61,465 nt of DNA from Stenotrophomonas indicatrix. GTDB lineage: Bacteria > Pseudomonadota > Gammaproteobacteria > Xanthomonadales > Xanthomonadaceae. Made by a program: the position numbers and the translations under genes. How positions within the stretch are numbered: position 1 is the stretch's first letter; every line of letters begins with the position of its first letter. The stretch spans positions 4,590,001-4,651,465 of the forward strand of contig CP168152.1 of NCBI GenBank assembly GCA_041545745.1. The letters are read 5' to 3'. A model generated the notes under the pieces. It was not told where the DNA came from and did no database searches. It was given only the letters and a program-made list of their open reading frames with translations. This document shows positions 1 through 61,465 of the stretch, piece after piece.

Positions 1-652
1 CACCCTGCTGGTCGGCATCGCCATCGCTGCCAGCCAGGGTCTGCTGCACGCACAACAGGTGCACCTGCAGCTGGCGGTGCCGCAATGGGTCACTCCCTCG
101 CTCTCGTGGACGGCGATGGTCGGCATCGCCCTGCCCCTGTTTGTGGTCACCATGGCCTCGCAGAACATCCCCGGTGTGGCGGTGATGCGCGCCTCCGGCT
201 ACGACGCACCGGTGTCGCCCGTGATCGGCTGGATCGGCGTGGTCAACACGCTGCTGGCACCCTTCGGTGCCTACGCACTGAACCTGGCAGCCATCACTGC
301 GGCGATCTGCATGGGCCGTGATGCCCACGAGGACCCGGCACGGCGCTACACGGCGGCGATGGCGGCCGGCGCCTTCTATATCGTCATCGGCCTGTTCGGG
401 GCCACCGTAGCGGCCCTGTTCGCTGCCTTCCCCAAGGAACTGGTGGCCTGCGTGGCCGGTATCGCCCTGTTCGGCACCATCGGCAACAGCCTGGCCAGCG
501 CACTGGCAGTGGAGCGCGACCGCGAGGCCGCGCTGGTCACTTTCCTGGTGACTGCCTCGGGGATGACACTGGCCGGTATCGGTTCTGCGTTCTGGGGCCT
601 GGTCGCCGGGACGCTCTGCCTGTGGGTGCTGCGGCCGCGGCAGGCCAGCTGA
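1..652 (+). CDS. benE: BenE-family benzoate/H+ symporter, 3' part only
   Basis: This is the C-terminal part of a multi-pass inner-membrane permease of the BenE family, which moves benzoate or similar aromatic acids with protons. The frame is open from base 2, so the true start lies left of the window. About 216 residues remain, with five or six hydrophobic segments. They include a conserved-looking stretch around TMASQNIPGVAVMRASGY and the GxxGALFGxI-like glycine-rich helices typical of the family. The stop is TGA at 650-652. No aromatic-degradation genes follow, so the real substrate is uncertain. The next gene is convergent and ends 5 bases away. Confidence 0.8.
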   Translation, partial: TLLVGIAIAASQGLLHAQQVHLQLAVPQWVTPSLSWTAMVGIALPLFVVTMASQNIPGVAVMRASGYDAPVSPVIGWIGVVNTLLAPFGAYALNLAAITAAICMGRDAHEDPARRYTAAMAAGAFYIVIGLFGATVAALFAAFPKELVACVAGIALFGTIGNSLASALAVERDREAALVTFLVTASGMTLAGIGSAFWGLVAGTLCLWVLRPRQAS

Positions 653-657
653 AGGGA

Positions 658-1443
658 TCAGCCGGTCAACACGGCCCCGACGATGCCCAGGGTGACGGAC
701 ACGGCGATGGCGATCACAGCACCAATCACGCTGGTATCGCCACGTGCTGCCAGCGTGCTGCGCACCGCAGCCTCGTTGTCCGTACTGAGCGACTGGGCGC
801 GTGCGATCTCCCGCTGGCAATGCTGCAGGTACCAGCTGTTGGCAAAGACACCCACGGTAACGCTCAGGCCCAGGTTGATCACCAGCGACAGGGCATCCGG
901 CACTTCGATGAAGGCCTCGATCGCGCTGGATGCCACCAGCACGCCGACCCAGATGGCGGCCATGCGGTACATCTTCCGGTACATCATCCAGATCACGCCA
1001 AACAGGAACCCCGGCCAGTGCCAGGTGCCCGCCGCGTTCGCGGTGCCCTGGTCCAGGCGCCAACGCTTGCGATAGATCGGGAAGTTGCCGCCGACAATGG
1101 CTGCATACAGACCCAACTGGCCGGTCAGTCCGGCGCCCAGTGGAATGACATCGGGCGTTGCCGCTGCGGTCGGTGCGCGGTATGGGTCATGGCTGGACGC
1201 TGTGGCGACGGCGGTCTCACTGGCAGGCGGTGCTGCCGGGCCGTCGGCGACGCCGTCGGCACCCGACGCTGGCGCTGCAGTCGACTGCAGCGACTGCAGC
1301 GGCTGCCAGCCAGCCATGCCCTCGCACCAGAGCAGGGTGTGGCCGGTGATGACGCCGTCCTGCTGCAGCCTCTGCAGGCCAGCCAGGTCCACTGGGCCTT
1401 CACTCTTGCCGTGGCGGGCGTAGTACCACTGTGCTTCCTGCAT
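658..1443 (-). CDS. GYF-like (DUF4339) plus DUF2628 membrane protein
   Basis: The 261-residue protein opens with a GYF_2/DUF4339 module (about residues 5-52: WYYARHGKSEGPV, then a WxxGMxGWQPL motif), a small fold thought to bind proline-rich peptides. An Ala/Pro-rich linker follows. The second half (about 120-261) has three or four hydrophobic helices with FLFGVIWMMYRKMY, the pattern of DUF2628 membrane proteins. It is probably an inner-membrane protein with a cytoplasmic N-terminal adaptor. No partner is evident. The start ATG at 1443 is followed directly by the fold, which supports it. Function is unknown. Confidence 0.75.
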   Translation of the reverse strand: MQEAQWYYARHGKSEGPVDLAGLQRLQQDGVITGHTLLWCEGMAGWQPLQSLQSTAAPASGADGVADGPAAPPASETAVATASSHDPYRAPTAAATPDVIPLGAGLTGQLGLYAAIVGGNFPIYRKRWRLDQGTANAAGTWHWPGFLFGVIWMMYRKMYRMAAIWVGVLVASSAIEAFIEVPDALSLVINLGLSVTVGVFANSWYLQHCQREIARAQSLSTDNEAAVRSTLAARGDTSVIGAVIAIAVSVTLGIVGAVLTG

Positions 1444-1474
1444 TGAAGATCTTCCTGTGTGGGTGTTGCGCGGT

Positions 1475-3652
1475 TTACAGGGATGCGCTGGACAGCGTCT
1501 GCACCAGCGTGTGGCGATCGCCGGGGGCGATGGTGATCACATCCGGCCCGGCGTTGGCGGCTTCCAGGCAGACGTAGTCGCGCCAACCGTCACCGACATC
1601 GGCCATCTTCGCGGCAGCGTCGGCGCCAGGGTTCCATGCCACCAGCGAGCGGCTGCCTTCGGTGCGGATGTCGATGCGGCGCTTGAGCACCGGGTCGCGC
1701 AGCACATAGTGCCCGCCGGCCTGGGTGTAGATGCGGTCGCTGCGGCCCGGGTCACGCGGATCACGCAGCGACCAGGGGCCCTGCTGGCGACGCGGCTGGG
1801 CGTAGTTCTCGAACTTGTCGAGGTAGTCCAGGCCGTCGACGCCGTCGACATCGACCTTGCTGGCGTCACCGACACGGAAGTAGTTGTGCAGCGCCTGGGT
1901 GATGGTGGCCGGAGCCTTGCCGGTGTTCTCGGTGACCAGCTGCTGGCGCAGTTCACGGCCGACACGGACGGTCATGGCCAGGCGCAGGCCGAGGGTGTCC
2001 AACGCAGGCGGGGCCAAGGTCAGTTCGATGCTGCCATCGTCGAGGCGGCGCGCCTGCTGCAGTTCCCAGGGCAAGGTGCGCACGAAGCCGTGGGCCGGCA
2101 CGTCATCGCCCTGCCCCTGGCGGCCGAAGTAGGGCCAGCACACCGGGCTGCCGCCACGGATGGGCGTGGGCAGTGCCGCACGCTTGGGCGAGAGCCACAT
2201 CACATCGGGTTGGCCCTTGGGCACGAACGAGAGCAGTTGGCCGCCGAATACACTGATGGCGGCGGTGGCCTGCGGGGTTTCCACCAGCCAGGCATCGAGT
2301 CCCTGGAACTGGCCACTGCTGACACCTTGGATCTGTTGCACGCTGGATCGACTCCGGATGGCCGGCGACTGCACGGCACTGTAGTTGGTGGGAAGGCTGA
2401 AGCGGGTGGGTGTGGCCGGAACCTTCGCCTGCGGTCCGCTCTGCAGCGCGCGCAGGATGCGCTGGCCGGCGCGACCATCGGCGTCGGCCCAACCGAGCCG
2501 GCGCTGCTCGACCTGGATGGCACGACGACTGGCGGTACCGATCATGCCATCGGCGGCGCCGATGTCATGGCCGCGCGCCAACAACAGGGTCTGCAGCTGG
2601 CGGCGCTCGTCGCGGCCAAGGCCAGGATCATCGGTTGGCCAGGCGGTGACCAGGCCATTGCTGCCACGCAGGCGGTCGGCCAGGGTGGCGATGGCCAGCG
2701 CATAGCTCTCGGCCGCGTTGTAACTGTAGATCGCGTCGTAATTGCGGAACACCAGCAGCGCCGGGCCTTTTGTCCCGGCTGGCAGCAACAGTGCAGCGCG
2801 GGCATCGGCGGGCAGGCCGGACGGTGCCAGCGCGCTGCCCTCCAGGCCGGTCACGCCCAGTGCGCGCCAGTCGGCCAGTGACCGGCGCTGGGTGCGTCCC
2901 GCCTGACTGGCGTTGAAACCGGCGGGGAGGCGCACTTCCATGCCCCAGGGTTCGCCGGTTCGCCAGCCGGCACGCTTCAGATAGTTGGCGGTGGAAGCCA
3001 ATGCATCGGGAATGCTGCCGACCAGATCGCGGCGGCCATCGCCATCACCATCAACGGCAATGCGTGCGTAGGTGCTGGGCATGAACTGGGTGTGGCCGAA
3101 GGCCCCTGCCCAGGAACCGGTCAAGCCCTGCGCCTGCAGGTCACCCTTGTCGATAAGCTTGACCAGCGCCAGCAGTTCGCCGCGGAAGAAAGGTTGCCGA
3201 CGGCCGGCACAGGACAGCGTGGCCAGCGACTGCAGCAGCGGGCGCTTGCCGAACACGCGGCCGTAGTCGCTCTCCACGCCCCATACGGCGACGATGGTGA
3301 CTGGATCGACGCCGTACTGCGCCGATACGCGCTGAAGCAGATCGTGGTGCTGCTGCAGCATGGCGCGACCATCGTCCACGCGCTGGCGATCGACCAGCGC
3401 GGCCAGGTAGTCCCATATAGGCGTGGTGAACTCCGGCTGCGCGTCGAGCAGCGGCAGCACGGTAGGGTCGGGCTGCAGTCCGGCGGTGATCGCATTGAAG
3501 CGGTCAGCGGCAATGCCCTGGCTGGCGGCCGTAGCCTGCAGGCCCGCCATGCAGCGGGCAAACGCGGGATCAGCGGGTGCCGCTGCTGCCGGCGGCGCGG
3601 CCGCTGGCATGGCAAGCGCGGCGACGAGGCCGAGCGTGGTCAGAATGGGCAT
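1475..3652 (-). CDS. Secreted lytic murein transglycosylase fused to aldose/hexose-6-P mutarotase
   Basis: One uninterrupted 725-residue frame carries three modules. Residues 28-330 are an MltB-type lytic transglycosylase (SLT_2), which cleaves peptidoglycan glycan strands. The catalytic Glu is probably E127 in VWGVESDYGR, AFGHTQFMPSTY follows, and a Ca-loop-like DGDGDGRRDL lies at 201-210. Residues 345-403 are a peptidoglycan-binding domain. Residues 445-722 resemble YeaD-type glucose-6-phosphate 1-epimerases, with SPVCWPYFG, H521 in HGFVR, H589 in ALHNYF and the likely catalytic E697 in VCLEAAN. The N-terminus is a hydrophobic Ala-rich export signal but lacks Lys/Arg. MltB homologues end after the first or second module, so the mutarotase is an addition, and it would sit in the periplasm. 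Both active sites look intact. A misread stop codon between two genes is the main alternative. Confidence 0.85.
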   Translation of the reverse strand: MPILTTLGLVAALAMPAAAPPAAAAPADPAFARCMAGLQATAASQGIAADRFNAITAGLQPDPTVLPLLDAQPEFTTPIWDYLAALVDRQRVDDGRAMLQQHHDLLQRVSAQYGVDPVTIVAVWGVESDYGRVFGKRPLLQSLATLSCAGRRQPFFRGELLALVKLIDKGDLQAQGLTGSWAGAFGHTQFMPSTYARIAVDGDGDGRRDLVGSIPDALASTANYLKRAGWRTGEPWGMEVRLPAGFNASQAGRTQRRSLADWRALGVTGLEGSALAPSGLPADARAALLLPAGTKGPALLVFRNYDAIYSYNAAESYALAIATLADRLRGSNGLVTAWPTDDPGLGRDERRQLQTLLLARGHDIGAADGMIGTASRRAIQVEQRRLGWADADGRAGQRILRALQSGPQAKVPATPTRFSLPTNYSAVQSPAIRSRSSVQQIQGVSSGQFQGLDAWLVETPQATAAISVFGGQLLSFVPKGQPDVMWLSPKRAALPTPIRGGSPVCWPYFGRQGQGDDVPAHGFVRTLPWELQQARRLDDGSIELTLAPPALDTLGLRLAMTVRVGRELRQQLVTENTGKAPATITQALHNYFRVGDASKVDVDGVDGLDYLDKFENYAQPRRQQGPWSLRDPRDPGRSDRIYTQAGGHYVLRDPVLKRRIDIRTEGSRSLVAWNPGADAAAKMADVGDGWRDYVCLEAANAGPDVITIAPGDRHTLVQTLSSASL

Positions 3653-3718
3653 GGCGTACTCCGTGTTGCCGGTGCTGGAGCCATGGTAACGCGGAGGGGC
3701 GGCAAGGTTGGTCGTTGC

Positions 3719-3741
3719 TGCCGGCCAGCGGCCGGCACTAC
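3719..3741 (-). repeat. GTAG (SMAG-type) REP hairpin
   Basis: Read on the minus strand, this starts GTAG and forms a hairpin with arms TGCCGGCC/GGCCGGCA. It lies 6 bases beyond the egtD stop codon, the usual 3' position for this repeat. It may stabilise or end the egt mRNA. Confidence 0.8.
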
Positions 3742-3747
3742 CGGTGG

Positions 3748-4725
3748 CTATGGTGCGGGGCGCAGCAGACGCAGGCCGTACGCAGGATTGTCAGCGTTCC
3801 AGTGCGCCACCACCTCCAGCCCTGCCTGCTGCAGCAGATGGCCGAAGCTGGCGTCGGTGTACTTGTGACTGTACTCCACGCGGATCGGTTCGCCCGCGCT
3901 GAAGTGGAAGGTGCGGCCGTCGAGATGGACGTCCTGCTCGCGCTGGCTGACCAGATCGGTTTCGATGCGCAGGCGCGCGGTGCTGTAACGGGCCTGGTGA
4001 CGGAAGCCGTCGAGATCGAAATCGCTGCCGACCTCCCGGTTCAGGCGCGCCAGCAGGTTCAGGGTGAAGGCGGCGGTGATGCCCTCGGCGTCGTTGTAGG
4101 CCGCTTCGATCAGTGCCGGGTCCTTGTGCAGGTCGATACCGACCAGCGCCAGGCCCTGCCCGCCCATGGTCTGGCGCATCGCGCGCAGCAGCGCGATCGC
4201 GTCCTCATCAGCGAAGTTGCCCAGCGTGGAACCTGGGAAGAACAGCAGCCGGCGCGCGGCAGGCCGGTCTGGCGCGGGGACCTGCACAGGGCGGGTGAAG
4301 TCGGCACACACCGGCAGCATTTCCACATCCGGCAGCGCCGGTGCCAGGTGGTCGATGCTGGACAGCAACGCCGCGCGCGAGATCTCGATGGGCGTATAGG
4401 CCACCGGATCCTGCAGGGCGGCCAGCAGCCGAGCGGTCTTGCGGCCGCTGCCGCTGCCCAGTTCGACCACATGCACGCGCGGCCCCACCGCCTGCGCGAT
4501 CTCCGGCAACACCCGGTCCAGCAGGGCCAGCTCGGTACGTGTGGGGTAATACTCGCGCGTGTGGGTGATCTGCTCGAACAGGCGTGAGCCGCGCGCGTCG
4601 TAGAAGTACTTGGAAGGCAGCTGCCGTGAGGCGTGCGACAGCCCCGCCACGGCGTCGGCAAGGATCTGCTGGCGGCCGGGGGTAAGGTCGGTCAGCGCCT
4701 GCAGCGCATCCTGGACGGTACTCAT
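3748..4725 (-). CDS. egtD: L-histidine N-alpha-trimethyltransferase EgtD
   Basis: EgtD methylates L-histidine three times with SAM to give hercynine, the first step of ergothioneine synthesis in the cytoplasm. The 325-residue protein matches the family length. It has the N-terminal signature SKYFYDARGSRLFEQI...EYYPTRTE, a SAM-binding loop VVELGSGSGRKT, and LLFFPGSTLGNF with GIDLHKD in the centre. I chose ATG 4725 because it overlaps the egtB stop (ATGA) and begins the conserved protein. A longer in-frame reading to 4944 would be read through egtB and has no family similarity. It is translationally coupled to egtB. Confidence 0.93.
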   Translation of the reverse strand: MSTVQDALQALTDLTPGRQQILADAVAGLSHASRQLPSKYFYDARGSRLFEQITHTREYYPTRTELALLDRVLPEIAQAVGPRVHVVELGSGSGRKTARLLAALQDPVAYTPIEISRAALLSSIDHLAPALPDVEMLPVCADFTRPVQVPAPDRPAARRLLFFPGSTLGNFADEDAIALLRAMRQTMGGQGLALVGIDLHKDPALIEAAYNDAEGITAAFTLNLLARLNREVGSDFDLDGFRHQARYSTARLRIETDLVSQREQDVHLDGRTFHFSAGEPIRVEYSHKYTDASFGHLLQQAGLEVVAHWNADNPAYGLRLLRPAP

Positions 4726-6032
4726 GAAAGATCCCTTGCCAGGCGCAGGCCTGAGAACTGCCAACGCGCCGGTGGCATGAAGAAGTTGCGGTAGCTGGCC
4801 CGCATATGGCCGCGCGGCGTGGCGCAGCTGCCACCGCGCAGGACCCACTGGCCACACATGAATTTGCCGTTGTATTCGCCGAGGTTGCCGGCGAAGGGGC
4901 GGAAGCCGGGATAGGCGCCATAGGCGCTGCTGGTCCATTCCCACACGTCGCCGAACAACTGGCGCAGTCCGTCGCCCTGCCCTGCCATCGGGTGCAGATG
5001 GTCGTCATCGGCGAAGTGGCCTTCGACAGGCTGCGAGGCGGCGGCCGCTTCCCATTCGAATTCGGTGGGCAGGCGGGCACCGGCCCAGCGTGCGCAGGCA
5101 TCGGCTTCGTAATAACTGAGGTGACAGACCGGCGCATGCGGATCGAGCTCACGCCAGCCACCCAGGGTGAACTCGCGCAGCAGGTCGTCGTCCCAGTACA
5201 GCGGATGCTGCCACTGCTCGGCCTCGCGCAGCGCCCAGCCCTCGCTCAGCCACCAGCGTGGATCTCGGTAACCACCCGCGTCGATGAAGGCGCGGTACTC
5301 GGCATTGCTGAGCGGACGCTCGGCGATAGCATGCGCAGGAAGCAGCACGCGATGCACGGGCGATTCATTGTCATAGGCGAAGGCCGTGTACCGCGGCCAG
5401 GCGGACGCACCGATGCTGACGATGCGTTCGCCCTGTTCGACCCAACCCTGCGTGCCGAGGGCGCTGACGGCGATGGGCAGGTCTTCGCGGTACGGCGGCT
5501 GCAGCGGATTGCACCAGAAGGCATGCTTGATGTCGGTGAGCAGCAGCTCCTGGTGCTGCTGTTCGTGATGCAGCCCCAGTTGCAGTTGCTGCAGGGCGTC
5601 GCTGCCGAGATCGCCATCGCGCAGTCCTGCCAGCACCTGCTCATCCACATGCTGGCGGTAGGCGTGGACCTGCTGCAGCGAGGGCCGCGAGAGCAGGCCG
5701 CGCTGCGGTCGCGCGTGGGCCGGGCCGAGACTCTTGTAATAACTGTTGAACAGATAGTCCCAGGCCGGATCCCAGGGTGTGTATCCGGGCTGGCTGGCCA
5801 GCACGAAGCGTTCAAAGAACCAGGTGGTGTGGGCCAGGTGCCACTTGGCTGGGCTGGCATCGGCCATGCTCTGCAGCAGGGCATCTTCAGGGCTGAGGGG
5901 TGCGGCCAGCTGCATGCTGCGCGCCCGCACGTGGGTGAAGTGGCGGGCGAGGTCACGCTGCGGGGCAGCGACGGCGGCGGGTACGCTGTCCATGCGACCA
6001 GCTTCGACCGCGGCCGGTGAGCGCAATGTCAT
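4722..6032 (-). CDS. egtB: Hercynine oxygenase EgtB (ergothioneine sulfoxide synthase)
   Basis: EgtB is a non-haem iron enzyme that joins hercynine to a thiol donor using O2 in ergothioneine synthesis. The 436-residue protein has an N-terminal DinB-like domain that carries the three iron ligands: H68 in WHLAHTTWFFE, and H156 and H160 in HHEQQHQE. An FGE-sulfatase domain follows from about 180, with GDVWEWTSSAYGAYPGF and RGGSCATP near the end. Only egtB and egtD are present. There is no egtA or egtC, as in organisms that use cysteine or glutathione routes, and no C-S lyase lies nearby. The start at 6032 gives about 25 poorly conserved residues; ATG 5993 is an alternative. Confidence 0.92.
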   Translation of the reverse strand: MTLRSPAAVEAGRMDSVPAAVAAPQRDLARHFTHVRARSMQLAAPLSPEDALLQSMADASPAKWHLAHTTWFFERFVLASQPGYTPWDPAWDYLFNSYYKSLGPAHARPQRGLLSRPSLQQVHAYRQHVDEQVLAGLRDGDLGSDALQQLQLGLHHEQQHQELLLTDIKHAFWCNPLQPPYREDLPIAVSALGTQGWVEQGERIVSIGASAWPRYTAFAYDNESPVHRVLLPAHAIAERPLSNAEYRAFIDAGGYRDPRWWLSEGWALREAEQWQHPLYWDDDLLREFTLGGWRELDPHAPVCHLSYYEADACARWAGARLPTEFEWEAAAASQPVEGHFADDDHLHPMAGQGDGLRQLFGDVWEWTSSAYGAYPGFRPFAGNLGEYNGKFMCGQWVLRGGSCATPRGHMRASYRNFFMPPARWQFSGLRLARDLS

Positions 6033-6116
6033 GGCCCGGTGCCGCGGTGTTCACATCAGGGCGCACATTCAAGAAGGGCACTGCTGCGCCGCTAACGGCA
6101 GTGCTGCGGCCGCGTC

Positions 6117-7439
6117 GTGACCGCGCTGGAATTCCGTGTGTCCCATCATCCGCTTCGACAGCCTGTGCACTATCTGTTCGTGCTGCCCGCCGTGCTGGTC
6201 GCACTGGTGCTGTGGGCGAGCCTGGAAAGCGATGATGTCGGCCGCGCCGGGCAGCGCATCCTGCCGTGGTTGCTGGCCTGCCTGGGTGCAGGACTGGCGC
6301 TGATGTACAACCAGGTGCGCACGTTGTGCCTGTTGCTGTTGGTGGCGCTGGCCTTCGCGGTGCTGCACCAGGATCTGGGGCACTACCTGCGTGATGGGCG
6401 GGTAACGGCGCTGACCCCACTGCGCTTCCACGCGATCTCGACCTGGCTGCCGTTGTTGTTCGCCATCCATGCGTTGTGGCCCGAACGCGGGCGCCGCCGC
6501 CAGGACCTGCTGCTGAGGGCCACGATCAGCGGTGTCGCCGTGGCGGTTTTCATCCTGTTGGCCGCACAGCAGCCACAAGGCATGCACGACCTGCTGTCGA
6601 ACCGGCACTTCCCCTGGATACCGAGCGACTGGAACGCGCTGGCGCAGCTGCCTGCCATGCTGTTCCTGCTGGCCACCGCTGCGCTGGGATGGCAGGCGTG
6701 GCGCCAGCCCCGGCCACTGCATACGGCGATGCTGCTGGCCCTGCTGTGCCTGTGGTGGATGCTGCCGCGGATCTTCCTGCAGCCGGTGCTGCTGCCGGCG
6801 CTGAGCGTGGCGGCGCTGCTGCTGATGCTGGCCGCGACCCTGCAGGAGTCTTTCCACATGGCATTCGGCGACGAGCTGACCGGCCTGCCCGGCCGCCGTG
6901 CGTTCAACGAGACCCTCAAGCGCGCCACCGGCACCTACAGCATCGCGATGATCGACGTGGATCATTTCAAGAAGTTCAACGACACCCACGGCCACGACAC
7001 CGGCGATGACGTGCTGAAACTGGTGGCCTCACGGCTGTCGCGGGTGGGCGACGGTGGCCGCGCGTTCCGTTATGGCGGCGAAGAATTCGCCGTGGTTTTC
7101 CTCGATCGCCCGGCATCGGCCTGCGTGGATGCGGTGGAGGCGCTGCGACAGGGCATCGAGCAGAGCCGGATGCAGCTGCGCGACCGCAGCACCCGCAGCC
7201 GTGACGACACGCTCGGCCAGCAGCAGCGCGGGCGCGGCGGTGGTGGTGCGGTGGTGCAGGTGACCGTCAGCATCGGCCTGGCCGACAGCCGGGTCGATCG
7301 GCGCCCTGCCGGGGTGGTCAAAGCGGCCGACCAGGCGCTGTATGCGGCCAAGGAGGAAGGCCGCAACCGCGTGTGCGCGCATGGCGGCCAGCGGGTGCTG
7401 GCCGTGCGCGGCAGCCACGCTCAGACGGCGTCGAGGTAG
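6117..7439 (+). CDS. Membrane-bound diguanylate cyclase (GGEEF)
   Basis: This enzyme would make cyclic di-GMP from two GTP at the inner membrane. About seven hydrophobic helices fill residues 18-240 and form a membrane sensor I cannot name. The GGDEF domain runs from 250 to about 430: [15 protein letters not shown], the metal site [10 protein letters not shown] (D280, D282), and the active loop RYGGEEF (320-324). A low-complexity insertion with [10 protein letters not shown] precedes VSIGLAD. The inhibitory RxxD site is not at the standard five-residue spacing from GGEEF: RVGD is followed by seven residues. The start is GTG 6117, on the far side of an 84-base gap from egtB. The 3' end overlaps ychJ by 19 bases. 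Confidence 0.88.
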
Positions 7440-7813
7440 TACCAGCGGCCTTCGATCCGCAGGAAGCGGCTGTGCTCTGTCATTTTCACCGCGCTGCCGC
7501 CTCCGACGCGGTAGCGGGCGGTGAAGCGGACCTCGGCGCTGTCGGTGCCGGTAATCTGGTGGTCCTGCACGGTCAGGCCCAGCCATTGAGTGCGCTGGCC
7601 GGGGGCATCATCGAGCGACAGTTCTGCGGGACGGGTATTCGGATGCCAAGTGGCACGCAGGTAGTCCGGCAGATGGCGCACATAGGCGCTGTAACGCGAG
7701 CGCATCAGACGTTCGGCATCGGGCGCGGCGGCGCCGGCATGGAAGCGACCACAGCAGGAGGCGTAGTCGGCGGCCAGGCCACAGGGACAGGGATCGGGGG
7801 TGGTTCGGCTCAT
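7421..7813 (-). CDS. ychJ: YchJ/UPF0225 family protein with SEC-C motif
   Basis: The 130-residue protein begins with a cysteine-rich SEC-C zinc motif ([17 protein letters not shown], residues 8-24). A YchJ-like domain follows: [21 protein letters not shown], then VRFTARYR and the C-terminal [17 protein letters not shown]. YchJ proteins have an NTF2-like fold and a zinc knuckle, but their role is not known. Length and motif order are typical. The gene is convergent with the diguanylate cyclase gene and overlaps its end. Confidence 0.88.
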
Positions 7814-7885
7814 GCGGGTATTGTCGCGTGGGCGGGGGCAATGTGACAGGCGTATGCTGTCGCGCCCTCACTTCGATTGATCGCC

Positions 7886-8665
7886 GTGCTGGAATTGATT
7901 CCTCCTGAGTTGTGGTGGCTGGTGGCGATCGCCTTCATTGCCGGCCTGGTCGATGCGGCCGTGGGTGGGGGCGGACTGGTGCAGCTGCCGGGTCTGTTCA
8001 CGGTGCTGCCGCAGCAGACGCCGGCGATGCTGTTCGGCACCAACAAGTTCAGCTCGATGTTCGGCACCGGCGCGGCGGCATGGCGCTATGCGCGCAACGT
8101 GCGCTTCCCGTGGAAGCCGGTGCTGTTCGCGGCCGGTACGGCCTTCGTGTTCTCCTTCCTTGGCGCTACGGCGGTCAGCCTGTTGCCCAAGGACGCCGTG
8201 CGGCCGCTGGTGCTGGTGCTGCTGGTGGCGATGCTGGCCTACACGCTGTGGAAGAAGGACTTCGGCGCGCTGCATCGGCCCCGCGAGATCGGTCGCAACG
8301 AGTTGGCGATCGCGCTGGCGATCGGTGCGGCAATCGGTTTCTACGATGGCTTCTTCGGGCCCGGTACCGGCAGCTTCCTGATCTTCCTGTTCGTGCGCTT
8401 CTTCGGGCTGGACTTCCTGCGTGCGTCGGCAGCGTCGAAGGTGGTGAACCTGGCGACGAACGTGGCAGCGATCTCGTTCTTCGTGCCGACCGGTAACATC
8501 CTGTGGCTGTTCGCGCTGCCGATGGCGGCGGCCAACATCATCGGTTCGGTGGTGGGCACGCGGTTGGCGCTGAAGGGCGGTACGCCGTTCATCCGCAAGC
8601 TGTTCGTGGGGTTGGTGGTGGTGCTGATCGCGCGGATGGCGTGGGATACGTTCCGAACGTCGTGA
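7886..8665 (+). CDS. TSUP/YfcA-family membrane transporter
   Basis: An inner-membrane permease of the TSUP (DUF81) family, which exports or imports sulfur-containing or organic anions such as sulfite and sulfoacetate. About 259 residues and eight hydrophobic segments form two repeats. The first repeat has GLVDAAVGGGGLVQLP and the second has GFYDGFFGPGTGSFL, the family hallmarks. Start choice is uncertain: GTG 7886 is used here and TTG 7877 is the next in-frame option. It is convergent with the SMC-like operon, with a REP-bearing gap between them. Substrate unknown. Confidence 0.87.
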   Translation: MLELIPPELWWLVAIAFIAGLVDAAVGGGGLVQLPGLFTVLPQQTPAMLFGTNKFSSMFGTGAAAWRYARNVRFPWKPVLFAAGTAFVFSFLGATAVSLLPKDAVRPLVLVLLVAMLAYTLWKKDFGALHRPREIGRNELAIALAIGAAIGFYDGFFGPGTGSFLIFLFVRFFGLDFLRASAASKVVNLATNVAAISFFVPTGNILWLFALPMAAANIIGSVVGTRLALKGGTPFIRKLFVGLVVVLIARMAWDTFRTS

Positions 8666-8682
8666 ATGAGCGTCATGACCTG

Positions 8683-8781
8683 GTAGGTGCCAACCTTGGT
8701 TGGCACGCCGTTTCCGGTCGCGAAGAGCAGCCGAGCATGGCTCGGCTCTACTGGGGATTGCCGGCCAGCGGCCGGCAATCC
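8683..8781. repeat. Inverted pair of GTAG REP hairpins plus a degenerate third
   Basis: A plus-strand GTAG element (8683-8706, arms GTGCCAACC/GGTTGGCAC) faces a minus-strand one (8725-8751, arms AGCCGAGC/GCTCGGCT). A palindrome without GTAG (8756-8780, GCCGGCC arms) follows. The cluster fills the gap between two convergent genes and may act as a two-way transcript end. Confidence 0.8.
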
Positions 8782-8801
8782 CAGGTTGGCGGCCGAGGCG
8801 G

Positions 8802-11800
8802 TCAGGCTTCGGCTTCTTCCGGTTCGTCGGCCTGCTGGCGGCTGCGCTCCGGCAGCTTCAGGCGCTTGCCTTCTTCGTCGTACTCGATGAGCAGCACGCC
8901 CGAATCGTGGCGGCCGCTGATCTCGACGAAGCAGGCGCCACCGATGAACGGTTCCAGCGTCATCACCGATTTCAGCGGGGTGGCCACCACCATCTGGAAA
9001 CCGAAGTTGTCGAAGATGTTCATCGCCAGCGCGGTGAACTCGTTGTCGGCCTTGTCGAAGGCTTCGTCGAGCACGACCGCGGCATAGCTGGGCAACTGGC
9101 TGTCGGCACCGCCGAGCTGGTAGCGCAGCGCCGCCGCCAGGCAGGTGGTGGCCAGCTTCTGCCGCTGGCCACCGGACTTGCCGGCGCCGCTGCGGTAGAT
9201 CTCGACCTGCTGGCGCGTTTCCACGTCCAGCTCCACGCCGATGAACTCCACGTGCAGGCGCACGTCCAGCACAATCTCGCGCCAGCGCTTGTCTTCGCCT
9301 TCCTGCGAGCCGAGGCGGTTGACCAGCTGGCGCAGGACGGTGAACTGCGTTTCAGCCAGGTCGCGCTGCTCGGTCTGCTGCTGCGACAACACCTCGCGCA
9401 GCTGCTGGTGGAACTCCTGTACTTCCGGCAGGCGCCGGTCGTTCAGCTCGATGGTCAGCAGGGTGCCACGGTTGAAGGGCACCTGCTCCAGACTGGCGTT
9501 GACTTCGTCCAGGCGCTGGCCGATCGACTTGCGGGCCTCGGCGCTGTGCCGCTGCAGCGCCAGCAGGTTGTTCTTGCTCTGGTTCTGCAGCAGGTCGAAG
9601 AAGCGTTCTTCGTGCTGCGGCAGGCCATCGCGTTCAAGGCGTTCGAGGCGGGCGAGGAAATCCTCGGCCGAGGCCACCGACACGGTGAAGTCACCCGATT
9701 CTTCCGGCCACTGCTGGATGAAGCGACGGAAGCAACCCAGCAGCAGGTTCTCGACGCGGTTGACGTCCTGCTGCGAAGAAGACAGCTGTTCGTTCAGCGC
9801 GTTGCTGACCTGGCGCATGTGCGCTTCCAGCGTTTCCAGGCTGAGCGGGCCCTGCTCCTGCAGGCGCTCGGCCAGGCCGGCTTCCTGATCTTCGGCCAGT
9901 GCCGGCAATACCAGCGCACGGCTCTGCTGACGGGCTCGGTCCAGGCGGTCGCGTTCGCGCACCAGCTGGCCGCGCTCGACGCGGGTGTCTTCATAGGTGC
10001 GTCGTGCCTGCTCGATATCGGCGCGGGTGGCGTCGATCTGCTGGGCGATCCTGGCCAGGTCGGCATTGCCTTCGCGCAGGGCGTGCAGGCTGGCCTCGAT
10101 GTCGGCCAGGCGCTGTTGAGGCGCGGCGACGTCGATTTCGTTCCAGCTGATGCCGACCAGCTGGTGGCAGGCCAGGCGACGTTCGTTGTCGCGGTCACGC
10201 TGGCTGCGCAGGCGCGCGATGTCGGTATCGCAGCTGGCGATGCGGGCAGCCAGTTCCTGGGCTTCCTTCTCGAAGACGGCGAGCCTGTCGCGGTTGCTGA
10301 AGCCCAGCAGCCAGCGACGGCGATCGTTCACGGCACTGCGGTCGTCCTTCTCGAACCGGTCGCCCGGATGCTTGACCTGGCCTTCGCGGGTGATGCCGCG
10401 GTCTACGTTGCGCAGCTGCTTGGCGTCCACACATTCGTAGTCGAAGCGCTTGCCAAGCTCGCGGCGCAGCCAGCTTTCGAACACGTGGTCGCGCAGTTCC
10501 AGCTTGTGCAGCAGCGACTTGGCGGAGGGTTCGCGGGCGAACGCATCGTCATTGCGACGCACGCGGTAGTAGGTGAAACGCATTCCCAAGTGAGTACGGT
10601 TCACCCATTCGGCGACGTCGTTGTAGTGCTTGTCGTCGACCAGCAGCGATTGCGCGAAACCACCGAGCACACGCTCGATCGCGCCCTGCCAGCTCTGCTC
10701 TTCCGAGCGGACCTGGATCAGTTCGCCGACGAACGGCAAGGCCGCTTCGGAGATACCGGTTTCTTCGGCCAGGCGAGCACGCAGCTTCTGCATCGGCGCC
10801 GGAATGCTGGAGGGCGTGCGCTGCATCGCCTCCAGTTCGCCGCGCACTTCGGAGAAGCGACGCTCGTCGTCGCGCTTGCCGCCGAGCCGTTCGCTGATGG
10901 CGTCGTCCAGCGCGCTCGAAGCGCGCTGACGGTCTTCCAGTTCGGACTGCGCCTGTTCGACCAGCTCGGCGAAACCATGCGCGTCGTCGGGCAAGGCTGC
11001 CTGCAGCTTCTGTGCGGCGTCGTGTGCCTGTGCCTGCTTGGCCAAGCGGCGGTCGCGTTCGGCTTCGGCGCGGCCCTGCTCGCGTTCCAGTTCCTCGATG
11101 CGCTCACCGCCCTGCTGGCGGCGCTGCAGTTCCAGCTCGGCCAGGCGTTCGGTGTGGTTGTCCAGCGCCGCACGGCGCTGCGATTCTTCACCCAGCAGGC
11201 CACGATCGCGCGTGTCCATCTCGCGCAGGCGCGCTTCGATCAACAACTGGCGGCGGCTTTCGCGGAAGCTGTCGATACCAAGCTTGAGCGCTTCGTCGTC
11301 GCCGCGACGGCGGCTCATCGCCTGCAGGTCACTGTAATGTTCGCGCGCCGGCTGCAGGGTTTCGACCTGACGCCGCGCGGTAACCACGGCCTGGTGCGCG
11401 CCATCGAGTTCGGCGAAGTCGCTGACCAGTCGTTCGGCAGCGTCGAAGGTCTTCGGCGTGTCGAGCATGAAGTCGCGCAGGAAGACGTTCAGGTCACCCA
11501 GGTTCTTCGCCGACTGCGTCTTGTGCAGCAGCCGCAGCGCCATCTCGTTGTCGATACCGAGCAGATGGCGGAAGCGTTCGGCATAGCCGGAGAACGTATC
11601 GAAGTGATGGACGTCGGCCAGCTTCTGCTTGAGCTTGCGCAGGTCCAGATCGAAGCCGCCCAGATCCTTGGCGATGTCGAACGGGCGCTCGGCGATCATG
11701 TAGTGCTTGCGCACGTCACCGGCGGAGGTGCTGCTGCCGGCGATCCAAAGCAGGCGTACCAGGCTGACCACGCGGCCATCACCGGCGCGGTACTCCAGCA

Positions 11801-12182
11801 CCAGCGCGGTCCAGGTTGCGCCCTTGCGCAGGTACTGGGTGGCGATTTCACCGGTGCCACTGTCCTGCTGGTCGGCCCACGCGCCGCGCACGTAGGACAC
11901 CAGGTTGCGGTCGCGACCGCTGCGTTCGGCTTCACGCGCAGCGGCGTTGAAGTCGACGATGGCCGGTGGCGTCAGCAGGGCGGACATGGCATCGAGCAGG
12001 GTCGACTTGCCCGAACCGGAGCGGCCGACGAACAGGAAGCCGCGCTCGGCGATCGGCACTTCGGTCAGGCCGTTGAAGGTGCCCCAGTTGTGCACCTGCA
12101 GGCGGCGCATGCGGAACTGCTGCAGGCGCGGGTCCGGCAGGCCGTCGTTGAACAGGGCGGGAGTGTGCTTGGAAATGGCCAT
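8802..12182 (-). CDS. SMC-like ATPase, MukB/MksB/JetC family
   Basis: The motor subunit of an SMC-like complex that binds and extrudes DNA. The 1126-residue protein has an N-terminal ATPase half with Walker A GRSGSGKST (53-61). Long charged coiled coils on both sides of a central hinge-like region follow, and then a C-terminal half with signature SGGQRQK (from 1003) and Walker B VVLDEAFD (from 1036). This layout and the two upstream partners identify it as MksB/JetC rather than SbcC. It starts 16 bases after the mksE/jetB stop and is the last gene of the operon. The JetD/MksG nuclease that completes plasmid-cutting Wadjet systems is not next to it. Confidence 0.88.
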   Translation of the reverse strand: MAISKHTPALFNDGLPDPRLQQFRMRRLQVHNWGTFNGLTEVPIAERGFLFVGRSGSGKSTLLDAMSALLTPPAIVDFNAAAREAERSGRDRNLVSYVRGAWADQQDSGTGEIATQYLRKGATWTALVLEYRAGDGRVVSLVRLLWIAGSSTSAGDVRKHYMIAERPFDIAKDLGGFDLDLRKLKQKLADVHHFDTFSGYAERFRHLLGIDNEMALRLLHKTQSAKNLGDLNVFLRDFMLDTPKTFDAAERLVSDFAELDGAHQAVVTARRQVETLQPAREHYSDLQAMSRRRGDDEALKLGIDSFRESRRQLLIEARLREMDTRDRGLLGEESQRRAALDNHTERLAELELQRRQQGGERIEELEREQGRAEAERDRRLAKQAQAHDAAQKLQAALPDDAHGFAELVEQAQSELEDRQRASSALDDAISERLGGKRDDERRFSEVRGELEAMQRTPSSIPAPMQKLRARLAEETGISEAALPFVGELIQVRSEEQSWQGAIERVLGGFAQSLLVDDKHYNDVAEWVNRTHLGMRFTYYRVRRNDDAFAREPSAKSLLHKLELRDHVFESWLRRELGKRFDYECVDAKQLRNVDRGITREGQVKHPGDRFEKDDRSAVNDRRRWLLGFSNRDRLAVFEKEAQELAARIASCDTDIARLRSQRDRDNERRLACHQLVGISWNEIDVAAPQQRLADIEASLHALREGNADLARIAQQIDATRADIEQARRTYEDTRVERGQLVRERDRLDRARQQSRALVLPALAEDQEAGLAERLQEQGPLSLETLEAHMRQVSNALNEQLSSSQQDVNRVENLLLGCFRRFIQQWPEESGDFTVSVASAEDFLARLERLERDGLPQHEERFFDLLQNQSKNNLLALQRHSAEARKSIGQRLDEVNASLEQVPFNRGTLLTIELNDRRLPEVQEFHQQLREVLSQQQTEQRDLAETQFTVLRQLVNRLGSQEGEDKRWREIVLDVRLHVEFIGVELDVETRQQVEIYRSGAGKSGGQRQKLATTCLAAALRYQLGGADSQLPSYAAVVLDEAFDKADNEFTALAMNIFDNFGFQMVVATPLKSVMTLEPFIGGACFVEISGRHDSGVLLIEYDEEGKRLKLPERSRQQADEPEEAEA

Positions 12183-12198
12183 GCGGTGCTCGGGTCTC

Positions 12199-15077
<2,879 letters not shown>

Positions 15078-15187
15078 TGCATACAGCGCCCGAACGGGGG
15101 GCGAGCATCGTACCCGACCGGGGGGTGGGTCGTCCTCTGGGGACGGTTCATCGGGAGATCCCCTGCGGCGCCTCATGGCTGCTGAGC

Positions 15188-15297
15188 GAGAGGCGGAGGG
15201 GCAGGCAGGGCAGGACACGCCGCAAGTACGTCGTTGTAGGCTCGGCCACGGCATCCATGCCGTGGACGGTCCTGCCCTGCCTGCCCCTCCGCCTCTC
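15188..15297. repeat. Long palindromic repeat, copy 1
   Basis: A perfect 28-base inverted repeat (15188-15215 with 15270-15297; arm starts GAGAGGCGGAGGGGCAGG) surrounds a 54-base centre. The centre contains AAGTACGTC, a TGTAGGCTC block and its own small hairpin, CCACGGCAT/ATGCCGTGG (15245-15264). The same centre reappears, inverted, at 15465-15566. Together with copy 2 it fills most of the 594-base gene-free stretch between folE and the marR gene. Confidence 0.85.
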
Positions 15298-15464
15298 CGA
15301 CGGTTTCCTGCGGGCGCGGCCGGACCGCCCGAAAGCGGGGGTCAAAAGCTGGGTTCATGGCTGCGGAGACTGCGCGGGTTGCAGCTTTGGTGGGTGCGGA
15401 CCTTGGTCCGCACTGCTTCTGCCTTTAGAGCCAACCCTCCGCGCTCGCGGGGTGATGGGTGGGC

Positions 15465-15566
15465 GGCGGAGGGCCGGGCGGGGCAGGGCCGTGAGGCGCA
15501 TGGATGCGCCGATCGAGCTTACATGGACGTACTTGCAGCGTGCCCTGCCCCGTCCGGCCCTCCGCC
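15465..15566. repeat. Long palindromic repeat, copy 2 (inverted relative to copy 1)
   Basis: A 25-base inverted repeat (15465-15489 with 15542-15566) with one mismatch that would be G:U in RNA. Its reverse complement carries the same central words as copy 1: GCAAGTACGTC, TGTAAGCTCG and a GGCGCAT/ATGCGCC mini-hairpin (15495-15510). The arms are related but not identical to those of copy 1. Confidence 0.82.
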
Positions 15567-15628
15567 ACCCCAACCGATAACCAGCAGGCGCAACGCTTTC
15601 CTCACTACACCCCACCCATTCAGTAAAA

Positions 15629-15662
15629 CCTATTGATAGGAATGAAATTAGTAGTATCCTAT
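15629..15662 (+). promoter_or_regulatory. marR promoter with overlapping palindromic operator
   Basis: An AT-rich island stands out in GC-rich DNA. TTGATA (15633-15638) and TATCCT (15656-15661) lie 17 bases apart, a good sigma-70 pair. The palindrome CCTAT-TG-ATAGG (15629-15640) covers the -35 box, and ATAGGA/TCCTAT (15636-15641 and 15657-15662) brackets the spacer. Such symmetry suggests that the MarR product represses its own promoter. Transcription would begin near 15668, four bases before the ATG, so the mRNA may be almost leaderless; no Shine-Dalgarno sequence is visible. Confidence 0.6.
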
Positions 15663-15671
15663 CTATTACTT

Positions 15672-16127
15672 ATGGACCGACCCCTCGACGAGCGCACCGT
15701 GCTGCAGATGCAGCTCAGCTCCGGCCTGCTGTACGCAGGGCGGCAGTGGCAGCGCCTGGCCGACAGCCGGTTGGGCAGCTACGGCATCTCCACCGCTTGC
15801 ACCATGCCGCTGTTGATGATCGGCCGCTCCGGCGGTGGCATCCGCCAGGTTGCGCTGGCCCAGCAGCTGGGCATGGAAGGCCCGTCGCTGGTGCGCCTGC
15901 TGGACAAGCTCTGCGCCAGTGGGCTGGTCCGCCGCGAATGCGATGCCAGCGACCGCCGCGCCAACCTGCTGTGGCTGACCGAGGAAGGCCAGGCGTTGGT
16001 GCGCGAACTGGAAGACCAGTTGATCGGCCTGCGCCAGGACGTGTTCGGCGAGCTTTCCACGGATGAACTGCACGCCGTACTGAAGGCGTGGCGCCTGCTG
16101 GCCGAGGCCGCCGACCGCATCACGTAA
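15672..16127 (+). CDS. MarR-family transcriptional regulator of the adjacent efflux operon
   Basis: A 151-residue winged-helix repressor. The DNA-binding part is clear: GIRQVALAQQLGMEGPSLVRLLDKL (recognition helix) and then CDASDRRANLLWLTEEGQ (wing). It precedes and probably controls the DUF1656-HlyD-OMF-FUSC efflux genes. MarR proteins release DNA on binding phenolic or aromatic ligands, which fits an aromatic-acid pump. ATG 15672 is preferred over 15633 because the longer reading would start inside the promoter. Residue-level ligand specificity cannot be read from sequence. Confidence 0.88.
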   Translation: MDRPLDERTVLQMQLSSGLLYAGRQWQRLADSRLGSYGISTACTMPLLMIGRSGGGIRQVALAQQLGMEGPSLVRLLDKLCASGLVRRECDASDRRANLLWLTEEGQALVRELEDQLIGLRQDVFGELSTDELHAVLKAWRLLAEAADRIT

Positions 16128-16235
16128 GCCCGCTGTCCGTGAACACCGCCGCTGCCGTGCATGCGCCAGCGGCTTCAGCCCGTTGCCGTTGTTCTGTTCC
16201 ACCTCCCCTTCCCCATACCGCCCCCGCCCCTTCCG

Positions 16236-16445
16236 ATGCCCGGTGAATTCAGTCTCCACGGAGTGTTCGTCCCGACCCTGCTCGGGTTGATGGTGTTGGC
16301 CTACTTGGTCAACAGCGGCCTGCACGCGCTGCTGCAGCGTGCCGGCGCCTATCGCCATGTCTGGCATCCGGCGCTGTTCAACCTGGCGCTGTACGGAATC
16401 GTGCTGGGCCTGCTGTTCCACCTCCTGCGTTGGATGCAATCGTGA
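16236..16445 (+). CDS. DUF1656 (AaeX-like) small membrane protein
   Basis: A 69-residue protein with two hydrophobic segments and the pattern MPGEFSLHGVFVPTLLG...HPALFNLALYGIVLG. It matches the DUF1656/AaeX proteins that always accompany AaeA-AaeB-type pumps. ATG 16236 begins the conserved part; a longer frame from 16161 only adds a Pro-rich tail. The end overlaps the adaptor gene. Role in the pump is unknown. Confidence 0.85.
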   Translation: MPGEFSLHGVFVPTLLGLMVLAYLVNSGLHALLQRAGAYRHVWHPALFNLALYGIVLGLLFHLLRWMQS

Positions 16446-17359
16446 ACAAGATCGTGAAGAAGACCCTGCCGGTGCTGCTTACCTGCGCAGCCGTGATCGT
16501 CGCCCTGCTGGTGCTGCGCCAGCTGTGGGTCTACTACATGGATGAGCCGTGGACCCGCGACGCCCACGTCGGCGCCGACGTGGTGCAGGTGGCGCCGGAT
16601 GTGTCCGGCCTGGTCGAAACGGTGCAGGTGGCCGACAACCAGGCAGTGAAAAAGGGCGACCTGCTGTTCGTGATCGATCGCGCGCGCTATCGCATCGCGC
16701 TGGAGCAGAGCCGCGCCAGCCTGGCCGAGCGCCAGGCATCGGTCGCGCAGCTGCGCCGCGAGATCGGCCGCGACCGCAGCCTGCAGGATCTGGTTGCCGC
16801 CGAGGATGCCGAAGTGCGCCGGGCCAAGCTGCAGGCTGCGCAGGCCGCACTGGCCACTGCGCAGGCCGCGGTTGACCTGGCCGAACTCAACCTGGCCCGC
16901 ACCGAAGTGCGCGCGCCGGCTGATGGCCGGGTCAACGACCGCACCATGCGCGTGGGCGACTACGTGGTGGCCGGCAAGCCGGTGCTGGCGCTGCTGGATA
17001 CCGGTTCGTTCCGCATCGATGGCTACTTCGAGGAAACCCGCTTGCGCGGCGTGGCCCCGGGGCAGCGCGTGGACATCCGCCTGATGGGCGAAGACACCCC
17101 TCTGCACGGCCATGTCGAAAGCATCGCCGCCGGCATCGAGGATCGCTACCGCAGCAACGGCAGCACCCTGCTGCCGAACGTGACCCCGGCCTTCGACTGG
17201 GTGCGGCTGGCGCAGCGCATTCCGGTGCGCATCGCCATCGACGAGGTGCCTGCCGGGGTGGAGCTGATCGCCGGGCGCACCGCCACGGTGACCGTGGACA
17301 CCGGCCGCCACGTGCAGAACAAGAAGGCCGGCGGCGCGCCGACACAGGCGGGCCTGTGA
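16430..17359 (+). CDS. HlyD/AaeA-family periplasmic efflux adaptor
   Basis: A membrane-fusion protein that links the inner-membrane FUSC pump to the outer-membrane channel. 309 residues: one N-terminal anchor helix (about 12-32), biotinyl-lipoyl halves (VQVAPDVSGLVETVQV and TEVRAPADGRV), an alpha-helical hairpin between them (about 88-160), and a beta-barrel with GYFEETRLRGVAPGQRV. The start may be ATG 16430 or GTG 16442; the latter overlaps the upstream TGA as GTGA. It overlaps the next gene by four bases. Confidence 0.88.
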   Translation: MDAIVNKIVKKTLPVLLTCAAVIVALLVLRQLWVYYMDEPWTRDAHVGADVVQVAPDVSGLVETVQVADNQAVKKGDLLFVIDRARYRIALEQSRASLAERQASVAQLRREIGRDRSLQDLVAAEDAEVRRAKLQAAQAALATAQAAVDLAELNLARTEVRAPADGRVNDRTMRVGDYVVAGKPVLALLDTGSFRIDGYFEETRLRGVAPGQRVDIRLMGEDTPLHGHVESIAAGIEDRYRSNGSTLLPNVTPAFDWVRLAQRIPVRIAIDEVPAGVELIAGRTATVTVDTGRHVQNKKAGGAPTQAGL

Positions 17360-18816
17360 ACACCGCCCTGCCCCGCCTTGGCCTGATCGTCGCCCTGGCC
17401 AGCTTGGCCGCGTGCAAGACCGTCGGCCCGGACTACGCATTGCCGGAAGGCTCGGCGTTCAAGCGCCCGCAGGCAAATGCGGCCTTCATCGACACCCGGA
17501 ATCCGCAGGTGGCCGCCAACCAGGCGCTGCCGGCGCGCTGGTGGTCGCTGTACAACGACCCGGTGCTGGATGGGCTGATCACCCAGGCGCTGCGCGACAA
17601 CGTCGAACTGAAGGCCGCCGATGCGCACCTGCGCCGCGCTGCTGCGGTGTACGAGCAGGCGATGGACGCCGGTGGCTTCGAGTACGAGGCCGAAGCCGGG
17701 GTCAGCCGCGCGCAGTTGTCGGCCGAGTCCTTCCTGCAGGAGCACGAGCTGCCGGTAATCAACCTGGCCGACGGCAAGTTCGCGGTCAGCTACCAGTTCG
17801 ACCTGTTCGGCAAGCTCAAGCGCGGCGCCGAAGCGGCGCGCGCCGACGAACAGTCGGTGGCCGCTGCACGTGACCTGGCCCAGGTGAGCGTGGTGGCCGA
17901 GGTGGCCGACAGCTACCTGGAGATCTGCCACGCCAACCATGAGCTGCATGTCGCCGAGCATTCCCTGCAGCTGCAGCAGCGCAGCCGCTCGGTCACCCAG
18001 CGGTTGATCAGCGCAGGCCGCGGCACGCCGCCGGAACTGGCCCGCGCCAATGCCCAGGTCGCACTGCTGGAGGCGGCATTGCCTCCGCTGCACGCGCAGC
18101 GTTCTGCCGCCGCCTATTCGCTGGCGGCACTGCTTGGGCAGACGCCGGGCCAGCTGCCGGCCGGGGTGATCGATTGCGCGCATGCACCGACCCTCGCCCA
18201 GCCGCTTCCGGTCGGTGATGGCCGCGCGCTGCTGCAGCGCCGCCCCGACATCCGCCAGGCCGAACGCAAGCTGGCCTCGGCCACCGCGCGGATTGGTGTC
18301 GCCACCGCCGAGCTGTACCCGGACATCCGCCTCGGTGCCTCGGTCGGCGCCGCCGGCCTGCTGGAAGACTTCGGCCAGCCGATGACCCAGCAGTGGTCGT
18401 TCGGCCCGCTGATCTCGTGGACGCTGCCGTCCTCGGGCACGCATGCACGCATCCACGCCGCCGAGGCTGGCGCCGATGCCGCGTTGGCCGAGTTCGACCA
18501 TGCCGTGCTGCAGGCACTGCGCGAAACACAGACCGCACTGGACCGCTATGCGCAGGATCTGCGTCGCCTGCAGTCGTTGAAGGTGGCGCAGGAGCAGGCC
18601 GCGCTGGCCGCAGAGCAGAACCGCCGCTTGTACCAGGGTGGCCGCACGCCGTACCTGTCCAGCCTGGATGCCGACCGCAGCCTGGCCAGCAGCGATGCGA
18701 CCCTGGCCGCGGCCGAAGCACAGGTCTCGCGCGACCAGATCCACCTGTTCCTGGTACTGGGCGGTGGCTGGCAGGACAACGCCACTGCCACGGCTTCACC
18801 GACGACGGCGAGGTAA
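17356..18816 (+). CDS. Outer-membrane efflux lipoprotein (NodT/OprM family)
   Basis: The outer-membrane channel of the pump, 486 residues. A lipoprotein signal ends in LASLAAC (lipidated Cys20), followed by KTVGPDY, the usual OprM-like start. Two outer-membrane-efflux repeats follow, with RRPDIRQAERKLASATARIGVATAELYPDI near residue 300, a family hallmark. It starts with GTG overlapping the adaptor stop (GTGA). Many AaeAB pumps borrow TolC; here the channel is encoded within the operon, so the complex can be self-contained. Confidence 0.9.
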   Translation: MNTALPRLGLIVALASLAACKTVGPDYALPEGSAFKRPQANAAFIDTRNPQVAANQALPARWWSLYNDPVLDGLITQALRDNVELKAADAHLRRAAAVYEQAMDAGGFEYEAEAGVSRAQLSAESFLQEHELPVINLADGKFAVSYQFDLFGKLKRGAEAARADEQSVAAARDLAQVSVVAEVADSYLEICHANHELHVAEHSLQLQQRSRSVTQRLISAGRGTPPELARANAQVALLEAALPPLHAQRSAAAYSLAALLGQTPGQLPAGVIDCAHAPTLAQPLPVGDGRALLQRRPDIRQAERKLASATARIGVATAELYPDIRLGASVGAAGLLEDFGQPMTQQWSFGPLISWTLPSSGTHARIHAAEAGADAALAEFDHAVLQALRETQTALDRYAQDLRRLQSLKVAQEQAALAAEQNRRLYQGGRTPYLSSLDADRSLASSDATLAAAEAQVSRDQIHLFLVLGGGWQDNATATASPTTAR

Positions 18817-18819
18817 GCG

Positions 18820-20859
18820 ATGAACGGGCTGACCGACCGCCAGGCCTGGCTGTTCTCGATCAAGACCTACCTGGCGGCGATCGTCGCGCTGTACATCGCC
18901 ATGGCCGGCAACCTGTCGCGTCCGTACTGGGCGATGGGCACGGTGTACATCGTCAGCCAGCCGCTGCTGGGCCCGACCCGGGCCAAGGGCGTGTACCGCA
19001 TCCTCGGCACCCTGGCCGCCGGTCTGGCCACCCTGCTGATGTTGCCCGCCCTGGTGGAAACGCCGCTGGTGCTGAGCGCGGCGATGTCGATCTGGCTGGC
19101 CGGCTGCCTGTTCCTGGCCCTGCTCAACCGTGGCCCACGTGGCTACGCGTTCCTGCTGGCCGGCTACACCACTGCATTCATCGGTTTCCCCGCGGTGACC
19201 TCGCCGGAGACCATCTTCGACACCGTGGTGGCGCGCAGCGAGGAGATCATCCTCGGTACGGTGGTAGCGGTGCTGTTCGCCTCGCTGCTGTTCCCGGCCT
19301 CGGTGCGGCCGATGCTGGGCGCGCGCATCGGCAACTGGATGGAGGACGCGGCGCAGTGGTGCCGGCAGATCCTCGAGCGCGGCCGTGCGCATGCCCCGCG
19401 CAACCGGCTGGCCGCCGACCTGGTGCAGTTCGAGGCACTGATCGAGTTCCTGCGCCGAGATGACCCACGCCATGCCGGCGCGGCCGTATCGATGGAGCGC
19501 CTGCGCGAACGCATGCTGTTGCTGCTGCCGGTGCTGTCATCGATCGCCGACCGCCTGAGCGCGCTGCGCAGTGATGGACAGACCCTGCCGGAAGGCCTGC
19601 CGACGCTGGTCGATGACATCCATGACTGGATCGACACGCCGTCCAGTGCCAGCGACTACGCGCGCCTGCGCGCACGCATCAGTGCGCTGAAGCCACAGGT
19701 GGACCGCGATCTGCAGCACCTGCAGCTGGCCAGCCTGCTGCTGCGCCTGGAGGAGCTGGTGGACCTGTGGCAGGACTGCCGCACCCTGCAGCACGCGATC
19801 GACCAGGGCACCGCGCCGCTGGACCGTGCGCACTACCGCATCCGCACCGAACGCACCGCCACCGACAAGCACGTCGACTACGGCATGGCACTGTTCTCCG
19901 CGCTCAGCGCCGGCGTGGCGCTGATGAGCTACTGCGTGCTGTGGATCGGCCTGGGCTGGGAGGGCGGTGGCAACGGCGCGATGATGGCCGCGGTGACCGC
20001 CGCCTTCTTTGCTGCACAGGATGACCCGGCGCCGAGCATGGTCTCGTTCCTGGTGTGGGCGATGGTGGCGTCGCTGGTGGCCGGCGTGTACCTGTTCGGC
20101 GTGTTCCCCGCCGTGCACGACTTCGGCCTGCTGGCGCTGGTGCTGGCGGTGGTGTTCCTGCCGTTGGGCCTGCTGCTGCACCACCCGAAGAGCGCGCTGT
20201 TCGCGCTGCCGCTGACGGTCAACCTGGCCGCACTGCTGAGCCTGCAGAACACCTACAGTGCCAACGTGCAGACCTTCGCCAACTCGTCGATCGCGATGTT
20301 CATCGGCATTGGCTTTGCGGTGGTGATGACCCGGCTGTTCCGCTCGGTGGGTGCCGAATGGACCGCGCGCCGGCTGGTACGGCAGGGCTGGACCACGCTG
20401 GCCGAAGCGGCCGAGGGCCGTGGCCAGCAGGACCGGCAACGCTTCGCCGCGCGCATGCTGGACCTGCTCGGCCTGCTGGCACCGCGCCTGGCGGCGACCC
20501 CGGAAGGCAGCGACATCGCGTCGGTGGACATGCTCAACGAGGCGCGCATCGGCCTGAACATCCTGCAGCTGCGCCGGGCGCGGCTGGAGCTGCCGGAGCG
20601 CAGCCGCGAGGCGGTCGAGCACATCCTGGAGGAAGTGGCCGTGCACTATCGTCGGCAGATCGCCGCGCGCAAGCCGATTGTGGCGGCCGAGGCGCTGCGC
20701 GAACGGCTGGACACCTCGTTGGGCCGGGTCGGCAGCGTGGCCGCCTGCAAGGCGCGCGACGAGGCGCTGATGGGCCTGGTCGGCCTGCGGTTCGCGCTGT
20801 TCCCGGAAGCAAAGGCGTTGGCGCCGGGACTGCTGGCAGCCGAGGGGCCGCAGCCGTAG
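18820..20859 (+). CDS. FUSC-family efflux pump (AaeB-like)
   Basis: The inner-membrane transporter of the operon, 679 residues. It has two halves of about five or six helices each (about 15-165 and 345-490), each followed by a long cytoplasmic helical region, as in AaeB/FUSC proteins that export hydroxylated aromatic acids. Motifs seen are YWAMGTVYIVSQPLLG in the first half and MMAAVTAAFFAAQDDPAPS in the second. ATG 18820 lies three bases after the preceding stop. Together with the MarR gene it forms a regulated aromatic-acid or xenobiotic efflux unit. Confidence 0.87.
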   Translation: MNGLTDRQAWLFSIKTYLAAIVALYIAMAGNLSRPYWAMGTVYIVSQPLLGPTRAKGVYRILGTLAAGLATLLMLPALVETPLVLSAAMSIWLAGCLFLALLNRGPRGYAFLLAGYTTAFIGFPAVTSPETIFDTVVARSEEIILGTVVAVLFASLLFPASVRPMLGARIGNWMEDAAQWCRQILERGRAHAPRNRLAADLVQFEALIEFLRRDDPRHAGAAVSMERLRERMLLLLPVLSSIADRLSALRSDGQTLPEGLPTLVDDIHDWIDTPSSASDYARLRARISALKPQVDRDLQHLQLASLLLRLEELVDLWQDCRTLQHAIDQGTAPLDRAHYRIRTERTATDKHVDYGMALFSALSAGVALMSYCVLWIGLGWEGGGNGAMMAAVTAAFFAAQDDPAPSMVSFLVWAMVASLVAGVYLFGVFPAVHDFGLLALVLAVVFLPLGLLLHHPKSALFALPLTVNLAALLSLQNTYSANVQTFANSSIAMFIGIGFAVVMTRLFRSVGAEWTARRLVRQGWTTLAEAAEGRGQQDRQRFAARMLDLLGLLAPRLAATPEGSDIASVDMLNEARIGLNILQLRRARLELPERSREAVEHILEEVAVHYRRQIAARKPIVAAEALRERLDTSLGRVGSVAACKARDEALMGLVGLRFALFPEAKALAPGLLAAEGPQP

Positions 20860-20892
20860 CACGCTACCCTGTGCACCGATAGACCCCGCTCC

Positions 20893-20931
20893 GGGGTCGG
20901 ATCCTTCGCCTCGAGCGAGGGCTCTGACCCC
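20893..20931 (+). repeat. GGGGTC...GACCCC repeat, copy a
   Basis: Imperfect palindrome GGGGTCGGATCC ... GGCTCTGACCCC lying 33 bases after the FUSC stop. A further small palindrome (GACCCC/GGGGTC, 20882-20898) overlaps its left end. It is one of five related elements in the window; as RNA it folds with one G:U pair and one mismatch. Confidence 0.75.
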
Positions 20932-20952
20932 TGCGCTGCACAGGACGGTTCA

Positions 20953-21348
20953 ATGAGTTACGACATGATGGTGTTCGAGGCCAGCGTCGCCCCGCGTGAA
21001 GCGGCGGCGTTCATCGCCTGGTTCGAGAAGCAGGCGCAGTGGGGCGAGCGCCACGAGTACGACGATCCGGCGGTCAGCAGCCCGGCGCTGCAGGCATGGT
21101 TCGCGGAGATGGCGGCGGTCTTTCCGCCGCTGAACGGCCCGCTGAGCAGCGACGATGACGATCGCGCCGAAGTGACCGAGTACAGCATCGGCCGCGATGT
21201 GATCTATGGCGCGTTCGCGTATCCGGTGGCCGAGCGCGCGCATGGGCTGGTGCAGGACCTGGCCGAGAAGCACGGCGTTGGGTTCTTCGATGTGAGTGCT
21301 GACGAAGCGGCGATCGTGTATCCGGATGGGCTGGTGTTGATCGCGTAG
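20953..21348 (+). CDS. Conserved-looking small acidic protein of unknown function
   Basis: 131 residues, no signal peptide and no membrane segment, with acidic composition. It starts MSYDMMVFEASVAPREAAAF and ends in alternating hydrophobic strands (GFFDVSADEAAIVYPDGLVLIA). I do not recognise the family by motif; the opening resembles small alpha/beta proteins often annotated only as hypothetical. Codon use is like that of its neighbours, so it is probably a real resident gene. It stands alone between two repeat clusters. Its TAG stop codon is part of the GTAG word that opens a REP element. Confidence 0.75.
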   Translation: MSYDMMVFEASVAPREAAAFIAWFEKQAQWGERHEYDDPAVSSPALQAWFAEMAAVFPPLNGPLSSDDDDRAEVTEYSIGRDVIYGAFAYPVAERAHGLVQDLAEKHGVGFFDVSADEAAIVYPDGLVLIA

Positions 21349-21419
21349 ATCCACGCCATGCGTGGATGAACCCCGAAACGATCGAAGCACGCTTTTGTAG
21401 AGTCGAGCCCTGCTCGACT
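21345..21419 (+). repeat. Tandem GTAG REP hairpins, the first overlapping a stop codon
   Basis: Two same-direction elements: 21345-21367 (arms ATCCACGC/GCGTGGAT) and 21397-21419 (arms AGTCGAGC/GCTCGACT). The first begins inside the TAG stop (21346-21348) of the preceding gene. An element with the same stem as the first occurs at 38311-38333. Confidence 0.85.
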
Positions 21420-21478
21420 GCTTCTGGCTAGCGATCCCAGAAGGGCAAATGCGACAGAGGCGCCGCCGAGACCTCGAT

Positions 21479-21518
21479 GGGGTCAGAGCCCTTTCCCGTT
21501 GGGAAAGGGATCCGACCC
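21479..21518 (-). repeat. GGGGTC...GACCCC repeat, copy b
   Basis: GGGGTCAGAGCC, then CTTTCCC/GGGAAAG inner arms, then GGATCCGACCC; the opposite direction to copy a. It lies four bases beyond the recD stop, so it would be transcribed as the 3' end of the recCBD message. Confidence 0.78.
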
Positions 21519-21522
21519 ATGA

Positions 21523-23403
21523 TCAGAACAATTGGCCCTGCACCGTGGGTTGTTCGATACACGTTGGTTCGTCGGACACCTCTTCCGCGCCCAGCCGCCA
21601 GGCCAGGCCACCCAGACGGCTGGCATGTCGTTTCAATGCCGCCTGCAGCACGTCCGCGCTGCCCGCCACATGCAGCACTTGGCGGGCACGGGTCAGACCG
21701 GTGTAGACCAGCTCGCGCGAGAGCACGCGGCTGTCCTGCCGTGGCAGCTGCAGCCACACTTCGTCGAACTCCGAGCCCTGCGCCTTGTGCACGGTCATGG
21801 CGAAGGCGCTCTCGTGTGCAGGCAACGCTGCCGGGTGGAAGGCGCGCGGCTGGTCGGCGGCCTCGCCGGGGAACCAGGCCACCATCGCGCCGCTGCCATC
21901 GCGCAGGCAGATGCCGATATCGCCGTTGAACAGGCGGTGGCGGTAGCTGTTTTCGGTGATCAGCAGCAGCCGGCCCTGGAAGTAGCCCGGGGTGTTGCCG
22001 GCCAGCAGCTGTTCGATGCGGCTGTTGAGGCCACGCGCACCCTGCGGGCCTTCGCGCAGTGCGGTCAGCACACGCAGGCGGCCAGCCTGCTGCAGCGCCT
22101 GCGCCGGATCCACTGCGTCGGCCAGCGCGCGCCAATGATCGAGCAGATGCTCGCGCTGGCCGCGCAACGGATCTGCCTCGCCTTCATGGAAGCGGACGCC
22201 GGCCAGTTCGCCACTGCGCAGCAGGCGCAGGGCGGTGCCGCTGTCACCGCCGCGCACGGCCTGCGCCAGCGGTGCCAGGTCCAGTGCATCACTCTGCCGG
22301 TAGCCCCGCTGCAACTGCACACGGCGGCCAGCGAACGCCCGCGGTGCTGCCTGTGGCTGCAGCGTGGCCGCTGCCAGCAGGCCATGCAGCGCCTGCGCAT
22401 CGTCGGCACGGGTGCCGATGCCATCGCCGCTGGCGCGCAGGATGGCGCTGAGCACATCGCCGGCTTCCACCGATGGCAGCTGGTCGGGATCGCCGAGCAG
22501 GATCAGGCGGGTGCCGCTGGCGATCGCGTCGACCAGCTTGGCCATCAGCGGCAGGTCGATCATCGAGGCTTCGTCGACCACCACCACGTCCACCGGCAAC
22601 GGGTTGTCGGCGTGATGGCGGAAGCGCGGTGAATCGGGAATCACCCCCAGCAGGCGATGCAGGGTGGTGCCTGTGCTGGGCAGCGCGGTGCACAGCGCCG
22701 GATCCAGCCCTTGCTCCTGCAGCCGCTGTACGGCCAAACGCAGGCTTTCGGCCATGCGCTCGGCAGCGCGGCCGGTGGGTGCAGCCAACGCTACCTTCGG
22801 CACGGGCAGGCCCTGGTGCAGCGCCTGTGCCGCCAACAGCAGCAGCAGGCGGGCGATGGTGGTGGTCTTGCCGGTACCAGGGCCACCAGTGACCAGGGCC
22901 AACGGGTGGCGCAGGGTCACGCCGGCGGCGCGTGCTTGCTGGTCTTCGCTGGTGGCGGCCTGCGGGAACAGGCGCGCGAACAGGGGCGCCACGGCAGCCA
23001 TGTCCGGTGCGGGCAGCGGATGGCGGCCGATGCGCTGCAGGCCGACCGCCAGCTGCCGCTCGTACTCGCGGTAACGGCGCAGGTACAGCAGGCTGTTCTC
23101 CAGCACCAGCGGCGCTTCCTCTGCGGCGACGCTGGCGTCCTGCGGCGTCGCTACCCAAGGCGAGGCCTGCAGTTGTGCCAGCCACTGCGCAGGCTCAGGC
23201 CATGCTGGTACGCCGTCGATCAGGCGCTGTGGCTGGCGTGGATCGAAGCCAGCGTGCCCCTGCGCCACGGCCAGCGAGGCCAGTGCGGCCGCCAACGCCA
23301 CGTCGTCCGGCGTGTCCTCGCGCAGGCGCTTGAGGCTGGTGGCCAGGGCGTGGTCCAGGGTACGCAGCTGGCCACTGCGATGCAGATCGCGCAGCAGGCT
23401 CAT
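21523..23403 (-). CDS. recD: Exodeoxyribonuclease V alpha subunit RecD
   Basis: The fast 5'-3' helicase of RecBCD, which processes double-strand breaks and degrades foreign linear DNA. 626 residues. After an N-terminal domain that contacts RecC, Walker A is at 173-181 (GGPGTGKTT), Walker B is VVVVDEASMIDLP, and a C-terminal UvrD-like motif VI reads VYTGLTRARQVLHVAG. The start at 23403 overlaps the recB stop (ATGA), so translation is coupled. Last gene of recC-recB-recD. Confidence 0.95.
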   Translation of the reverse strand: MSLLRDLHRSGQLRTLDHALATSLKRLREDTPDDVALAAALASLAVAQGHAGFDPRQPQRLIDGVPAWPEPAQWLAQLQASPWVATPQDASVAAEEAPLVLENSLLYLRRYREYERQLAVGLQRIGRHPLPAPDMAAVAPLFARLFPQAATSEDQQARAAGVTLRHPLALVTGGPGTGKTTTIARLLLLLAAQALHQGLPVPKVALAAPTGRAAERMAESLRLAVQRLQEQGLDPALCTALPSTGTTLHRLLGVIPDSPRFRHHADNPLPVDVVVVDEASMIDLPLMAKLVDAIASGTRLILLGDPDQLPSVEAGDVLSAILRASGDGIGTRADDAQALHGLLAAATLQPQAAPRAFAGRRVQLQRGYRQSDALDLAPLAQAVRGGDSGTALRLLRSGELAGVRFHEGEADPLRGQREHLLDHWRALADAVDPAQALQQAGRLRVLTALREGPQGARGLNSRIEQLLAGNTPGYFQGRLLLITENSYRHRLFNGDIGICLRDGSGAMVAWFPGEAADQPRAFHPAALPAHESAFAMTVHKAQGSEFDEVWLQLPRQDSRVLSRELVYTGLTRARQVLHVAGSADVLQAALKRHASRLGGLAWRLGAEEVSDEPTCIEQPTVQGQLF

Positions 23404-26400
23404 GCGATTTCTCCGCGCGCGCGCGCCGCCATAGCGGCCTGGGCCGCTTCGCCGCCGGCAAACAAGGCATCCAGCGCATCCACCAATGCCGGTGCGAAGC
23501 GCTGCACGTGCACGCCGTTGCCGGCAACGTCCAGGCCCCGGCAGAACAGATAACGGATACCGCCCATGTCGCGCGCGTAGTCGTAGGCCGCGCCCAGGCG
23601 GAAACGCAGCCAGCGATGCAGTGCGACGGTGTAGATCAGCGCTTGCAGGTCGTACTCGCTGTGGCGCATGGCGATCTCCAGCAGGTCCGGGCTGTAGCCC
23701 GGCAACCGGTTGGATTTGTAGTCCAGCACATACCAGCAGCCATCACGCACGTAGGTCAGATCGATCTTGCCGGTCATCAGGCCTTCCAGCCTTCTGCGCA
23801 GGCCGAAGCCGCGCCGCGCGCTGGAAATACCGTGGTCGTGCAGCAGTTGCAGCAGCACCGGTACTGCGGTCGGTTCGATGGCGAAGTGGAACTCGATCTC
23901 GGCGCGACGCTCGTGCTCGGGCACGCTGCACAGCGCACCGCCTTCGGGCAGCGGCACGGTGAGGGTATGGCCCACCAGCGGCACCAGCACCGCCACACCA
24001 TCGTCCAGATCCTCGTCGGCATAGCCTTCGTCGTGCAGCGAGCGGCGCAGTACCTCGGCCTGTCCTTCCGGTGCCGGTTGCTGCGGCTGCCAGCCGCTCC
24101 ACAGTGCGAAGTCGACGTTCTCCAGCGCATCGTGCAGGACGTTGCCGAAGCGGCTGCCCATGAAGCGTGGATCCGGCGGCGCCATGTCTTCTGCAGCGGC
24201 TTCCGGCAATGCCGGTTCCAGCGGCAGCTCGGCACCGGCGGGTTCGTCGGCGGCCGGTGCCGGCAGTTCGGTGGCCGCCGCTTCGATATCGTCCCCGTTG
24301 CCCGCGTCGGCATGTGCCAGCTGGGTGAAACTGTAGACCCACCAGTCATGGGGCACACGGCGGGTCAATGCACGCACCGCGGGCAGCTCACCTTCGGTTT
24401 CGGCCAGCAGCTGCGGCAGGCGGCCCGGCAACGCGCTGTCATCCAGCTCCACGTCCGCATGCGCGCGCAGCACCTGCAGATCGCCCAGCAACGGGGCCAG
24501 GCGGGTTTTCGCGTGGCCAGCCAGATCGCCGGTGGCGATCCACAGCGCATGCTCGGCGCGGGTCAGGCCGACGTACAGCAGGCGCGCGTCTTCTGCACGC
24601 TGTTCGCGCTCGCGCTGGCTGCTGGCCGCTTCCCAGGCTTCGTCCTTGTCCAGCTTCCAGTGCAGCTGACGCTCGCCCTGCAGGTGCACGGTGCAGTGGG
24701 TAGCGGTGTTCGGCGCGCCGCCATCGATACCCACGAACGGCAGGAACACCAGCGGGTATTCCAGGCCCTTGCTCTTGTGCAGGGTGATGATCTGCACCCG
24801 CCGCGCATCGGACTCCAACCGCAGCAGCTGCTGCTCATCGTCCTGGTCGGCGTTGACCATCTGCCCCTGCAGCCAGTCCAGCAGGCCGTGCATGCCCAGT
24901 GCCTGCGCCGAGGCTTCCTGCAGCAGTTCGCCCAGCTGCAGGTAATTGGTCAGGCGCCGCTCGCCATCGATCAGCGCCAACAGGCGCTCGCCCTGCGCGG
25001 CGCAGACATCGGCTACCACCGCGAACGGGCCACCACGCTGCCAGCGCTCGCGCCAGTGCAGCAGCTGGGTCTGGAACCCGCGCTGCAGGTCACCCTCGCG
25101 CTCCATGCTGGCAATCGCGCTTGCGCGCTGCCCCAGCAGCACCGTTGCCAATGCAGTGCGCAGGCGTCCTTCGTCGGCCGGTTGCAGCAGGGCCAGCAGC
25201 AGCGCACGCAGGTCGCGGGCCTCGCTGGTGGCAAACAGGCTCTGCTTGCCGGCCGCCACCGCGGGAATGCCAACTGCGGCCAGTGCACGCTGCACCAGCG
25301 TGGCTTCGCGATGCGAGCGTACCAGCACGGCGATATCGCCGGGTTGCACCGGGCGCCCACGCAGCAGCGCGGTGCCGGCACGCGCCTCCAGCAGGATCTG
25401 GTGGATCGCGGCCACGCAGGCCTGGGTTGCCGCGTCGCGCGACGCATCGGCGCCGAGAGCTTTTTCACCCTCGCTGCGCAACAGCCGCAGGGTGAGGGCA
25501 GGTGCGGCCCGGCAATCACGCAGGTAATCCTCATCGGCACGCACGCCACCCGGGCGCACCGGTTCGAACTGGATGTCGCGTTCGAGGAATGCGTCTTCGC
25601 CAGCGTTGGCGTACAGCGCCTGCAGCGCGCGCAGCACGGCCGGGCGCGAGCGGAAGTTCTGGTCCAGCGCCGGTGCCTGCTCGGCCACCTGCTTGGCTTT
25701 CAGGTAGGTATGGATGTCGCCGCCGCGGAAGCCATAGATGGCCTGTTTGGGGTCGCCGATCAGGAACAGCGCCGGCTGCAGCCCCAATTCGTCCACCTCC
25801 GGCGAGGCGCCGAACACGGTATGGAAGATGCCCCACTGGCGATCATCGGTATCCTGGAATTCATCGACCAGGGCGATGCGGTACTGCGCACGCAGCTGCT
25901 TCACCAGGTCCAGCCGCTGCGGGCCTTCCAACGCGCGGGCCACACCGTCGATCAGATCGTCGTAGGTCTGCACGCGGCGCAGGCGTTTCAGGGCCGCCAG
26001 GCGCTGGGTGGCATCCTCGCGCAGCGCATGCAGGAAGTTCAGCGCACTGGCCCGCAACCACTGTTCGCGCTGGGCCAGCAGTGCCACGTAGCGCTGCAGC
26101 GGTGCCTGCAGCGGCGAGGACGGCGTGCGCTCGGCGAACTTCTTGTTGGTCTTGGCCACCAGCGCATCGGGCAGCAGCGCCGGCAAGCGGTCGCTGGACA
26201 GCAGTTCGGCTGCGTCGCCGCGCTCGGCCCAGCCCAACAGCTGGCGGCCCAGCGGGTGCAGCCAGCCCAGCTTGTAGGAAACGCCGTTGATCCACTTGTT
26301 GTCGACCGCTTCGCACAGGTCCAGGAAGAAGCGCTCACCGTGCTCGCGCACGGCCATCGACAGTTCCGCCGCCGCACCCTGCAGCGCCGGGCGCGGATCG

Positions 26401-27074
26401 TCCACGGCCAGCGGCTGCAGTGGGGGGTGCAGCGGTGGCGGTGCCAGCAGCGCGCGCAGGTCAGCCGCCAGCGCATCCGGGTGGGACCACAACCAGGTCA
26501 GCGGTTCCAGCGTTGCCGGGTCGTTGGCATGCACACGCCAGAGATCGGCCGCCAGCTCTTCCAGCAGCTCGCGATCGCTGGCCAGCAGCTCGGGCGGGTC
26601 GAAGGTATGCCCGCTCTCCAGCGCATGTTCGCGCAGCACACGGGTGCAGAATCCGTGGATGGTGAAGATCGCCGCCAGGTCGATTTCATCGGCAGCCACC
26701 TGCAGGCGCCGCTTCAACGCCTTGGCGCTTTCCGTGCCGTCCTGCAGATGGCGTTGCAGCACCTGCCGGGTCAGCGCCGCGTCGGGTGTTTCATCGTCGC
26801 CTGGCGGCAGATCGACCAGGCGTGCGGCCAGGGCCAGGCGCTCGCGGATGCGCTTGCGCAGTTCCTGGGTGGCGGCGTCAGTGAAGGTCACCGCCAGGAT
26901 CTGGCCGATACGCAGGCCCTGTTCGACCACCAGACGGGTGAACAGCGTCGCCAGGGTAAAGGTCTTGCCGGTGCCGGCACTGGCTTCGATCAGTCGCGTG
27001 CCGTGCAGCGGCAACGCCAGGTAAGGGTCGGGGCAATGCGTGTTGATGAAAGGGCCCTCGGCAACACTGCTCAT
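23400..27074 (-). CDS. recB: Exodeoxyribonuclease V beta subunit RecB
   Basis: The 3'-5' helicase and the only nuclease subunit of RecBCD, 1224 residues. Walker A is IEASAGTGKTFT (about 29-40), Walker B is LVDEFQDTDDRQW, and motif VI is LLYVGLTRAEHALW. The C-terminal nuclease domain keeps the active site: GKIDLTYVRDG followed by YVLDYKSNRLPG (the Asp and DYK pair). The ATG at 27074 overlaps the recC stop. Confidence 0.96.
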   Translation of the reverse strand: MSSVAEGPFINTHCPDPYLALPLHGTRLIEASAGTGKTFTLATLFTRLVVEQGLRIGQILAVTFTDAATQELRKRIRERLALAARLVDLPPGDDETPDAALTRQVLQRHLQDGTESAKALKRRLQVAADEIDLAAIFTIHGFCTRVLREHALESGHTFDPPELLASDRELLEELAADLWRVHANDPATLEPLTWLWSHPDALAADLRALLAPPPLHPPLQPLAVDDPRPALQGAAAELSMAVREHGERFFLDLCEAVDNKWINGVSYKLGWLHPLGRQLLGWAERGDAAELLSSDRLPALLPDALVAKTNKKFAERTPSSPLQAPLQRYVALLAQREQWLRASALNFLHALREDATQRLAALKRLRRVQTYDDLIDGVARALEGPQRLDLVKQLRAQYRIALVDEFQDTDDRQWGIFHTVFGASPEVDELGLQPALFLIGDPKQAIYGFRGGDIHTYLKAKQVAEQAPALDQNFRSRPAVLRALQALYANAGEDAFLERDIQFEPVRPGGVRADEDYLRDCRAAPALTLRLLRSEGEKALGADASRDAATQACVAAIHQILLEARAGTALLRGRPVQPGDIAVLVRSHREATLVQRALAAVGIPAVAAGKQSLFATSEARDLRALLLALLQPADEGRLRTALATVLLGQRASAIASMEREGDLQRGFQTQLLHWRERWQRGGPFAVVADVCAAQGERLLALIDGERRLTNYLQLGELLQEASAQALGMHGLLDWLQGQMVNADQDDEQQLLRLESDARRVQIITLHKSKGLEYPLVFLPFVGIDGGAPNTATHCTVHLQGERQLHWKLDKDEAWEAASSQREREQRAEDARLLYVGLTRAEHALWIATGDLAGHAKTRLAPLLGDLQVLRAHADVELDDSALPGRLPQLLAETEGELPAVRALTRRVPHDWWVYSFTQLAHADAGNGDDIEAAATELPAPAADEPAGAELPLEPALPEAAAEDMAPPDPRFMGSRFGNVLHDALENVDFALWSGWQPQQPAPEGQAEVLRRSLHDEGYADEDLDDGVAVLVPLVGHTLTVPLPEGGALCSVPEHERRAEIEFHFAIEPTAVPVLLQLLHDHGISSARRGFGLRRRLEGLMTGKIDLTYVRDGCWYVLDYKSNRLPGYSPDLLEIAMRHSEYDLQALIYTVALHRWLRFRLGAAYDYARDMGGIRYLFCRGLDVAGNGVHVQRFAPALVDALDALFAGGEAAQAAMAARARGEIA

Positions 27075-30000
27075 GCGTGGCCTGCCTGTGGATCATTGCC
27101 GAAGCTGCGCCCTTCGCGCACGGCGCTGAAGACCACCTGGCTGTTGCGCAGCAGATCGGCGTAGCTGGCGTCGTCGGCAAATGGATCGGCGCCACGCAGC
27201 AGCAGCTGCCAGGCATCACTGTTGGCTTCACCCCAGCTGCGATCGCTGCCATGCCACTGTTTCCAGCCTTCGCTGCGCTGCTTTTCCACCGGCGCGTTGA
27301 ACAGCACCCAGCCGGTGTAGGGCGCGAACCGTAGCGGCTCGCGCAGGCCGCGCTGGCGCAGCTGCAGCAGCGCGCGCAATGCCGCGCGGGCTGCAGGTAC
27401 GGTCAGCGCAGGCAAGACATGCGGACCGGGGCCGGCATCTCCGCTATCGTGGAACTGCACCAGCGGCAAAGCATCGCCGGCGGCGTTGGCCAACAGCCAG
27501 TCCAGCCCTTGGCGGATCACCGCGTTGCCGTTGAGGGCGCCAGCGCGCAGGCGCACCAGGCCCTCGGGATGGCGATCGCCCACCCGCCCATGCAGGCGCA
27601 CACCGTCGATCTCCACTTCATAGCGGCGACTTTCCAGCGGCGTGCCCTGCAACCAGCCGAGCATGGCCGTGGCGTACGGGCGGGTCTTCAGCTGTTCCAC
27701 TTCGAACTGGCGCTCGCCGAGGATGCCCGACGGCAGCAGCCCGCGTGCGCGCAGCCGCGGGTACAGCGGCTCGCTGTCTCCGGCCAGGGTGGCCTGCACC
27801 ACGGCCAGCTGCACACTGCGCTTCTCCGGCCCACGCGAGGACAGCACCAGCGGCTCCAGGTCGTCGACGTCCTCGACGTCGTCGGCCAGGCGCAGTCCCA
27901 GCGACTGTGCGAGGAACTGGCCGGCCGGATCGCACAGGAAACGACGCAGGCTCTCCAGCGAGACCTCTTCTTCCACCGCGTCATCCGCCGGTGGCGGCAG
28001 TGCGGCGTCGAACCACGGCAGCAGGCCGCCGCGCTGGCCGCCCAGTCGCCCGGCAGCCGGATGCCACTGCCGGCGATAGCTGAAGCGGCGCGGGTCGCCA
28101 TCACCGAAGGCGGCCGGCGAGAACGGCTGCAGCGCGTGGCGCACGGTGAAATCGCGCGTGGCGGTCGACGGATCGAGGTGATAGGCCGCGGCAGCGTCGA
28201 TCAGTTCGCTGACCAGCACCGAGGGTTCGCGCACGCTGCCATCGCGCGGGTCCGCGCCGAGATAGCTGAGGTAGAACACGTCCTGGGCGGCAGCAAACAG
28301 CTGCAGGAACAGGAAGCGATCGTCTTCGCGGGTGGAGCGGTCGCCGGGACGGCGGCGCGGCGTATCCAGTTCGGCGGTGAGCTGGTTGAGGCCGGCGGCC
28401 GGGTCACGACGCGGGAAATCACCATCGTTGAGGCCGAGCACGCAGATCACCCGGAACGGCAGCAGGCGCATCGGCACCATGCGGCCGAAGCTGATACCAC
28501 CGGTCAACAGCGGCGCGCGCGTATCGGCCTCGGCCAGTGCACCGGCGAAGTGCGCACGCACCACCTCCGGCGGCACGCCGTCGGCGAACCCGGCCTTGTA
28601 CGCATCCTCGGCGAACTGGTTGAGCAGCTTGCGCAGGCGCTCCAGCGCGCGCTGACTGTTGGGCGAGCTGGGCGGTGTCGGCAGCAGGGCATCGAGCAGC
28701 GACAGCAGGCGCTGCCGCCACTGTGCCGGGGTCAACAGCTCGCCGAGCCGGCGCTGGTAGACGGCCAGCACGCGCAGCAGGCGCAGCAGCCGGTCCAGCG
28801 CATCCAGCGCCCCGCCTTCCAGTTCGATCCACGGCGCCACCCCGGCCAGGTCCACCTCACTGCCGGTGGCGTGGCCCAGCAGCAGGCGATCCAGCGCGAA
28901 CTGCCAGGTATAGGCGTCATCGCTGGGGGCCTGCAGCTGGTCGCGATGCTGGGCATCCAGGCCCCAGCGGGCGCCCGCCTGCTGCAGCCAGCCATGCAGT
29001 CGGTCGAAGTCCACCGCTTCCAGACCGGCGGCCTCGGCCAGTGGTGCACTGGCCAGCAGATCCAGCACCTCGTTCAGGCCGAAGCGCGAAATCGGCAGGC
29101 CAAGCAGGTGCACGAACACGTCGGCCAGCGGCTCGCCGGCCAACGGACTGCTGTCGGCCAGCGCATAGGGAATGTGTTCGTCCTCGCCCCCCCGTCCGCC
29201 GAACACCGCTTCCAGGTAGGGCACATACGGATCGATGTCCGGCGCCAGCACGGCGATCTCGCGCGCCTGCAACGGCGGGTCGAAGCGCGGGTCCTGCAGC
29301 AGGCTGCGCAGCTGGTCGTGCAGCACCTGCAGCTCGCGCAGGCGGGTGTGGCAGGCGTGCACCTGCAGGCTCGGGTCGTCGCTGCGCAGGCCATCGCGCA
29401 ATTCCCCGGAAGGCAATGCACGACGGTGGAACAGGTCGCGCTGCAGGCGATGCAGCAGGCTGTCGGACAGCCCGCCCTGGTCCATGGTCGGGCGCGTATC
29501 TTCCTCGGGGTCGGAGTAGGCCGCGATCTCGCCGGCCGGATGCACCACTTCATAGCTGCCCAGCACCGCCATGAAATCGCGGCCGGCCGCACCCCACGCT
29601 TCCAGAAGGCGGTTCTCGCCGGCGGCCTCGCCGAACGGGTCCGGCGCGCCGCTGCGCAGGCGCTCTGCCAGGGTCTGCAGGTCGCCCCAGTAGGACTGCA
29701 CCGGGGTGGGCAGATAGAAATGCAGTTCGCCCACCCGCGACTGGGTGGCCATCACCCGCAGTACGTCGGGCGAGATGTTGAGCGTGGCAAACGCCGACAT
29801 CCGCGGCGGCAGGCCCTTCGGCAGCGGCTGGCCGGCGCCCTCGAAGCGGTCCAGATAGGCCTGGATGCGGCGCGCGCGGTAACCATGGCCTGCGGCGATG
29901 CTGCGCCACAGGATGGCCTGCGGATCGGCGGCGTCGGCGCCGGCTTCCCAGCGCAGCAGCCAGTCGCGGCGCCAGGCCTGGTACTTCTCGAACACCGAGG

Positions 30001-30412
30001 CCAGTTCGCCGGCCAGGGCCCAGGGTTTCAGCGCGTCACCACCGGCAAGATAGGACTGCAGCGCACGCATGGGGGGCTGCGCCAACAGGTGCGGGTCGCG
30101 CAGGGCCTGGTACAGGCGCCAATGCAGGGCGGCCGCGTCCAGGTCGTCGGCTTCGCCCTCGACATTGGCGTTCAATGCACGGGCAACGAACTCACCGGGG
30201 GTGAGGAATTCCAGGTTGGCGGCCACGCCATACTCCGCAGCCAGGGTCGCCTGCAGCCAGCGCCGCATCGCTACCTGCGGGATCAGCACCACCTCGGGCG
30301 CCAGCAGCGGCTGTCCCGGCACCGGCACACGCACGTTGCGCGCCAGCAGGGCAGCCAGCACGTCCAGCGAATTGGAATGGTAGAGGCGGAAATCGCTGCC
30401 CGGGTCACTCAT
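27071..30412 (-). CDS. recC: Exodeoxyribonuclease V gamma subunit RecC
   Basis: RecC scaffolds the RecBCD complex and reads the Chi site. 1113 residues, with the degenerate helicase-like N-terminal half (FRLYHSNSLDVLAALL at the start and IAVLAPDIDPYVPYLEAVF in the middle) and RVICVLGLNDGDFPRRD in the second half. I chose ATG 30412 (MSDPGSDF); an extra seven residues to 30433 are possible but unlikely. It is divergent from mlaF across a 194-base gap and leads a three-gene coupled operon. Confidence 0.94.
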   Translation of the reverse strand: MSDPGSDFRLYHSNSLDVLAALLARNVRVPVPGQPLLAPEVVLIPQVAMRRWLQATLAAEYGVAANLEFLTPGEFVARALNANVEGEADDLDAAALHWRLYQALRDPHLLAQPPMRALQSYLAGGDALKPWALAGELASVFEKYQAWRRDWLLRWEAGADAADPQAILWRSIAAGHGYRARRIQAYLDRFEGAGQPLPKGLPPRMSAFATLNISPDVLRVMATQSRVGELHFYLPTPVQSYWGDLQTLAERLRSGAPDPFGEAAGENRLLEAWGAAGRDFMAVLGSYEVVHPAGEIAAYSDPEEDTRPTMDQGGLSDSLLHRLQRDLFHRRALPSGELRDGLRSDDPSLQVHACHTRLRELQVLHDQLRSLLQDPRFDPPLQAREIAVLAPDIDPYVPYLEAVFGGRGGEDEHIPYALADSSPLAGEPLADVFVHLLGLPISRFGLNEVLDLLASAPLAEAAGLEAVDFDRLHGWLQQAGARWGLDAQHRDQLQAPSDDAYTWQFALDRLLLGHATGSEVDLAGVAPWIELEGGALDALDRLLRLLRVLAVYQRRLGELLTPAQWRQRLLSLLDALLPTPPSSPNSQRALERLRKLLNQFAEDAYKAGFADGVPPEVVRAHFAGALAEADTRAPLLTGGISFGRMVPMRLLPFRVICVLGLNDGDFPRRDPAAGLNQLTAELDTPRRRPGDRSTREDDRFLFLQLFAAAQDVFYLSYLGADPRDGSVREPSVLVSELIDAAAAYHLDPSTATRDFTVRHALQPFSPAAFGDGDPRRFSYRRQWHPAAGRLGGQRGGLLPWFDAALPPPADDAVEEEVSLESLRRFLCDPAGQFLAQSLGLRLADDVEDVDDLEPLVLSSRGPEKRSVQLAVVQATLAGDSEPLYPRLRARGLLPSGILGERQFEVEQLKTRPYATAMLGWLQGTPLESRRYEVEIDGVRLHGRVGDRHPEGLVRLRAGALNGNAVIRQGLDWLLANAAGDALPLVQFHDSGDAGPGPHVLPALTVPAARAALRALLQLRQRGLREPLRFAPYTGWVLFNAPVEKQRSEGWKQWHGSDRSWGEANSDAWQLLLRGADPFADDASYADLLRNSQVVFSAVREGRSFGNDPQAGHA

Positions 30413-30531
30413 CGTGCACAGTGTGCAGCACACCCGGCCGTATTCAATGCCGGGGCACGGTGATCGCGACGGATTGTTCCGGCCGTTTCAGGAATTGTCC
30501 CGGTCTGGCGGCGGTCCGACCGTGCAACAAT

Positions 30532-30546
30532 ACTGGACCGTCCAGT
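30532..30546. promoter_or_regulatory. 15-base palindrome, possible TetR-type operator
   Basis: ACTGGAC-C-GTCCAGT, perfect in both arms, lies 60 bases before the mlaF start in the gap shared with divergent recC. TetR-family sites often have this form. No TetR gene is in the window, and no convincing -35/-10 pair was found beside it, so the role is inferred only from symmetry and position. Confidence 0.4.
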
Positions 30547-30606
30547 CTGCTTATGTTCAGCAGTCTGACCCGATGCTTCAATGTCGAAAAAACGTTAAGG
30601 GTGCCC

Positions 30607-31395
30607 ATGTCGGCTTCCACTTCCAGTCTGGTGCAGTTGTCCAACGTCCGCATCGACCGGAGCGGGCGCACGATCCTGCGCGACGTTTCGCTGCAGGTGC
30701 CCAAAGGCAGCATCACTGCCGTGCTGGGTCCCTCCGGCAGCGGCAAGTCGACCCTGCTGGCGGCGCTGACCGGCGAACTGCGCCCGGTTGCAGGCGACAT
30801 CACCCTGTTCGGCAAGCCGATCCCGCAGCGCACCGCCGAACTGCTGGAGATGCGCAAGAGCGTTGGCGTACTGCTGCAGGGCAATGGCCTGCTGACCGAC
30901 TTGACCGTAGCCGAAAACGTCGCCCTGCCGTTGCGCACCCACACCCGCCTGCCGGCACCGGTGCTGCGCCGGCTGGTGCAGATGAAGCTGCATTCGGTCG
31001 GCCTGCTGGCCGCCGCCGATGCCTGGCCACGTGAACTGTCCGGTGGCATGGCCCGCCGCGTGGCACTGGCCCGTGCATTGGCCCTGGACCCGCCGCTGAT
31101 GATCTACGACGAGCCGCTGACCGGGCTGGACCCGATCGCCTCGGGTGTGATCATGAGCCTGATCCAGCGCCTCAACCACAGCCTGGGACTGACCAGCATC
31201 ATCGTCAGCCACCACGTGCACGAGACCCTGCCGATCTGCGACCAGGTGATCGCGATCGCCAACGGCGGCATCGTGTTCCAGGGCACGCCCGAAGCGCTGC
31301 AGTCCAGTGAGGACCCGCTGCTGCGGCAGTTCCTGCACGGCCAGCCCGACGGTCCCATTCCGTTCGATGCCGCACCGCGCGCGAGGGTTGCCTGA
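30607..31395 (+). CDS. mlaF: Mla phospholipid transport ATPase MlaF
   Basis: Cytoplasmic ABC ATPase that powers phospholipid movement between the inner and outer membranes. 262 residues: Walker A GPSGSGKST (about 39-47), signature LSGGMARRVALARAL, Walker B PLMIYDEPLTGLDP, and switch His in IIVSHHVHE. ATG 30607 is chosen because the conserved domain starts within ten residues; longer readings reach into the recC-mlaF gap. Its stop overlaps the mlaE start (TGATG). First of mlaFEDCB-mlaA. Confidence 0.94.
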   Translation: MSASTSSLVQLSNVRIDRSGRTILRDVSLQVPKGSITAVLGPSGSGKSTLLAALTGELRPVAGDITLFGKPIPQRTAELLEMRKSVGVLLQGNGLLTDLTVAENVALPLRTHTRLPAPVLRRLVQMKLHSVGLLAAADAWPRELSGGMARRVALARALALDPPLMIYDEPLTGLDPIASGVIMSLIQRLNHSLGLTSIIVSHHVHETLPICDQVIAIANGGIVFQGTPEALQSSEDPLLRQFLHGQPDGPIPFDAAPRARVA

Positions 31396-32144
31396 TGCCG
31401 TTCGTGCAAGCCACCCGTTCGCTGGGCCGTGCCGGTCTGTTCTCGCTGACCGTGCTGCGCGGTTCGCTGCCGACCCGTGATTTCCTGGCCGAGCTGACCC
31501 GCGAGATCTACAAGATCGGTGCGCGCTCGCTGCCGATCATCGCCGTGGGCGGCGCCTTCGTCGGCCTGGTGCTGACCCTGCAGGGCTACCGCACGCTGAC
31601 CACCTTCGGTGCGGCCGACGCGCTGTCCACCCTGCTCGGCCTGTCGCTGTACCGCGAGCTGGCACCGGTGCTGACCGCGCTGTTGTTCATCGGCCGCGCC
31701 GGCAGCTCGATCGCCGCCGAACTGGGCCTGATGCGCGCCACCGACCAGATCAAGGCGTTGGAACTGATGGCCATCGACCCGGTGGCCAAGGCCGTGGCGC
31801 CGCGCTTCTGGGCGGCGGTACTGACCGTGCCGCTGCTGACCGGCATCTTCTGTTCGCTGGCGATCAGCGCCAGCTATTTCGAAGCCGTGCACGTGCTGGG
31901 CCTGGACAACGGCGTGTTCTGGTCGGCACTGCGTGGCAGCGTGGACTTCTGGGACGACTTCGGCGTGGCGATGCTGAAATCGGCAATCTTCGGTGGCACC
32001 GCCGCACTGGTTGCCGCCTATGTCGGGTTCCACGCCGAACCGACCATCGAAGGCACGTCCGTCGCCACCACCCGTGCGGTGGTCAACGCCTCGCTGCTGG
32101 TGCTGATGTTCAACTTCGTGCTGTCGGCAATGTTGTTCACCTAA
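31395..32144 (+). CDS. mlaE: Mla permease MlaE
   Basis: Inner-membrane permease of the Mla ABC transporter, 249 residues, with five or so hydrophobic segments and the family stretch RELAPVLTALLFIGRAGSSIAAELG, then LELMAIDPV. It pairs with MlaF and MlaD. Start ATG 31395 shares its A with the mlaF stop codon. Confidence 0.95.
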   Translation: MPFVQATRSLGRAGLFSLTVLRGSLPTRDFLAELTREIYKIGARSLPIIAVGGAFVGLVLTLQGYRTLTTFGAADALSTLLGLSLYRELAPVLTALLFIGRAGSSIAAELGLMRATDQIKALELMAIDPVAKAVAPRFWAAVLTVPLLTGIFCSLAISASYFEAVHVLGLDNGVFWSALRGSVDFWDDFGVAMLKSAIFGGTAALVAAYVGFHAEPTIEGTSVATTRAVVNASLLVLMFNFVLSAMLFT

Positions 32145-32202
32145 CCCCTCCATCGGCGGCGCGCATCGGCGTGCGGCCACCACGACTGATCAGGTAATCC
32201 AC

Positions 32203-32727
32203 ATGGCCATCCGCGGTCCCAGACTCGAATTCTCCGTCGGCGCTTTCCTGCTGCTGGCCCTGGCCTCGCTGATGGTGCTGGCCGTGGCCTCGACCAACCA
32301 GCGCTGGAGCTGGGGTGGCGAAGGCTATGAACTCAAGGCACGCTTCTCCCAGGTTGGCCAGCTGCGCAAGCAGGCGCCGGTGAAGATCGGTGGTGTCACC
32401 GTCGGCCAGGTCGCGGCGATCGACCTGGACCCGGTGAAGTTCGAATCGATCGTGACCCTGCGCATGGACAGCAAGGTCAAGGATCTGCCGGCCGATACCT
32501 CGGCGGGCATCTTCACCAGTGGTTTGCTCGGCGAGAGCTATATCGGTCTGCAGCCCGGCGGCGATCCGGACGTGCTCAAGCCCGGCGAAGAGATCGTCTT
32601 CACCCAGCCGGCCGTGGACCTGCTGCAGCTGGTCGGCAAATACATGTTCAGTGGCGGCGCCGGTGGCGGCGCTGCTCCGAAGCCCAACGATGGCGCGCAG
32701 GCGCCTGCAACGGAACCGCAACCATGA
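32203..32727 (+). CDS. mlaD: MCE-domain protein MlaD
   Basis: Inner-membrane-anchored MCE protein that forms a hexameric lipid channel above MlaE. 174 residues: one N-terminal helix (about 10-29), an MCE domain (about 40-118, with VKIGGVTVGQVAAIDLD and TSGLLGESYIGL), and a Gly/Pro/Ala-rich tail. It overlaps mlaC by four bases. Confidence 0.94.
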   Translation: MAIRGPRLEFSVGAFLLLALASLMVLAVASTNQRWSWGGEGYELKARFSQVGQLRKQAPVKIGGVTVGQVAAIDLDPVKFESIVTLRMDSKVKDLPADTSAGIFTSGLLGESYIGLQPGGDPDVLKPGEEIVFTQPAVDLLQLVGKYMFSGGAGGGAAPKPNDGAQAPATEPQP

Positions 32728-33386
32728 AGATGAAACTGATCCCGGCCCTGCTCGCCTCGTCGCTGCTGCTGGCCACCCCGTTCCTGGCCCAGGCGCAGGC
32801 CGCCCCCGCCGCTGCCGCCGCCCCCCAGGGCCAGGCCGGCAAGGTGGTGATCGACGCCAGCACGCGCATCCTCACGACCCTGCAGCAGCGCCGAGCCGAG
32901 TTCAGCGGCAACCCGGCCAGCCTGCGCAGCTATATCGACAGTGAGCTCAACCGCACCTTCGACCGCGACTATGCAGCACGCCTGGTATTGGGCACGCACG
33001 CCCGTGGTGCCGCCGATGCGGACATCAAGCTGTTCGCCAATGCGATGGCCGACAACCTGATGCAGCGCTATGGCTCGACCCTGCTCAACATCCAGGGCAA
33101 GCCGAGCTTCCGCCTGAAGGGCGAAAGCCCGCTGCCGGGCAACCGCGGCGTGCGCGTGAGCACCGAGCTGGTGCGTGCCGGCAGCGAGCCGACGCCGGTC
33201 GAGTACTGGATGCGCAACGAAGGCGGCCAGTGGAAGATCTTCGACGTGAACATCGAAGGCATCTCCTATGTGCAGACCTTCCGCAACCAGTTCGATGCCC
33301 CGCTGCGACAGAAGGGCATCAAGCAGGTGGCCACCGAACTGCGCAGCGGCAGCATGCAGGCTGGGCCGGCCGGCAATGGCAAATAA
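32724..33386 (+). CDS. mlaC: Periplasmic phospholipid carrier MlaC
   Basis: Soluble shuttle that carries a phospholipid between MlaD and MlaA. 220 residues with a signal peptide (MKMKLIPALLASSLLLATPFLAQAQA). The Tgt2/MlaC domain shows RLVLGTHARGA and VEYWMRNEGGQWKIFDVNIEGISYV, typical of the family. It starts in the mlaD stop and overlaps mlaB by 11 bases. Confidence 0.94.
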   Translation: MKMKLIPALLASSLLLATPFLAQAQAAPAAAAAPQGQAGKVVIDASTRILTTLQQRRAEFSGNPASLRSYIDSELNRTFDRDYAARLVLGTHARGAADADIKLFANAMADNLMQRYGSTLLNIQGKPSFRLKGESPLPGNRGVRVSTELVRAGSEPTPVEYWMRNEGGQWKIFDVNIEGISYVQTFRNQFDAPLRQKGIKQVATELRSGSMQAGPAGNGK

Positions 33387-33687
33387 GGCGCTGGCGCTGC
33401 TGGAAGGCGACACCCTGCGCCTGCGCGGGGTGCTTGACCGTGCAGCGGTGATCGCGCTGTGGCCGCAACTGCAGGCCCTGCCTGCGCAGCTGTCGCGGCT
33501 GGAACTGGCGGAGGTCGAGCGCGTGGACAGCGCCGGCCTGGCGTTGTTGGCCGAGTTGGCCGCACGCGCGCGCCAGGGCGGCCATCCGCTGACAATCTCC
33601 GGCGCCCCCGCCGGCTACAACGAGCTGAGCGCGGCCTACCGGCTGTCGCCCGTCCTGGACTTCAACGCTACTTCTGCTGCGAGCTGA
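33376..33687 (+). CDS. mlaB: STAS-domain protein MlaB
   Basis: Small cytoplasmic STAS protein that binds MlaF and stabilises the ATPase complex. 103 residues: LRLRGVLDRAAVIALWPQL, then the STAS core LELAEVERVDSAGLALLAELA. Start ATG 33376 lies inside the end of mlaC; longer readings in that frame have no STAS similarity. Confidence 0.9.
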   Translation: MANKALALLEGDTLRLRGVLDRAAVIALWPQLQALPAQLSRLELAEVERVDSAGLALLAELAARARQGGHPLTISGAPAGYNELSAAYRLSPVLDFNATSAAS

Positions 33688-33688
33688 C

Positions 33689-34693
33689 ATGAACGTCGTG
33701 CGCGTTTTCCCTCTGATCCTCCTGGCCGCCGCGCTCAGCGCCTGTGCCGGCAAACCGGCACGCAGCGACGCACCGGTGGCCGACACCGTGGTGCCGGCCA
33801 CGAGCACCTCCTCCGTCGATAACGCTGTTGGTGCGGATGCGCCTGCTGCGAGCGCCGTTGCCGACGCCCCCGTACCTGCTGCGGCCTCTCCGGCACCGGC
33901 TACCGCTTCGCAGGGTGCAACCGGCAATGATGCCGCCGCCGCCACCGCTCCGGGCGGCGATGACGACTTCGACGCGTTGTACGGTGCCAATGGCAGCACC
34001 ACCAACACCACCGCGTACGACCCGTGGGAACCGTTCAACCGCAAGGTGCACGGGTTCAACAACGCCGTCGACCGCGGTATCGCCCGCCCGTTGGCGACCG
34101 CCTATACCCACGTGGTGCCGCGCTTTGCGCGTACCGGCGTGAGCAACTTCTTCAGCAACCTGCGTGCGCCGCTGACCATCACCAACCAGCTGTTGCAAGG
34201 CCGCCCGGGCGATGCCTGGGACACCCTGGGCCGGTTCCTGATGAACAGCACGCTGGGCATTGGTGGCCTGTTCGACCCGGCCAGCAAGGCGATGGTGCCG
34301 CGTCGCAACGAGGACTTCGGGCAGACCCTGGGTGCCTGGGGCTGGCGTCGTTCGCGTTACGTGGAGCTGCCGTTCTTCGGCCCGCGCACCGTGCGTGATG
34401 TGTTCGGCCTGGCCGGTGACATCCCGCTGTCGCCGATCCGCCGTATCGAAAGCGACAAGTACCGCATCGGCCTGCAGGGCCTGCAGCTGGTCGATACCCG
34501 TGCGCAGCTGCTGGCGATCGACGACCTGCGCGATACCGCGGTGGACGAATACGCCTTGGTCCGCGATGCGTGGATGCAGCGCCGCAACTACCAGATCGAG
34601 AACGACCTGCGCGGCAAGCGCGAGCGTGGCCGCGACGATGCGAACTCACCGATCCCGGTCGATGCGATGCCGATGCCGCAGTGGACCAACTGA
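33689..34693 (+). CDS. mlaA: Outer-membrane lipoprotein MlaA (VacJ)
   Basis: MlaA removes misplaced phospholipid from the outer leaflet and hands it to MlaC. 334 residues: lipobox LSAC (lipidated Cys19), then an unusually long Ala/Pro/Thr-rich linker (about 20-105). The MlaA domain opens with YDPWEPFNRKVHGFNNAVDR and continues with FFSNLRAPLTITNQLLQG and NEDFGQTLGAWG. In E. coli the gene is elsewhere; here it closes the mla operon one base after mlaB. Confidence 0.94.
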   Translation: MNVVRVFPLILLAAALSACAGKPARSDAPVADTVVPATSTSSVDNAVGADAPAASAVADAPVPAAASPAPATASQGATGNDAAAATAPGGDDDFDALYGANGSTTNTTAYDPWEPFNRKVHGFNNAVDRGIARPLATAYTHVVPRFARTGVSNFFSNLRAPLTITNQLLQGRPGDAWDTLGRFLMNSTLGIGGLFDPASKAMVPRRNEDFGQTLGAWGWRRSRYVELPFFGPRTVRDVFGLAGDIPLSPIRRIESDKYRIGLQGLQLVDTRAQLLAIDDLRDTAVDEYALVRDAWMQRRNYQIENDLRGKRERGRDDANSPIPVDAMPMPQWTN

Positions 34694-34712
34694 CCACTGC
34701 CGGCAACGCATG

Positions 34713-34744
34713 AAAAAACCCCGCCTCGGCGGGGTTTTTTGTTT
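34713..34744 (+). terminator. Rho-independent terminator of the mla operon
   Basis: A-tract, then CCCCGCC-TC-GGCGGGG, then a run of six T and GTTTT, starting 19 bases after the mlaA stop. The near-perfect stem and T-run make this the clearest plus-strand terminator in the window. Confidence 0.92.
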
Positions 34745-34749
34745 TACCG

Positions 34750-34773
34750 GTAGGTGCCAACCTTGGTTGGCAC
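34750..34773 (+). repeat. GTAG REP hairpin
   Basis: GTAG followed by arms GTGCCAACC/GGTTGGCAC, between the mla terminator and the convergent glutathione peroxidase gene. Same stem as the element at 8683. Confidence 0.85.
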
Positions 34774-34779
34774 GTCGTT

Positions 34780-35325
34780 TCAGGCCGCCAGCGCCGCCTC
34801 GACGGCTTCGCGCAGGCGCACATCATCGGCGGCAACGTCCGGGGCGAAGCGGGCGATGACCTTGCCATCGCGGCCGACCAGGAACTTCTCGAAGTTCCAT
34901 AGCACCGCCGGGGCCGGGTGGATCGGAATCTCCTTGCTGGCCAGGCGCTCGCGCAGCGGGCCTTCGCCGATCGCCTGCGGCTGCGCGGCGGTCAGCTGCT
35001 GGTACAGCGGGTGGGTGTCTTCACCGGCCACGCTGATCTTGGCGAACATCGGGAAGCTCACGTCGTAGGTCAGCTGGCAGAACTGCTGGATCTCCGCCTC
35101 GCTGCCGGGCTCCTGGCCGAGGAAGTTGTTGGCCGGGAAGCCCAGCACCTCCAGGCCCTGCGCGTGCTTCTCCGCGTACAGCGCCTGCAGGCCTTCGTAC
35201 TGCGGGGTCAGGCCGCACTTGGACGCCACGTTGACCAGCAGCAGTACCTTGCCCTGGTAGTCGGCGAGAGAGGACGGCTGGCCATCGATGGTGGTGAGGG
35301 AAATGTCCTGGATCGGGGTGCTCAC
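34780..35325 (-). CDS. Glutathione peroxidase (thiol peroxidase type)
   Basis: Reduces hydroperoxides with glutathione or thioredoxin. 181 residues with the family signature LLLVNVASKCGLTPQYEGL, in which C37 replaces selenocysteine, then LGFPANNFLGQEPG and the C-terminal WNFEKFLVGRDG that supplies the active-site Trp. I chose GTG 35325 (protein begins MSTPIQDISL) because it fits the family N-terminus; the longer frame upstream is REP sequence. Probably cytoplasmic, as no signal peptide is seen. Confidence 0.92.
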   Translation of the reverse strand: MSTPIQDISLTTIDGQPSSLADYQGKVLLLVNVASKCGLTPQYEGLQALYAEKHAQGLEVLGFPANNFLGQEPGSEAEIQQFCQLTYDVSFPMFAKISVAGEDTHPLYQQLTAAQPQAIGEGPLRERLASKEIPIHPAPAVLWNFEKFLVGRDGKVIARFAPDVAADDVRLREAVEAALAA

Positions 35326-35382
35326 GCGGGGGCTCCGGCTACAGCGGGGAAAGGCCCACCAGCATACCGCCGCACGTGTCCG

Positions 35383-35460
35383 GTAGTGCCGGCCGCGGTC
35401 CGGCAACCGCACGACCGTTCCCGAAGGTTCATGAGGCTGCCGGCCAGCGGCCGGCACTAC
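35383..35460. repeat. Inverted pair of GTAG REP hairpins
   Basis: Plus element at 35383-35405 (arms TGCCGG/CCGGCA) and minus element at 35438-35460 (arms TGCCGGCC/GGCCGGCA) face one another. They lie between the lipoprotein stop and the glutathione peroxidase start. Confidence 0.85.
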
Positions 35461-35462
35461 CC

Positions 35463-35864
35463 TCAATCCACGCAGATCGTGCCCTGCGCCTTGCCATCGT
35501 CGACGCGTTGGCGGCAACCGAAGTTCTGGCTGATATCACGCTGGCAGGTGCCGGTCGCGACCACGCCGGCAGCCAACTCGCCCGTGGCCAGGCACTGCCC
35601 GCTGCAGTCGCTCTTGCTGCTGCAGGTCCTGCCGGCGTCGGCATAGGGAATCACGCATTGCACGCGTTGCAGGCGGCCCAACGGCTGCAGGGTACCGCCC
35701 GCCGCGCGGCAGTCCACATCGCGTGCTTCTTCATAGGCTGCCGCGGCTTCAGGGCTGTCGGCCGCCGCGGCTACCGTGCCTGCGTCTTCACTGGCCGGTG
35801 GGGTGCTGCTGCAGGCGGCAAGCAGCACGCCCAGGGCAAGGCTGGCAAAGCGATGGAAACGCAT
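35463..35864 (-). CDS. Cysteine-rich lipoprotein of unknown function
   Basis: 133 residues. The lipoprotein signal MRFHRFASLALGVLLAAC gives a lipidated Cys18, followed by a short Ser/Ala-rich linker. The mature part has eight further Cys, in contexts such as RTCSSKSDCSGQC and NFGCRQ, enough for four disulfides, so it should fold in the periplasm or at a membrane surface. I recognise no family. It stands alone, with convergent-type REPs at its 3' end. Codon use is normal. Confidence 0.72.
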   Translation of the reverse strand: MRFHRFASLALGVLLAACSSTPPASEDAGTVAAAADSPEAAAAYEEARDVDCRAAGGTLQPLGRLQRVQCVIPYADAGRTCSSKSDCSGQCLATGELAAGVVATGTCQRDISQNFGCRQRVDDGKAQGTICVD

Positions 35865-35935
35865 GGCGGTACCTGATCGAGGTGGACGGCGGCCAGCATA
35901 CGCACAGCGCCATGCACGCGGCGTGTCAGCCCTGC

Positions 35936-37483
35936 TCAGGCCTCTTCGCCCTCATTGCCTTCTTCGCTCCCCTCCTCGGGCAGCAGGCTGTCGGGAAGCA
36001 ACTGCCGACTCTGTTCGGCCGGCAGCGACTCGACATCCCGCAGCTTCCGGGCAATGGCACGCGTGCGTACCCCTGTCTGGTCAATCTGCTTGCTGGCCTG
36101 ATCGAGCTTGGTCTTCACGCTGTCGAGCACGCTACCGAATTTGCCGAACTCGGTTTTGACGGCACCCAGCAACGTCCACACTTCACTGGACCGCTGTTCG
36201 ATGGCCAATGTGCGGAAGCCCATCTGCAGACTGTTGAGCAGCGCGGTGACGGTGGTCGGCCCGGCCACCACCACGCGATGCTCGCGCTGCAGCAGGTCGA
36301 CCAGACCCGGGCGCCGGATCACCTCGGCATACAGTCCTTCGGTGGGCACGAACATCACCGCGAAATCGGTGGTGTGCGGCGGCACGATGTACTTCTCGCA
36401 GATCGACTTGGCCTGCACACGTATCGCGCGTTCCAGCTGGATGCCCTGCAGGCGAACGCCCTCGGCATCGCCCTGTTCCTGTGCATCAAGCAGGCGCTCA
36501 TAGTCTTCGCGCGGGAACTTGGAATCGATCGGCAGCCAGACCGGCGTGTCATCGTCGCGACGGCCCGGCAGGCGCACGGCGATATCGACCATCTCGTTGC
36601 CGTCAGGACGCACCTTCACCCCACGCGCGTACTGTTCCTGGGTGAGGGTCTGCTCGAGGATGTTCTCCAGCTGCACTTCGCCCCAGCTGCCGCGGTTCTT
36701 GACGTTGGTCAGTACCCGCTTCAGATCGCCCACGCCGGTCGCCAGCTGCTGCATTTCACCCAGCCCGCGCTGCACCTGTTCCAGCCGTTCGGACACCAGC
36801 TTGAACGAATTGCCCAGCCGCGTTTCCAGCGTGGACTGCAGCTTCTCGTCGACGGTATGGCGCATCTGCTCGAGCTTCTGCGCGTTGTCGGCCTGCAGCG
36901 CGCGCAGCTGTTCTTCCAGGGTGGCGCGCATTTCCGAGATGCGCTGTTCGTTGCGCTGGGTCAGCTCCTGCAGGCGCAGGCCCAGGCTCTCGGTCAGGCG
37001 CTGCTGCGACTGCGCGCCTTCTTCGCGGCCCTTGCGGGCATCCTCCACCAGGGCCTGCCGCAGCGCACCGAACTGGGTGTCGGTACGCGCGGTCAGTTCC
37101 TGCAGCTGCTGGCCGAAGGCATGGATGCGCGCCTCCTGCTGCTGGCCGAACACATCCAGCTGCACGCGCAGTTCCTGCAGGCGTTCGCCCAGCGAGACGG
37201 CACTGCGCTGCTGGCTGTCGGCCGCCTCGGCGCGGGCCTTGCGCGCATCTTCGCCCAGCGCTTCGCGCAGCAGATCCAGACGCTGATCGGTGCGGGTGGA
37301 CAGATCGGTCAGCGCGCGCGCGAACCCATCGAGCTGCTCGCGCAACTCGCTGCGGCCGATGCGCGCTTCATCACGCACGGCCTGTTCCAGCCGATCATGG
37401 GGCGGGCGGCGCAGCAGCGCCACCAGTTGCAGGACAAGCACGACCAGCAGCAGGCCGGCGACGAGGAGGAATTCGGTTTGCAT
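35936..37483 (-). CDS. rmuC: DNA recombination protein RmuC
   Basis: RmuC limits inverted-repeat-driven rearrangement and resembles a nuclease-fold protein anchored in the membrane. 515 residues: one N-terminal helix (about 5-24), a long heptad coiled coil (about 30-230), then the RmuC core with VKNRGSWGEVQLENILEQTL, LPIDSKFPREDYERLL (the PD-(D/E)XK-like DSK) and FVPTEGLYAEVIRRPGL. An acidic tail ends the protein. ATG 37483 (MQTEFLLVAG) is the natural start; the longer reading crosses the gst promoter region. Confidence 0.92.
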   Translation of the reverse strand: MQTEFLLVAGLLLVVLVLQLVALLRRPPHDRLEQAVRDEARIGRSELREQLDGFARALTDLSTRTDQRLDLLREALGEDARKARAEAADSQQRSAVSLGERLQELRVQLDVFGQQQEARIHAFGQQLQELTARTDTQFGALRQALVEDARKGREEGAQSQQRLTESLGLRLQELTQRNEQRISEMRATLEEQLRALQADNAQKLEQMRHTVDEKLQSTLETRLGNSFKLVSERLEQVQRGLGEMQQLATGVGDLKRVLTNVKNRGSWGEVQLENILEQTLTQEQYARGVKVRPDGNEMVDIAVRLPGRRDDDTPVWLPIDSKFPREDYERLLDAQEQGDAEGVRLQGIQLERAIRVQAKSICEKYIVPPHTTDFAVMFVPTEGLYAEVIRRPGLVDLLQREHRVVVAGPTTVTALLNSLQMGFRTLAIEQRSSEVWTLLGAVKTEFGKFGSVLDSVKTKLDQASKQIDQTGVRTRAIARKLRDVESLPAEQSRQLLPDSLLPEEGSEEGNEGEEA

Positions 37484-37528
37484 GGGACAAGTGTAGGCTG
37501 GCCCAGTCTCAAGTGCTGAAACGAGCCC

Positions 37529-38134
37529 ATGTTTGTACTGTACGGAAAACCCACCTCGATCAACGTACGCAAGGTGCTGTGGCTGTGCGCCGAACTCGAT
37601 CTCCCGCTGAAGCATGAACCGTCACCGCTGCCGGACCTGCTGACCACGCTGAATCCGAACCGGCAGGTACCGGTGCTGCGCGACGGCGACTTCGTGCTGT
37701 GGGAGTCCAACAGCATCTGCCGCTACCTGGCCGCACGCCAGGGCCGCGATGACCTGCTGCCGGCCACGGCGCAGGACCGCGCCAGGGTCGAGCAATGGAT
37801 GGACTGGCAGGCCACCGACCTCAACAGCGCCTGGCGCCACGTGTTCATGGCCCGCGTACGCCAGCACCCCGACTTTGCGGATGACGCACGCGCCGAGGCA
37901 AGCCTGGCGCACTGGAACCAGCTGATGGACACGCTGGACGCGCAACTGGCGGCCAGCAACGCCTACGTGGCGGGCACCACCTTCACCCTCGCCGACATCG
38001 TCCTGGGCCTGTCGGCGCAGCGCTGGCGCAGCACCCCCGGCAACAAACCGGCGCTGCCCCACGTGGAAGCCTGGTTCGAGCGCCTGCGCCCACGGCCGGG
38101 CTTTACCGAGCATGTGGACAACGGCGTGGCGTAG
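37529..38134 (+). CDS. Glutathione S-transferase
   Basis: 201 residues with the two GST domains. The thioredoxin-like half has VLYGKPTSINVRKVLWLCAELDL, PNRQVPVLRDGDFVLWESNSICRYL (cis-Pro and the glutathione-binding ES pair). The helical half has TFTLADIVLGLSAQRW with the conserved Asp. It probably conjugates or reduces electrophiles in the cytoplasm. Divergent from rmuC, with 45 bases between the starts. Class and substrate cannot be fixed. Confidence 0.9.
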   Translation: MFVLYGKPTSINVRKVLWLCAELDLPLKHEPSPLPDLLTTLNPNRQVPVLRDGDFVLWESNSICRYLAARQGRDDLLPATAQDRARVEQWMDWQATDLNSAWRHVFMARVRQHPDFADDARAEASLAHWNQLMDTLDAQLAASNAYVAGTTFTLADIVLGLSAQRWRSTPGNKPALPHVEAWFERLRPRPGFTEHVDNGVA

Positions 38135-38205
38135 GGGGTCCGGCAGGGCTGCGCCCTGCACCCGCAGAGGCAACGTCAACATCGAAAGGCAGCATTCGGT
38201 GGGAT

Positions 38206-38286
38206 GGCGGAGTGGCATGGATTTGCGGGACACGTCGTAAACCCATCCATGGCGCCTGCGGTCCCGCAAACCCATGCCACCCCGCC
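38206..38286. repeat. Long palindromic repeat, copy 3
   Basis: 26-base arms (38206-38231 and 38261-38286) pair with two mismatches around a 29-base loop. The junction GGACACGTCGTAA and the loop word CATCCATGGCG resemble the corresponding parts of copies 1 and 2 (GGACACGCCGCAA, CATCCATGCC), so it appears to be a shorter member of the same family. Confidence 0.7.
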
Positions 38287-38310
38287 TTTCACGGACTTCC
38301 GCGATCTGCA

Positions 38311-38333
38311 GTAGATCCACGCCATGCGTGGAT
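38311..38333 (+). repeat. GTAG REP hairpin
   Basis: GTAG followed by arms ATCCACGC/GCGTGGAT, the same stem as the element at 21345. It lies 25 bases after long palindrome copy 3, in the gap between two convergent genes. Confidence 0.85.
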
Positions 38334-38384
38334 GAAGGTCAGAAGGATCGCTTCGGGTTTCTTGTCTCCGGTTGGCCCGAACCC

Positions 38385-39392
38385 TTACCAGCCTTCCAGC
38401 ACGATCTTGCCCTTGGCCCGATGGCTCTCCAGCAGCGCATGCGCGCGTCGCAGGTTGGCCGCGTCGATGCGCCCGAAGTGCTCGCCCAGCGTGGTCTGCA
38501 GCACACCGGCATCGACCAGATCGGCCACCCGGTTCAGCAGTTCGTGCTGGCGCTGCATGTCCGTGGTCCTGTACAGCGGCCGGGTGAACATGGATTCCCA
38601 GTGCAGCGACAGGGCCTTGCGCTTCAGCGCCATCACATCGATCTGGCCCGGATCATCGATCAGCCCCAGCTGCCCCTGCGGCGCCAGCAGCTCGACGAGC
38701 TGCGCATAGTGCTGGTCGGTGTGGGTCAGGCTGGCCACATGGTCCAGCTGGGTGATGCCCAGCCGGGCCAGGCCCTCGGCCAGCGGCCGGGTGTGGTCGA
38801 TCACATGGTGCGCGCCCATCGCCTGCACCCAGTCCTGGGTCTCCGGGCGCGAGGCGGTGCCGATCACGGTGAGTCTGGTCAGCCGACGCGCCAACTGCAC
38901 CAGGATCGAACCCACGCCACCCGCTGCCCCGATCACCAGCAGGGTCTGGCCATCGCCGCCGCCTTCGGCGATGCGCAGGCGGTCGAACAGCAGTTCCCAC
39001 GCGGTGATGGCGGTCAGCGGCAGCGCCGCAGCGGCGGCATCGTCCAGGCTGGCCGGCTTGCGGCCAACGCTGCGCTCGTCCACCAGCTGGTATTCGGCAT
39101 TACTGCCCGGGCGATCGATCACACCGGCGTAGTACACCGCATCGCCGGGCTGGAACAGGGTCACCTCGCTACCAATTGCATCGACCACACCGACCGCATC
39201 CCACCCCAGCACGCGCGGGCCATCGGTGGCAGCGCCGCGTCGCACCTTGGTGTCGACCGGATTCACCGCCACCGCGCGCACCGCCACCCGCAGGTCGCGC
39301 GGGCCCGGCTGGGGCAGGGGCAGGTCGAGATCGATCAGGGCCTGCGGGTCGTCGATCGGCAGGCCGGCTTGGGTGTAGGCAATGGCACGCAT
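38385..39392 (-). CDS. Zinc-type alcohol dehydrogenase-like / quinone oxidoreductase family
   Basis: 335-residue MDR-family oxidoreductase, probably NADPH-dependent. It has a GroES-like N-terminal domain (RVAVRAVAVNPVDTKVRRG, LGWDAVGVVDAIG) and a Rossmann domain with VIGAAGGVGSILVQLARRL. The catalytic and structural zinc ligands of true alcohol dehydrogenases are missing, so reduction of quinones or enones is likelier. ATG 39392 starts the conserved protein. It is divergent from a LysR gene 89 bases away, its likely regulator. Confidence 0.88.
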   Translation of the reverse strand: MRAIAYTQAGLPIDDPQALIDLDLPLPQPGPRDLRVAVRAVAVNPVDTKVRRGAATDGPRVLGWDAVGVVDAIGSEVTLFQPGDAVYYAGVIDRPGSNAEYQLVDERSVGRKPASLDDAAAAALPLTAITAWELLFDRLRIAEGGGDGQTLLVIGAAGGVGSILVQLARRLTRLTVIGTASRPETQDWVQAMGAHHVIDHTRPLAEGLARLGITQLDHVASLTHTDQHYAQLVELLAPQGQLGLIDDPGQIDVMALKRKALSLHWESMFTRPLYRTTDMQRQHELLNRVADLVDAGVLQTTLGEHFGRIDAANLRRAHALLESHRAKGKIVLEGW

Positions 39393-39481
39393 GGGGGATA
39401 TCCAGGGAGGAGAGGTCACAGCGTGCGCCGTGCGCAGGGGGGCGGAAAGGCGCAGAATCGATCAACACTTTCACTGCAGCA

Positions 39482-40456
39482 ATGAAAATGGTCCGCTTCG
39501 ACGATCTGCAGCTGTTTGTCCGTACCGCCGCGCTGGGCAGCTTCTCCCAGGCCGCGCGCGAGGCCGACCTGCTGCCGGGCCAGGTTGCCGCAGCGGTGGC
39601 GCGACTGGAACGCGAACTGGACCTGCGCCTGTTCGTACGCACCACCCGCAGCCTGCGGCTGACCGCCGAAGGCGCGCTGTACCTCCCCTACGCGCAGGAG
39701 GTTCTGAGCACCCTGCGCGAAGGCCAGGCGCGGGTGCAGGGTGAGGACGCCGAACTGCACGGCACCCTGCAGCTGTCTGCGCCCTCGGACTTCGGCCGCA
39801 ACCTGCTGCTGCCGTGGCTGACCGCGTTCCGCGCCGCGCATCCACGGCTGCGACTGCACCTGCGCCTGTCCGACGAAGTGGCCGACGTGTTCCGCGACCC
39901 GGTCGACGTGGCCATCCGCATCGGCCATTTCGACGACGCCAGCTACGTCGCCCTGCCCTTGCTGGAACAGAACCGGCGGGTGCTGGCTGCGTCGCCCGAG
40001 TACCTGCGGCGGCGTGGCACGCCCAGCCGCCTGGAAGATCTGCGCGAGCATGATTGCCTTGTCTACCAGCTCGGCGGCCGCGCCTACGATCGCTGGTCGT
40101 TCGAGCTGGAGGGGCGCCGCGTGGTGATCCCGGTGCGCGGGCCACTGGTCTGCGACGACGCCGACGTGGTGCGGCGCTGGGCGGTCGCCGGTGAAGGCAT
40201 CACCTACAAGTCCTGGCTGGACGTCCGCGACGACGTGCTGGAAGGGCGCCTGCAGGTGCTGCTGAATGGCATCGGCAGCCACATTCCCCTGCAGCTGGTT
40301 TGCCCGCACCGCAAGCAGTTCTCACCGGCGGTGCGGCAACTGCACGCACAGCTGCGCCAGCATCTGCAACCGCTGCTGTCCGCGATGCCCGGCAATGGCG
40401 ACACGCCCCTGTCGCCTGCGCCAGCACTGGCCGACAATGGCGCTCCCCCGTTGTAA
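39482..40456 (+). CDS. LysR-family transcriptional regulator
   Basis: 324 residues: N-terminal winged helix (FDDLQLFVRTAALGSFSQAAREADLLPGQV...), linker helix, and a LysR substrate-binding domain from about 92, in which VAIRIGHFDDASYVALPLL matches the CrgA-like group. ATG 39482 is preferred; Met-3 at 39488 is also possible. The divergent oxidoreductase gene is the probable target. The intergenic ATCAACACTTTCACTGCAG has loose T-N11-A symmetry. Confidence 0.9.
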   Translation: MKMVRFDDLQLFVRTAALGSFSQAAREADLLPGQVAAAVARLERELDLRLFVRTTRSLRLTAEGALYLPYAQEVLSTLREGQARVQGEDAELHGTLQLSAPSDFGRNLLLPWLTAFRAAHPRLRLHLRLSDEVADVFRDPVDVAIRIGHFDDASYVALPLLEQNRRVLAASPEYLRRRGTPSRLEDLREHDCLVYQLGGRAYDRWSFELEGRRVVIPVRGPLVCDDADVVRRWAVAGEGITYKSWLDVRDDVLEGRLQVLLNGIGSHIPLQLVCPHRKQFSPAVRQLHAQLRQHLQPLLSAMPGNGDTPLSPAPALADNGAPPL

Positions 40457-40468
40457 GAGAGTCGCGCC

Positions 40469-41098
40469 ATGCCGTGGATGGGCATCCAGGACCTGTGGAC
40501 CTTCCTGCTCGCTGTGCTGGTGTTCCTCGCCCTGCCCGGGCCGGGCACCTTCACCCTGCTGACCGCTACCGGTCGCGGCGGTGTACGTGGCGGCTACACG
40601 GCGCTGGCCGGCCTGCTGGTCGGCGACCAGATCCTGATGTGGCTGGCACTGGCCGGCGTGGCCGCGCTGCTGAAGGCCAATCCGACGGTGTTCCATGCCG
40701 TGCAGTATCTCGGCGCGGCGTACCTGGTATGGGTAGGCATCAGCCTGCTGCGCACACCCAAGGGTGACGGCGCCGAGGTTGGCCCGGTGCGCATGCAGCC
40801 GGGCCGCTACTTCCACCAGGCGATCCTGGTCAGCCTGCTCAATCCGAAGGCGATCCTGTTCTACATGGCGTTCCTGCCGTTGTTCATCGACCCGAAGGCA
40901 CACCAGGGCATGGCCACCTTCGCGGCGCTGGCCGGGATCATCTTCGTGGTCAGCATCGCCTACTGCTCGCTGCTGATCTGGGTCGGCAACCTGGCCCGCC
41001 GTCGGTTGATCCAGCACCCGCGGGTCAGCGATGCGCTACGGCGTGTGGCCGGCCTGTTCCTGGTCGGCTTCGGCATCCGCCTGGGCCTGAACGGCTGA
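40469..41098 (+). CDS. LysE/RhtB-family exporter
   Basis: Inner-membrane amino-acid or metabolite exporter, 209 residues with six hydrophobic segments. The family signature ALPGPGTFTLLTATGRGGVRGG is at the N-terminus and SLLNPKAILFYMAFLPLF is in the centre. It begins 12 bases after the LysR stop, so it may be co-transcribed with it. Its last 63 bases overlap the end of the convergent LysR gene. Confidence 0.9.
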   Translation: MPWMGIQDLWTFLLAVLVFLALPGPGTFTLLTATGRGGVRGGYTALAGLLVGDQILMWLALAGVAALLKANPTVFHAVQYLGAAYLVWVGISLLRTPKGDGAEVGPVRMQPGRYFHQAILVSLLNPKAILFYMAFLPLFIDPKAHQGMATFAALAGIIFVVSIAYCSLLIWVGNLARRRLIQHPRVSDALRRVAGLFLVGFGIRLGLNG

Positions 41099-42004
41099 GA
41101 TCGCGTCGGCGCGGTATGCCGCGCGCAGGTGGTCGATGAACACCCGCAGCTTGGGCGCCATATGCTCGCGCGCCGGGTAGTACAGATGAAAGCCGGGGAA
41201 CGGCGGCTGCCAGTCCTCCAGCACGCTGCAAAGGCGGCCGGCGGCCAGGTCGTCGGCGACCAGCGAAGCGAACCCCTGCGCCATGCCAAGCCCCGCCAGC
41301 ACCGCCGCATAGGTCAGTTCGGCATCGTTGAACACCAGCCGCCCCTCGACGGCTACGTCCAGGTCACGCCCCTCACGGCTGAATTCCCAGGGCATGAGCC
41401 GGCCATTGGCGCGGCGGTGGACGATACAGTCGTGGCCCTGCAGGTCCTGCGGGCTCTGCGGCACACCGTGGCGCGCGAAGTATCCCGGCGTGGCCACCAC
41501 CACCTGGCGCTCGGGCGGCCCGATCGGCACCGCGATCATGCCCTGCGCCAACGACTCACCCAGGCGGATGCCGGCGTCGAAGCCCTCGGCGACCAGATCG
41601 GTCAACGCCGGCTCCACGCACAATTCCACCTCCACCTGCGGATACCTGGCCAGGAAGGACGGCAGCGCCGGCAGAACCCGGCGCTCGGCAACGATGCGTG
41701 GCAGGGTGATGCGCAGCCGACCGGCCGGCACGGTCCGCGCGCTGTCCAGGTCTTCGAAAGCCGATTCGATCTGAGCCAGCCCGCCACGTACGCGCTGCAG
41801 GAAGCGTGCACCGTGCTCGGTCAGCCCCACCCGGCGCGTGGTCCGTTGCAACAGGCGCACGCCCATCCGCGCTTCCAGCGCGCGCACGCTCTGTGACAGT
41901 GCCGACGTCGAGACACCAAGCGCATCTGCGGCGCGGGTAAAGCTGGCGTGGTCGGCCACGTGGACAAACGCGACCACCGCCGACAGCGGTGCGGAGGGAT
42001 CCAT
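41036..42004 (-). CDS. LysR-family transcriptional regulator
   Basis: 322 residues, CrgA-like: DNA-binding helices in FVHVADHASFTRAADALGVSTSALSQSVRALE, and a ligand domain with GFDAGIRLGESLAQGMIAVPI. I chose ATG 42004 because AAGGAAGG lies eight bases upstream; ATG 42022 has no such site. It is divergent from the aldo/keto reductase gene (110-base gap), its likely target. The C-terminal coding end overlaps lysE-like coding by 63 bases. Confidence 0.9.
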   Translation of the reverse strand: MDPSAPLSAVVAFVHVADHASFTRAADALGVSTSALSQSVRALEARMGVRLLQRTTRRVGLTEHGARFLQRVRGGLAQIESAFEDLDSARTVPAGRLRITLPRIVAERRVLPALPSFLARYPQVEVELCVEPALTDLVAEGFDAGIRLGESLAQGMIAVPIGPPERQVVVATPGYFARHGVPQSPQDLQGHDCIVHRRANGRLMPWEFSREGRDLDVAVEGRLVFNDAELTYAAVLAGLGMAQGFASLVADDLAAGRLCSVLEDWQPPFPGFHLYYPAREHMAPKLRVFIDHLRAAYRADAISAVQAQADAEADQEQAGHTP

Positions 42005-42114
42005 TGTGAAGCCTTCCTTCATTTTCAGTTCGGCTGTGTCCAGTTTATCCACAAGATCATCGGGTGGATGCTTTGCCTCCCGGCGGCACACCGCCTCCTC
42101 CGATGGAATGCCAC

Positions 42115-43185
42115 ATGTCACTTGATCACTACCGCCTGCTCGGTCGCTCCGGCCTGCGTGTCAGCCCGATGGCGCTGGGCACGATGACCTTCGGTGCCGA
42201 CTGGGGGTGGGGCGCGGACGAAGCCGAGGCCCGCCGCATCTTCGATGCCTACGTCGAACGCGGTGGCAACTTCGTCGATACCGCAAACAACTACACCAAT
42301 GGCAGCGCAGAGACCCTGCTCGGGCGGTTCGCCCAGGGCCGCCGCGAACGGCTGGTGATCGCCAGCAAGTACACCCTGGCGACCGTGCCGGGCGATCCGA
42401 ACAACGCCGGCAACCATCGCAAGAGCATGATGCGCTCGGTGGAGGACAGCCTGCGCCGGCTCGGCACCGACTACCTGGATCTGCTGTACCTGCACGCCTG
42501 GGACGACACCACCGGCGTGGATGAGGTGATGCGGGGATTCGACGACCTGGTGCGCAGCGGCAAGGTGCTGTATGCCGGCATCTCGGATACCCCGGCCTGG
42601 CAGATCGCCCGCATGCAGACACTGGCCGACCTGCGCGGCTGGTCCCCCCTGGTAGCCCTGCAGATCGAATACAGCCTGATCCAGCGCAGCGTCGAACAGG
42701 AACTGCTGCCGATGGCCGATGCACTCGGGTTGGGCGTGGTGGCGTGGTCGCCGCTGGGCAGCGGGGTGCTGACCGGCAAGTACAGCACAGCGGACCTGAC
42801 GGCGGCCGAGTCCCCCGATGCCACGCCGGGCGGCTCCAGGCGCAGCGTGGCGCTCATCAATGGTGCATTGACACCACGTTCGCTGACAATCGCCGAGGAA
42901 GTCGCCGCCATCGCGGCGGACCTCTCGCACTCCGCTGCGCAGGTCGCCCTTGCCTGGCTGCTGCAACGGCCAGGTGCCGGGGCCATGCCGATCGTCGGTG
43001 CACGCACCCTGGACCAGTTCGAACACAACCTGGCGGCGCTGGATCTGGCGCTGCCGGCAGACGCCCTGGCGCGCCTGGATGCGATCAGCGCGGTCGCACC
43101 TGCCTTCCCGCACGACTTCCTGCAGATGCCGCTGCCACGCATGCTGATGAGCGGTGGTACGCAACTGCAACCGCGCACGCGCTGA
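42115..43185 (+). CDS. Aldo/keto reductase
   Basis: 356-residue NADPH-dependent reductase with the (beta/alpha)8 fold. The catalytic tetrad is visible: Asp and Tyr in FVDTANNYTNG, Lys in VIASKYTL, and His in LLYLHAWDD. The C-terminal cofactor loop reads AMPIVGARTLDQFEHNL. Similar proteins reduce aldehydes or methylglyoxal. ATG 42115 (MSLDHYRLLG) starts the family; ATG 42103 would add four residues. Probably controlled by the divergent LysR product. Confidence 0.92.
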   Translation: MSLDHYRLLGRSGLRVSPMALGTMTFGADWGWGADEAEARRIFDAYVERGGNFVDTANNYTNGSAETLLGRFAQGRRERLVIASKYTLATVPGDPNNAGNHRKSMMRSVEDSLRRLGTDYLDLLYLHAWDDTTGVDEVMRGFDDLVRSGKVLYAGISDTPAWQIARMQTLADLRGWSPLVALQIEYSLIQRSVEQELLPMADALGLGVVAWSPLGSGVLTGKYSTADLTAAESPDATPGGSRRSVALINGALTPRSLTIAEEVAAIAADLSHSAAQVALAWLLQRPGAGAMPIVGARTLDQFEHNLAALDLALPADALARLDAISAVAPAFPHDFLQMPLPRMLMSGGTQLQPRTR

Positions 43186-43196
43186 GCAGGCAACAC

Positions 43197-43219
43197 GGGG
43201 CGCGCTATGCGGGCGCCCC
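43197..43219 (+). terminator. GC-rich hairpin after the aldo/keto reductase gene
   Basis: GGGGCGC and GCGCCCC pair across a 9-base loop, 12 bases after the stop. There is no T-run, so it is at best a weak or Rho-assisted terminator. Confidence 0.35.
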
Positions 43220-43303
43220 CCCTGCTGGAAAAGAGGCGCCATGGCCGCAACGCCAACCCTTGCCGTTGTTGCGGTGCTGGCCGCCGCACGGTATTCGAAG
43301 AAG

Positions 43304-43354
43304 ATGTCGACACTTTCCAGGACGACGACTGTCACCGTTAGCGGGCTCTGCTGA
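43304..43354 (+). CDS. Possible Thr/Val-rich leader peptide
   Basis: A 16-codon frame, MSTLSRTTTVTVSGLC, precedes the amino-acid permease by 141 bases. It also extends in frame to ATG 43241 (37 codons). Four Thr and two Val lie in a short run, as in attenuator leaders. A small hairpin TGCCG-ATTC-CGGCA follows, but I see no T-run terminator. The rest of the 310-base gap (43186-43495) shows nothing else. Coding status is unproven. Confidence 0.25.
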   Translation: MSTLSRTTTVTVSGLC

Positions 43355-43495
43355 GGACTTTTATGCCGATTCCGGCAGGCTGCCCAAGGTCCAGTGCACG
43401 TCGCGCCGGCCATGCCCCCCGTCAGTGGTAATGCTGCGCTGCATTCGGTCACACTCGGGAACTTGTCGTTCTCTGTCACCCCTTCCGAGGCCTGC

Positions 43496-44923
43496 ATGTC
43501 CCTACTTCGGCGCAAGTCCCTAGATTCCGTCACCGTCCATGAAGCCGGCCGACGCCTGGTTCCCACCCTCAGCTGGCCGCACCTGATCGCACTGGGGATC
43601 GGCGCCATCGTCGGTACCGGCATCTACACCCTGATCGGCGTGGGTGCCGACCGCGCCGGCCCCGCCGTGCTGATCTCCTTCGCCATCGCCGGCGCGGTGT
43701 GTGCCTGCGCGGCATTGGCCTACGCAGAGCTGTCCACGATGATGCCGGCCGCCGGCAGCGCCTATACCTACAGCTACAGTGCCCTGGGCGAAGTGTTCGC
43801 CTGGGTGGTGGGCTGGAGCCTGATCCTGGAGTACTCGCTGGTGGTGAGTACCGTGGCGGTCGGCTGGTCCGGCTATTTCGTCGGCTTCCTGGAGTGGGTG
43901 AATAGCCAGTTCGGCTGGGACCTGCGCCTGCCGGCCATGCTCGCGGCCGGCCCGCATGTGGATGGCGGCATGATCAACCTGCCCGCCATCGTCATCACCT
44001 GGTTGGTGGCACTGATGCTGATGGCCGGTACCAAGGAAAGCGCCACCCTCAACGCGATCCTGGTGGTATTCAAGCTGATCGCGCTGGCCATCTTCGTGGC
44101 GGTAGCGCTGCCAGCATTCGATACCAACAACCTGCAGCCGTTCATGCCCTACGGGTTCGCCAAGACGCTGGGGCCCGATGGCGTCGAGCGTGGCGTGATG
44201 GCCGCAGCGGCGATCATCTTCTTTGCGTTCTACGGCTTCGACGCGATCTCCACCGCCGCCGAGGAAACCAAGAACCCGGCGCGCGACCTGTCCATCGGCA
44301 TCATCGGCTCGATGGTCGGCTGCACCATCGTGTACGTGCTGGTGGCGCTGGCCGCGATCGGTGCGATGAGCTACACCGTGTTCGGCCAGAGTGCTGAGCC
44401 GCTGGCACTGATCATGCGCCAGCTGGGCCAGCCGACCGCCGCGATGCTGATCGGCGTGATCGCCATCATTGCCCTGCCGACCGTGCTGCTGGCCTTCCTG
44501 TACGGCCAGAGCCGCATCTTCTTCGTGATGAGCCGCGATGGTCTGCTGCCGCGTGGACTGTCCAAGGTCAACGCACGCACCGGCACGCCGGTGGCGACCA
44601 CGCTGTTCACCGCCGTGGTGGTGTCGGCACTGGCCGGCATTGCACGCCTGGACGAGATCGCCGCACTGGCCAATGCCGGCACCCTGGCCGCGTTCACCGC
44701 CGTTGGCATCTGCCTGGTGGTGCTGCGCGTGCGTGAACCGAACCGCGAGCGCACCTTCCGCACGCCGTTGGCCTTCATCGTCGGCCCGCTGGCGGCGCTG
44801 GGCTGCATCTATCTGTTCATCAGCCTGCCGCACACCACCCAGCTGTACTTCCTGGCGTGGAACGTGGTCGGCCTGGTGCTGTACTTCGCCTACAGCCGTC
44901 GCAATGCGCTGATCGGCCGGTAA
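43496..44923 (+). CDS. APC-family amino-acid permease
   Basis: Inner-membrane amino-acid transporter of the APC superfamily (CAT/YfnA-like), 475 residues and about twelve hydrophobic segments. Family motifs are IALGIGAIVGTGIYTLIG in helix 1, FFAFYGFDAISTAAEETKNPARDL in the helix 6-7 region, and GQSRIFFVMSRDGLLP. ATG 43496 is preferred because the longer frame to 43394 has no similarity. Substrate is probably a cationic or small neutral amino acid but cannot be fixed. Confidence 0.9.
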   Translation: MSLLRRKSLDSVTVHEAGRRLVPTLSWPHLIALGIGAIVGTGIYTLIGVGADRAGPAVLISFAIAGAVCACAALAYAELSTMMPAAGSAYTYSYSALGEVFAWVVGWSLILEYSLVVSTVAVGWSGYFVGFLEWVNSQFGWDLRLPAMLAAGPHVDGGMINLPAIVITWLVALMLMAGTKESATLNAILVVFKLIALAIFVAVALPAFDTNNLQPFMPYGFAKTLGPDGVERGVMAAAAIIFFAFYGFDAISTAAEETKNPARDLSIGIIGSMVGCTIVYVLVALAAIGAMSYTVFGQSAEPLALIMRQLGQPTAAMLIGVIAIIALPTVLLAFLYGQSRIFFVMSRDGLLPRGLSKVNARTGTPVATTLFTAVVVSALAGIARLDEIAALANAGTLAAFTAVGICLVVLRVREPNRERTFRTPLAFIVGPLAALGCIYLFISLPHTTQLYFLAWNVVGLVLYFAYSRRNALIGR

Positions 44924-44925
44924 AG

Positions 44926-44981
44926 GTAGTGCCGGGCCATGCCCGGCGGTCTTTCTGCTGCCGGCCAGCGGCCGGCACTAC
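44926..44981. repeat. Inverted pair of GTAG REP hairpins
   Basis: Plus element 44926-44947 (arms GCCGGGC/GCCCGGC) starts two bases after the permease stop. Minus element 44959-44981 (arms TGCCGGCC/GGCCGGCA) faces it. They separate two convergent genes. Confidence 0.87.
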
Positions 44982-45014
44982 CACTGGGCGGCTGAGGGAT
45001 TGCCGCAGGGCGGG

Positions 45015-46256
45015 CTAGCCGCCCTGCTTTGCCGCATAGTCCTGCGCCTGGCGCATCACCCGCAGCAGGTTGCCGCCCCAGATGGCGGCGATCTGTTGTT
45101 CGCTGTACCCCTTGCGCAGCAGCCACGCAGTGATCTTCGGCAGCTGACTGACATCGGGCAGGTCGCTCAGGCCACCGCCGCCATCCCAGTCCAGACCGAT
45201 GCCGACGTGCTCGGGGCCGACCACCTTCAGGATGTGCTCGAAATGGGCGAAGAAGTCGTCCAGGCTGGCGTGGCGCACCGGGTGTTCGTGGTCCAGTGCC
45301 TGCTCGGCCTTCTGCAGCACCACGCCCTGTTCGATGGTCATGCCTTCCCAGCCCCCCAGCTGCTTGCTCAGGGCTTCTTCGGCCTGCTTGCGCTCGGGCG
45401 ACTTGGCGGTGTCGATCAGGTAGCCGCCATACGCGTTCACCTGGATCACCCCGCCGGCCCTGGCCAGCCTGCGCAGGCGTGCGTCATCGAGGTTGCGTGG
45501 GTGGTCGTAGATTGCCTTGGCCGAGCTGTGCGACAGCACGAACGGCACCGGCATCATCGCCAGCAGATCGTCGAACACGGCATCGGAGGCGTGCGACTGG
45601 TCGATGACGATGCCCAGCTTCACCGCGGAGCGCACCAGGTCCTTGCCGGCTGGGCTCAGGCCCTTCCATTCAGCGCCCTTGGGGTCGGTGGCCGAGTCGG
45701 CGAACTCGTTGTTGGCGAAGTGCACGGTGCTGAGCAGGCGCAGGCCCGCCCGGTGATAGAACGACAGCAGGCTGGGATCGGCCACCAGCGGACTGGCGTT
45801 CTCCATGCTGATGTAGACCACGCGCTTTCCGGCGGCCTTGATCCGCGCCGCGTCATCGGCGGTCAGCGCCAATGCGAAGCGCTCGGGATTGGCGGCCAGC
45901 ATCTGCCGGATCTCCAGCAACCGCTGCAGTCCATGGTCGCGCTCGGCCAGATGCGCGGCGGCCGTGCGGTCGCCCTGGTCGGTATAGATTGCCCAGAAGC
46001 CGCCATCCAGCGCGCCTTCGACCATGCGTGGGTAATCCACCTGCGAGAGCGCATTGCGGTCGTGCCGCTGCTCGATGTCGAAGCCGTCGCGGCCGAAGTT
46101 GGCAGGCGTATCCAGATGGCTGTCCAGGGTCAGCAGGCGCTGCTGCAGTGCCTTGGCACGGGCCAGCTCCTGCGCGCTGAAGTCGATGGCATGGGCGGAC
46201 AGCGGCGCACTCAGCGCCAGCGCGAGCAGCAGGGACAGACGACGCAACGACGGCAT
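45015..46256 (-). CDS. Membrane dipeptidase (peptidase M19 family)
   Basis: Zinc dipeptidase of the renal-dipeptidase family, 413 residues. A signal peptide (MPSLRRLSLLLALALSAPLSAHA) indicates export to the periplasm. The metal-binding HxD is in LLTLDSHLDTP, the bridging Glu region is VVYISMENASPL, and later ligands are in IDQSHASD and VLSHSS. HVGIGLDWDGGGG is the conserved C-terminal motif. ATG 46256 is used; 46262 is also possible. Confidence 0.9.
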   Translation of the reverse strand: MPSLRRLSLLLALALSAPLSAHAIDFSAQELARAKALQQRLLTLDSHLDTPANFGRDGFDIEQRHDRNALSQVDYPRMVEGALDGGFWAIYTDQGDRTAAAHLAERDHGLQRLLEIRQMLAANPERFALALTADDAARIKAAGKRVVYISMENASPLVADPSLLSFYHRAGLRLLSTVHFANNEFADSATDPKGAEWKGLSPAGKDLVRSAVKLGIVIDQSHASDAVFDDLLAMMPVPFVLSHSSAKAIYDHPRNLDDARLRRLARAGGVIQVNAYGGYLIDTAKSPERKQAEEALSKQLGGWEGMTIEQGVVLQKAEQALDHEHPVRHASLDDFFAHFEHILKVVGPEHVGIGLDWDGGGGLSDLPDVSQLPKITAWLLRKGYSEQQIAAIWGGNLLRVMRQAQDYAAKQGG

Positions 46257-46411
46257 GGGCATCCACCAGCAATGGGAAGGACACGACCATAGCGCCGCGA
46301 CGGCCAACGCCGGTAGTGCCGCATGATCCGCCAGCTCCATTACACTCGCCGGCAGCCGATAGGTCAGCGTGCAGCACCGCGCGCTGCGTCGACCATGGAA
46401 TGGAAGCATCG

Positions 46412-47230
46412 ATGTCGAACTCCCAGCCTCCCGCGCTGCCCGTGCAGGGCCAGGCGCCCGTCCCCGCCAGCGTGGTCACCGTCGAGCAGCTCAAGCGTGA
46501 TGTGCTGCCAACATTGTTTGCCGGGCGCACCGACATCGGCCGCTATGGCCCGGCCGACCTGGCCAGCGCCAGCGCCGAGCCGGCCTGGCAGGATGGCAGC
46601 GCCAACGCACTGGCCCAGGCGCTTGCCGAGCTGGTCAGCCGGCTGTCCGAACATGATCCCAATGCGCTGCTGCAGCGCGCGGGATGGTGGAAGCGGTTCA
46701 CCGGTGCCGATATCGAAGAACGCCTGCGCCGTCGCATTGCCATGGGCAGCAACGGCGATGTTCTGGCCAGGATCGAGCGCGAGGCCATCGCCGTGCGTGC
46801 CAGCGTCGATCGACTGGATGCGCAGCTGCTCGAGCATGACGTGCAGGGGGTGCGACTGCAGGTGTACATCGATGCAGGCGTACAGTTCCTGCAGGAGCTG
46901 CCAGCGGCCGTCGACAACGACGATGACGCGCCGGTGCTCGACCGTCCGGTCGAGCGGCTGCAACGCCGCGTAGCCAACCTGACCGCGCTGCTGGCCAGCC
47001 ATTCGATGAGCCGGATGCAGGTGCAGCTGGCACGCAGCCACGCCATCGACCTGCTGGATCGTTACAGCGAGACGGTGCAGATCCTGCTGCCAATCTGGCG
47101 CCAGACCATCCAGGCGCTGCACAACAGCGACAACGCCAGCCCGCAGATGATCGCCAGCGCGGCCCAGGCACAGGACCAGCTGAAACAGGCCCTGCAGCAG
47201 TTGCTGCGCACATCGGCGGTGCCGGCATGA
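46412..47230 (+). CDS. TelA-like (toxic anion resistance family-like) protein
   Basis: 272 residues, mostly alpha-helical and without a signal peptide. The pattern ALAELVSRLSEHDPNALLQRAGWWKRFTGADIEERLRR and the later YIDAGVQFLQELP, QVQLARSHAIDLLDRYSETVQILLPIWRQT resemble TelA proteins, which are linked to tellurite and envelope-stress tolerance by unknown means. ATG 46412 has GGAAG upstream. The stop overlaps the next gene (ATGA), so the two act together. Similarity is by motif memory only. Confidence 0.65.
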   Translation: MSNSQPPALPVQGQAPVPASVVTVEQLKRDVLPTLFAGRTDIGRYGPADLASASAEPAWQDGSANALAQALAELVSRLSEHDPNALLQRAGWWKRFTGADIEERLRRRIAMGSNGDVLARIEREAIAVRASVDRLDAQLLEHDVQGVRLQVYIDAGVQFLQELPAAVDNDDDAPVLDRPVERLQRRVANLTALLASHSMSRMQVQLARSHAIDLLDRYSETVQILLPIWRQTIQALHNSDNASPQMIASAAQAQDQLKQALQQLLRTSAVPA

Positions 47231-48093
47231 GCGCGCCGGTACGCGATCCGCTGCAGATCCCGCCGGATCTGCAGGCGCGGGTGGAAGCTGTTCCGGGCCT
47301 GCGCGCGCTCTACCGGCGGGCCTCGCTGCTGCGGGTCTTCGGCCTGGCCTGCCTTCCGCTGGCGGCAACGGCGCTGTCCTACATGGCGCTGGCATTCACC
47401 GGCACCGAGCTGGGCCCGCCGTCGTGGGCGCACGTGCCGGCGGGCTATGGGGCGAAGGACACAGGCAAGCAGCTGCTCATCCTGATGGTCATGACCCCCT
47501 TGCTGCTGGTGTGGATGTACTTCGGTGTGCGCGACCTGCTCGGCCGCCATCGCGTTCGCCGCTTCGCCTGGTCGTTCGCCCTGGGTTCGATGCTGCTGTG
47601 CGGTGCATTGGGAAGCGTGGGCATCACCGCGCCCGCCGTGGGCCAGGGCGATCGCCTCGACCATCGCCAGCTGGACGCGCTCATCGCCAGTCCAGACTTC
47701 AGCAGCTTCAGCCCCCAGTGGCAGGCCTATCTGCGTGCACAGCAGGAGCTTCCCTACGGCGTGGCCTCGTCGGCCGTGGTCGCCACTGCCCATGCATTGG
47801 CCAATGGCGAAGACATCGGTGTTCCGGTATCGCCGGCAATGCAGTCCCGCTTCGAGAAAGCAGCGGGGCTGCCCCGCTCTGAACGGTCGCAGCGATGGCA
47901 TCACCAGCGTCTGCTGGGCTGGCTTCTGTTCGACGTCGGCTGGGTGCTCGCACTGCTCGCGGTACCGGCGCTGCTTGCGCTGGGTGCGGTGGCGATGGTG
48001 CTCGGCCACCATCTGCGGCGCAGGTCCGAGGTGATCAACGGGTTGCTGCAGCAGCTGCAGCCGGTTCCTGCGCCGCCCCGCGCGCAGCCCTGA
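47227..48093 (+). CDS. Membrane protein of unknown function, coupled to the TelA-like gene
   Basis: 288 residues. Hydrophobic segments lie near 34-57, 83-101, 113-134 and 230-257; a soluble stretch of about 90 residues (140-228) lies between the third and fourth. Both ends are cytoplasm-like and proline-rich. I do not recognise the family. Translation is coupled to the TelA-like gene (ATGA overlap), so a membrane partner for that protein is a fair guess. Confidence 0.75.
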   Translation: MSAPVRDPLQIPPDLQARVEAVPGLRALYRRASLLRVFGLACLPLAATALSYMALAFTGTELGPPSWAHVPAGYGAKDTGKQLLILMVMTPLLLVWMYFGVRDLLGRHRVRRFAWSFALGSMLLCGALGSVGITAPAVGQGDRLDHRQLDALIASPDFSSFSPQWQAYLRAQQELPYGVASSAVVATAHALANGEDIGVPVSPAMQSRFEKAAGLPRSERSQRWHHQRLLGWLLFDVGWVLALLAVPALLALGAVAMVLGHHLRRRSEVINGLLQQLQPVPAPPRAQP

Positions 48094-48163
48094 GGCCGGC
48101 GCGCGGGGGTAGTCTTCGGCGCTGTGTGCGCGAACCGGGCATCGCCCGGCTCCATGCCGTGGG

Positions 48164-49333
48164 TCAGTCCACCACGCGGCAGAACACGGCCTTCAGGTAA
48201 CGCGATTCCTGCACGTGGGCCATGAACGGATGGTCCGGGCCGGCGCCGGCCACCTTCAGGATCTGGATGGTACGGCCGGAGAAGTACGCCGCACGACGCA
48301 GCATGTCCAGGAACTGGTCCTCGGCCACGAGGCCGGTGCAGGAGAACGTGGCGAACAGGCCACCGGGCTTGACCACGCCCAGCGCCAGCTTGTTCATGTC
48401 CAGGTACTTCTTCAGCGCGGTAATCACCTGCTCGCGATCGCGGGTCATCTTCGCCGGGTCCAGGATCACCACGTCGTACTTCTCGCCGCGGTTGGCCGCA
48501 TCACGCAGCCACGGGAAGATGTCGGACTGGACGAACTTCGGGCGCACGTTGTTCAGACGCGAATTGCCCTTGGCGATCTGGATGACGTCTTCATCAATAT
48601 CGATGCCGACCACTTCAGATGCCCCGCGCGCGGCCGCATACACGGCGAAACCGCCGGTGTTGCAGCACAGGTCGAGCACGCTCTTGCCTTCCACCTGCTG
48701 GCTCAGCCACTCACGGTTCTCGCGCTGGTCGGCGAAGAAACCGGTCTTGTGCGCACCGGCCGGGTCGGCGCGGAACTTGATGCCGTACTCGGTGATCACC
48801 GACGCTTCGGTGGTGGTGTTGCCGTGGAAGTCGAAGCTTTCCTGCTTCTGCACGTGCTCGTCGGCGAAGCTGTGGAAGCGGCAACCCGGGAACTGTTCGC
48901 GCAACGCGTCGTAGATCCACTCGCGGTGACGGAACATGCCGGCGGCGAAGAACTCCACCACCACCAGATCGTTGTAACGGTCCACCACCAGGCCGGAGAG
49001 GCCATCGCCTTCGCTGTGCACCACACGCCAGGCGTCGGACACCGCATCAAGCTTCAGCACCTCGCGACGCAGCGACACCGCTTGGGCGATCTTGCGCGAG
49101 AACCAGCCGGCATCCACCGGGATCTGCGGGTCGGTTTCGAGGATGCGCACGGCAATACGCGAATGCCCGTTGTAGAAACCACGGCCGATGAACTCGCCAT
49201 CCACGCCGACGACGTCGACGAGGGAGCCGGGCTTGGGCCGGACGGTCGGCTTCTCGACCAGTTTCTGGAAGATCCACGGGTGGCTGGAGCGCCACGCGTT
49301 CTTGAGGCGGATAACGGGAAGGGGGGTATTCAT
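48164..49333 (-). CDS. rlmI: Class I SAM-dependent rRNA methyltransferase, RlmI family
   Basis: RlmI makes 5-methylcytosine 1962 in 23S rRNA. 389 residues: PUA domain (1-75), an RlmI-type middle domain, and a Rossmann methyltransferase with VLDLCCNTGGFAVYAAARGASEVVGIDID and the C-terminal catalytic-type FSCTGLV. The usual DPPKF loop is DPAKM here (VVILDPAKMTR), a Pro to Ala change. Start ATG 49333. Orthology to RlmI is likely but the family also holds paralogues. Confidence 0.85.
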   Translation of the reverse strand: MNTPLPVIRLKNAWRSSHPWIFQKLVEKPTVRPKPGSLVDVVGVDGEFIGRGFYNGHSRIAVRILETDPQIPVDAGWFSRKIAQAVSLRREVLKLDAVSDAWRVVHSEGDGLSGLVVDRYNDLVVVEFFAAGMFRHREWIYDALREQFPGCRFHSFADEHVQKQESFDFHGNTTTEASVITEYGIKFRADPAGAHKTGFFADQRENREWLSQQVEGKSVLDLCCNTGGFAVYAAARGASEVVGIDIDEDVIQIAKGNSRLNNVRPKFVQSDIFPWLRDAANRGEKYDVVILDPAKMTRDREQVITALKKYLDMNKLALGVVKPGGLFATFSCTGLVAEDQFLDMLRRAAYFSGRTIQILKVAGAGPDHPFMAHVQESRYLKAVFCRVVD

Positions 49334-49356
49334 CCACCTATTGTAGACCGGGCGCT

Positions 49357-49436
49357 GGGGTCAGATCCCCACAGGGGCTCTGACCCCTTGGTCGTCGTGG
49401 GCATGGGGTCGGAGCCCCTGCGGGGATCCGAGCCCC
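49357..49436. repeat. GGGGTC...GACCCC repeats, copies c1 and c2 (inverted pair)
   Basis: c1 (49357-49387, GGGGTCAGATCCCC ... GGGGCTCTGACCCC) and c2 (49405-49436, GGGGTCGGAGCCCC ... GGGGATCCGAGCCCC) lie between the divergent starts of rlmI and the terC-like gene. c2 ends 12 bases before that gene's -35 box. Confidence 0.75.
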
Positions 49437-49448
49437 GCCCCAGGGCAT

Positions 49449-49477
49449 TTGACGCCGGCCCGGCCAGGCCGCAGAAT
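49449..49477 (+). promoter_or_regulatory. Probable sigma-70 promoter of the riboswitch-terC unit
   Basis: TTGACG (49449-49454) and CAGAAT (49472-49477) are 17 bases apart. Transcription would begin near 49484, exactly where the structured leader starts, which supports both calls. Confidence 0.6.
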
Positions 49478-49482
49478 CGGCG

Positions 49483-49608
49483 GCAGAAGGGGAGTAGCTC
49501 CCAGACGTTGTCGCCGTCAATTCGAGCCCGCAGGCTCCGGTGCAACGGCAGTTCCGGCCCATCGGAACTGCGAGCGAGACCTTCGCCGTACTGGCGAAGC
49601 TCTGTCCC
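49483..49608 (+). promoter_or_regulatory. yybP-ykoY-type (manganese) riboswitch
   Basis: The leader of the terC-like gene has both conserved words of this class: GGGGAGTAGC (49489-49498) and GCGAGACC (49574-49581). Between and after them are stable hairpins: GAGCC/GGCTC (49524-49537), GCAGTTCCG/CGGAACTGC (49548-49571) and CTTCGCC/GGCGAAG (from 49581). In E. coli the same RNA class precedes alx, a TerC-family gene. It senses Mn2+ and raises expression. I could not define the expression platform; a CCCCTCC stretch and a weak ribosome site lie in 49610-49686. Confidence 0.78.
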
Positions 49609-49686
49609 TGGATCCCCTCCCGATCCTCCGTTGCAGATCCTCGCCGTCCGGCTTGAGGCATTTTTCATTTCCCAACGGACAAACCC

Positions 49687-50643
49687 ATGCAGACGATCGG
49701 TAATTTGTGGTTGTGGGGCGGCTTCGCAGCGGTGGTGGTCATCGCCCTGCTGGTCGACCTCGTATTGATGCGCCATGGTGGCCCGCACAAGGTCACCTTC
49801 AAGGAGGCCCTGTGGTGGTCCATCGGCTGGGTGGTGCTGGCGCTGGCCTTCAACGGCGGCCTCTGGTTCTACCTGAACGAGACCGCCGGCCAGGTCGTGG
49901 CCAACAAGGTCGGCCTGGAGTTCCTGACCGGCTACCTGGTCGAGAAGGCGCTGGCGGTGGACAACATCTTTGTCTTCCTGATGATCATGAGCTACTTCGC
50001 GGTGCCGGAGGAACAGCGCCAGAAGGTGCTGATCATCGGCATCCTGGGTGCGATCGTGCTGCGTACGATCATGATCTTCGCCGGCAGCGTGCTGATCACC
50101 CAGTTCCATTGGCTGCTCTACGTGTTCGGCGCCTTCCTGCTCTTCACCGGCTGGAAGATGTGGTTCGCCGCGGGCCAGGAGCCTGACCTGGAAGCCAATC
50201 CGGCCCTGCGCTGGATGCGCAAGCACCTGCGCCTGCTGCCGGACTACGAAGGCAGCGCGATGAGCGTCAAGCGCGACGGCGTGCGCTGGTTCACCCCGCT
50301 GTTCGCGGTGCTGATCCTGATCGCGGTGACCGACGTGATCTTCGCGGTGGACAGCATCCCGGCGATCTTCGCGATCACCACCGACCCGTTCATCGTGCTG
50401 ACCTCCAACGTGTTCGCGGTGCTCGGCCTGCGTGCGATGTTCTTCCTGCTGGCCGGCATGGCCGATCGCTTCCACCTGCTGCCGTACGGCCTGGCCCTGG
50501 TGCTGGCCTTCATCGGCGTCAAGATGATGATCATCGACCTGTTCAAGATCCCGACCCCGATCTCGCTGGGCGTGGTCGCGGTGATCATCGCCGCCACGGT
50601 GGTGCTGAGCCTGAAGAATCCGCCGAAGGAAGGTGGCGCCTGA
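49687..50643 (+). CDS. TerC/Alx-family membrane protein (likely Mn2+ exporter)
   Basis: 318 residues, about nine hydrophobic segments. The two acidic repeat motifs of TerC proteins are clear: YLVEKALAVDNIFVFLMI (about 80-97) and VTDVIFAVDSIPAIFAIT (about 215-233). E. coli Alx, the closest well-known relative, exports manganese and is controlled by the same riboswitch class found upstream here. ATG 49687 begins the first helix. The Shine-Dalgarno sequence is weak, as expected when an RNA switch controls translation. Confidence 0.9.
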   Translation: MQTIGNLWLWGGFAAVVVIALLVDLVLMRHGGPHKVTFKEALWWSIGWVVLALAFNGGLWFYLNETAGQVVANKVGLEFLTGYLVEKALAVDNIFVFLMIMSYFAVPEEQRQKVLIIGILGAIVLRTIMIFAGSVLITQFHWLLYVFGAFLLFTGWKMWFAAGQEPDLEANPALRWMRKHLRLLPDYEGSAMSVKRDGVRWFTPLFAVLILIAVTDVIFAVDSIPAIFAITTDPFIVLTSNVFAVLGLRAMFFLLAGMADRFHLLPYGLALVLAFIGVKMMIIDLFKIPTPISLGVVAVIIAATVVLSLKNPPKEGGA

Positions 50644-50749
50644 TCCAGGCGGATTGAAGGATGCGGCCGGCGGATTGTCCCGCCGGCCGCCTCCACTCTC
50701 CCGCAGCGGTGGCCTTGGTTTCGCGCCGGCCACCGCCATTGCTGAGGGT

Positions 50750-51520
50750 ATGAACACGAACGCGCCCCTGCCCGCCGGCGACGCGCCGGCCGACCGCAAC
50801 GACCGTACGCGCATCCTGCGCGCCTTCAATGCCAGCCTGGCTGCCGTGCTGGTGCTGGTGGCCGTGTTCGCCCTGCAGGATCATTTCGACTGGCGACCTT
50901 GGGCCGTGGCACCGCTTGAAGCCAAGGGCCTGCTCGGCCTGATCGGCGGACCGCTGCTGCATGCCTCGGTCGAACACATCGCCGCCAACAGCGCCGCGAT
51001 CCTGATCCTCGGCACCCTCGCCGGCAGCGTCTATCCCAAGGCCACGCTACGTGCCCTGCCCCTGCTCTGGGTTGGCTCGGGCATCGGTGCGTGGATGCTG
51101 GGCAACCCCGGCAGCTTCCATCTCGGCGCCAGTGGCGTCACCCACGGCCTGATGTTCCTGCTGGCCAGCCTCGGCCTGTTGCGCCGCGACCGCGCAGCCA
51201 TTGCCACCGGGCTGATCGGCATGCTGTTCTACGGCGGCATGCTGATGACCGTGCTGCCGCACGCCGACGGCGTGTCCTGGCAATCGCACATGGGCGGAGC
51301 CTTCGCCGGCATCATCGCCGCACTGCTGTTCCGCAATGCCGACCCGTTGCCGCCGCGCCCGCGCTACAGCTGGGAGGACGAGGAAGACGAGGTCGAGCCG
51401 CTGGCCGACGACGAACTCGAGCCGCCGTCGCCGCAGCGCGTGCCGGTGCTGTGGCAGCCACGCGAAGGGCAGGACTATGTGGTGATCCCGTTCCGGCGGC
51501 CGCAAGACCCGCGCGGTTGA
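50750..51520 (+). CDS. Rhomboid-family intramembrane serine protease
   Basis: 256 residues with six hydrophobic segments. The catalytic dyad is visible: S128 in LGASGVTHG (GxSG) and H180 in QSHMGGAFAG. The HxxxxHxxxN motif (H71, H76, N80) is also present. The N-terminus is hydrophilic and cytoplasmic; the C-terminal 60 residues are acidic and Pro-rich. Substrate unknown. ATG 50750 is chosen; the longer frame to 50633 is not family-like. Confidence 0.88.
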   Translation: MNTNAPLPAGDAPADRNDRTRILRAFNASLAAVLVLVAVFALQDHFDWRPWAVAPLEAKGLLGLIGGPLLHASVEHIAANSAAILILGTLAGSVYPKATLRALPLLWVGSGIGAWMLGNPGSFHLGASGVTHGLMFLLASLGLLRRDRAAIATGLIGMLFYGGMLMTVLPHADGVSWQSHMGGAFAGIIAALLFRNADPLPPRPRYSWEDEEDEVEPLADDELEPPSPQRVPVLWQPREGQDYVVIPFRRPQDPRG

Positions 51521-51528
51521 GCGGTGGC

Positions 51529-51559
51529 GGGGTCGGATCCCCGAAGGGGCTCTGACCCC
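51529..51559 (+). repeat. GGGGTC...GACCCC repeat, copy d
   Basis: GGGGTCGGATCCCC-GAA-GGGGCTCTGACCCC, eight bases after the rhomboid stop. Nearly the same sequence as copy a but with a shorter loop. Confidence 0.8.
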
Positions 51560-51582
51560 GGGCGCCGCGTCCTCGCGTTCCG

Positions 51583-51671
51583 GTAGTCGCCGACCTTGGT
51601 CGGCGCTCATGCGTCCGGCGTCCATATATGCTCCCTGCGGTGACCGCGTGCCAACCAAGGTTGGCGCCTAC
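51583..51671. repeat. Inverted pair of GTAG REP hairpins
   Basis: Plus element 51583-51605 (arms CGCCGACC/GGTCGGCG) and minus element 51648-51671 (arms GCGCCAACC/GGTTGGCAC-like, one mismatch). They sit between the convergent rhomboid and phosphodiesterase genes. Confidence 0.82.
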
Positions 51672-51680
51672 CAGAGCGGG

Positions 51681-52796
51681 TCAGTTCGCCGCGTTTCCCG
51701 CCGCGCCCATTCCATCCACCGCCTGCCGGCCCAGTGCCGGATCATCGGTGAAGAAGGCATCGATGCCGGTCGCCAGATAGGCACGCATCTCCGCGATCGA
51801 CCCTTCCGCGTTGCGCGCATTGTCCGCGCCCTTGCGCAGGTTGCTGGCCTGGAAATGGTTCTCCGGGCGGAAGGTGTACGGGATCACCATCAGGCCCACC
51901 GCGTGCGCATCGCGCACCAGCGACGTCGGCGTGCCCAGCGCACCGTTGGCATCCAGCGGGATGATCGAGCGCAGCTCCGGGCCGATGCCATCGGCATAGG
52001 TCGCAATCTCCTTCAGACCCGCCGGGGTCATCATCTGCGCATAGGTCAGCGCGCCGCCGGCCTTGGCGATGTCGGCCGGCTGGGTATCGCCCTTCCACAG
52101 CAGCTGCAGCAGGCGGATGTTGCTGCCACGCGGGATCTTGCCGCGCAGGTAACGCAGGTTGGCGGTCTCGAACGACTGGATGGTGACCGGGCCGACGTTG
52201 GTATAGGCGTTGCCACGCAGCGCAGCCAGCACCTTGTCTTCCATCGGCAGGCCGATCGACTGGAAATAGGTCGGGTGCTTGATCTCCGGCACCAGGCCGA
52301 TGCCACGGTTGGCACGGCCGGCCTGCTGGACCAGGAACGCCAGGATCTCGTCCAGGCTGGCGATGCGGAACTGGCCGTCATAGGCGGTGCTGCGGAACTC
52401 CGGCAAGCGCTCGCGGGCGTACAGCGTCTTCAGCTCGGCCAGGGTGAAGTCCTCGGTGAACCAGCCTTCGACCGTCTGTCCGTCGATGACCTTGCGGGTC
52501 TTCCGCTTGGCGAATTCCTTGTGCTCGGCCACGTCGGTGGTGCCGCCGATCTCGTTCTCGTGGCGGGCCACCATCACTCCGTCCTTGGTCATCACCAGGT
52601 CCGGTTCGATGTAGTCGGCGCCGTCGGCGATGGCCTGCGCATAGGCCGCCAACGTGTGTTCGGGCAGCAATGCGCTTGCACCGCGGTGGCCGTAGACCGA
52701 CACCTTGGGCGCGGCCGGAGGGGAGGATTCAGCACTCATGGCCACCGATGGTGCCACGGCCAGCGACAACAACAACGCACGACCCCACGACTTCAC
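51681..52796 (-). CDS. glpQ: Periplasmic glycerophosphodiester phosphodiesterase (GlpQ family)
   Basis: Hydrolyses glycerophosphodiesters from phospholipid breakdown to glycerol-3-phosphate. 371 residues: signal peptide with LLLSLAVAPSVAMSA, then the GDPD signature VYGHRGASALLPEHTLAAYAQAIADGADYIEPDL with the catalytic His pair region, EIKHPTYF, and YADGIGPE. I chose GTG 52796 because it has GGGGAAG upstream and directly starts the signal peptide. Confidence 0.9.
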   Translation of the reverse strand: MKSWGRALLLSLAVAPSVAMSAESSPPAAPKVSVYGHRGASALLPEHTLAAYAQAIADGADYIEPDLVMTKDGVMVARHENEIGGTTDVAEHKEFAKRKTRKVIDGQTVEGWFTEDFTLAELKTLYARERLPEFRSTAYDGQFRIASLDEILAFLVQQAGRANRGIGLVPEIKHPTYFQSIGLPMEDKVLAALRGNAYTNVGPVTIQSFETANLRYLRGKIPRGSNIRLLQLLWKGDTQPADIAKAGGALTYAQMMTPAGLKEIATYADGIGPELRSIIPLDANGALGTPTSLVRDAHAVGLMVIPYTFRPENHFQASNLRKGADNARNAEGSIAEMRAYLATGIDAFFTDDPALGRQAVDGMGAAGNAAN

Positions 52797-53016
52797 TGCG
52801 ACTTCCCCAAGCGGTTTGTGATGGGCGTCAGTATGCGGCGGGAATGTGACAGGTTGGGGGAGCCGGTGTTCGGCTGCCTGCGGTCGGCCAATGATCGCGC
52901 TGATCTCCATTCGGATTCGATTCTGCAATTTTTCCGATTGAACCGCGGAAAGGATGGGTCATAGCCTCGACTGACCAACACCGATGTTGGCAGAGGACCA
53001 GACCATGGAGAAAACA

Positions 53017-54099
53017 ATGTACGTGCCCATCCTGAAATGGCGGCAAGGTGAGTACCTCGCTGTAGGTCGTACACGCGAGACCATCAAGGACTGGATGTAT
53101 CCCCTGTTCGAGATCCCGGTCGAACAGTGGGACTTCGAGAACGATGCGCCCGCCAAGTCGCTAGACGACCATCTGAAGAATGTCGGCAAGCGATTGAGCA
53201 CCAACTGGAAGAAGCGCCGCTGCCTGTTCGATTCACCACATCTTGCCGGCGACGACACGATGGCCAATGGAGACCATCACCTCGCGCGCGTCTTCGATCT
53301 CGCGCGGGCGTCGGCCTGCCAGGCCATCCCTGTCACCGGTCTCGGTCGGCATCTGGTGTATCAGCAGGCAGTGGCCAGCATCATCGTCCAGGATGGTCGT
53401 GGGTGCGCACTGCGCTTGATTCCCGATGACCTGGAAGGCAACCCTTCAGCAAAGATCGACGGCTTGATGCATCTCCTGGGCGTGACACCAGAACAGGTGG
53501 ACATCGTTCTGGACAGTGCGGCAGATGTCGCAGATTCTCCGACCCTGCAGGCATCGTTCTGGCAGGCGTGGATCGCTGGATTGCCACACATGGACCGGTG
53601 GAGATCGCTCACCGTGGCCGGCGGAAGCTTCCCTGCGAGCCTGAACCCGTCAGCAGGGTATCGCCCTCATGGAGACGTTCATCGTCGCGAATGGCGTGGG
53701 TACACCCGGCTCGCTGCCAGTGCCCCACAGCGTCAGCCGTGGTTCGGCGACTACGGATGCGCGTCACCACAGACCGAGATGATGGACCCACGTCTGTTCG
53801 ACCCGAATGCAAAGATCAAGTACACGATCGATGACCAGTGGCGGATCATCGTCGGCACCCAGGTCAAGCGCAATGGCCGTGACCAGTACCGCGACCTGTG
53901 CAGGCACCTGATCTCTGATCGCCCTGTGGTATTCATGGGGAGAACCTACAGTGCTGGCGACGAATACATCGAAGACTGCGCCAACAACGTCGCCAGCACA
54001 GGCGGCAGTTCGACCTGGCCGACGGTGGCGACCAACCACCACCTGACTAAGGTTGTTCGCGACCTCGCCAATCTGTCCGGCGCTTCAACTGTTCCCTGA
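53017..54099 (+). CDS. Beta_protein-family (T4 beta protein-like) accessory protein
   Basis: 360 residues. The opening MYVPILKWRQGEYLAVG and PLFEIPVEQWD match the 'beta family protein' (PF14350) group named after a phage T4 protein; the biochemical role is unknown. Later segments include HLARVFDLARAS, VDIVLDSAADV and a C-terminal RIIVGTQVKRNGRDQYRDLC. No signal peptide. ATG 53017 has GGAG six bases upstream; ATG 53005 and 52984 are alternatives. The region is visibly less GC-rich than its flanks. The end overlaps the convergent sce7726-family gene by 53 bases, and the pair looks like a mobile module. Confidence 0.7.
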   Translation: MYVPILKWRQGEYLAVGRTRETIKDWMYPLFEIPVEQWDFENDAPAKSLDDHLKNVGKRLSTNWKKRRCLFDSPHLAGDDTMANGDHHLARVFDLARASACQAIPVTGLGRHLVYQQAVASIIVQDGRGCALRLIPDDLEGNPSAKIDGLMHLLGVTPEQVDIVLDSAADVADSPTLQASFWQAWIAGLPHMDRWRSLTVAGGSFPASLNPSAGYRPHGDVHRREWRGYTRLAASAPQRQPWFGDYGCASPQTEMMDPRLFDPNAKIKYTIDDQWRIIVGTQVKRNGRDQYRDLCRHLISDRPVVFMGRTYSAGDEYIEDCANNVASTGGSSTWPTVATNHHLTKVVRDLANLSGASTVP

Positions 54100-54634
54100 C
54101 CAGCGTGCGGATCTCGGCGAGGCTGTATACCTCTCCAAGCCGCTCGCACAGTGCTGTGCGGTTGCCGCGCAGCGCTGCCTTGTCCGGGTTCCTTGCACAG
54201 ATCAGTGTCGCGATCTCATCACGCCAGAGAAGTGCGGCAACGTCCATCCCGATGACCGACGGATTGAGTCTTGCAGGTCGCAAAAGTTCCATTCGCACCG
54301 CATTGCGCGCGCCGCGCGATACCGTTCGTACGCCCCACCACTCCGGCAAGACCTCCAGTGCGTGGTCAAGATGCCGCTGCCCCACGACAATCGTCGCTTT
54401 GTCGAGAACGTTTGAATAGAACTGCTGCTGCACAGGAAGCCTGCGCAGCGTGTCGACGTCGCTCTTGATCTCGTAACCGTGCAGATGCCCATTGATGACA
54501 CAGATATCAACACGGCAGGCGCCGCGAGCGAGCCCCATCTCCTCCACGACCAGCGTATGGGGATTGGCCACGTGCTCGGCGATCACCTTGCGAAGGAGCG
54601 CGGATCTGACGTCGCTGTCGGTTATCGGGTCCAT
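54047..54634 (-). CDS. sce7726-family protein, PD-(D/E)XK nuclease-like
   Basis: 195 residues, no signal peptide. The N-terminal half has the layout of a PD-(D/E)XK nuclease core: E31/E32 in LVVEEMGL, D43 in RVDICVI, E55-x-K57 in GYEIKSD, then QQQFYSNVLDKATIVVG, where a Gln often follows. The family name is recalled from proteins next to sce7725 in Sorangium. The C-terminal half (about 120-195) is helical with LWRDEIATLI. Genuine nuclease activity is inference. ATG 54634 lies 70 bases beyond the mnmE stop. Confidence 0.7.
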   Translation of the reverse strand: MDPITDSDVRSALLRKVIAEHVANPHTLVVEEMGLARGACRVDICVINGHLHGYEIKSDVDTLRRLPVQQQFYSNVLDKATIVVGQRHLDHALEVLPEWWGVRTVSRGARNAVRMELLRPARLNPSVIGMDVAALLWRDEIATLICARNPDKAALRGNRTALCERLGEVYSLAEIRTLVREQLKRRTDWRGREQP

Positions 54635-54703
54635 TGTCGAATCGTACCAAGAGGGAGTCGCTGTACTGCATGAAACCCAGGCATGTCGCAGTTCACCGCG
54701 GCA

Positions 54704-56053
54704 CTATTTGCCGATGCAGAAACTGGAGAAAATCCTTCCCAGAAGATCATCGGCACTCATCTGCCCGGTGATCTCGCCCAGTGCGTCGTGCGCCAGCCGC
54801 AGCTCTTCCGCCGCCAGTTCCAGGCGCTCGTGCACCAACTCTCCGTCCGCCCGCTGCGCATGTCCCTGCGCGCGCTCGATGGCATCCACGTGGCGCGTAC
54901 GCGCGGAGAACTCACCGTCCACCTGCTCGCCCGCACCGGCCGAGGCGATCGAGCGCAGGCGCGCATGCAGGTCGTCCAGTCCCGCGCCGGTGGCAGCGGA
55001 AACGAACACGCGGTCCGGGTCGTCCAGCACCGGCATCGCATCCAGCAGATCCGACTTGTTGTGGATGTACACCTTGTGCGGCACCGCCTTCATCGCATCA
55101 CCGATGGCTGCTTCGCCCGCGGCCGGGTCGCGCGCATCCAGCACGATCAAGGCCAGATCGGTGCGTTCGATCTCCGCGCGCGCGCGGCGCATGCCTTCGC
55201 GTTCGATGGCATCGCCGCCATCGCGCAGGCCGGCGGTGTCGACCAGGGTCAGTTCAAGTCCGTCCAGTCGGATGGTCTCGCGCAGCGTGTCGCGGGTGGT
55301 GCCGGCAATGTCGGTGACGATGGCGCGCTCGCTGCCGGCCAGCGCGTTCAACAGCGAACTCTTGCCGGCATTCGGTGGGCCGATCAGCACGGCATGCAGG
55401 CCATCGCGCAGGCGACGGCCGCGTTCGGCATCACGACGCAGCAAGGCCAGGTCGCTACGCGCCTGCTGCAGCCCGCGCCGCACCTGTGCGCCGCCGAGCG
55501 TATCCAGCGGTTCGTCGGCGAAGTCGATGGCCGCCTCCACGTGGATGCGGAGCAGCACCAGCTGTTCGACCACAGTGTCGATGCGACGCGAGAACACACC
55601 ATCCAGCGAACGGCGTGCAGCACGTGCGGCGCGGTTGTCACCGGCCGCGATCAGATCGGCGATGGCTTCGGCCTGTGCCAGGTCGAGCTTGCCGTTGAGA
55701 AACGCGCGCTCGCTGAACTCACCTGGCCGTGCCTGGCGCGCGCCAAGTGCGATGCAGCGCGCGACCAGTTGCTGCAGCAGCACCGGGCTGCCATGGCCCT
55801 GCAGCTCCACCACTTCTTCGCCGGTGAAGCTGTTCGGCGCCGGGAACCACAGCACGATGCCGTCGTCGATTACCTCGCCGTCGGCATCGCGCAGGCGCGC
55901 GTAGTGCGCATGGCGCGGGCGCAGGGTCGGAGCGCCGAGCGCGTTGGCGATGGCTGCAGCACGCGGGCCTGACAGGCGCAGCAAACCTACGCCGCCCGCA
56001 CCGGGTGCGCTGGCAATGGCCACGATAGTCTCGGTACGCGTCATGTCGTTCAT
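54704..56053 (-). CDS. mnmE: tRNA-modifying GTPase MnmE
   Basis: With MnmG it puts the carboxymethylaminomethyl or aminomethyl group on the wobble uridine of several tRNAs. 449 residues: N-terminal tetrahydrofolate-binding domain ([20 protein letters not shown]), helical domain, inserted G domain with [14 protein letters not shown] and [10 protein letters not shown], and the invariant C-terminal FCIGK with its catalytic Cys. It begins three bases after the upstream gene's stop and is likely co-transcribed with it. Confidence 0.96.
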
Positions 56054-56056
56054 CGC

Positions 56057-58726
56057 TCAGAGCTTCTCCAGCTGCGCGCGCGCTTGTGCCGCACCACTGC
56101 CTTGCGGCTGCAGCGCCAGGTAAGTGGTATAGGCCTGCTTCGCCTTGGCTTTGTCGCCCGCGTGGAAGTACGCGTCACCCAGGTTGAGATGGGCCACTGC
56201 GCGCGACGGATCGATCTTCAGTGTGTTCTCCAGCCAACGCGCCGCTTCGGCATAGCGTTGCTGGCGGTAGTAGACGAAGCCGAGGTTGTTCGCCGCCTGG
56301 GCGAAGTCCGGGCGCAGCTTCAGCGCCTCGGCGAACTGCACGGCAGCTTCGTCGTAGCGCTTCTCGCGGTACAGCTGCAGGCCACGGTCGTTGGCCTGCT
56401 GCGAGCGCTGGCGGTCCGAGGCCGGTGCGGCCGTCGGCACCACCAGCCTGGCCTTGCCGCCCTGCAGATCGGCCACGGTCACTGGCGCTTCGCTGTTCTT
56501 GGCATCCTGGGCAGCGTCGACCTTGTTGTTCAGGGCGATTGCATCGGCGGTCAGCTGGCGCGTATCGGCGTTGAGGTATTCCTGGCTGTCCGGCACCTGG
56601 AACACGAACTCGCCGCCCTGCGAGCCGGGCAGGCTGCCGAAGGCCGGCGTCTGCTGCGAGACCGCCGACACCGCCGGCGCCACATAGGCGGCCAGCTCGG
56701 TACCGGTGATCAGGCCATCGCCGTTGAGATCGCCCTTGCCGGCCAAGGCCTGCAGCAGCACCCAGGTAAACACCGAGTGCCCGTTCGGGCCGGCATCGGC
56801 GACCTGCTGGTCGGCGCCGCCGGCGGTCAGCATCTGCCGCGCGCTGCGGCGTGCGTTCTCGCGCAGGAACGACGACGACGACGGGCCGCCGCGGGTCAGG
56901 CCGAGGCCGCTGTAGCAGGCATCCATCACGAACATCACATGCTTGGCCTGCATGCTCTCGGCGATGTTCTGGATGTCGGTCATCGCGATGGCATCGGTGG
57001 CGAATTCCTTCGGGTCCGAATCGACCGGGATGATGTAGCCGAGGTCGCGCCCGGATGCCAGCTGACGGGTAGCACCGTGGCCGGCGAAGAACACGAACAC
57101 GCGATCATTCCTGCCGGTGCGGTCGTCGGACAGCCGGTCGTGGAAGGCGGCCAGGATGTTGTTGCGGGTAGCCTGCTCGTTCTTCAGTACGATCACCTGC
57201 GAGGACGGGAAGCCGAACTGCCCGGTCAGCGTATCGGCCACGGCCTGGGCATCGTGGCTGGCGTACTCCAGCTTGGGCCACTTGGCGTAGTTGTCGATGC
57301 CGACCACGATCGCCCACGATTTTTCATAGCCGGTGGTGACGGTGGCATCGCGGTCGCTGCCCTTGGGCGGCCGGGCGACGCTGAAGTCGCGGCCATTCCA
57401 GCCGGCGAACTGGTAGCCGTCAGCGATCAGCCGATCCAGGATCTGCGGCAGTGCCTTCACCGCGCGGTCGTGGATATCGTGGAACAGGATGATGCCGCGC
57501 TGTTCCTTGTTCACCTGGTCGAGCACGCGCTGCACGATCGATTCCGGCACCGGGTCGGCCCAGTCCATCGAATCGATGTTCCACATGATCGACTTCAGGC
57601 CCGCTTCGTTCAGCAGCTGCAGGCCTTCGGCGTTGCGCGCGCCATACGGGAAGCGGAACAGCGGTGCACGCTTGCTGTCGACGTCCTTCAGCAGGGTGTC
57701 GGTGTCCAGCACCTGCTGGCGCAGCGCATCGCCGGTGGTACGCGACAGCTGCGCATGGGTCAGGCTGTGGTTGCCGACGGCGTAGCCCTCTTCCATCAGG
57801 GTGCGGCTGATCTTCGCCATCGGCCCAAGGCTGACCTTGCCGTCGGTGTCGACCTTGCCCAGGTTGCGGCCGACCTCGAAGAACACGCCCGGTACGTCGT
57901 AGCGCTTGAGGATGGCCACCACTTCATCGGTATAGGCCTTGTGCGGGCCATCGTCGAAGGTCAGCACCACCGTCTTCGGCGGCAGGTTGCGGCCGAAGAT
58001 CTCGCGGTCGCTGTCCTTCATCGACATCGGGTACGGCTCGATCACGCCGTAGTCGCGCAGGATCCCTTCGCGGCTGTAGTCCTTGTGCAGGTGCGCGATG
58101 TAGTCGTCCCACTTCTCGCGCTTCAGGTCGATGGCACGGGTGCGCTCGAAGCGGCTGAAGATGCGGGTCAGTTCCTGGTTGTAGTTGCGCTCGATCTCGT
58201 CCAGCGCCTCCAGGTCTTCGCCGATGCGCTGGTGCAGCTTCACCGCCGGCAACGAGGAATCGGCGCCGATGCGTTCGTGCAGGTCACGCAGCACTTCGCG
58301 GAACGCCAAGCGATCGGCATCGAACAGTTCGGGCGCCGACTCGATGTAATCCAGCACCGTGGCCAGGGTAGCGAAGCGCTGCGGGCTGGTGCCACGCAGC
58401 AGGGTATCGAACTGCGTGGCAATGGCACCGCGCTGTTCCAGGCCATCGTGGAACAGCTGCTGGCCGATGCGGGTGGAGGTGGTGCGATCAGCCGCAGGCT
58501 GCTGTTCCTCATCGGCCAGCAGCACGATGATCCGGCGATAGCCGTCGAGCTGCTTCTGCAATGCGCCAAGCAGCGGCGCGGCGGCAGGGTCGGCGGCGGC
58601 AGCGGCCTGTGCGCTCGGCTGGGTGACTGCCGCCGGTGCCTGCGCGTCCTTGTCGCTGCAGCCGGCCACGAGCAGGGTCAGCAGCAGGCTGGGCAGGAAC
58701 AGACGAAACGACGGCGCACGCGGCAT
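56057..58726 (-). CDS. Lipoprotein: polysaccharide deacetylase + caspase (C14) + EF-hand + TPR
   Basis: An 889-residue multi-domain protein. The signal ends LLVAGC (lipidated Cys23), so it is exported and membrane-anchored. About 40-240 is helical. A NodB deacetylase domain follows (250-440): TFDDGPH (256-262), metal His pair in NHSLTH (H320, H324), RFPYG (358-362) and FHD (H416). Then a caspase-like peptidase (468-715) with catalytic H550 in FFAGHG and C604 in DACYSG. Inside it lies a canonical EF-hand loop D666-x-N-x-D-G-x-I-x3-E677, which suggests calcium control. TPR repeats fill about 775-880. All active-site residues are present. The start is ATG 58726; TTG 58741 is possible. It sits between yidC and mnmE. 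Substrates are unknown. Confidence 0.9.
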   Translation of the reverse strand: MPRAPSFRLFLPSLLLTLLVAGCSDKDAQAPAAVTQPSAQAAAAADPAAAPLLGALQKQLDGYRRIIVLLADEEQQPAADRTTSTRIGQQLFHDGLEQRGAIATQFDTLLRGTSPQRFATLATVLDYIESAPELFDADRLAFREVLRDLHERIGADSSLPAVKLHQRIGEDLEALDEIERNYNQELTRIFSRFERTRAIDLKREKWDDYIAHLHKDYSREGILRDYGVIEPYPMSMKDSDREIFGRNLPPKTVVLTFDDGPHKAYTDEVVAILKRYDVPGVFFEVGRNLGKVDTDGKVSLGPMAKISRTLMEEGYAVGNHSLTHAQLSRTTGDALRQQVLDTDTLLKDVDSKRAPLFRFPYGARNAEGLQLLNEAGLKSIMWNIDSMDWADPVPESIVQRVLDQVNKEQRGIILFHDIHDRAVKALPQILDRLIADGYQFAGWNGRDFSVARPPKGSDRDATVTTGYEKSWAIVVGIDNYAKWPKLEYASHDAQAVADTLTGQFGFPSSQVIVLKNEQATRNNILAAFHDRLSDDRTGRNDRVFVFFAGHGATRQLASGRDLGYIIPVDSDPKEFATDAIAMTDIQNIAESMQAKHVMFVMDACYSGLGLTRGGPSSSSFLRENARRSARQMLTAGGADQQVADAGPNGHSVFTWVLLQALAGKGDLNGDGLITGTELAAYVAPAVSAVSQQTPAFGSLPGSQGGEFVFQVPDSQEYLNADTRQLTADAIALNNKVDAAQDAKNSEAPVTVADLQGGKARLVVPTAAPASDRQRSQQANDRGLQLYREKRYDEAAVQFAEALKLRPDFAQAANNLGFVYYRQQRYAEAARWLENTLKIDPSRAVAHLNLGDAYFHAGDKAKAKQAYTTYLALQPQGSGAAQARAQLEKL

Positions 58727-58780
58727 GGCGGACTCGAACAAAGGGAAAGAGGGTGCCGGCGATTCTAACGCCGCATGCGA

Positions 58781-58806
58781 AAAGCCCGCCTTGCGGCGGG
58801 CCTTTG
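58781..58806 (-). terminator. Rho-independent terminator after yidC
   Basis: Read on the minus strand: AAAGGCCCGCC-GCAA-GGCGGGCTTTT. It lies 50 bases after the yidC stop and before the deacetylase-caspase gene, so that gene probably has its own promoter. Confidence 0.85.
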
Positions 58807-58813
58807 CTGGGTC

Positions 58814-58836
58814 AGCCAGCCAGCGGCCGGCTCTAC
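58814..58836 (-). repeat. GTAG REP hairpin
   Basis: Minus-strand GTAGAGCCGGCCGCTGGCT, a less perfect member, between the yidC stop and its terminator. Confidence 0.7.
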
Positions 58837-58855
58837 CCGTCGGCGCTGACGCGCC

Positions 58856-60571
58856 TTACTTCTTCTTGGCCGGAGCGGTCGCCGCCGTGGCCGGCACCGG
58901 GTCGCTGCCGTGGCGCTTGGTCATCCACCACTGCTGCAGCAGGCCCAGGCCACCGTTGACCACCCAGTACAGGACCAGGCCGGACGGCATGAAGGCCATC
59001 ATGACGCCGAACACCAGCGGCATGAACTGCATCATCTTCTGCTGCATCGGGTCCATGCCCGGTGCCGGCGTCAGCTTCTGGGTGAACCACATCACCGCCA
59101 CGTTGATCACCGGCAGGATGAAGTACGGGTCGCGGGCGGTCAGGTCCTGGATCCAGCCGAACCAGGGCGCCTGGCGCAGTTCGACCGATTCCACCAGCAC
59201 CCAGTACAGCGCGAAGAAGATCGGCATCTGGATGAGGATCGGCAGGCAGCCGCCCATCGGATTGATCTTTTCCTTCTTGTACAGCTCCATCATCGCGGTC
59301 TGGAACTTCTGGCGGTCATCGCCATAGCGTTCCTTCAGCTGCGCGATGCGCGGCTGGAAGCGACGCATCTTGGCGCCACTCTTGTACTGCGTCGCCGACA
59401 GCGGGTACAGCACGATCTTCAGCAGCACCACCAGGCCGACGATGGCCCAGCCCCAGTTGCCCACCAGCTTGTGCACCTGGTTGAGCACCCAGAACAGGCC
59501 TTGGCCGATCACCGCCATCATCGAGAAGCGGCTGTAGTCGACCACACGATCCAGACCCGGCACGTCTTCCTTGGCGATCAGGTTGACCAGCTTCGGGCCG
59601 ACCCACAGGCGGGCCTCGGTGCTGGTGGACTGGCCCGGGGCCACGGTGAAGGCCGGGCCGCGCGCTTCGATCAGGTCACGACCGGCCACCTGCGACAGCA
59701 CGTAGTGTGCGGTCTGGTCCTTCTGCGGGATCCAGGCGGTGAAGAAGTGGTGCTGCAGCATCGCCAGCCAACCACCGGTGATGTTCTGGTTCAGCGCGCC
59801 ATCGTCCAGGTAATCCTTGAACGCACGACGCTGGTACTTCTTGTCGTTGTCGTACCAGGTGGCACCGTTGAAGCTGAACGAGTCCGGGTTGGTCATGCTC
59901 CGCGACAGGATCGTCGGGGTGCGGTCCAGGGTGCGGTAGACGTAGCCGTTCCACGGCGCGGCGCCAGCATTGCTGACTTCGTCCTTGAAGCGGATCGCAT
60001 ACTCGTTGCGGCCCACGATCAGCGTGCGCTTGATGGTCACGCCGTTGTCGGCGGTCCACACGAACGGGACCTGCAGCTCGTTCTGGCCATTGGCCAGCAC
60101 GAAGTCGCGGGTATCACCGACCAGCTTGAAGCCATCGACGCCCGGCACCGGGGTGTTCTTGTCTTCGCTGGCCCAACCGCTGATCGCGCTGTACGGATGT
60201 GCGGGATCTTCGGTCAGCAGGCGTACCGGCGGGCTGCCTTCGTCCTTGCTCTGCGGGAACTGCAGCAGTTCGGCATCGAGCACGCGGCCACCATCGATCA
60301 CCAGGCGCAGCACGTCGGTGGTGATGGTCACGCGCTGTGCGGACGGGGTGGCGCTGGCCTGGGCCTGTACAGCGGCCTGGCCCGGGGCACCGGGAACCTG
60401 CGCGCTGGGGATGCTGCCCGGGGTTGCACCCGGAACGCTCTGTGCGGCGGCCGGGGCCGAGCTGGTCGTCGGCGCCGGGGTCGGGGCGGACTTCTCACGG
60501 CTCCACTCCATCCACAGCAGCACGGCCACCATCAGCCAGGCAAAGATCAGGAAAACACGGGTCTGGTTCAT
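58856..60571 (-). CDS. yidC: Membrane protein insertase YidC
   Basis: YidC inserts and folds inner-membrane proteins with or without SecYEG. 571 residues: N-terminal helix (about 5-21), a Pro/Ala/Thr-rich linker, a large periplasmic beta-sandwich (about 70-330), then the conserved C-terminal insertase core with five helices, including [33 protein letters not shown] and [26 protein letters not shown]. Ends in a Lys-rich tail. Its ATG shares a base with the rnpA stop (TGATG). Confidence 0.97.
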
Positions 60572-61029
60572 CAGCAGGCAGGCTCAGCGGGGCCGGGACG
60601 CGGTGCCGGCTCGGTGACGGAGGAAATGGCAATGCCATCAGGCGGCGGCATTGTGCCGTCCACGCCCGGCGCGGGCAATGCGCGCAGGCGCCGCAACAGG
60701 CGCAGGAAGGCCTGGCGGATATCTTCGTTGCTGGCATGACGCGCAGCAGTACGAGCCACGACGACGAAGTCGCCTGGCTGTATGTCGGTTCGTGTCTGAC
60801 GCAAGGCGTCGCGCAGGACGCGCTTGATCCGGTTACGCCCAACGGCGTGAGGATCGACCTTGCGGGAAACCGCCAGACCCAGCCTGGCCGGCCGGTCAGC
60901 CGGTAGCCAGTGCAGGGTCATCAGCGGATCGGACACACGGCGGGCGCCGTTGAAGACCGTTGAATATTCGGCACGCGTGCGAACCCGCGCAGAGCGAGGG
61001 AATCGCTTGCGCGGGTCTGCAGTATTCAC
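60571..61029 (-). CDS. rnpA: Ribonuclease P protein component
   Basis: The protein subunit of RNase P, which trims the 5' ends of pre-tRNAs. 152 residues if started at GTG 61029 ([22 protein letters not shown]), which matches the usual family N-terminus. ATG 61065 would add 12 residues of no similarity. The RNR signature is present ([16 protein letters not shown]). The C-terminal 30 residues are Pro-rich and unlike E. coli. It overlaps yidC by one base, leaving no room for yidD. Confidence 0.92.
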
Positions 61030-61070
61030 TGTCGAATGGATTGCGTCTGCCGCTGGATGCGGCATGGCAA

Positions 61071-61211
61071 TCAGGCGCTCAGGACTTTGCGGCCCTTGGC
61101 GCGGCGACGCGACAGGATCTTGCGGCCGTCAGCGGTCTTCATACGGGCACGGAAGCCGTGGTCGCGCTTACGCTTGAGGTTGCTGGGCTGGAAGGTGCGC
61201 TTGGTGGCCAT
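61071..61211 (-). CDS. rpmH: 50S ribosomal protein L34
   Basis: A 46-residue basic ribosomal protein. It starts [20 protein letters not shown] and continues [20 protein letters not shown], a near-invariant sequence. It precedes rnpA in the standard origin-proximal order. GAGAGG lies upstream of the ATG at 61211. Confidence 0.97.
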
Positions 61212-61249
61212 GTGGGCCTCTCGTATGAATGGGACGGAAAGAACCGGAA

Positions 61250-61279
61250 ATTTTAGAGAGGTGTCCCCCCTCCCGTCAA
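61250..61279 (-). promoter_or_regulatory. rpmH-rnpA-yidC promoter
   Basis: On the minus strand TTGACG (61279-61274) and TAAAAT (61255-61250) are 18 bases apart, a strong sigma-70 pair. The leader is about 30 bases long before the rpmH ATG at 61211. Confidence 0.75.
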
Positions 61280-61319
61280 CCCCTGTCTGCTACGCCAATT
61301 CACCGGGCTGTGCAATAGC

Positions 61320-61340
61320 TGTGGATCTTTTTGTGAATAA
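61320..61340. other. DnaA-box-like 9-mers near the origin
   Basis: TGTGAATAA (61332-61340) is the complement of TTATTCACA and fits the TTATNCACA consensus. TGTGGATCT (61320-61328) matches seven of nine bases. With rpmH-rnpA-yidC on the left, this is probably the edge of the dnaA/oriC region. The rest of 61341-61465 shows no gene. Confidence 0.5.
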
Positions 61341-61465
61341 GTAGGGGACAAGCATTCCGAAGGCGGGCGCTCGGTGGTAGGCTGAGCCATCCATTTCCCC
61401 CCTTTCAGGCCTTTGTTTGGGCGCCTTTTCGCGCCTATGCATCGGCCACCGGACAATTATTGCTG

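Follow-up and report, generated by a model that had tools for sequence, protein, structure and literature searches.

The region analysed here (the window) is a stretch of 61,465 nucleotides from Stenotrophomonas indicatrix (contig CP168152.1, assembly GCA_041545745.1), in which two convergent genes sit between glpQ and mnmE, a beta-family gene on the forward strand and a sce7726-family gene on the reverse strand. The features of the locus are the following:

52881..54696, no strand assigned: cassette inserted between glpQ and mnmE; its left edge is uncertain by about 16 bases and its right edge by about 8
53005..54099, forward strand: beta-family gene whose product is a predicted TIM barrel; 53017 is an alternative start
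53230..53751, forward strand: span of the beta codons D72, R133, D166 and D245, at the C-terminal ends of predicted barrel strands
54047..54099, no strand assigned: tail-to-tail coding overlap of 53 bp, codon position 1 facing position 1
54047..54634, reverse strand: sce7726-family gene, sequence homologue of P4 cII, predicted PD-(D/E)XK nuclease
54464..54541, reverse strand: nuclease motif E32 ... D43 ... E55-x-K57, invariant in 31 of 31 rows

Homology to the empty sites of six relatives ends at 52864-52880 and restarts at 54697-54705, and the insert of about 1.8 kb is occupied by the two genes. The open reading frame of beta contains an ATG at 53017, and the 364-aa homologues agree with the ATG at 53005. 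The next gene upstream is glpQ, divergent from beta and separated from it by about 76 to 200 bp depending on the glpQ start chosen. The first-pass annotation had described two genes overlapping by 53 bases, in DNA less GC-rich than its surroundings, and both statements were confirmed: the GC content of the pair is 0.605 against a mean of 0.674 (sd 0.018) for 1630-bp segments across the 61 kb. Equally low values were obtained in 7 of 1197 segments, every one overlapping the pair, which is the lowest point of the whole window.

The glpQ-mnmE interval was compared in 89 of 91 genomes of the genus, omitting one whose mnmE is partial and one that lacks a full match. The pair was identified at this site in 7 of the 89 (in one of them, G061, the contig stops before glpQ), and its composition in the window is odd, as already described, in agreement with the earlier view of a compact module at a variable site. 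The matched ends are less than 300 bp apart in 53 genomes and further apart in 26, and 3 have no glpQ in the stretch. Fourteen of the 26 longer intervals measure about 1.8-3 kb. In all but one of the fourteen, much of the space is occupied by an ORF that carries a P-loop motif and is probably an ordinary ATPase gene. Domain searches identified these other inserts:

L141 1887-4975: methylase-Mrr pair
L128 479-1528: DUF1016 nuclease (PADLOC PDC-S02)
L143 448-1494: RhuM (PADLOC PDC-S05)
L080 423-1367: protein with a weak BRCT match

A further insert encodes an HTH-methyltransferase protein, and one ORF in the searched inserts had no family match. Since the pair is present in 7 of 89 genomes, 53 sites are nearly empty and others hold different inserts, the glpQ-mnmE interval is a swap site where small genes, many of them candidates for defence, replace one another. 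In the empty sites of L081 and L090 (about 1420-1500) there are hairpin-like repeats starting GTAGAGCCGAGC, which resemble Stenotrophomonas REP elements.

Two other histories of the insertion were considered. Islands of the SGI1 type, whose entry at mnmE had been suggested at first, carry an integrase and duplicate the 3' end of mnmE. This suggestion was not supported: the two genes occupy the small insert, in whose approximately 1.8 kb no integrase was seen, and mnmE keeps an intact 3' end without duplication, its last bases occurring once in the window with up to 3 mismatches allowed. Simple vertical inheritance with mnmE is unlikely, as third-position identity between the window and 4 of the 6 other carriers is 0.53-0.58 for the pair and 0.68-0.70 for mnmE, although the lower GC3 of the pair also reduces the identity expected by chance. 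The frames of both genes are intact and free of internal stops in all seven carriers at the site.

The product of the reverse-strand gene has 195 amino acids and belongs to the sce7726 family (NF033832, E 4e-46), being also matched by PADLOC cll. The PD-(D/E)XK-like core read earlier from the letters (D43, E55-x-K57) was borne out: E32, D43, E55, K57, Q69 and Y73 are invariant in a 31-row alignment, and the predicted model has a PD-(D/E)XK core fold carrying the E/D/(D/E)xK residues. This reading rests on VIA-align of the predicted model and on the motif; Foldseek with the same model gave no match at E up to 0.001, and the best hit of a PDB sequence search had an E of 0.47, with nothing convincing. 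The protein is thus a predicted PD-(D/E)XK nuclease, for which metal-dependent cleavage would be expected. The predicted fold and the E/D/ExK residues are common to PaqCI, Can2/Card1, SfsA and XisH, also PD-(D/E)XK nucleases, whereas sce7726 has a C-terminal helical part of its own with conserved LLWRDE and R-x-x-W-R.

The partner was assigned correctly to the phage-named Beta_protein family (PF14350, E 1.2e-78). Its residues D72, R133, D166 and D245 are invariant in 30 of 30 rows; when P4 Beta and other distant rows are added, D166 and D245 remain invariant (10 of 10) and D72 and R133 are conserved in at least 90%. The protein is predicted to be a TIM barrel with these residues at the strand ends, which suggests an enzyme rather than a mere inhibitor. 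Foldseek with the model returned nine matches at E up to 0.001, all of them barrels with a low TM-score, and a PDB sequence search returned nothing at E up to 1.

The overlap between the two genes was examined at two scales. In six of the seven Stenotrophomonas copies at glpQ-mnmE (L003, of different length, being omitted), third codon positions inside the overlap are 100% identical for beta and 95% for sce7726, against 71% outside. Because identity is higher inside than outside, both overlapping frames are under constraint, and a chance overlap of open reading frames was rejected. On a wider scale 52 loci were collected by Beta alone, 44 from genomes and 8 viral, with a scan that used a single peptide pattern together with proteins related to the window Beta and therefore samples window-like proteins; the set forms 33 clusters at 70% identity and 18 at 50%. 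In 50 of the 52 the sce7726 gene is convergent and overlapping, with 14-140 bp between stops and a single phase in 50 of 50. Of the remaining two, L057 stops at a contig edge and L022, from Pseudomonas, has Beta with neither sce7726 nor sce7725 detected. Exceptions to the phase rule are the distant L010 (overlap of 4 in a different phase), L183 (overlap of 0) and P4 (gap of 27 bp). It is uncommon for a coding overlap to keep to a single phase in different phyla, and this feature can be tested in its own right.

The first-pass annotation had also asked whether the two families co-occur, and they do. Among the 91 genomes of the genus Beta was identified in 10, sce7726 in 10 and both, always adjacent, in 9; among 369 genomes of the class the numbers are 8, 8 and 5. 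Where sce7726 occurs without Beta in these samples it adjoins a sce7725-family frame (3 of 3 in the class, one of these frames being short, about 90 codons; 1 of 1 in the genus), and where Beta occurs without sce7726 it adjoins an XRE/IrrE-peptidase gene (again 3 of 3 and 1 of 1). The distances of Beta and sce7726 correlate with r of 0.916 over 45 loci, and 0 of 2000 permutations were as high; this test omits L066 (sce7726 split between frames), L013, L014 and near-identical loci. By record title the 52-locus set includes Proteobacteria, Acidobacterium (Granulicella), Anaerolineales, Elusimicrobiota and Gastranaerophilales, some of these phyla being represented by metagenome-assembled genomes. 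The same layout and phase were identified in E. coli Rac-SA53, in a Mycolicibacterium phage (Mycofy1) and in a Gordonia phage, the Rac type being present in 93 of 5426 E. coli genomes. Of 27 matching plasmid records seven loci were examined: six share the layout and phase, while in the seventh Beta is accompanied by an XRE gene and sce7726 is missing. Distant bacterial groups thus keep the overlapping genes together.

A match to sce7726 was obtained in 47 phage records and a match to Beta in 2 (tblastn, E 0.01). Myxococcus phage Mx4 has a sce7726 homologue in a row of phage genes (L015 5004-5573), and neither Beta nor sce7725 was identified within the 10.5 kb examined. From this excess over Beta and from Mx4 it follows that the nuclease can stand without either partner.

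Judged by sequence, the window genes are homologues of beta and cII, which together with gop make up the gop-beta-cII cassette of the satellite phage P4. In P4, gop and beta lie on the forward strand and cII on the reverse, beta and cII converging as in the window, and the RefSeq record names beta a 'beta family protein' and cII a 'sce7726 family protein'. P4 CII belongs to the sce7726 family (2.5e-44), and P4 Beta aligned with the Beta profile at an HHalign probability of 97.7 and E of 2e-12. The window cassette differs in lacking gop, the glpQ-beta space being too short for the 133-aa Gop; a search of the same genome with P4 Gop, run without a positive control, gave no match. Moreover the genes overlap by 53 bp in the window and are 27 bp apart in P4, sce7726 has 195 amino acids against 264 for P4 CII, and the two Beta proteins are only about 20% identical. 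The P4 cassette protects against lambda and P1, and Gop and Beta are described as a likely toxin-antitoxin pair with Beta as the antitoxin (PMC9122126, as far as the sections consulted go). The link to this protective system was absent from the first-pass annotation, which had guessed at an anti-phage role; the guess gains support from the relatives, and a defence role of the pair itself would follow by analogy. The accompanying remark that no role was established holds for the pair alone, since no description of it without gop was found in the open-licence PMC papers searched, and fails for its relatives in gop-beta-cII. Both sce7726 and beta proteins appear among the uncharacterised ones in a 2026 paper (PMC13414232).

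PD-lambda-2, composed of a HigB-like protein, an Xre-peptidase and Beta, has the last component in common with the window, where Beta matches PADLOC PD-Lambda-2_C (8.5e-51). According to the portion consulted of the report on E. coli, this third component is essential for defence and 'related to a P4 phage antitoxin' (PMC9519451). Neither the A (HigB-like) nor the B (Xre-peptidase) gene lies beside the window pair, which adds a nuclease instead, and no B-like gene was identified near Beta in the Stenotrophomonas loci L016-L019, L016 starting at a contig end. An XRE-peptidase gene, PD-lambda-2_B-like, is located directly upstream of Beta in 25 of the 52 Beta loci, each time preceded by a DUF6932-like gene rather than HigB. 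In 24 of them these genes adjoin the complete pair, the 25th locus being cut at a contig end; the DUF6932 and XRE-peptidase domains were checked in two loci. Three rhizobial plasmids (L172 3249-6609, L173 3324-6627 and L178 3249-6609) show the order small gene, XRE-peptidase, beta and convergent sce7726. The small gene is DUF6932 in L172, and a reverse transcriptase gene lies just upstream in L172 and L178.

In a tree of 49 Beta proteins the XRE-peptidase loci, 24 rows in all, fall into a single clade with support 82; everything outside it is in the two-gene state, so that one change accounts for the distribution. The window Beta clusters with two-gene loci of Stenotrophomonas, Burkholderia, Variovorax and Luteibacter. 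This is a quick tree with long branches (P4, L012, L013, L014) and no inferred root, and it omits near-identical loci and two loci without sce7726. The view of the window pair as a decayed remnant that lost an upstream gene was set aside, the two-gene state filling the rest of the tree; the tree being unrooted, gain and loss have no direction in it. In G089 (L109 7545-10360) a divergent version of the pair, with an overlap of 17 in the same phase, comes after an IrrE-like peptidase gene and a gene whose product seems by eye to be membrane-bound, perhaps a third arrangement.

The sce7725/sce7726 pair has the same nuclease family as the window, with a partner of about 310 amino acids. In it sce7725 lies downstream in the same direction, whereas the Beta gene of the window converges on sce7726. 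The pair is reported on an integrative element of Pseudomonas aeruginosa (PMC9394441, in the part consulted), and the order sce7726 followed by a sce7725-family gene was observed in G002 (L111 7725-9333). The sce7725 family is widespread, numbering at least 5497 proteins, and the 120 of them that were listed have no Pfam domain. One sce7725 frame (L189) reached the Beta profile with an E of 4e-5 in a small search; HHalign of sce7725 against Beta gave a probability of 1.5 and an E of 0.034, and the best PDB sequence hit for sce7725 had an E of 0.99. A relation of sce7725 to Beta may be taken as a lead only.

The interpretation that we hold moderately probable is that the pair is a two-gene, gop-less defence module, nuclease plus regulator, related to P4 gop-beta-cII. 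The sce7726 protein, relative of CII, would be the effector, and Beta, its TIM-barrel partner, would act both as a brake on it and as a sensor of infection. Interference of a phage with Beta, or a phage signal, would set the nuclease free, which would then cut the phage DNA, or the DNA of the cell as abortive infection. The two genes would be read towards each other from separate promoters; their conserved tail-to-tail overlap would hold them together and, by way of antisense transcripts, may also couple the expression of one to that of the other. The defence reading is supported by the protective P4 relatives, the co-occurrence of the families, the conserved overlap, the presence of DUF1016, RhuM and methylase-Mrr genes at the same site and the related pairs in prophages and plasmids. 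Against it stand the lack of gop, the PADLOC model for P4 'beta', which does not list the window Beta at E up to 1, and the frequent occurrence of sce7726 without Beta in phages. The assignment of effector to sce7726 and brake to Beta is weakened by P4, where the likely toxin-antitoxin pair is Gop and Beta, and by the conserved strand-end residues of Beta with their hint of an enzyme.

The strongest alternative makes Beta itself an enzyme, its product guiding the nuclease or protecting against it. The barrel would mark DNA, a nucleotide or a protein, and sce7726 would cut according to the presence or absence of the mark, in the manner of restriction-modification. We consider it unlikely, given that no substrate or cofactor motif was identified in Beta, that its sequence matched none of the solved structures at E up to 1 and that loci of PD-lambda-2 type have Beta without sce7726. 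Rather improbable is a toxin-antitoxin or addiction module with sce7726 as the toxin and Beta as the antitoxin, kept mainly because its loss kills. The likely antitoxin role of P4 Beta towards Gop (PMC9122126, same sections) and the related pairs on plasmids and prophages agree with it; however, the genes are convergent and form no operon, and within the genus some chromosomes have a copy at the one site and others have none. A phage or satellite pair with another use (DNA processing, lysogeny, competition between mobile elements), stranded in the chromosome, is very unlikely despite the relatives in P4, Rac-SA53, Mycofy1 and Gordonia phage records and the many phage sce7726-like genes without Beta, because all seven carriers keep both frames open and the overlap is constrained in both.

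Returning to the defence module, a broader and more tentative proposal is that beta/sce7726 is a self-sufficient immune unit and an old core common to several defence systems, to which cassettes of toxin type were added (Gop in P4; DUF6932 plus XRE-peptidase in other loci). If so, the shared core would consist of a PD-(D/E)XK nuclease and a TIM-barrel protein that is perhaps an enzyme, joined by a one-phase, dual-coding antisense overlap across phyla. The common parts link gop-beta-cII, PD-lambda-2 and sce7725/sce7726, two of these parts now having a predicted chemistry (TIM barrel for Beta, nuclease for sce7726), and the minimal two-gene version allows the role of CII to be probed without the Gop toxin.

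Adjoining mnmE in the window, at 56057-58741 on the reverse strand, lies the gene for an 894-aa protein in which a caspase domain (PF00656, 4.1e-22) occurs together with a polysaccharide deacetylase domain and TPR repeats.
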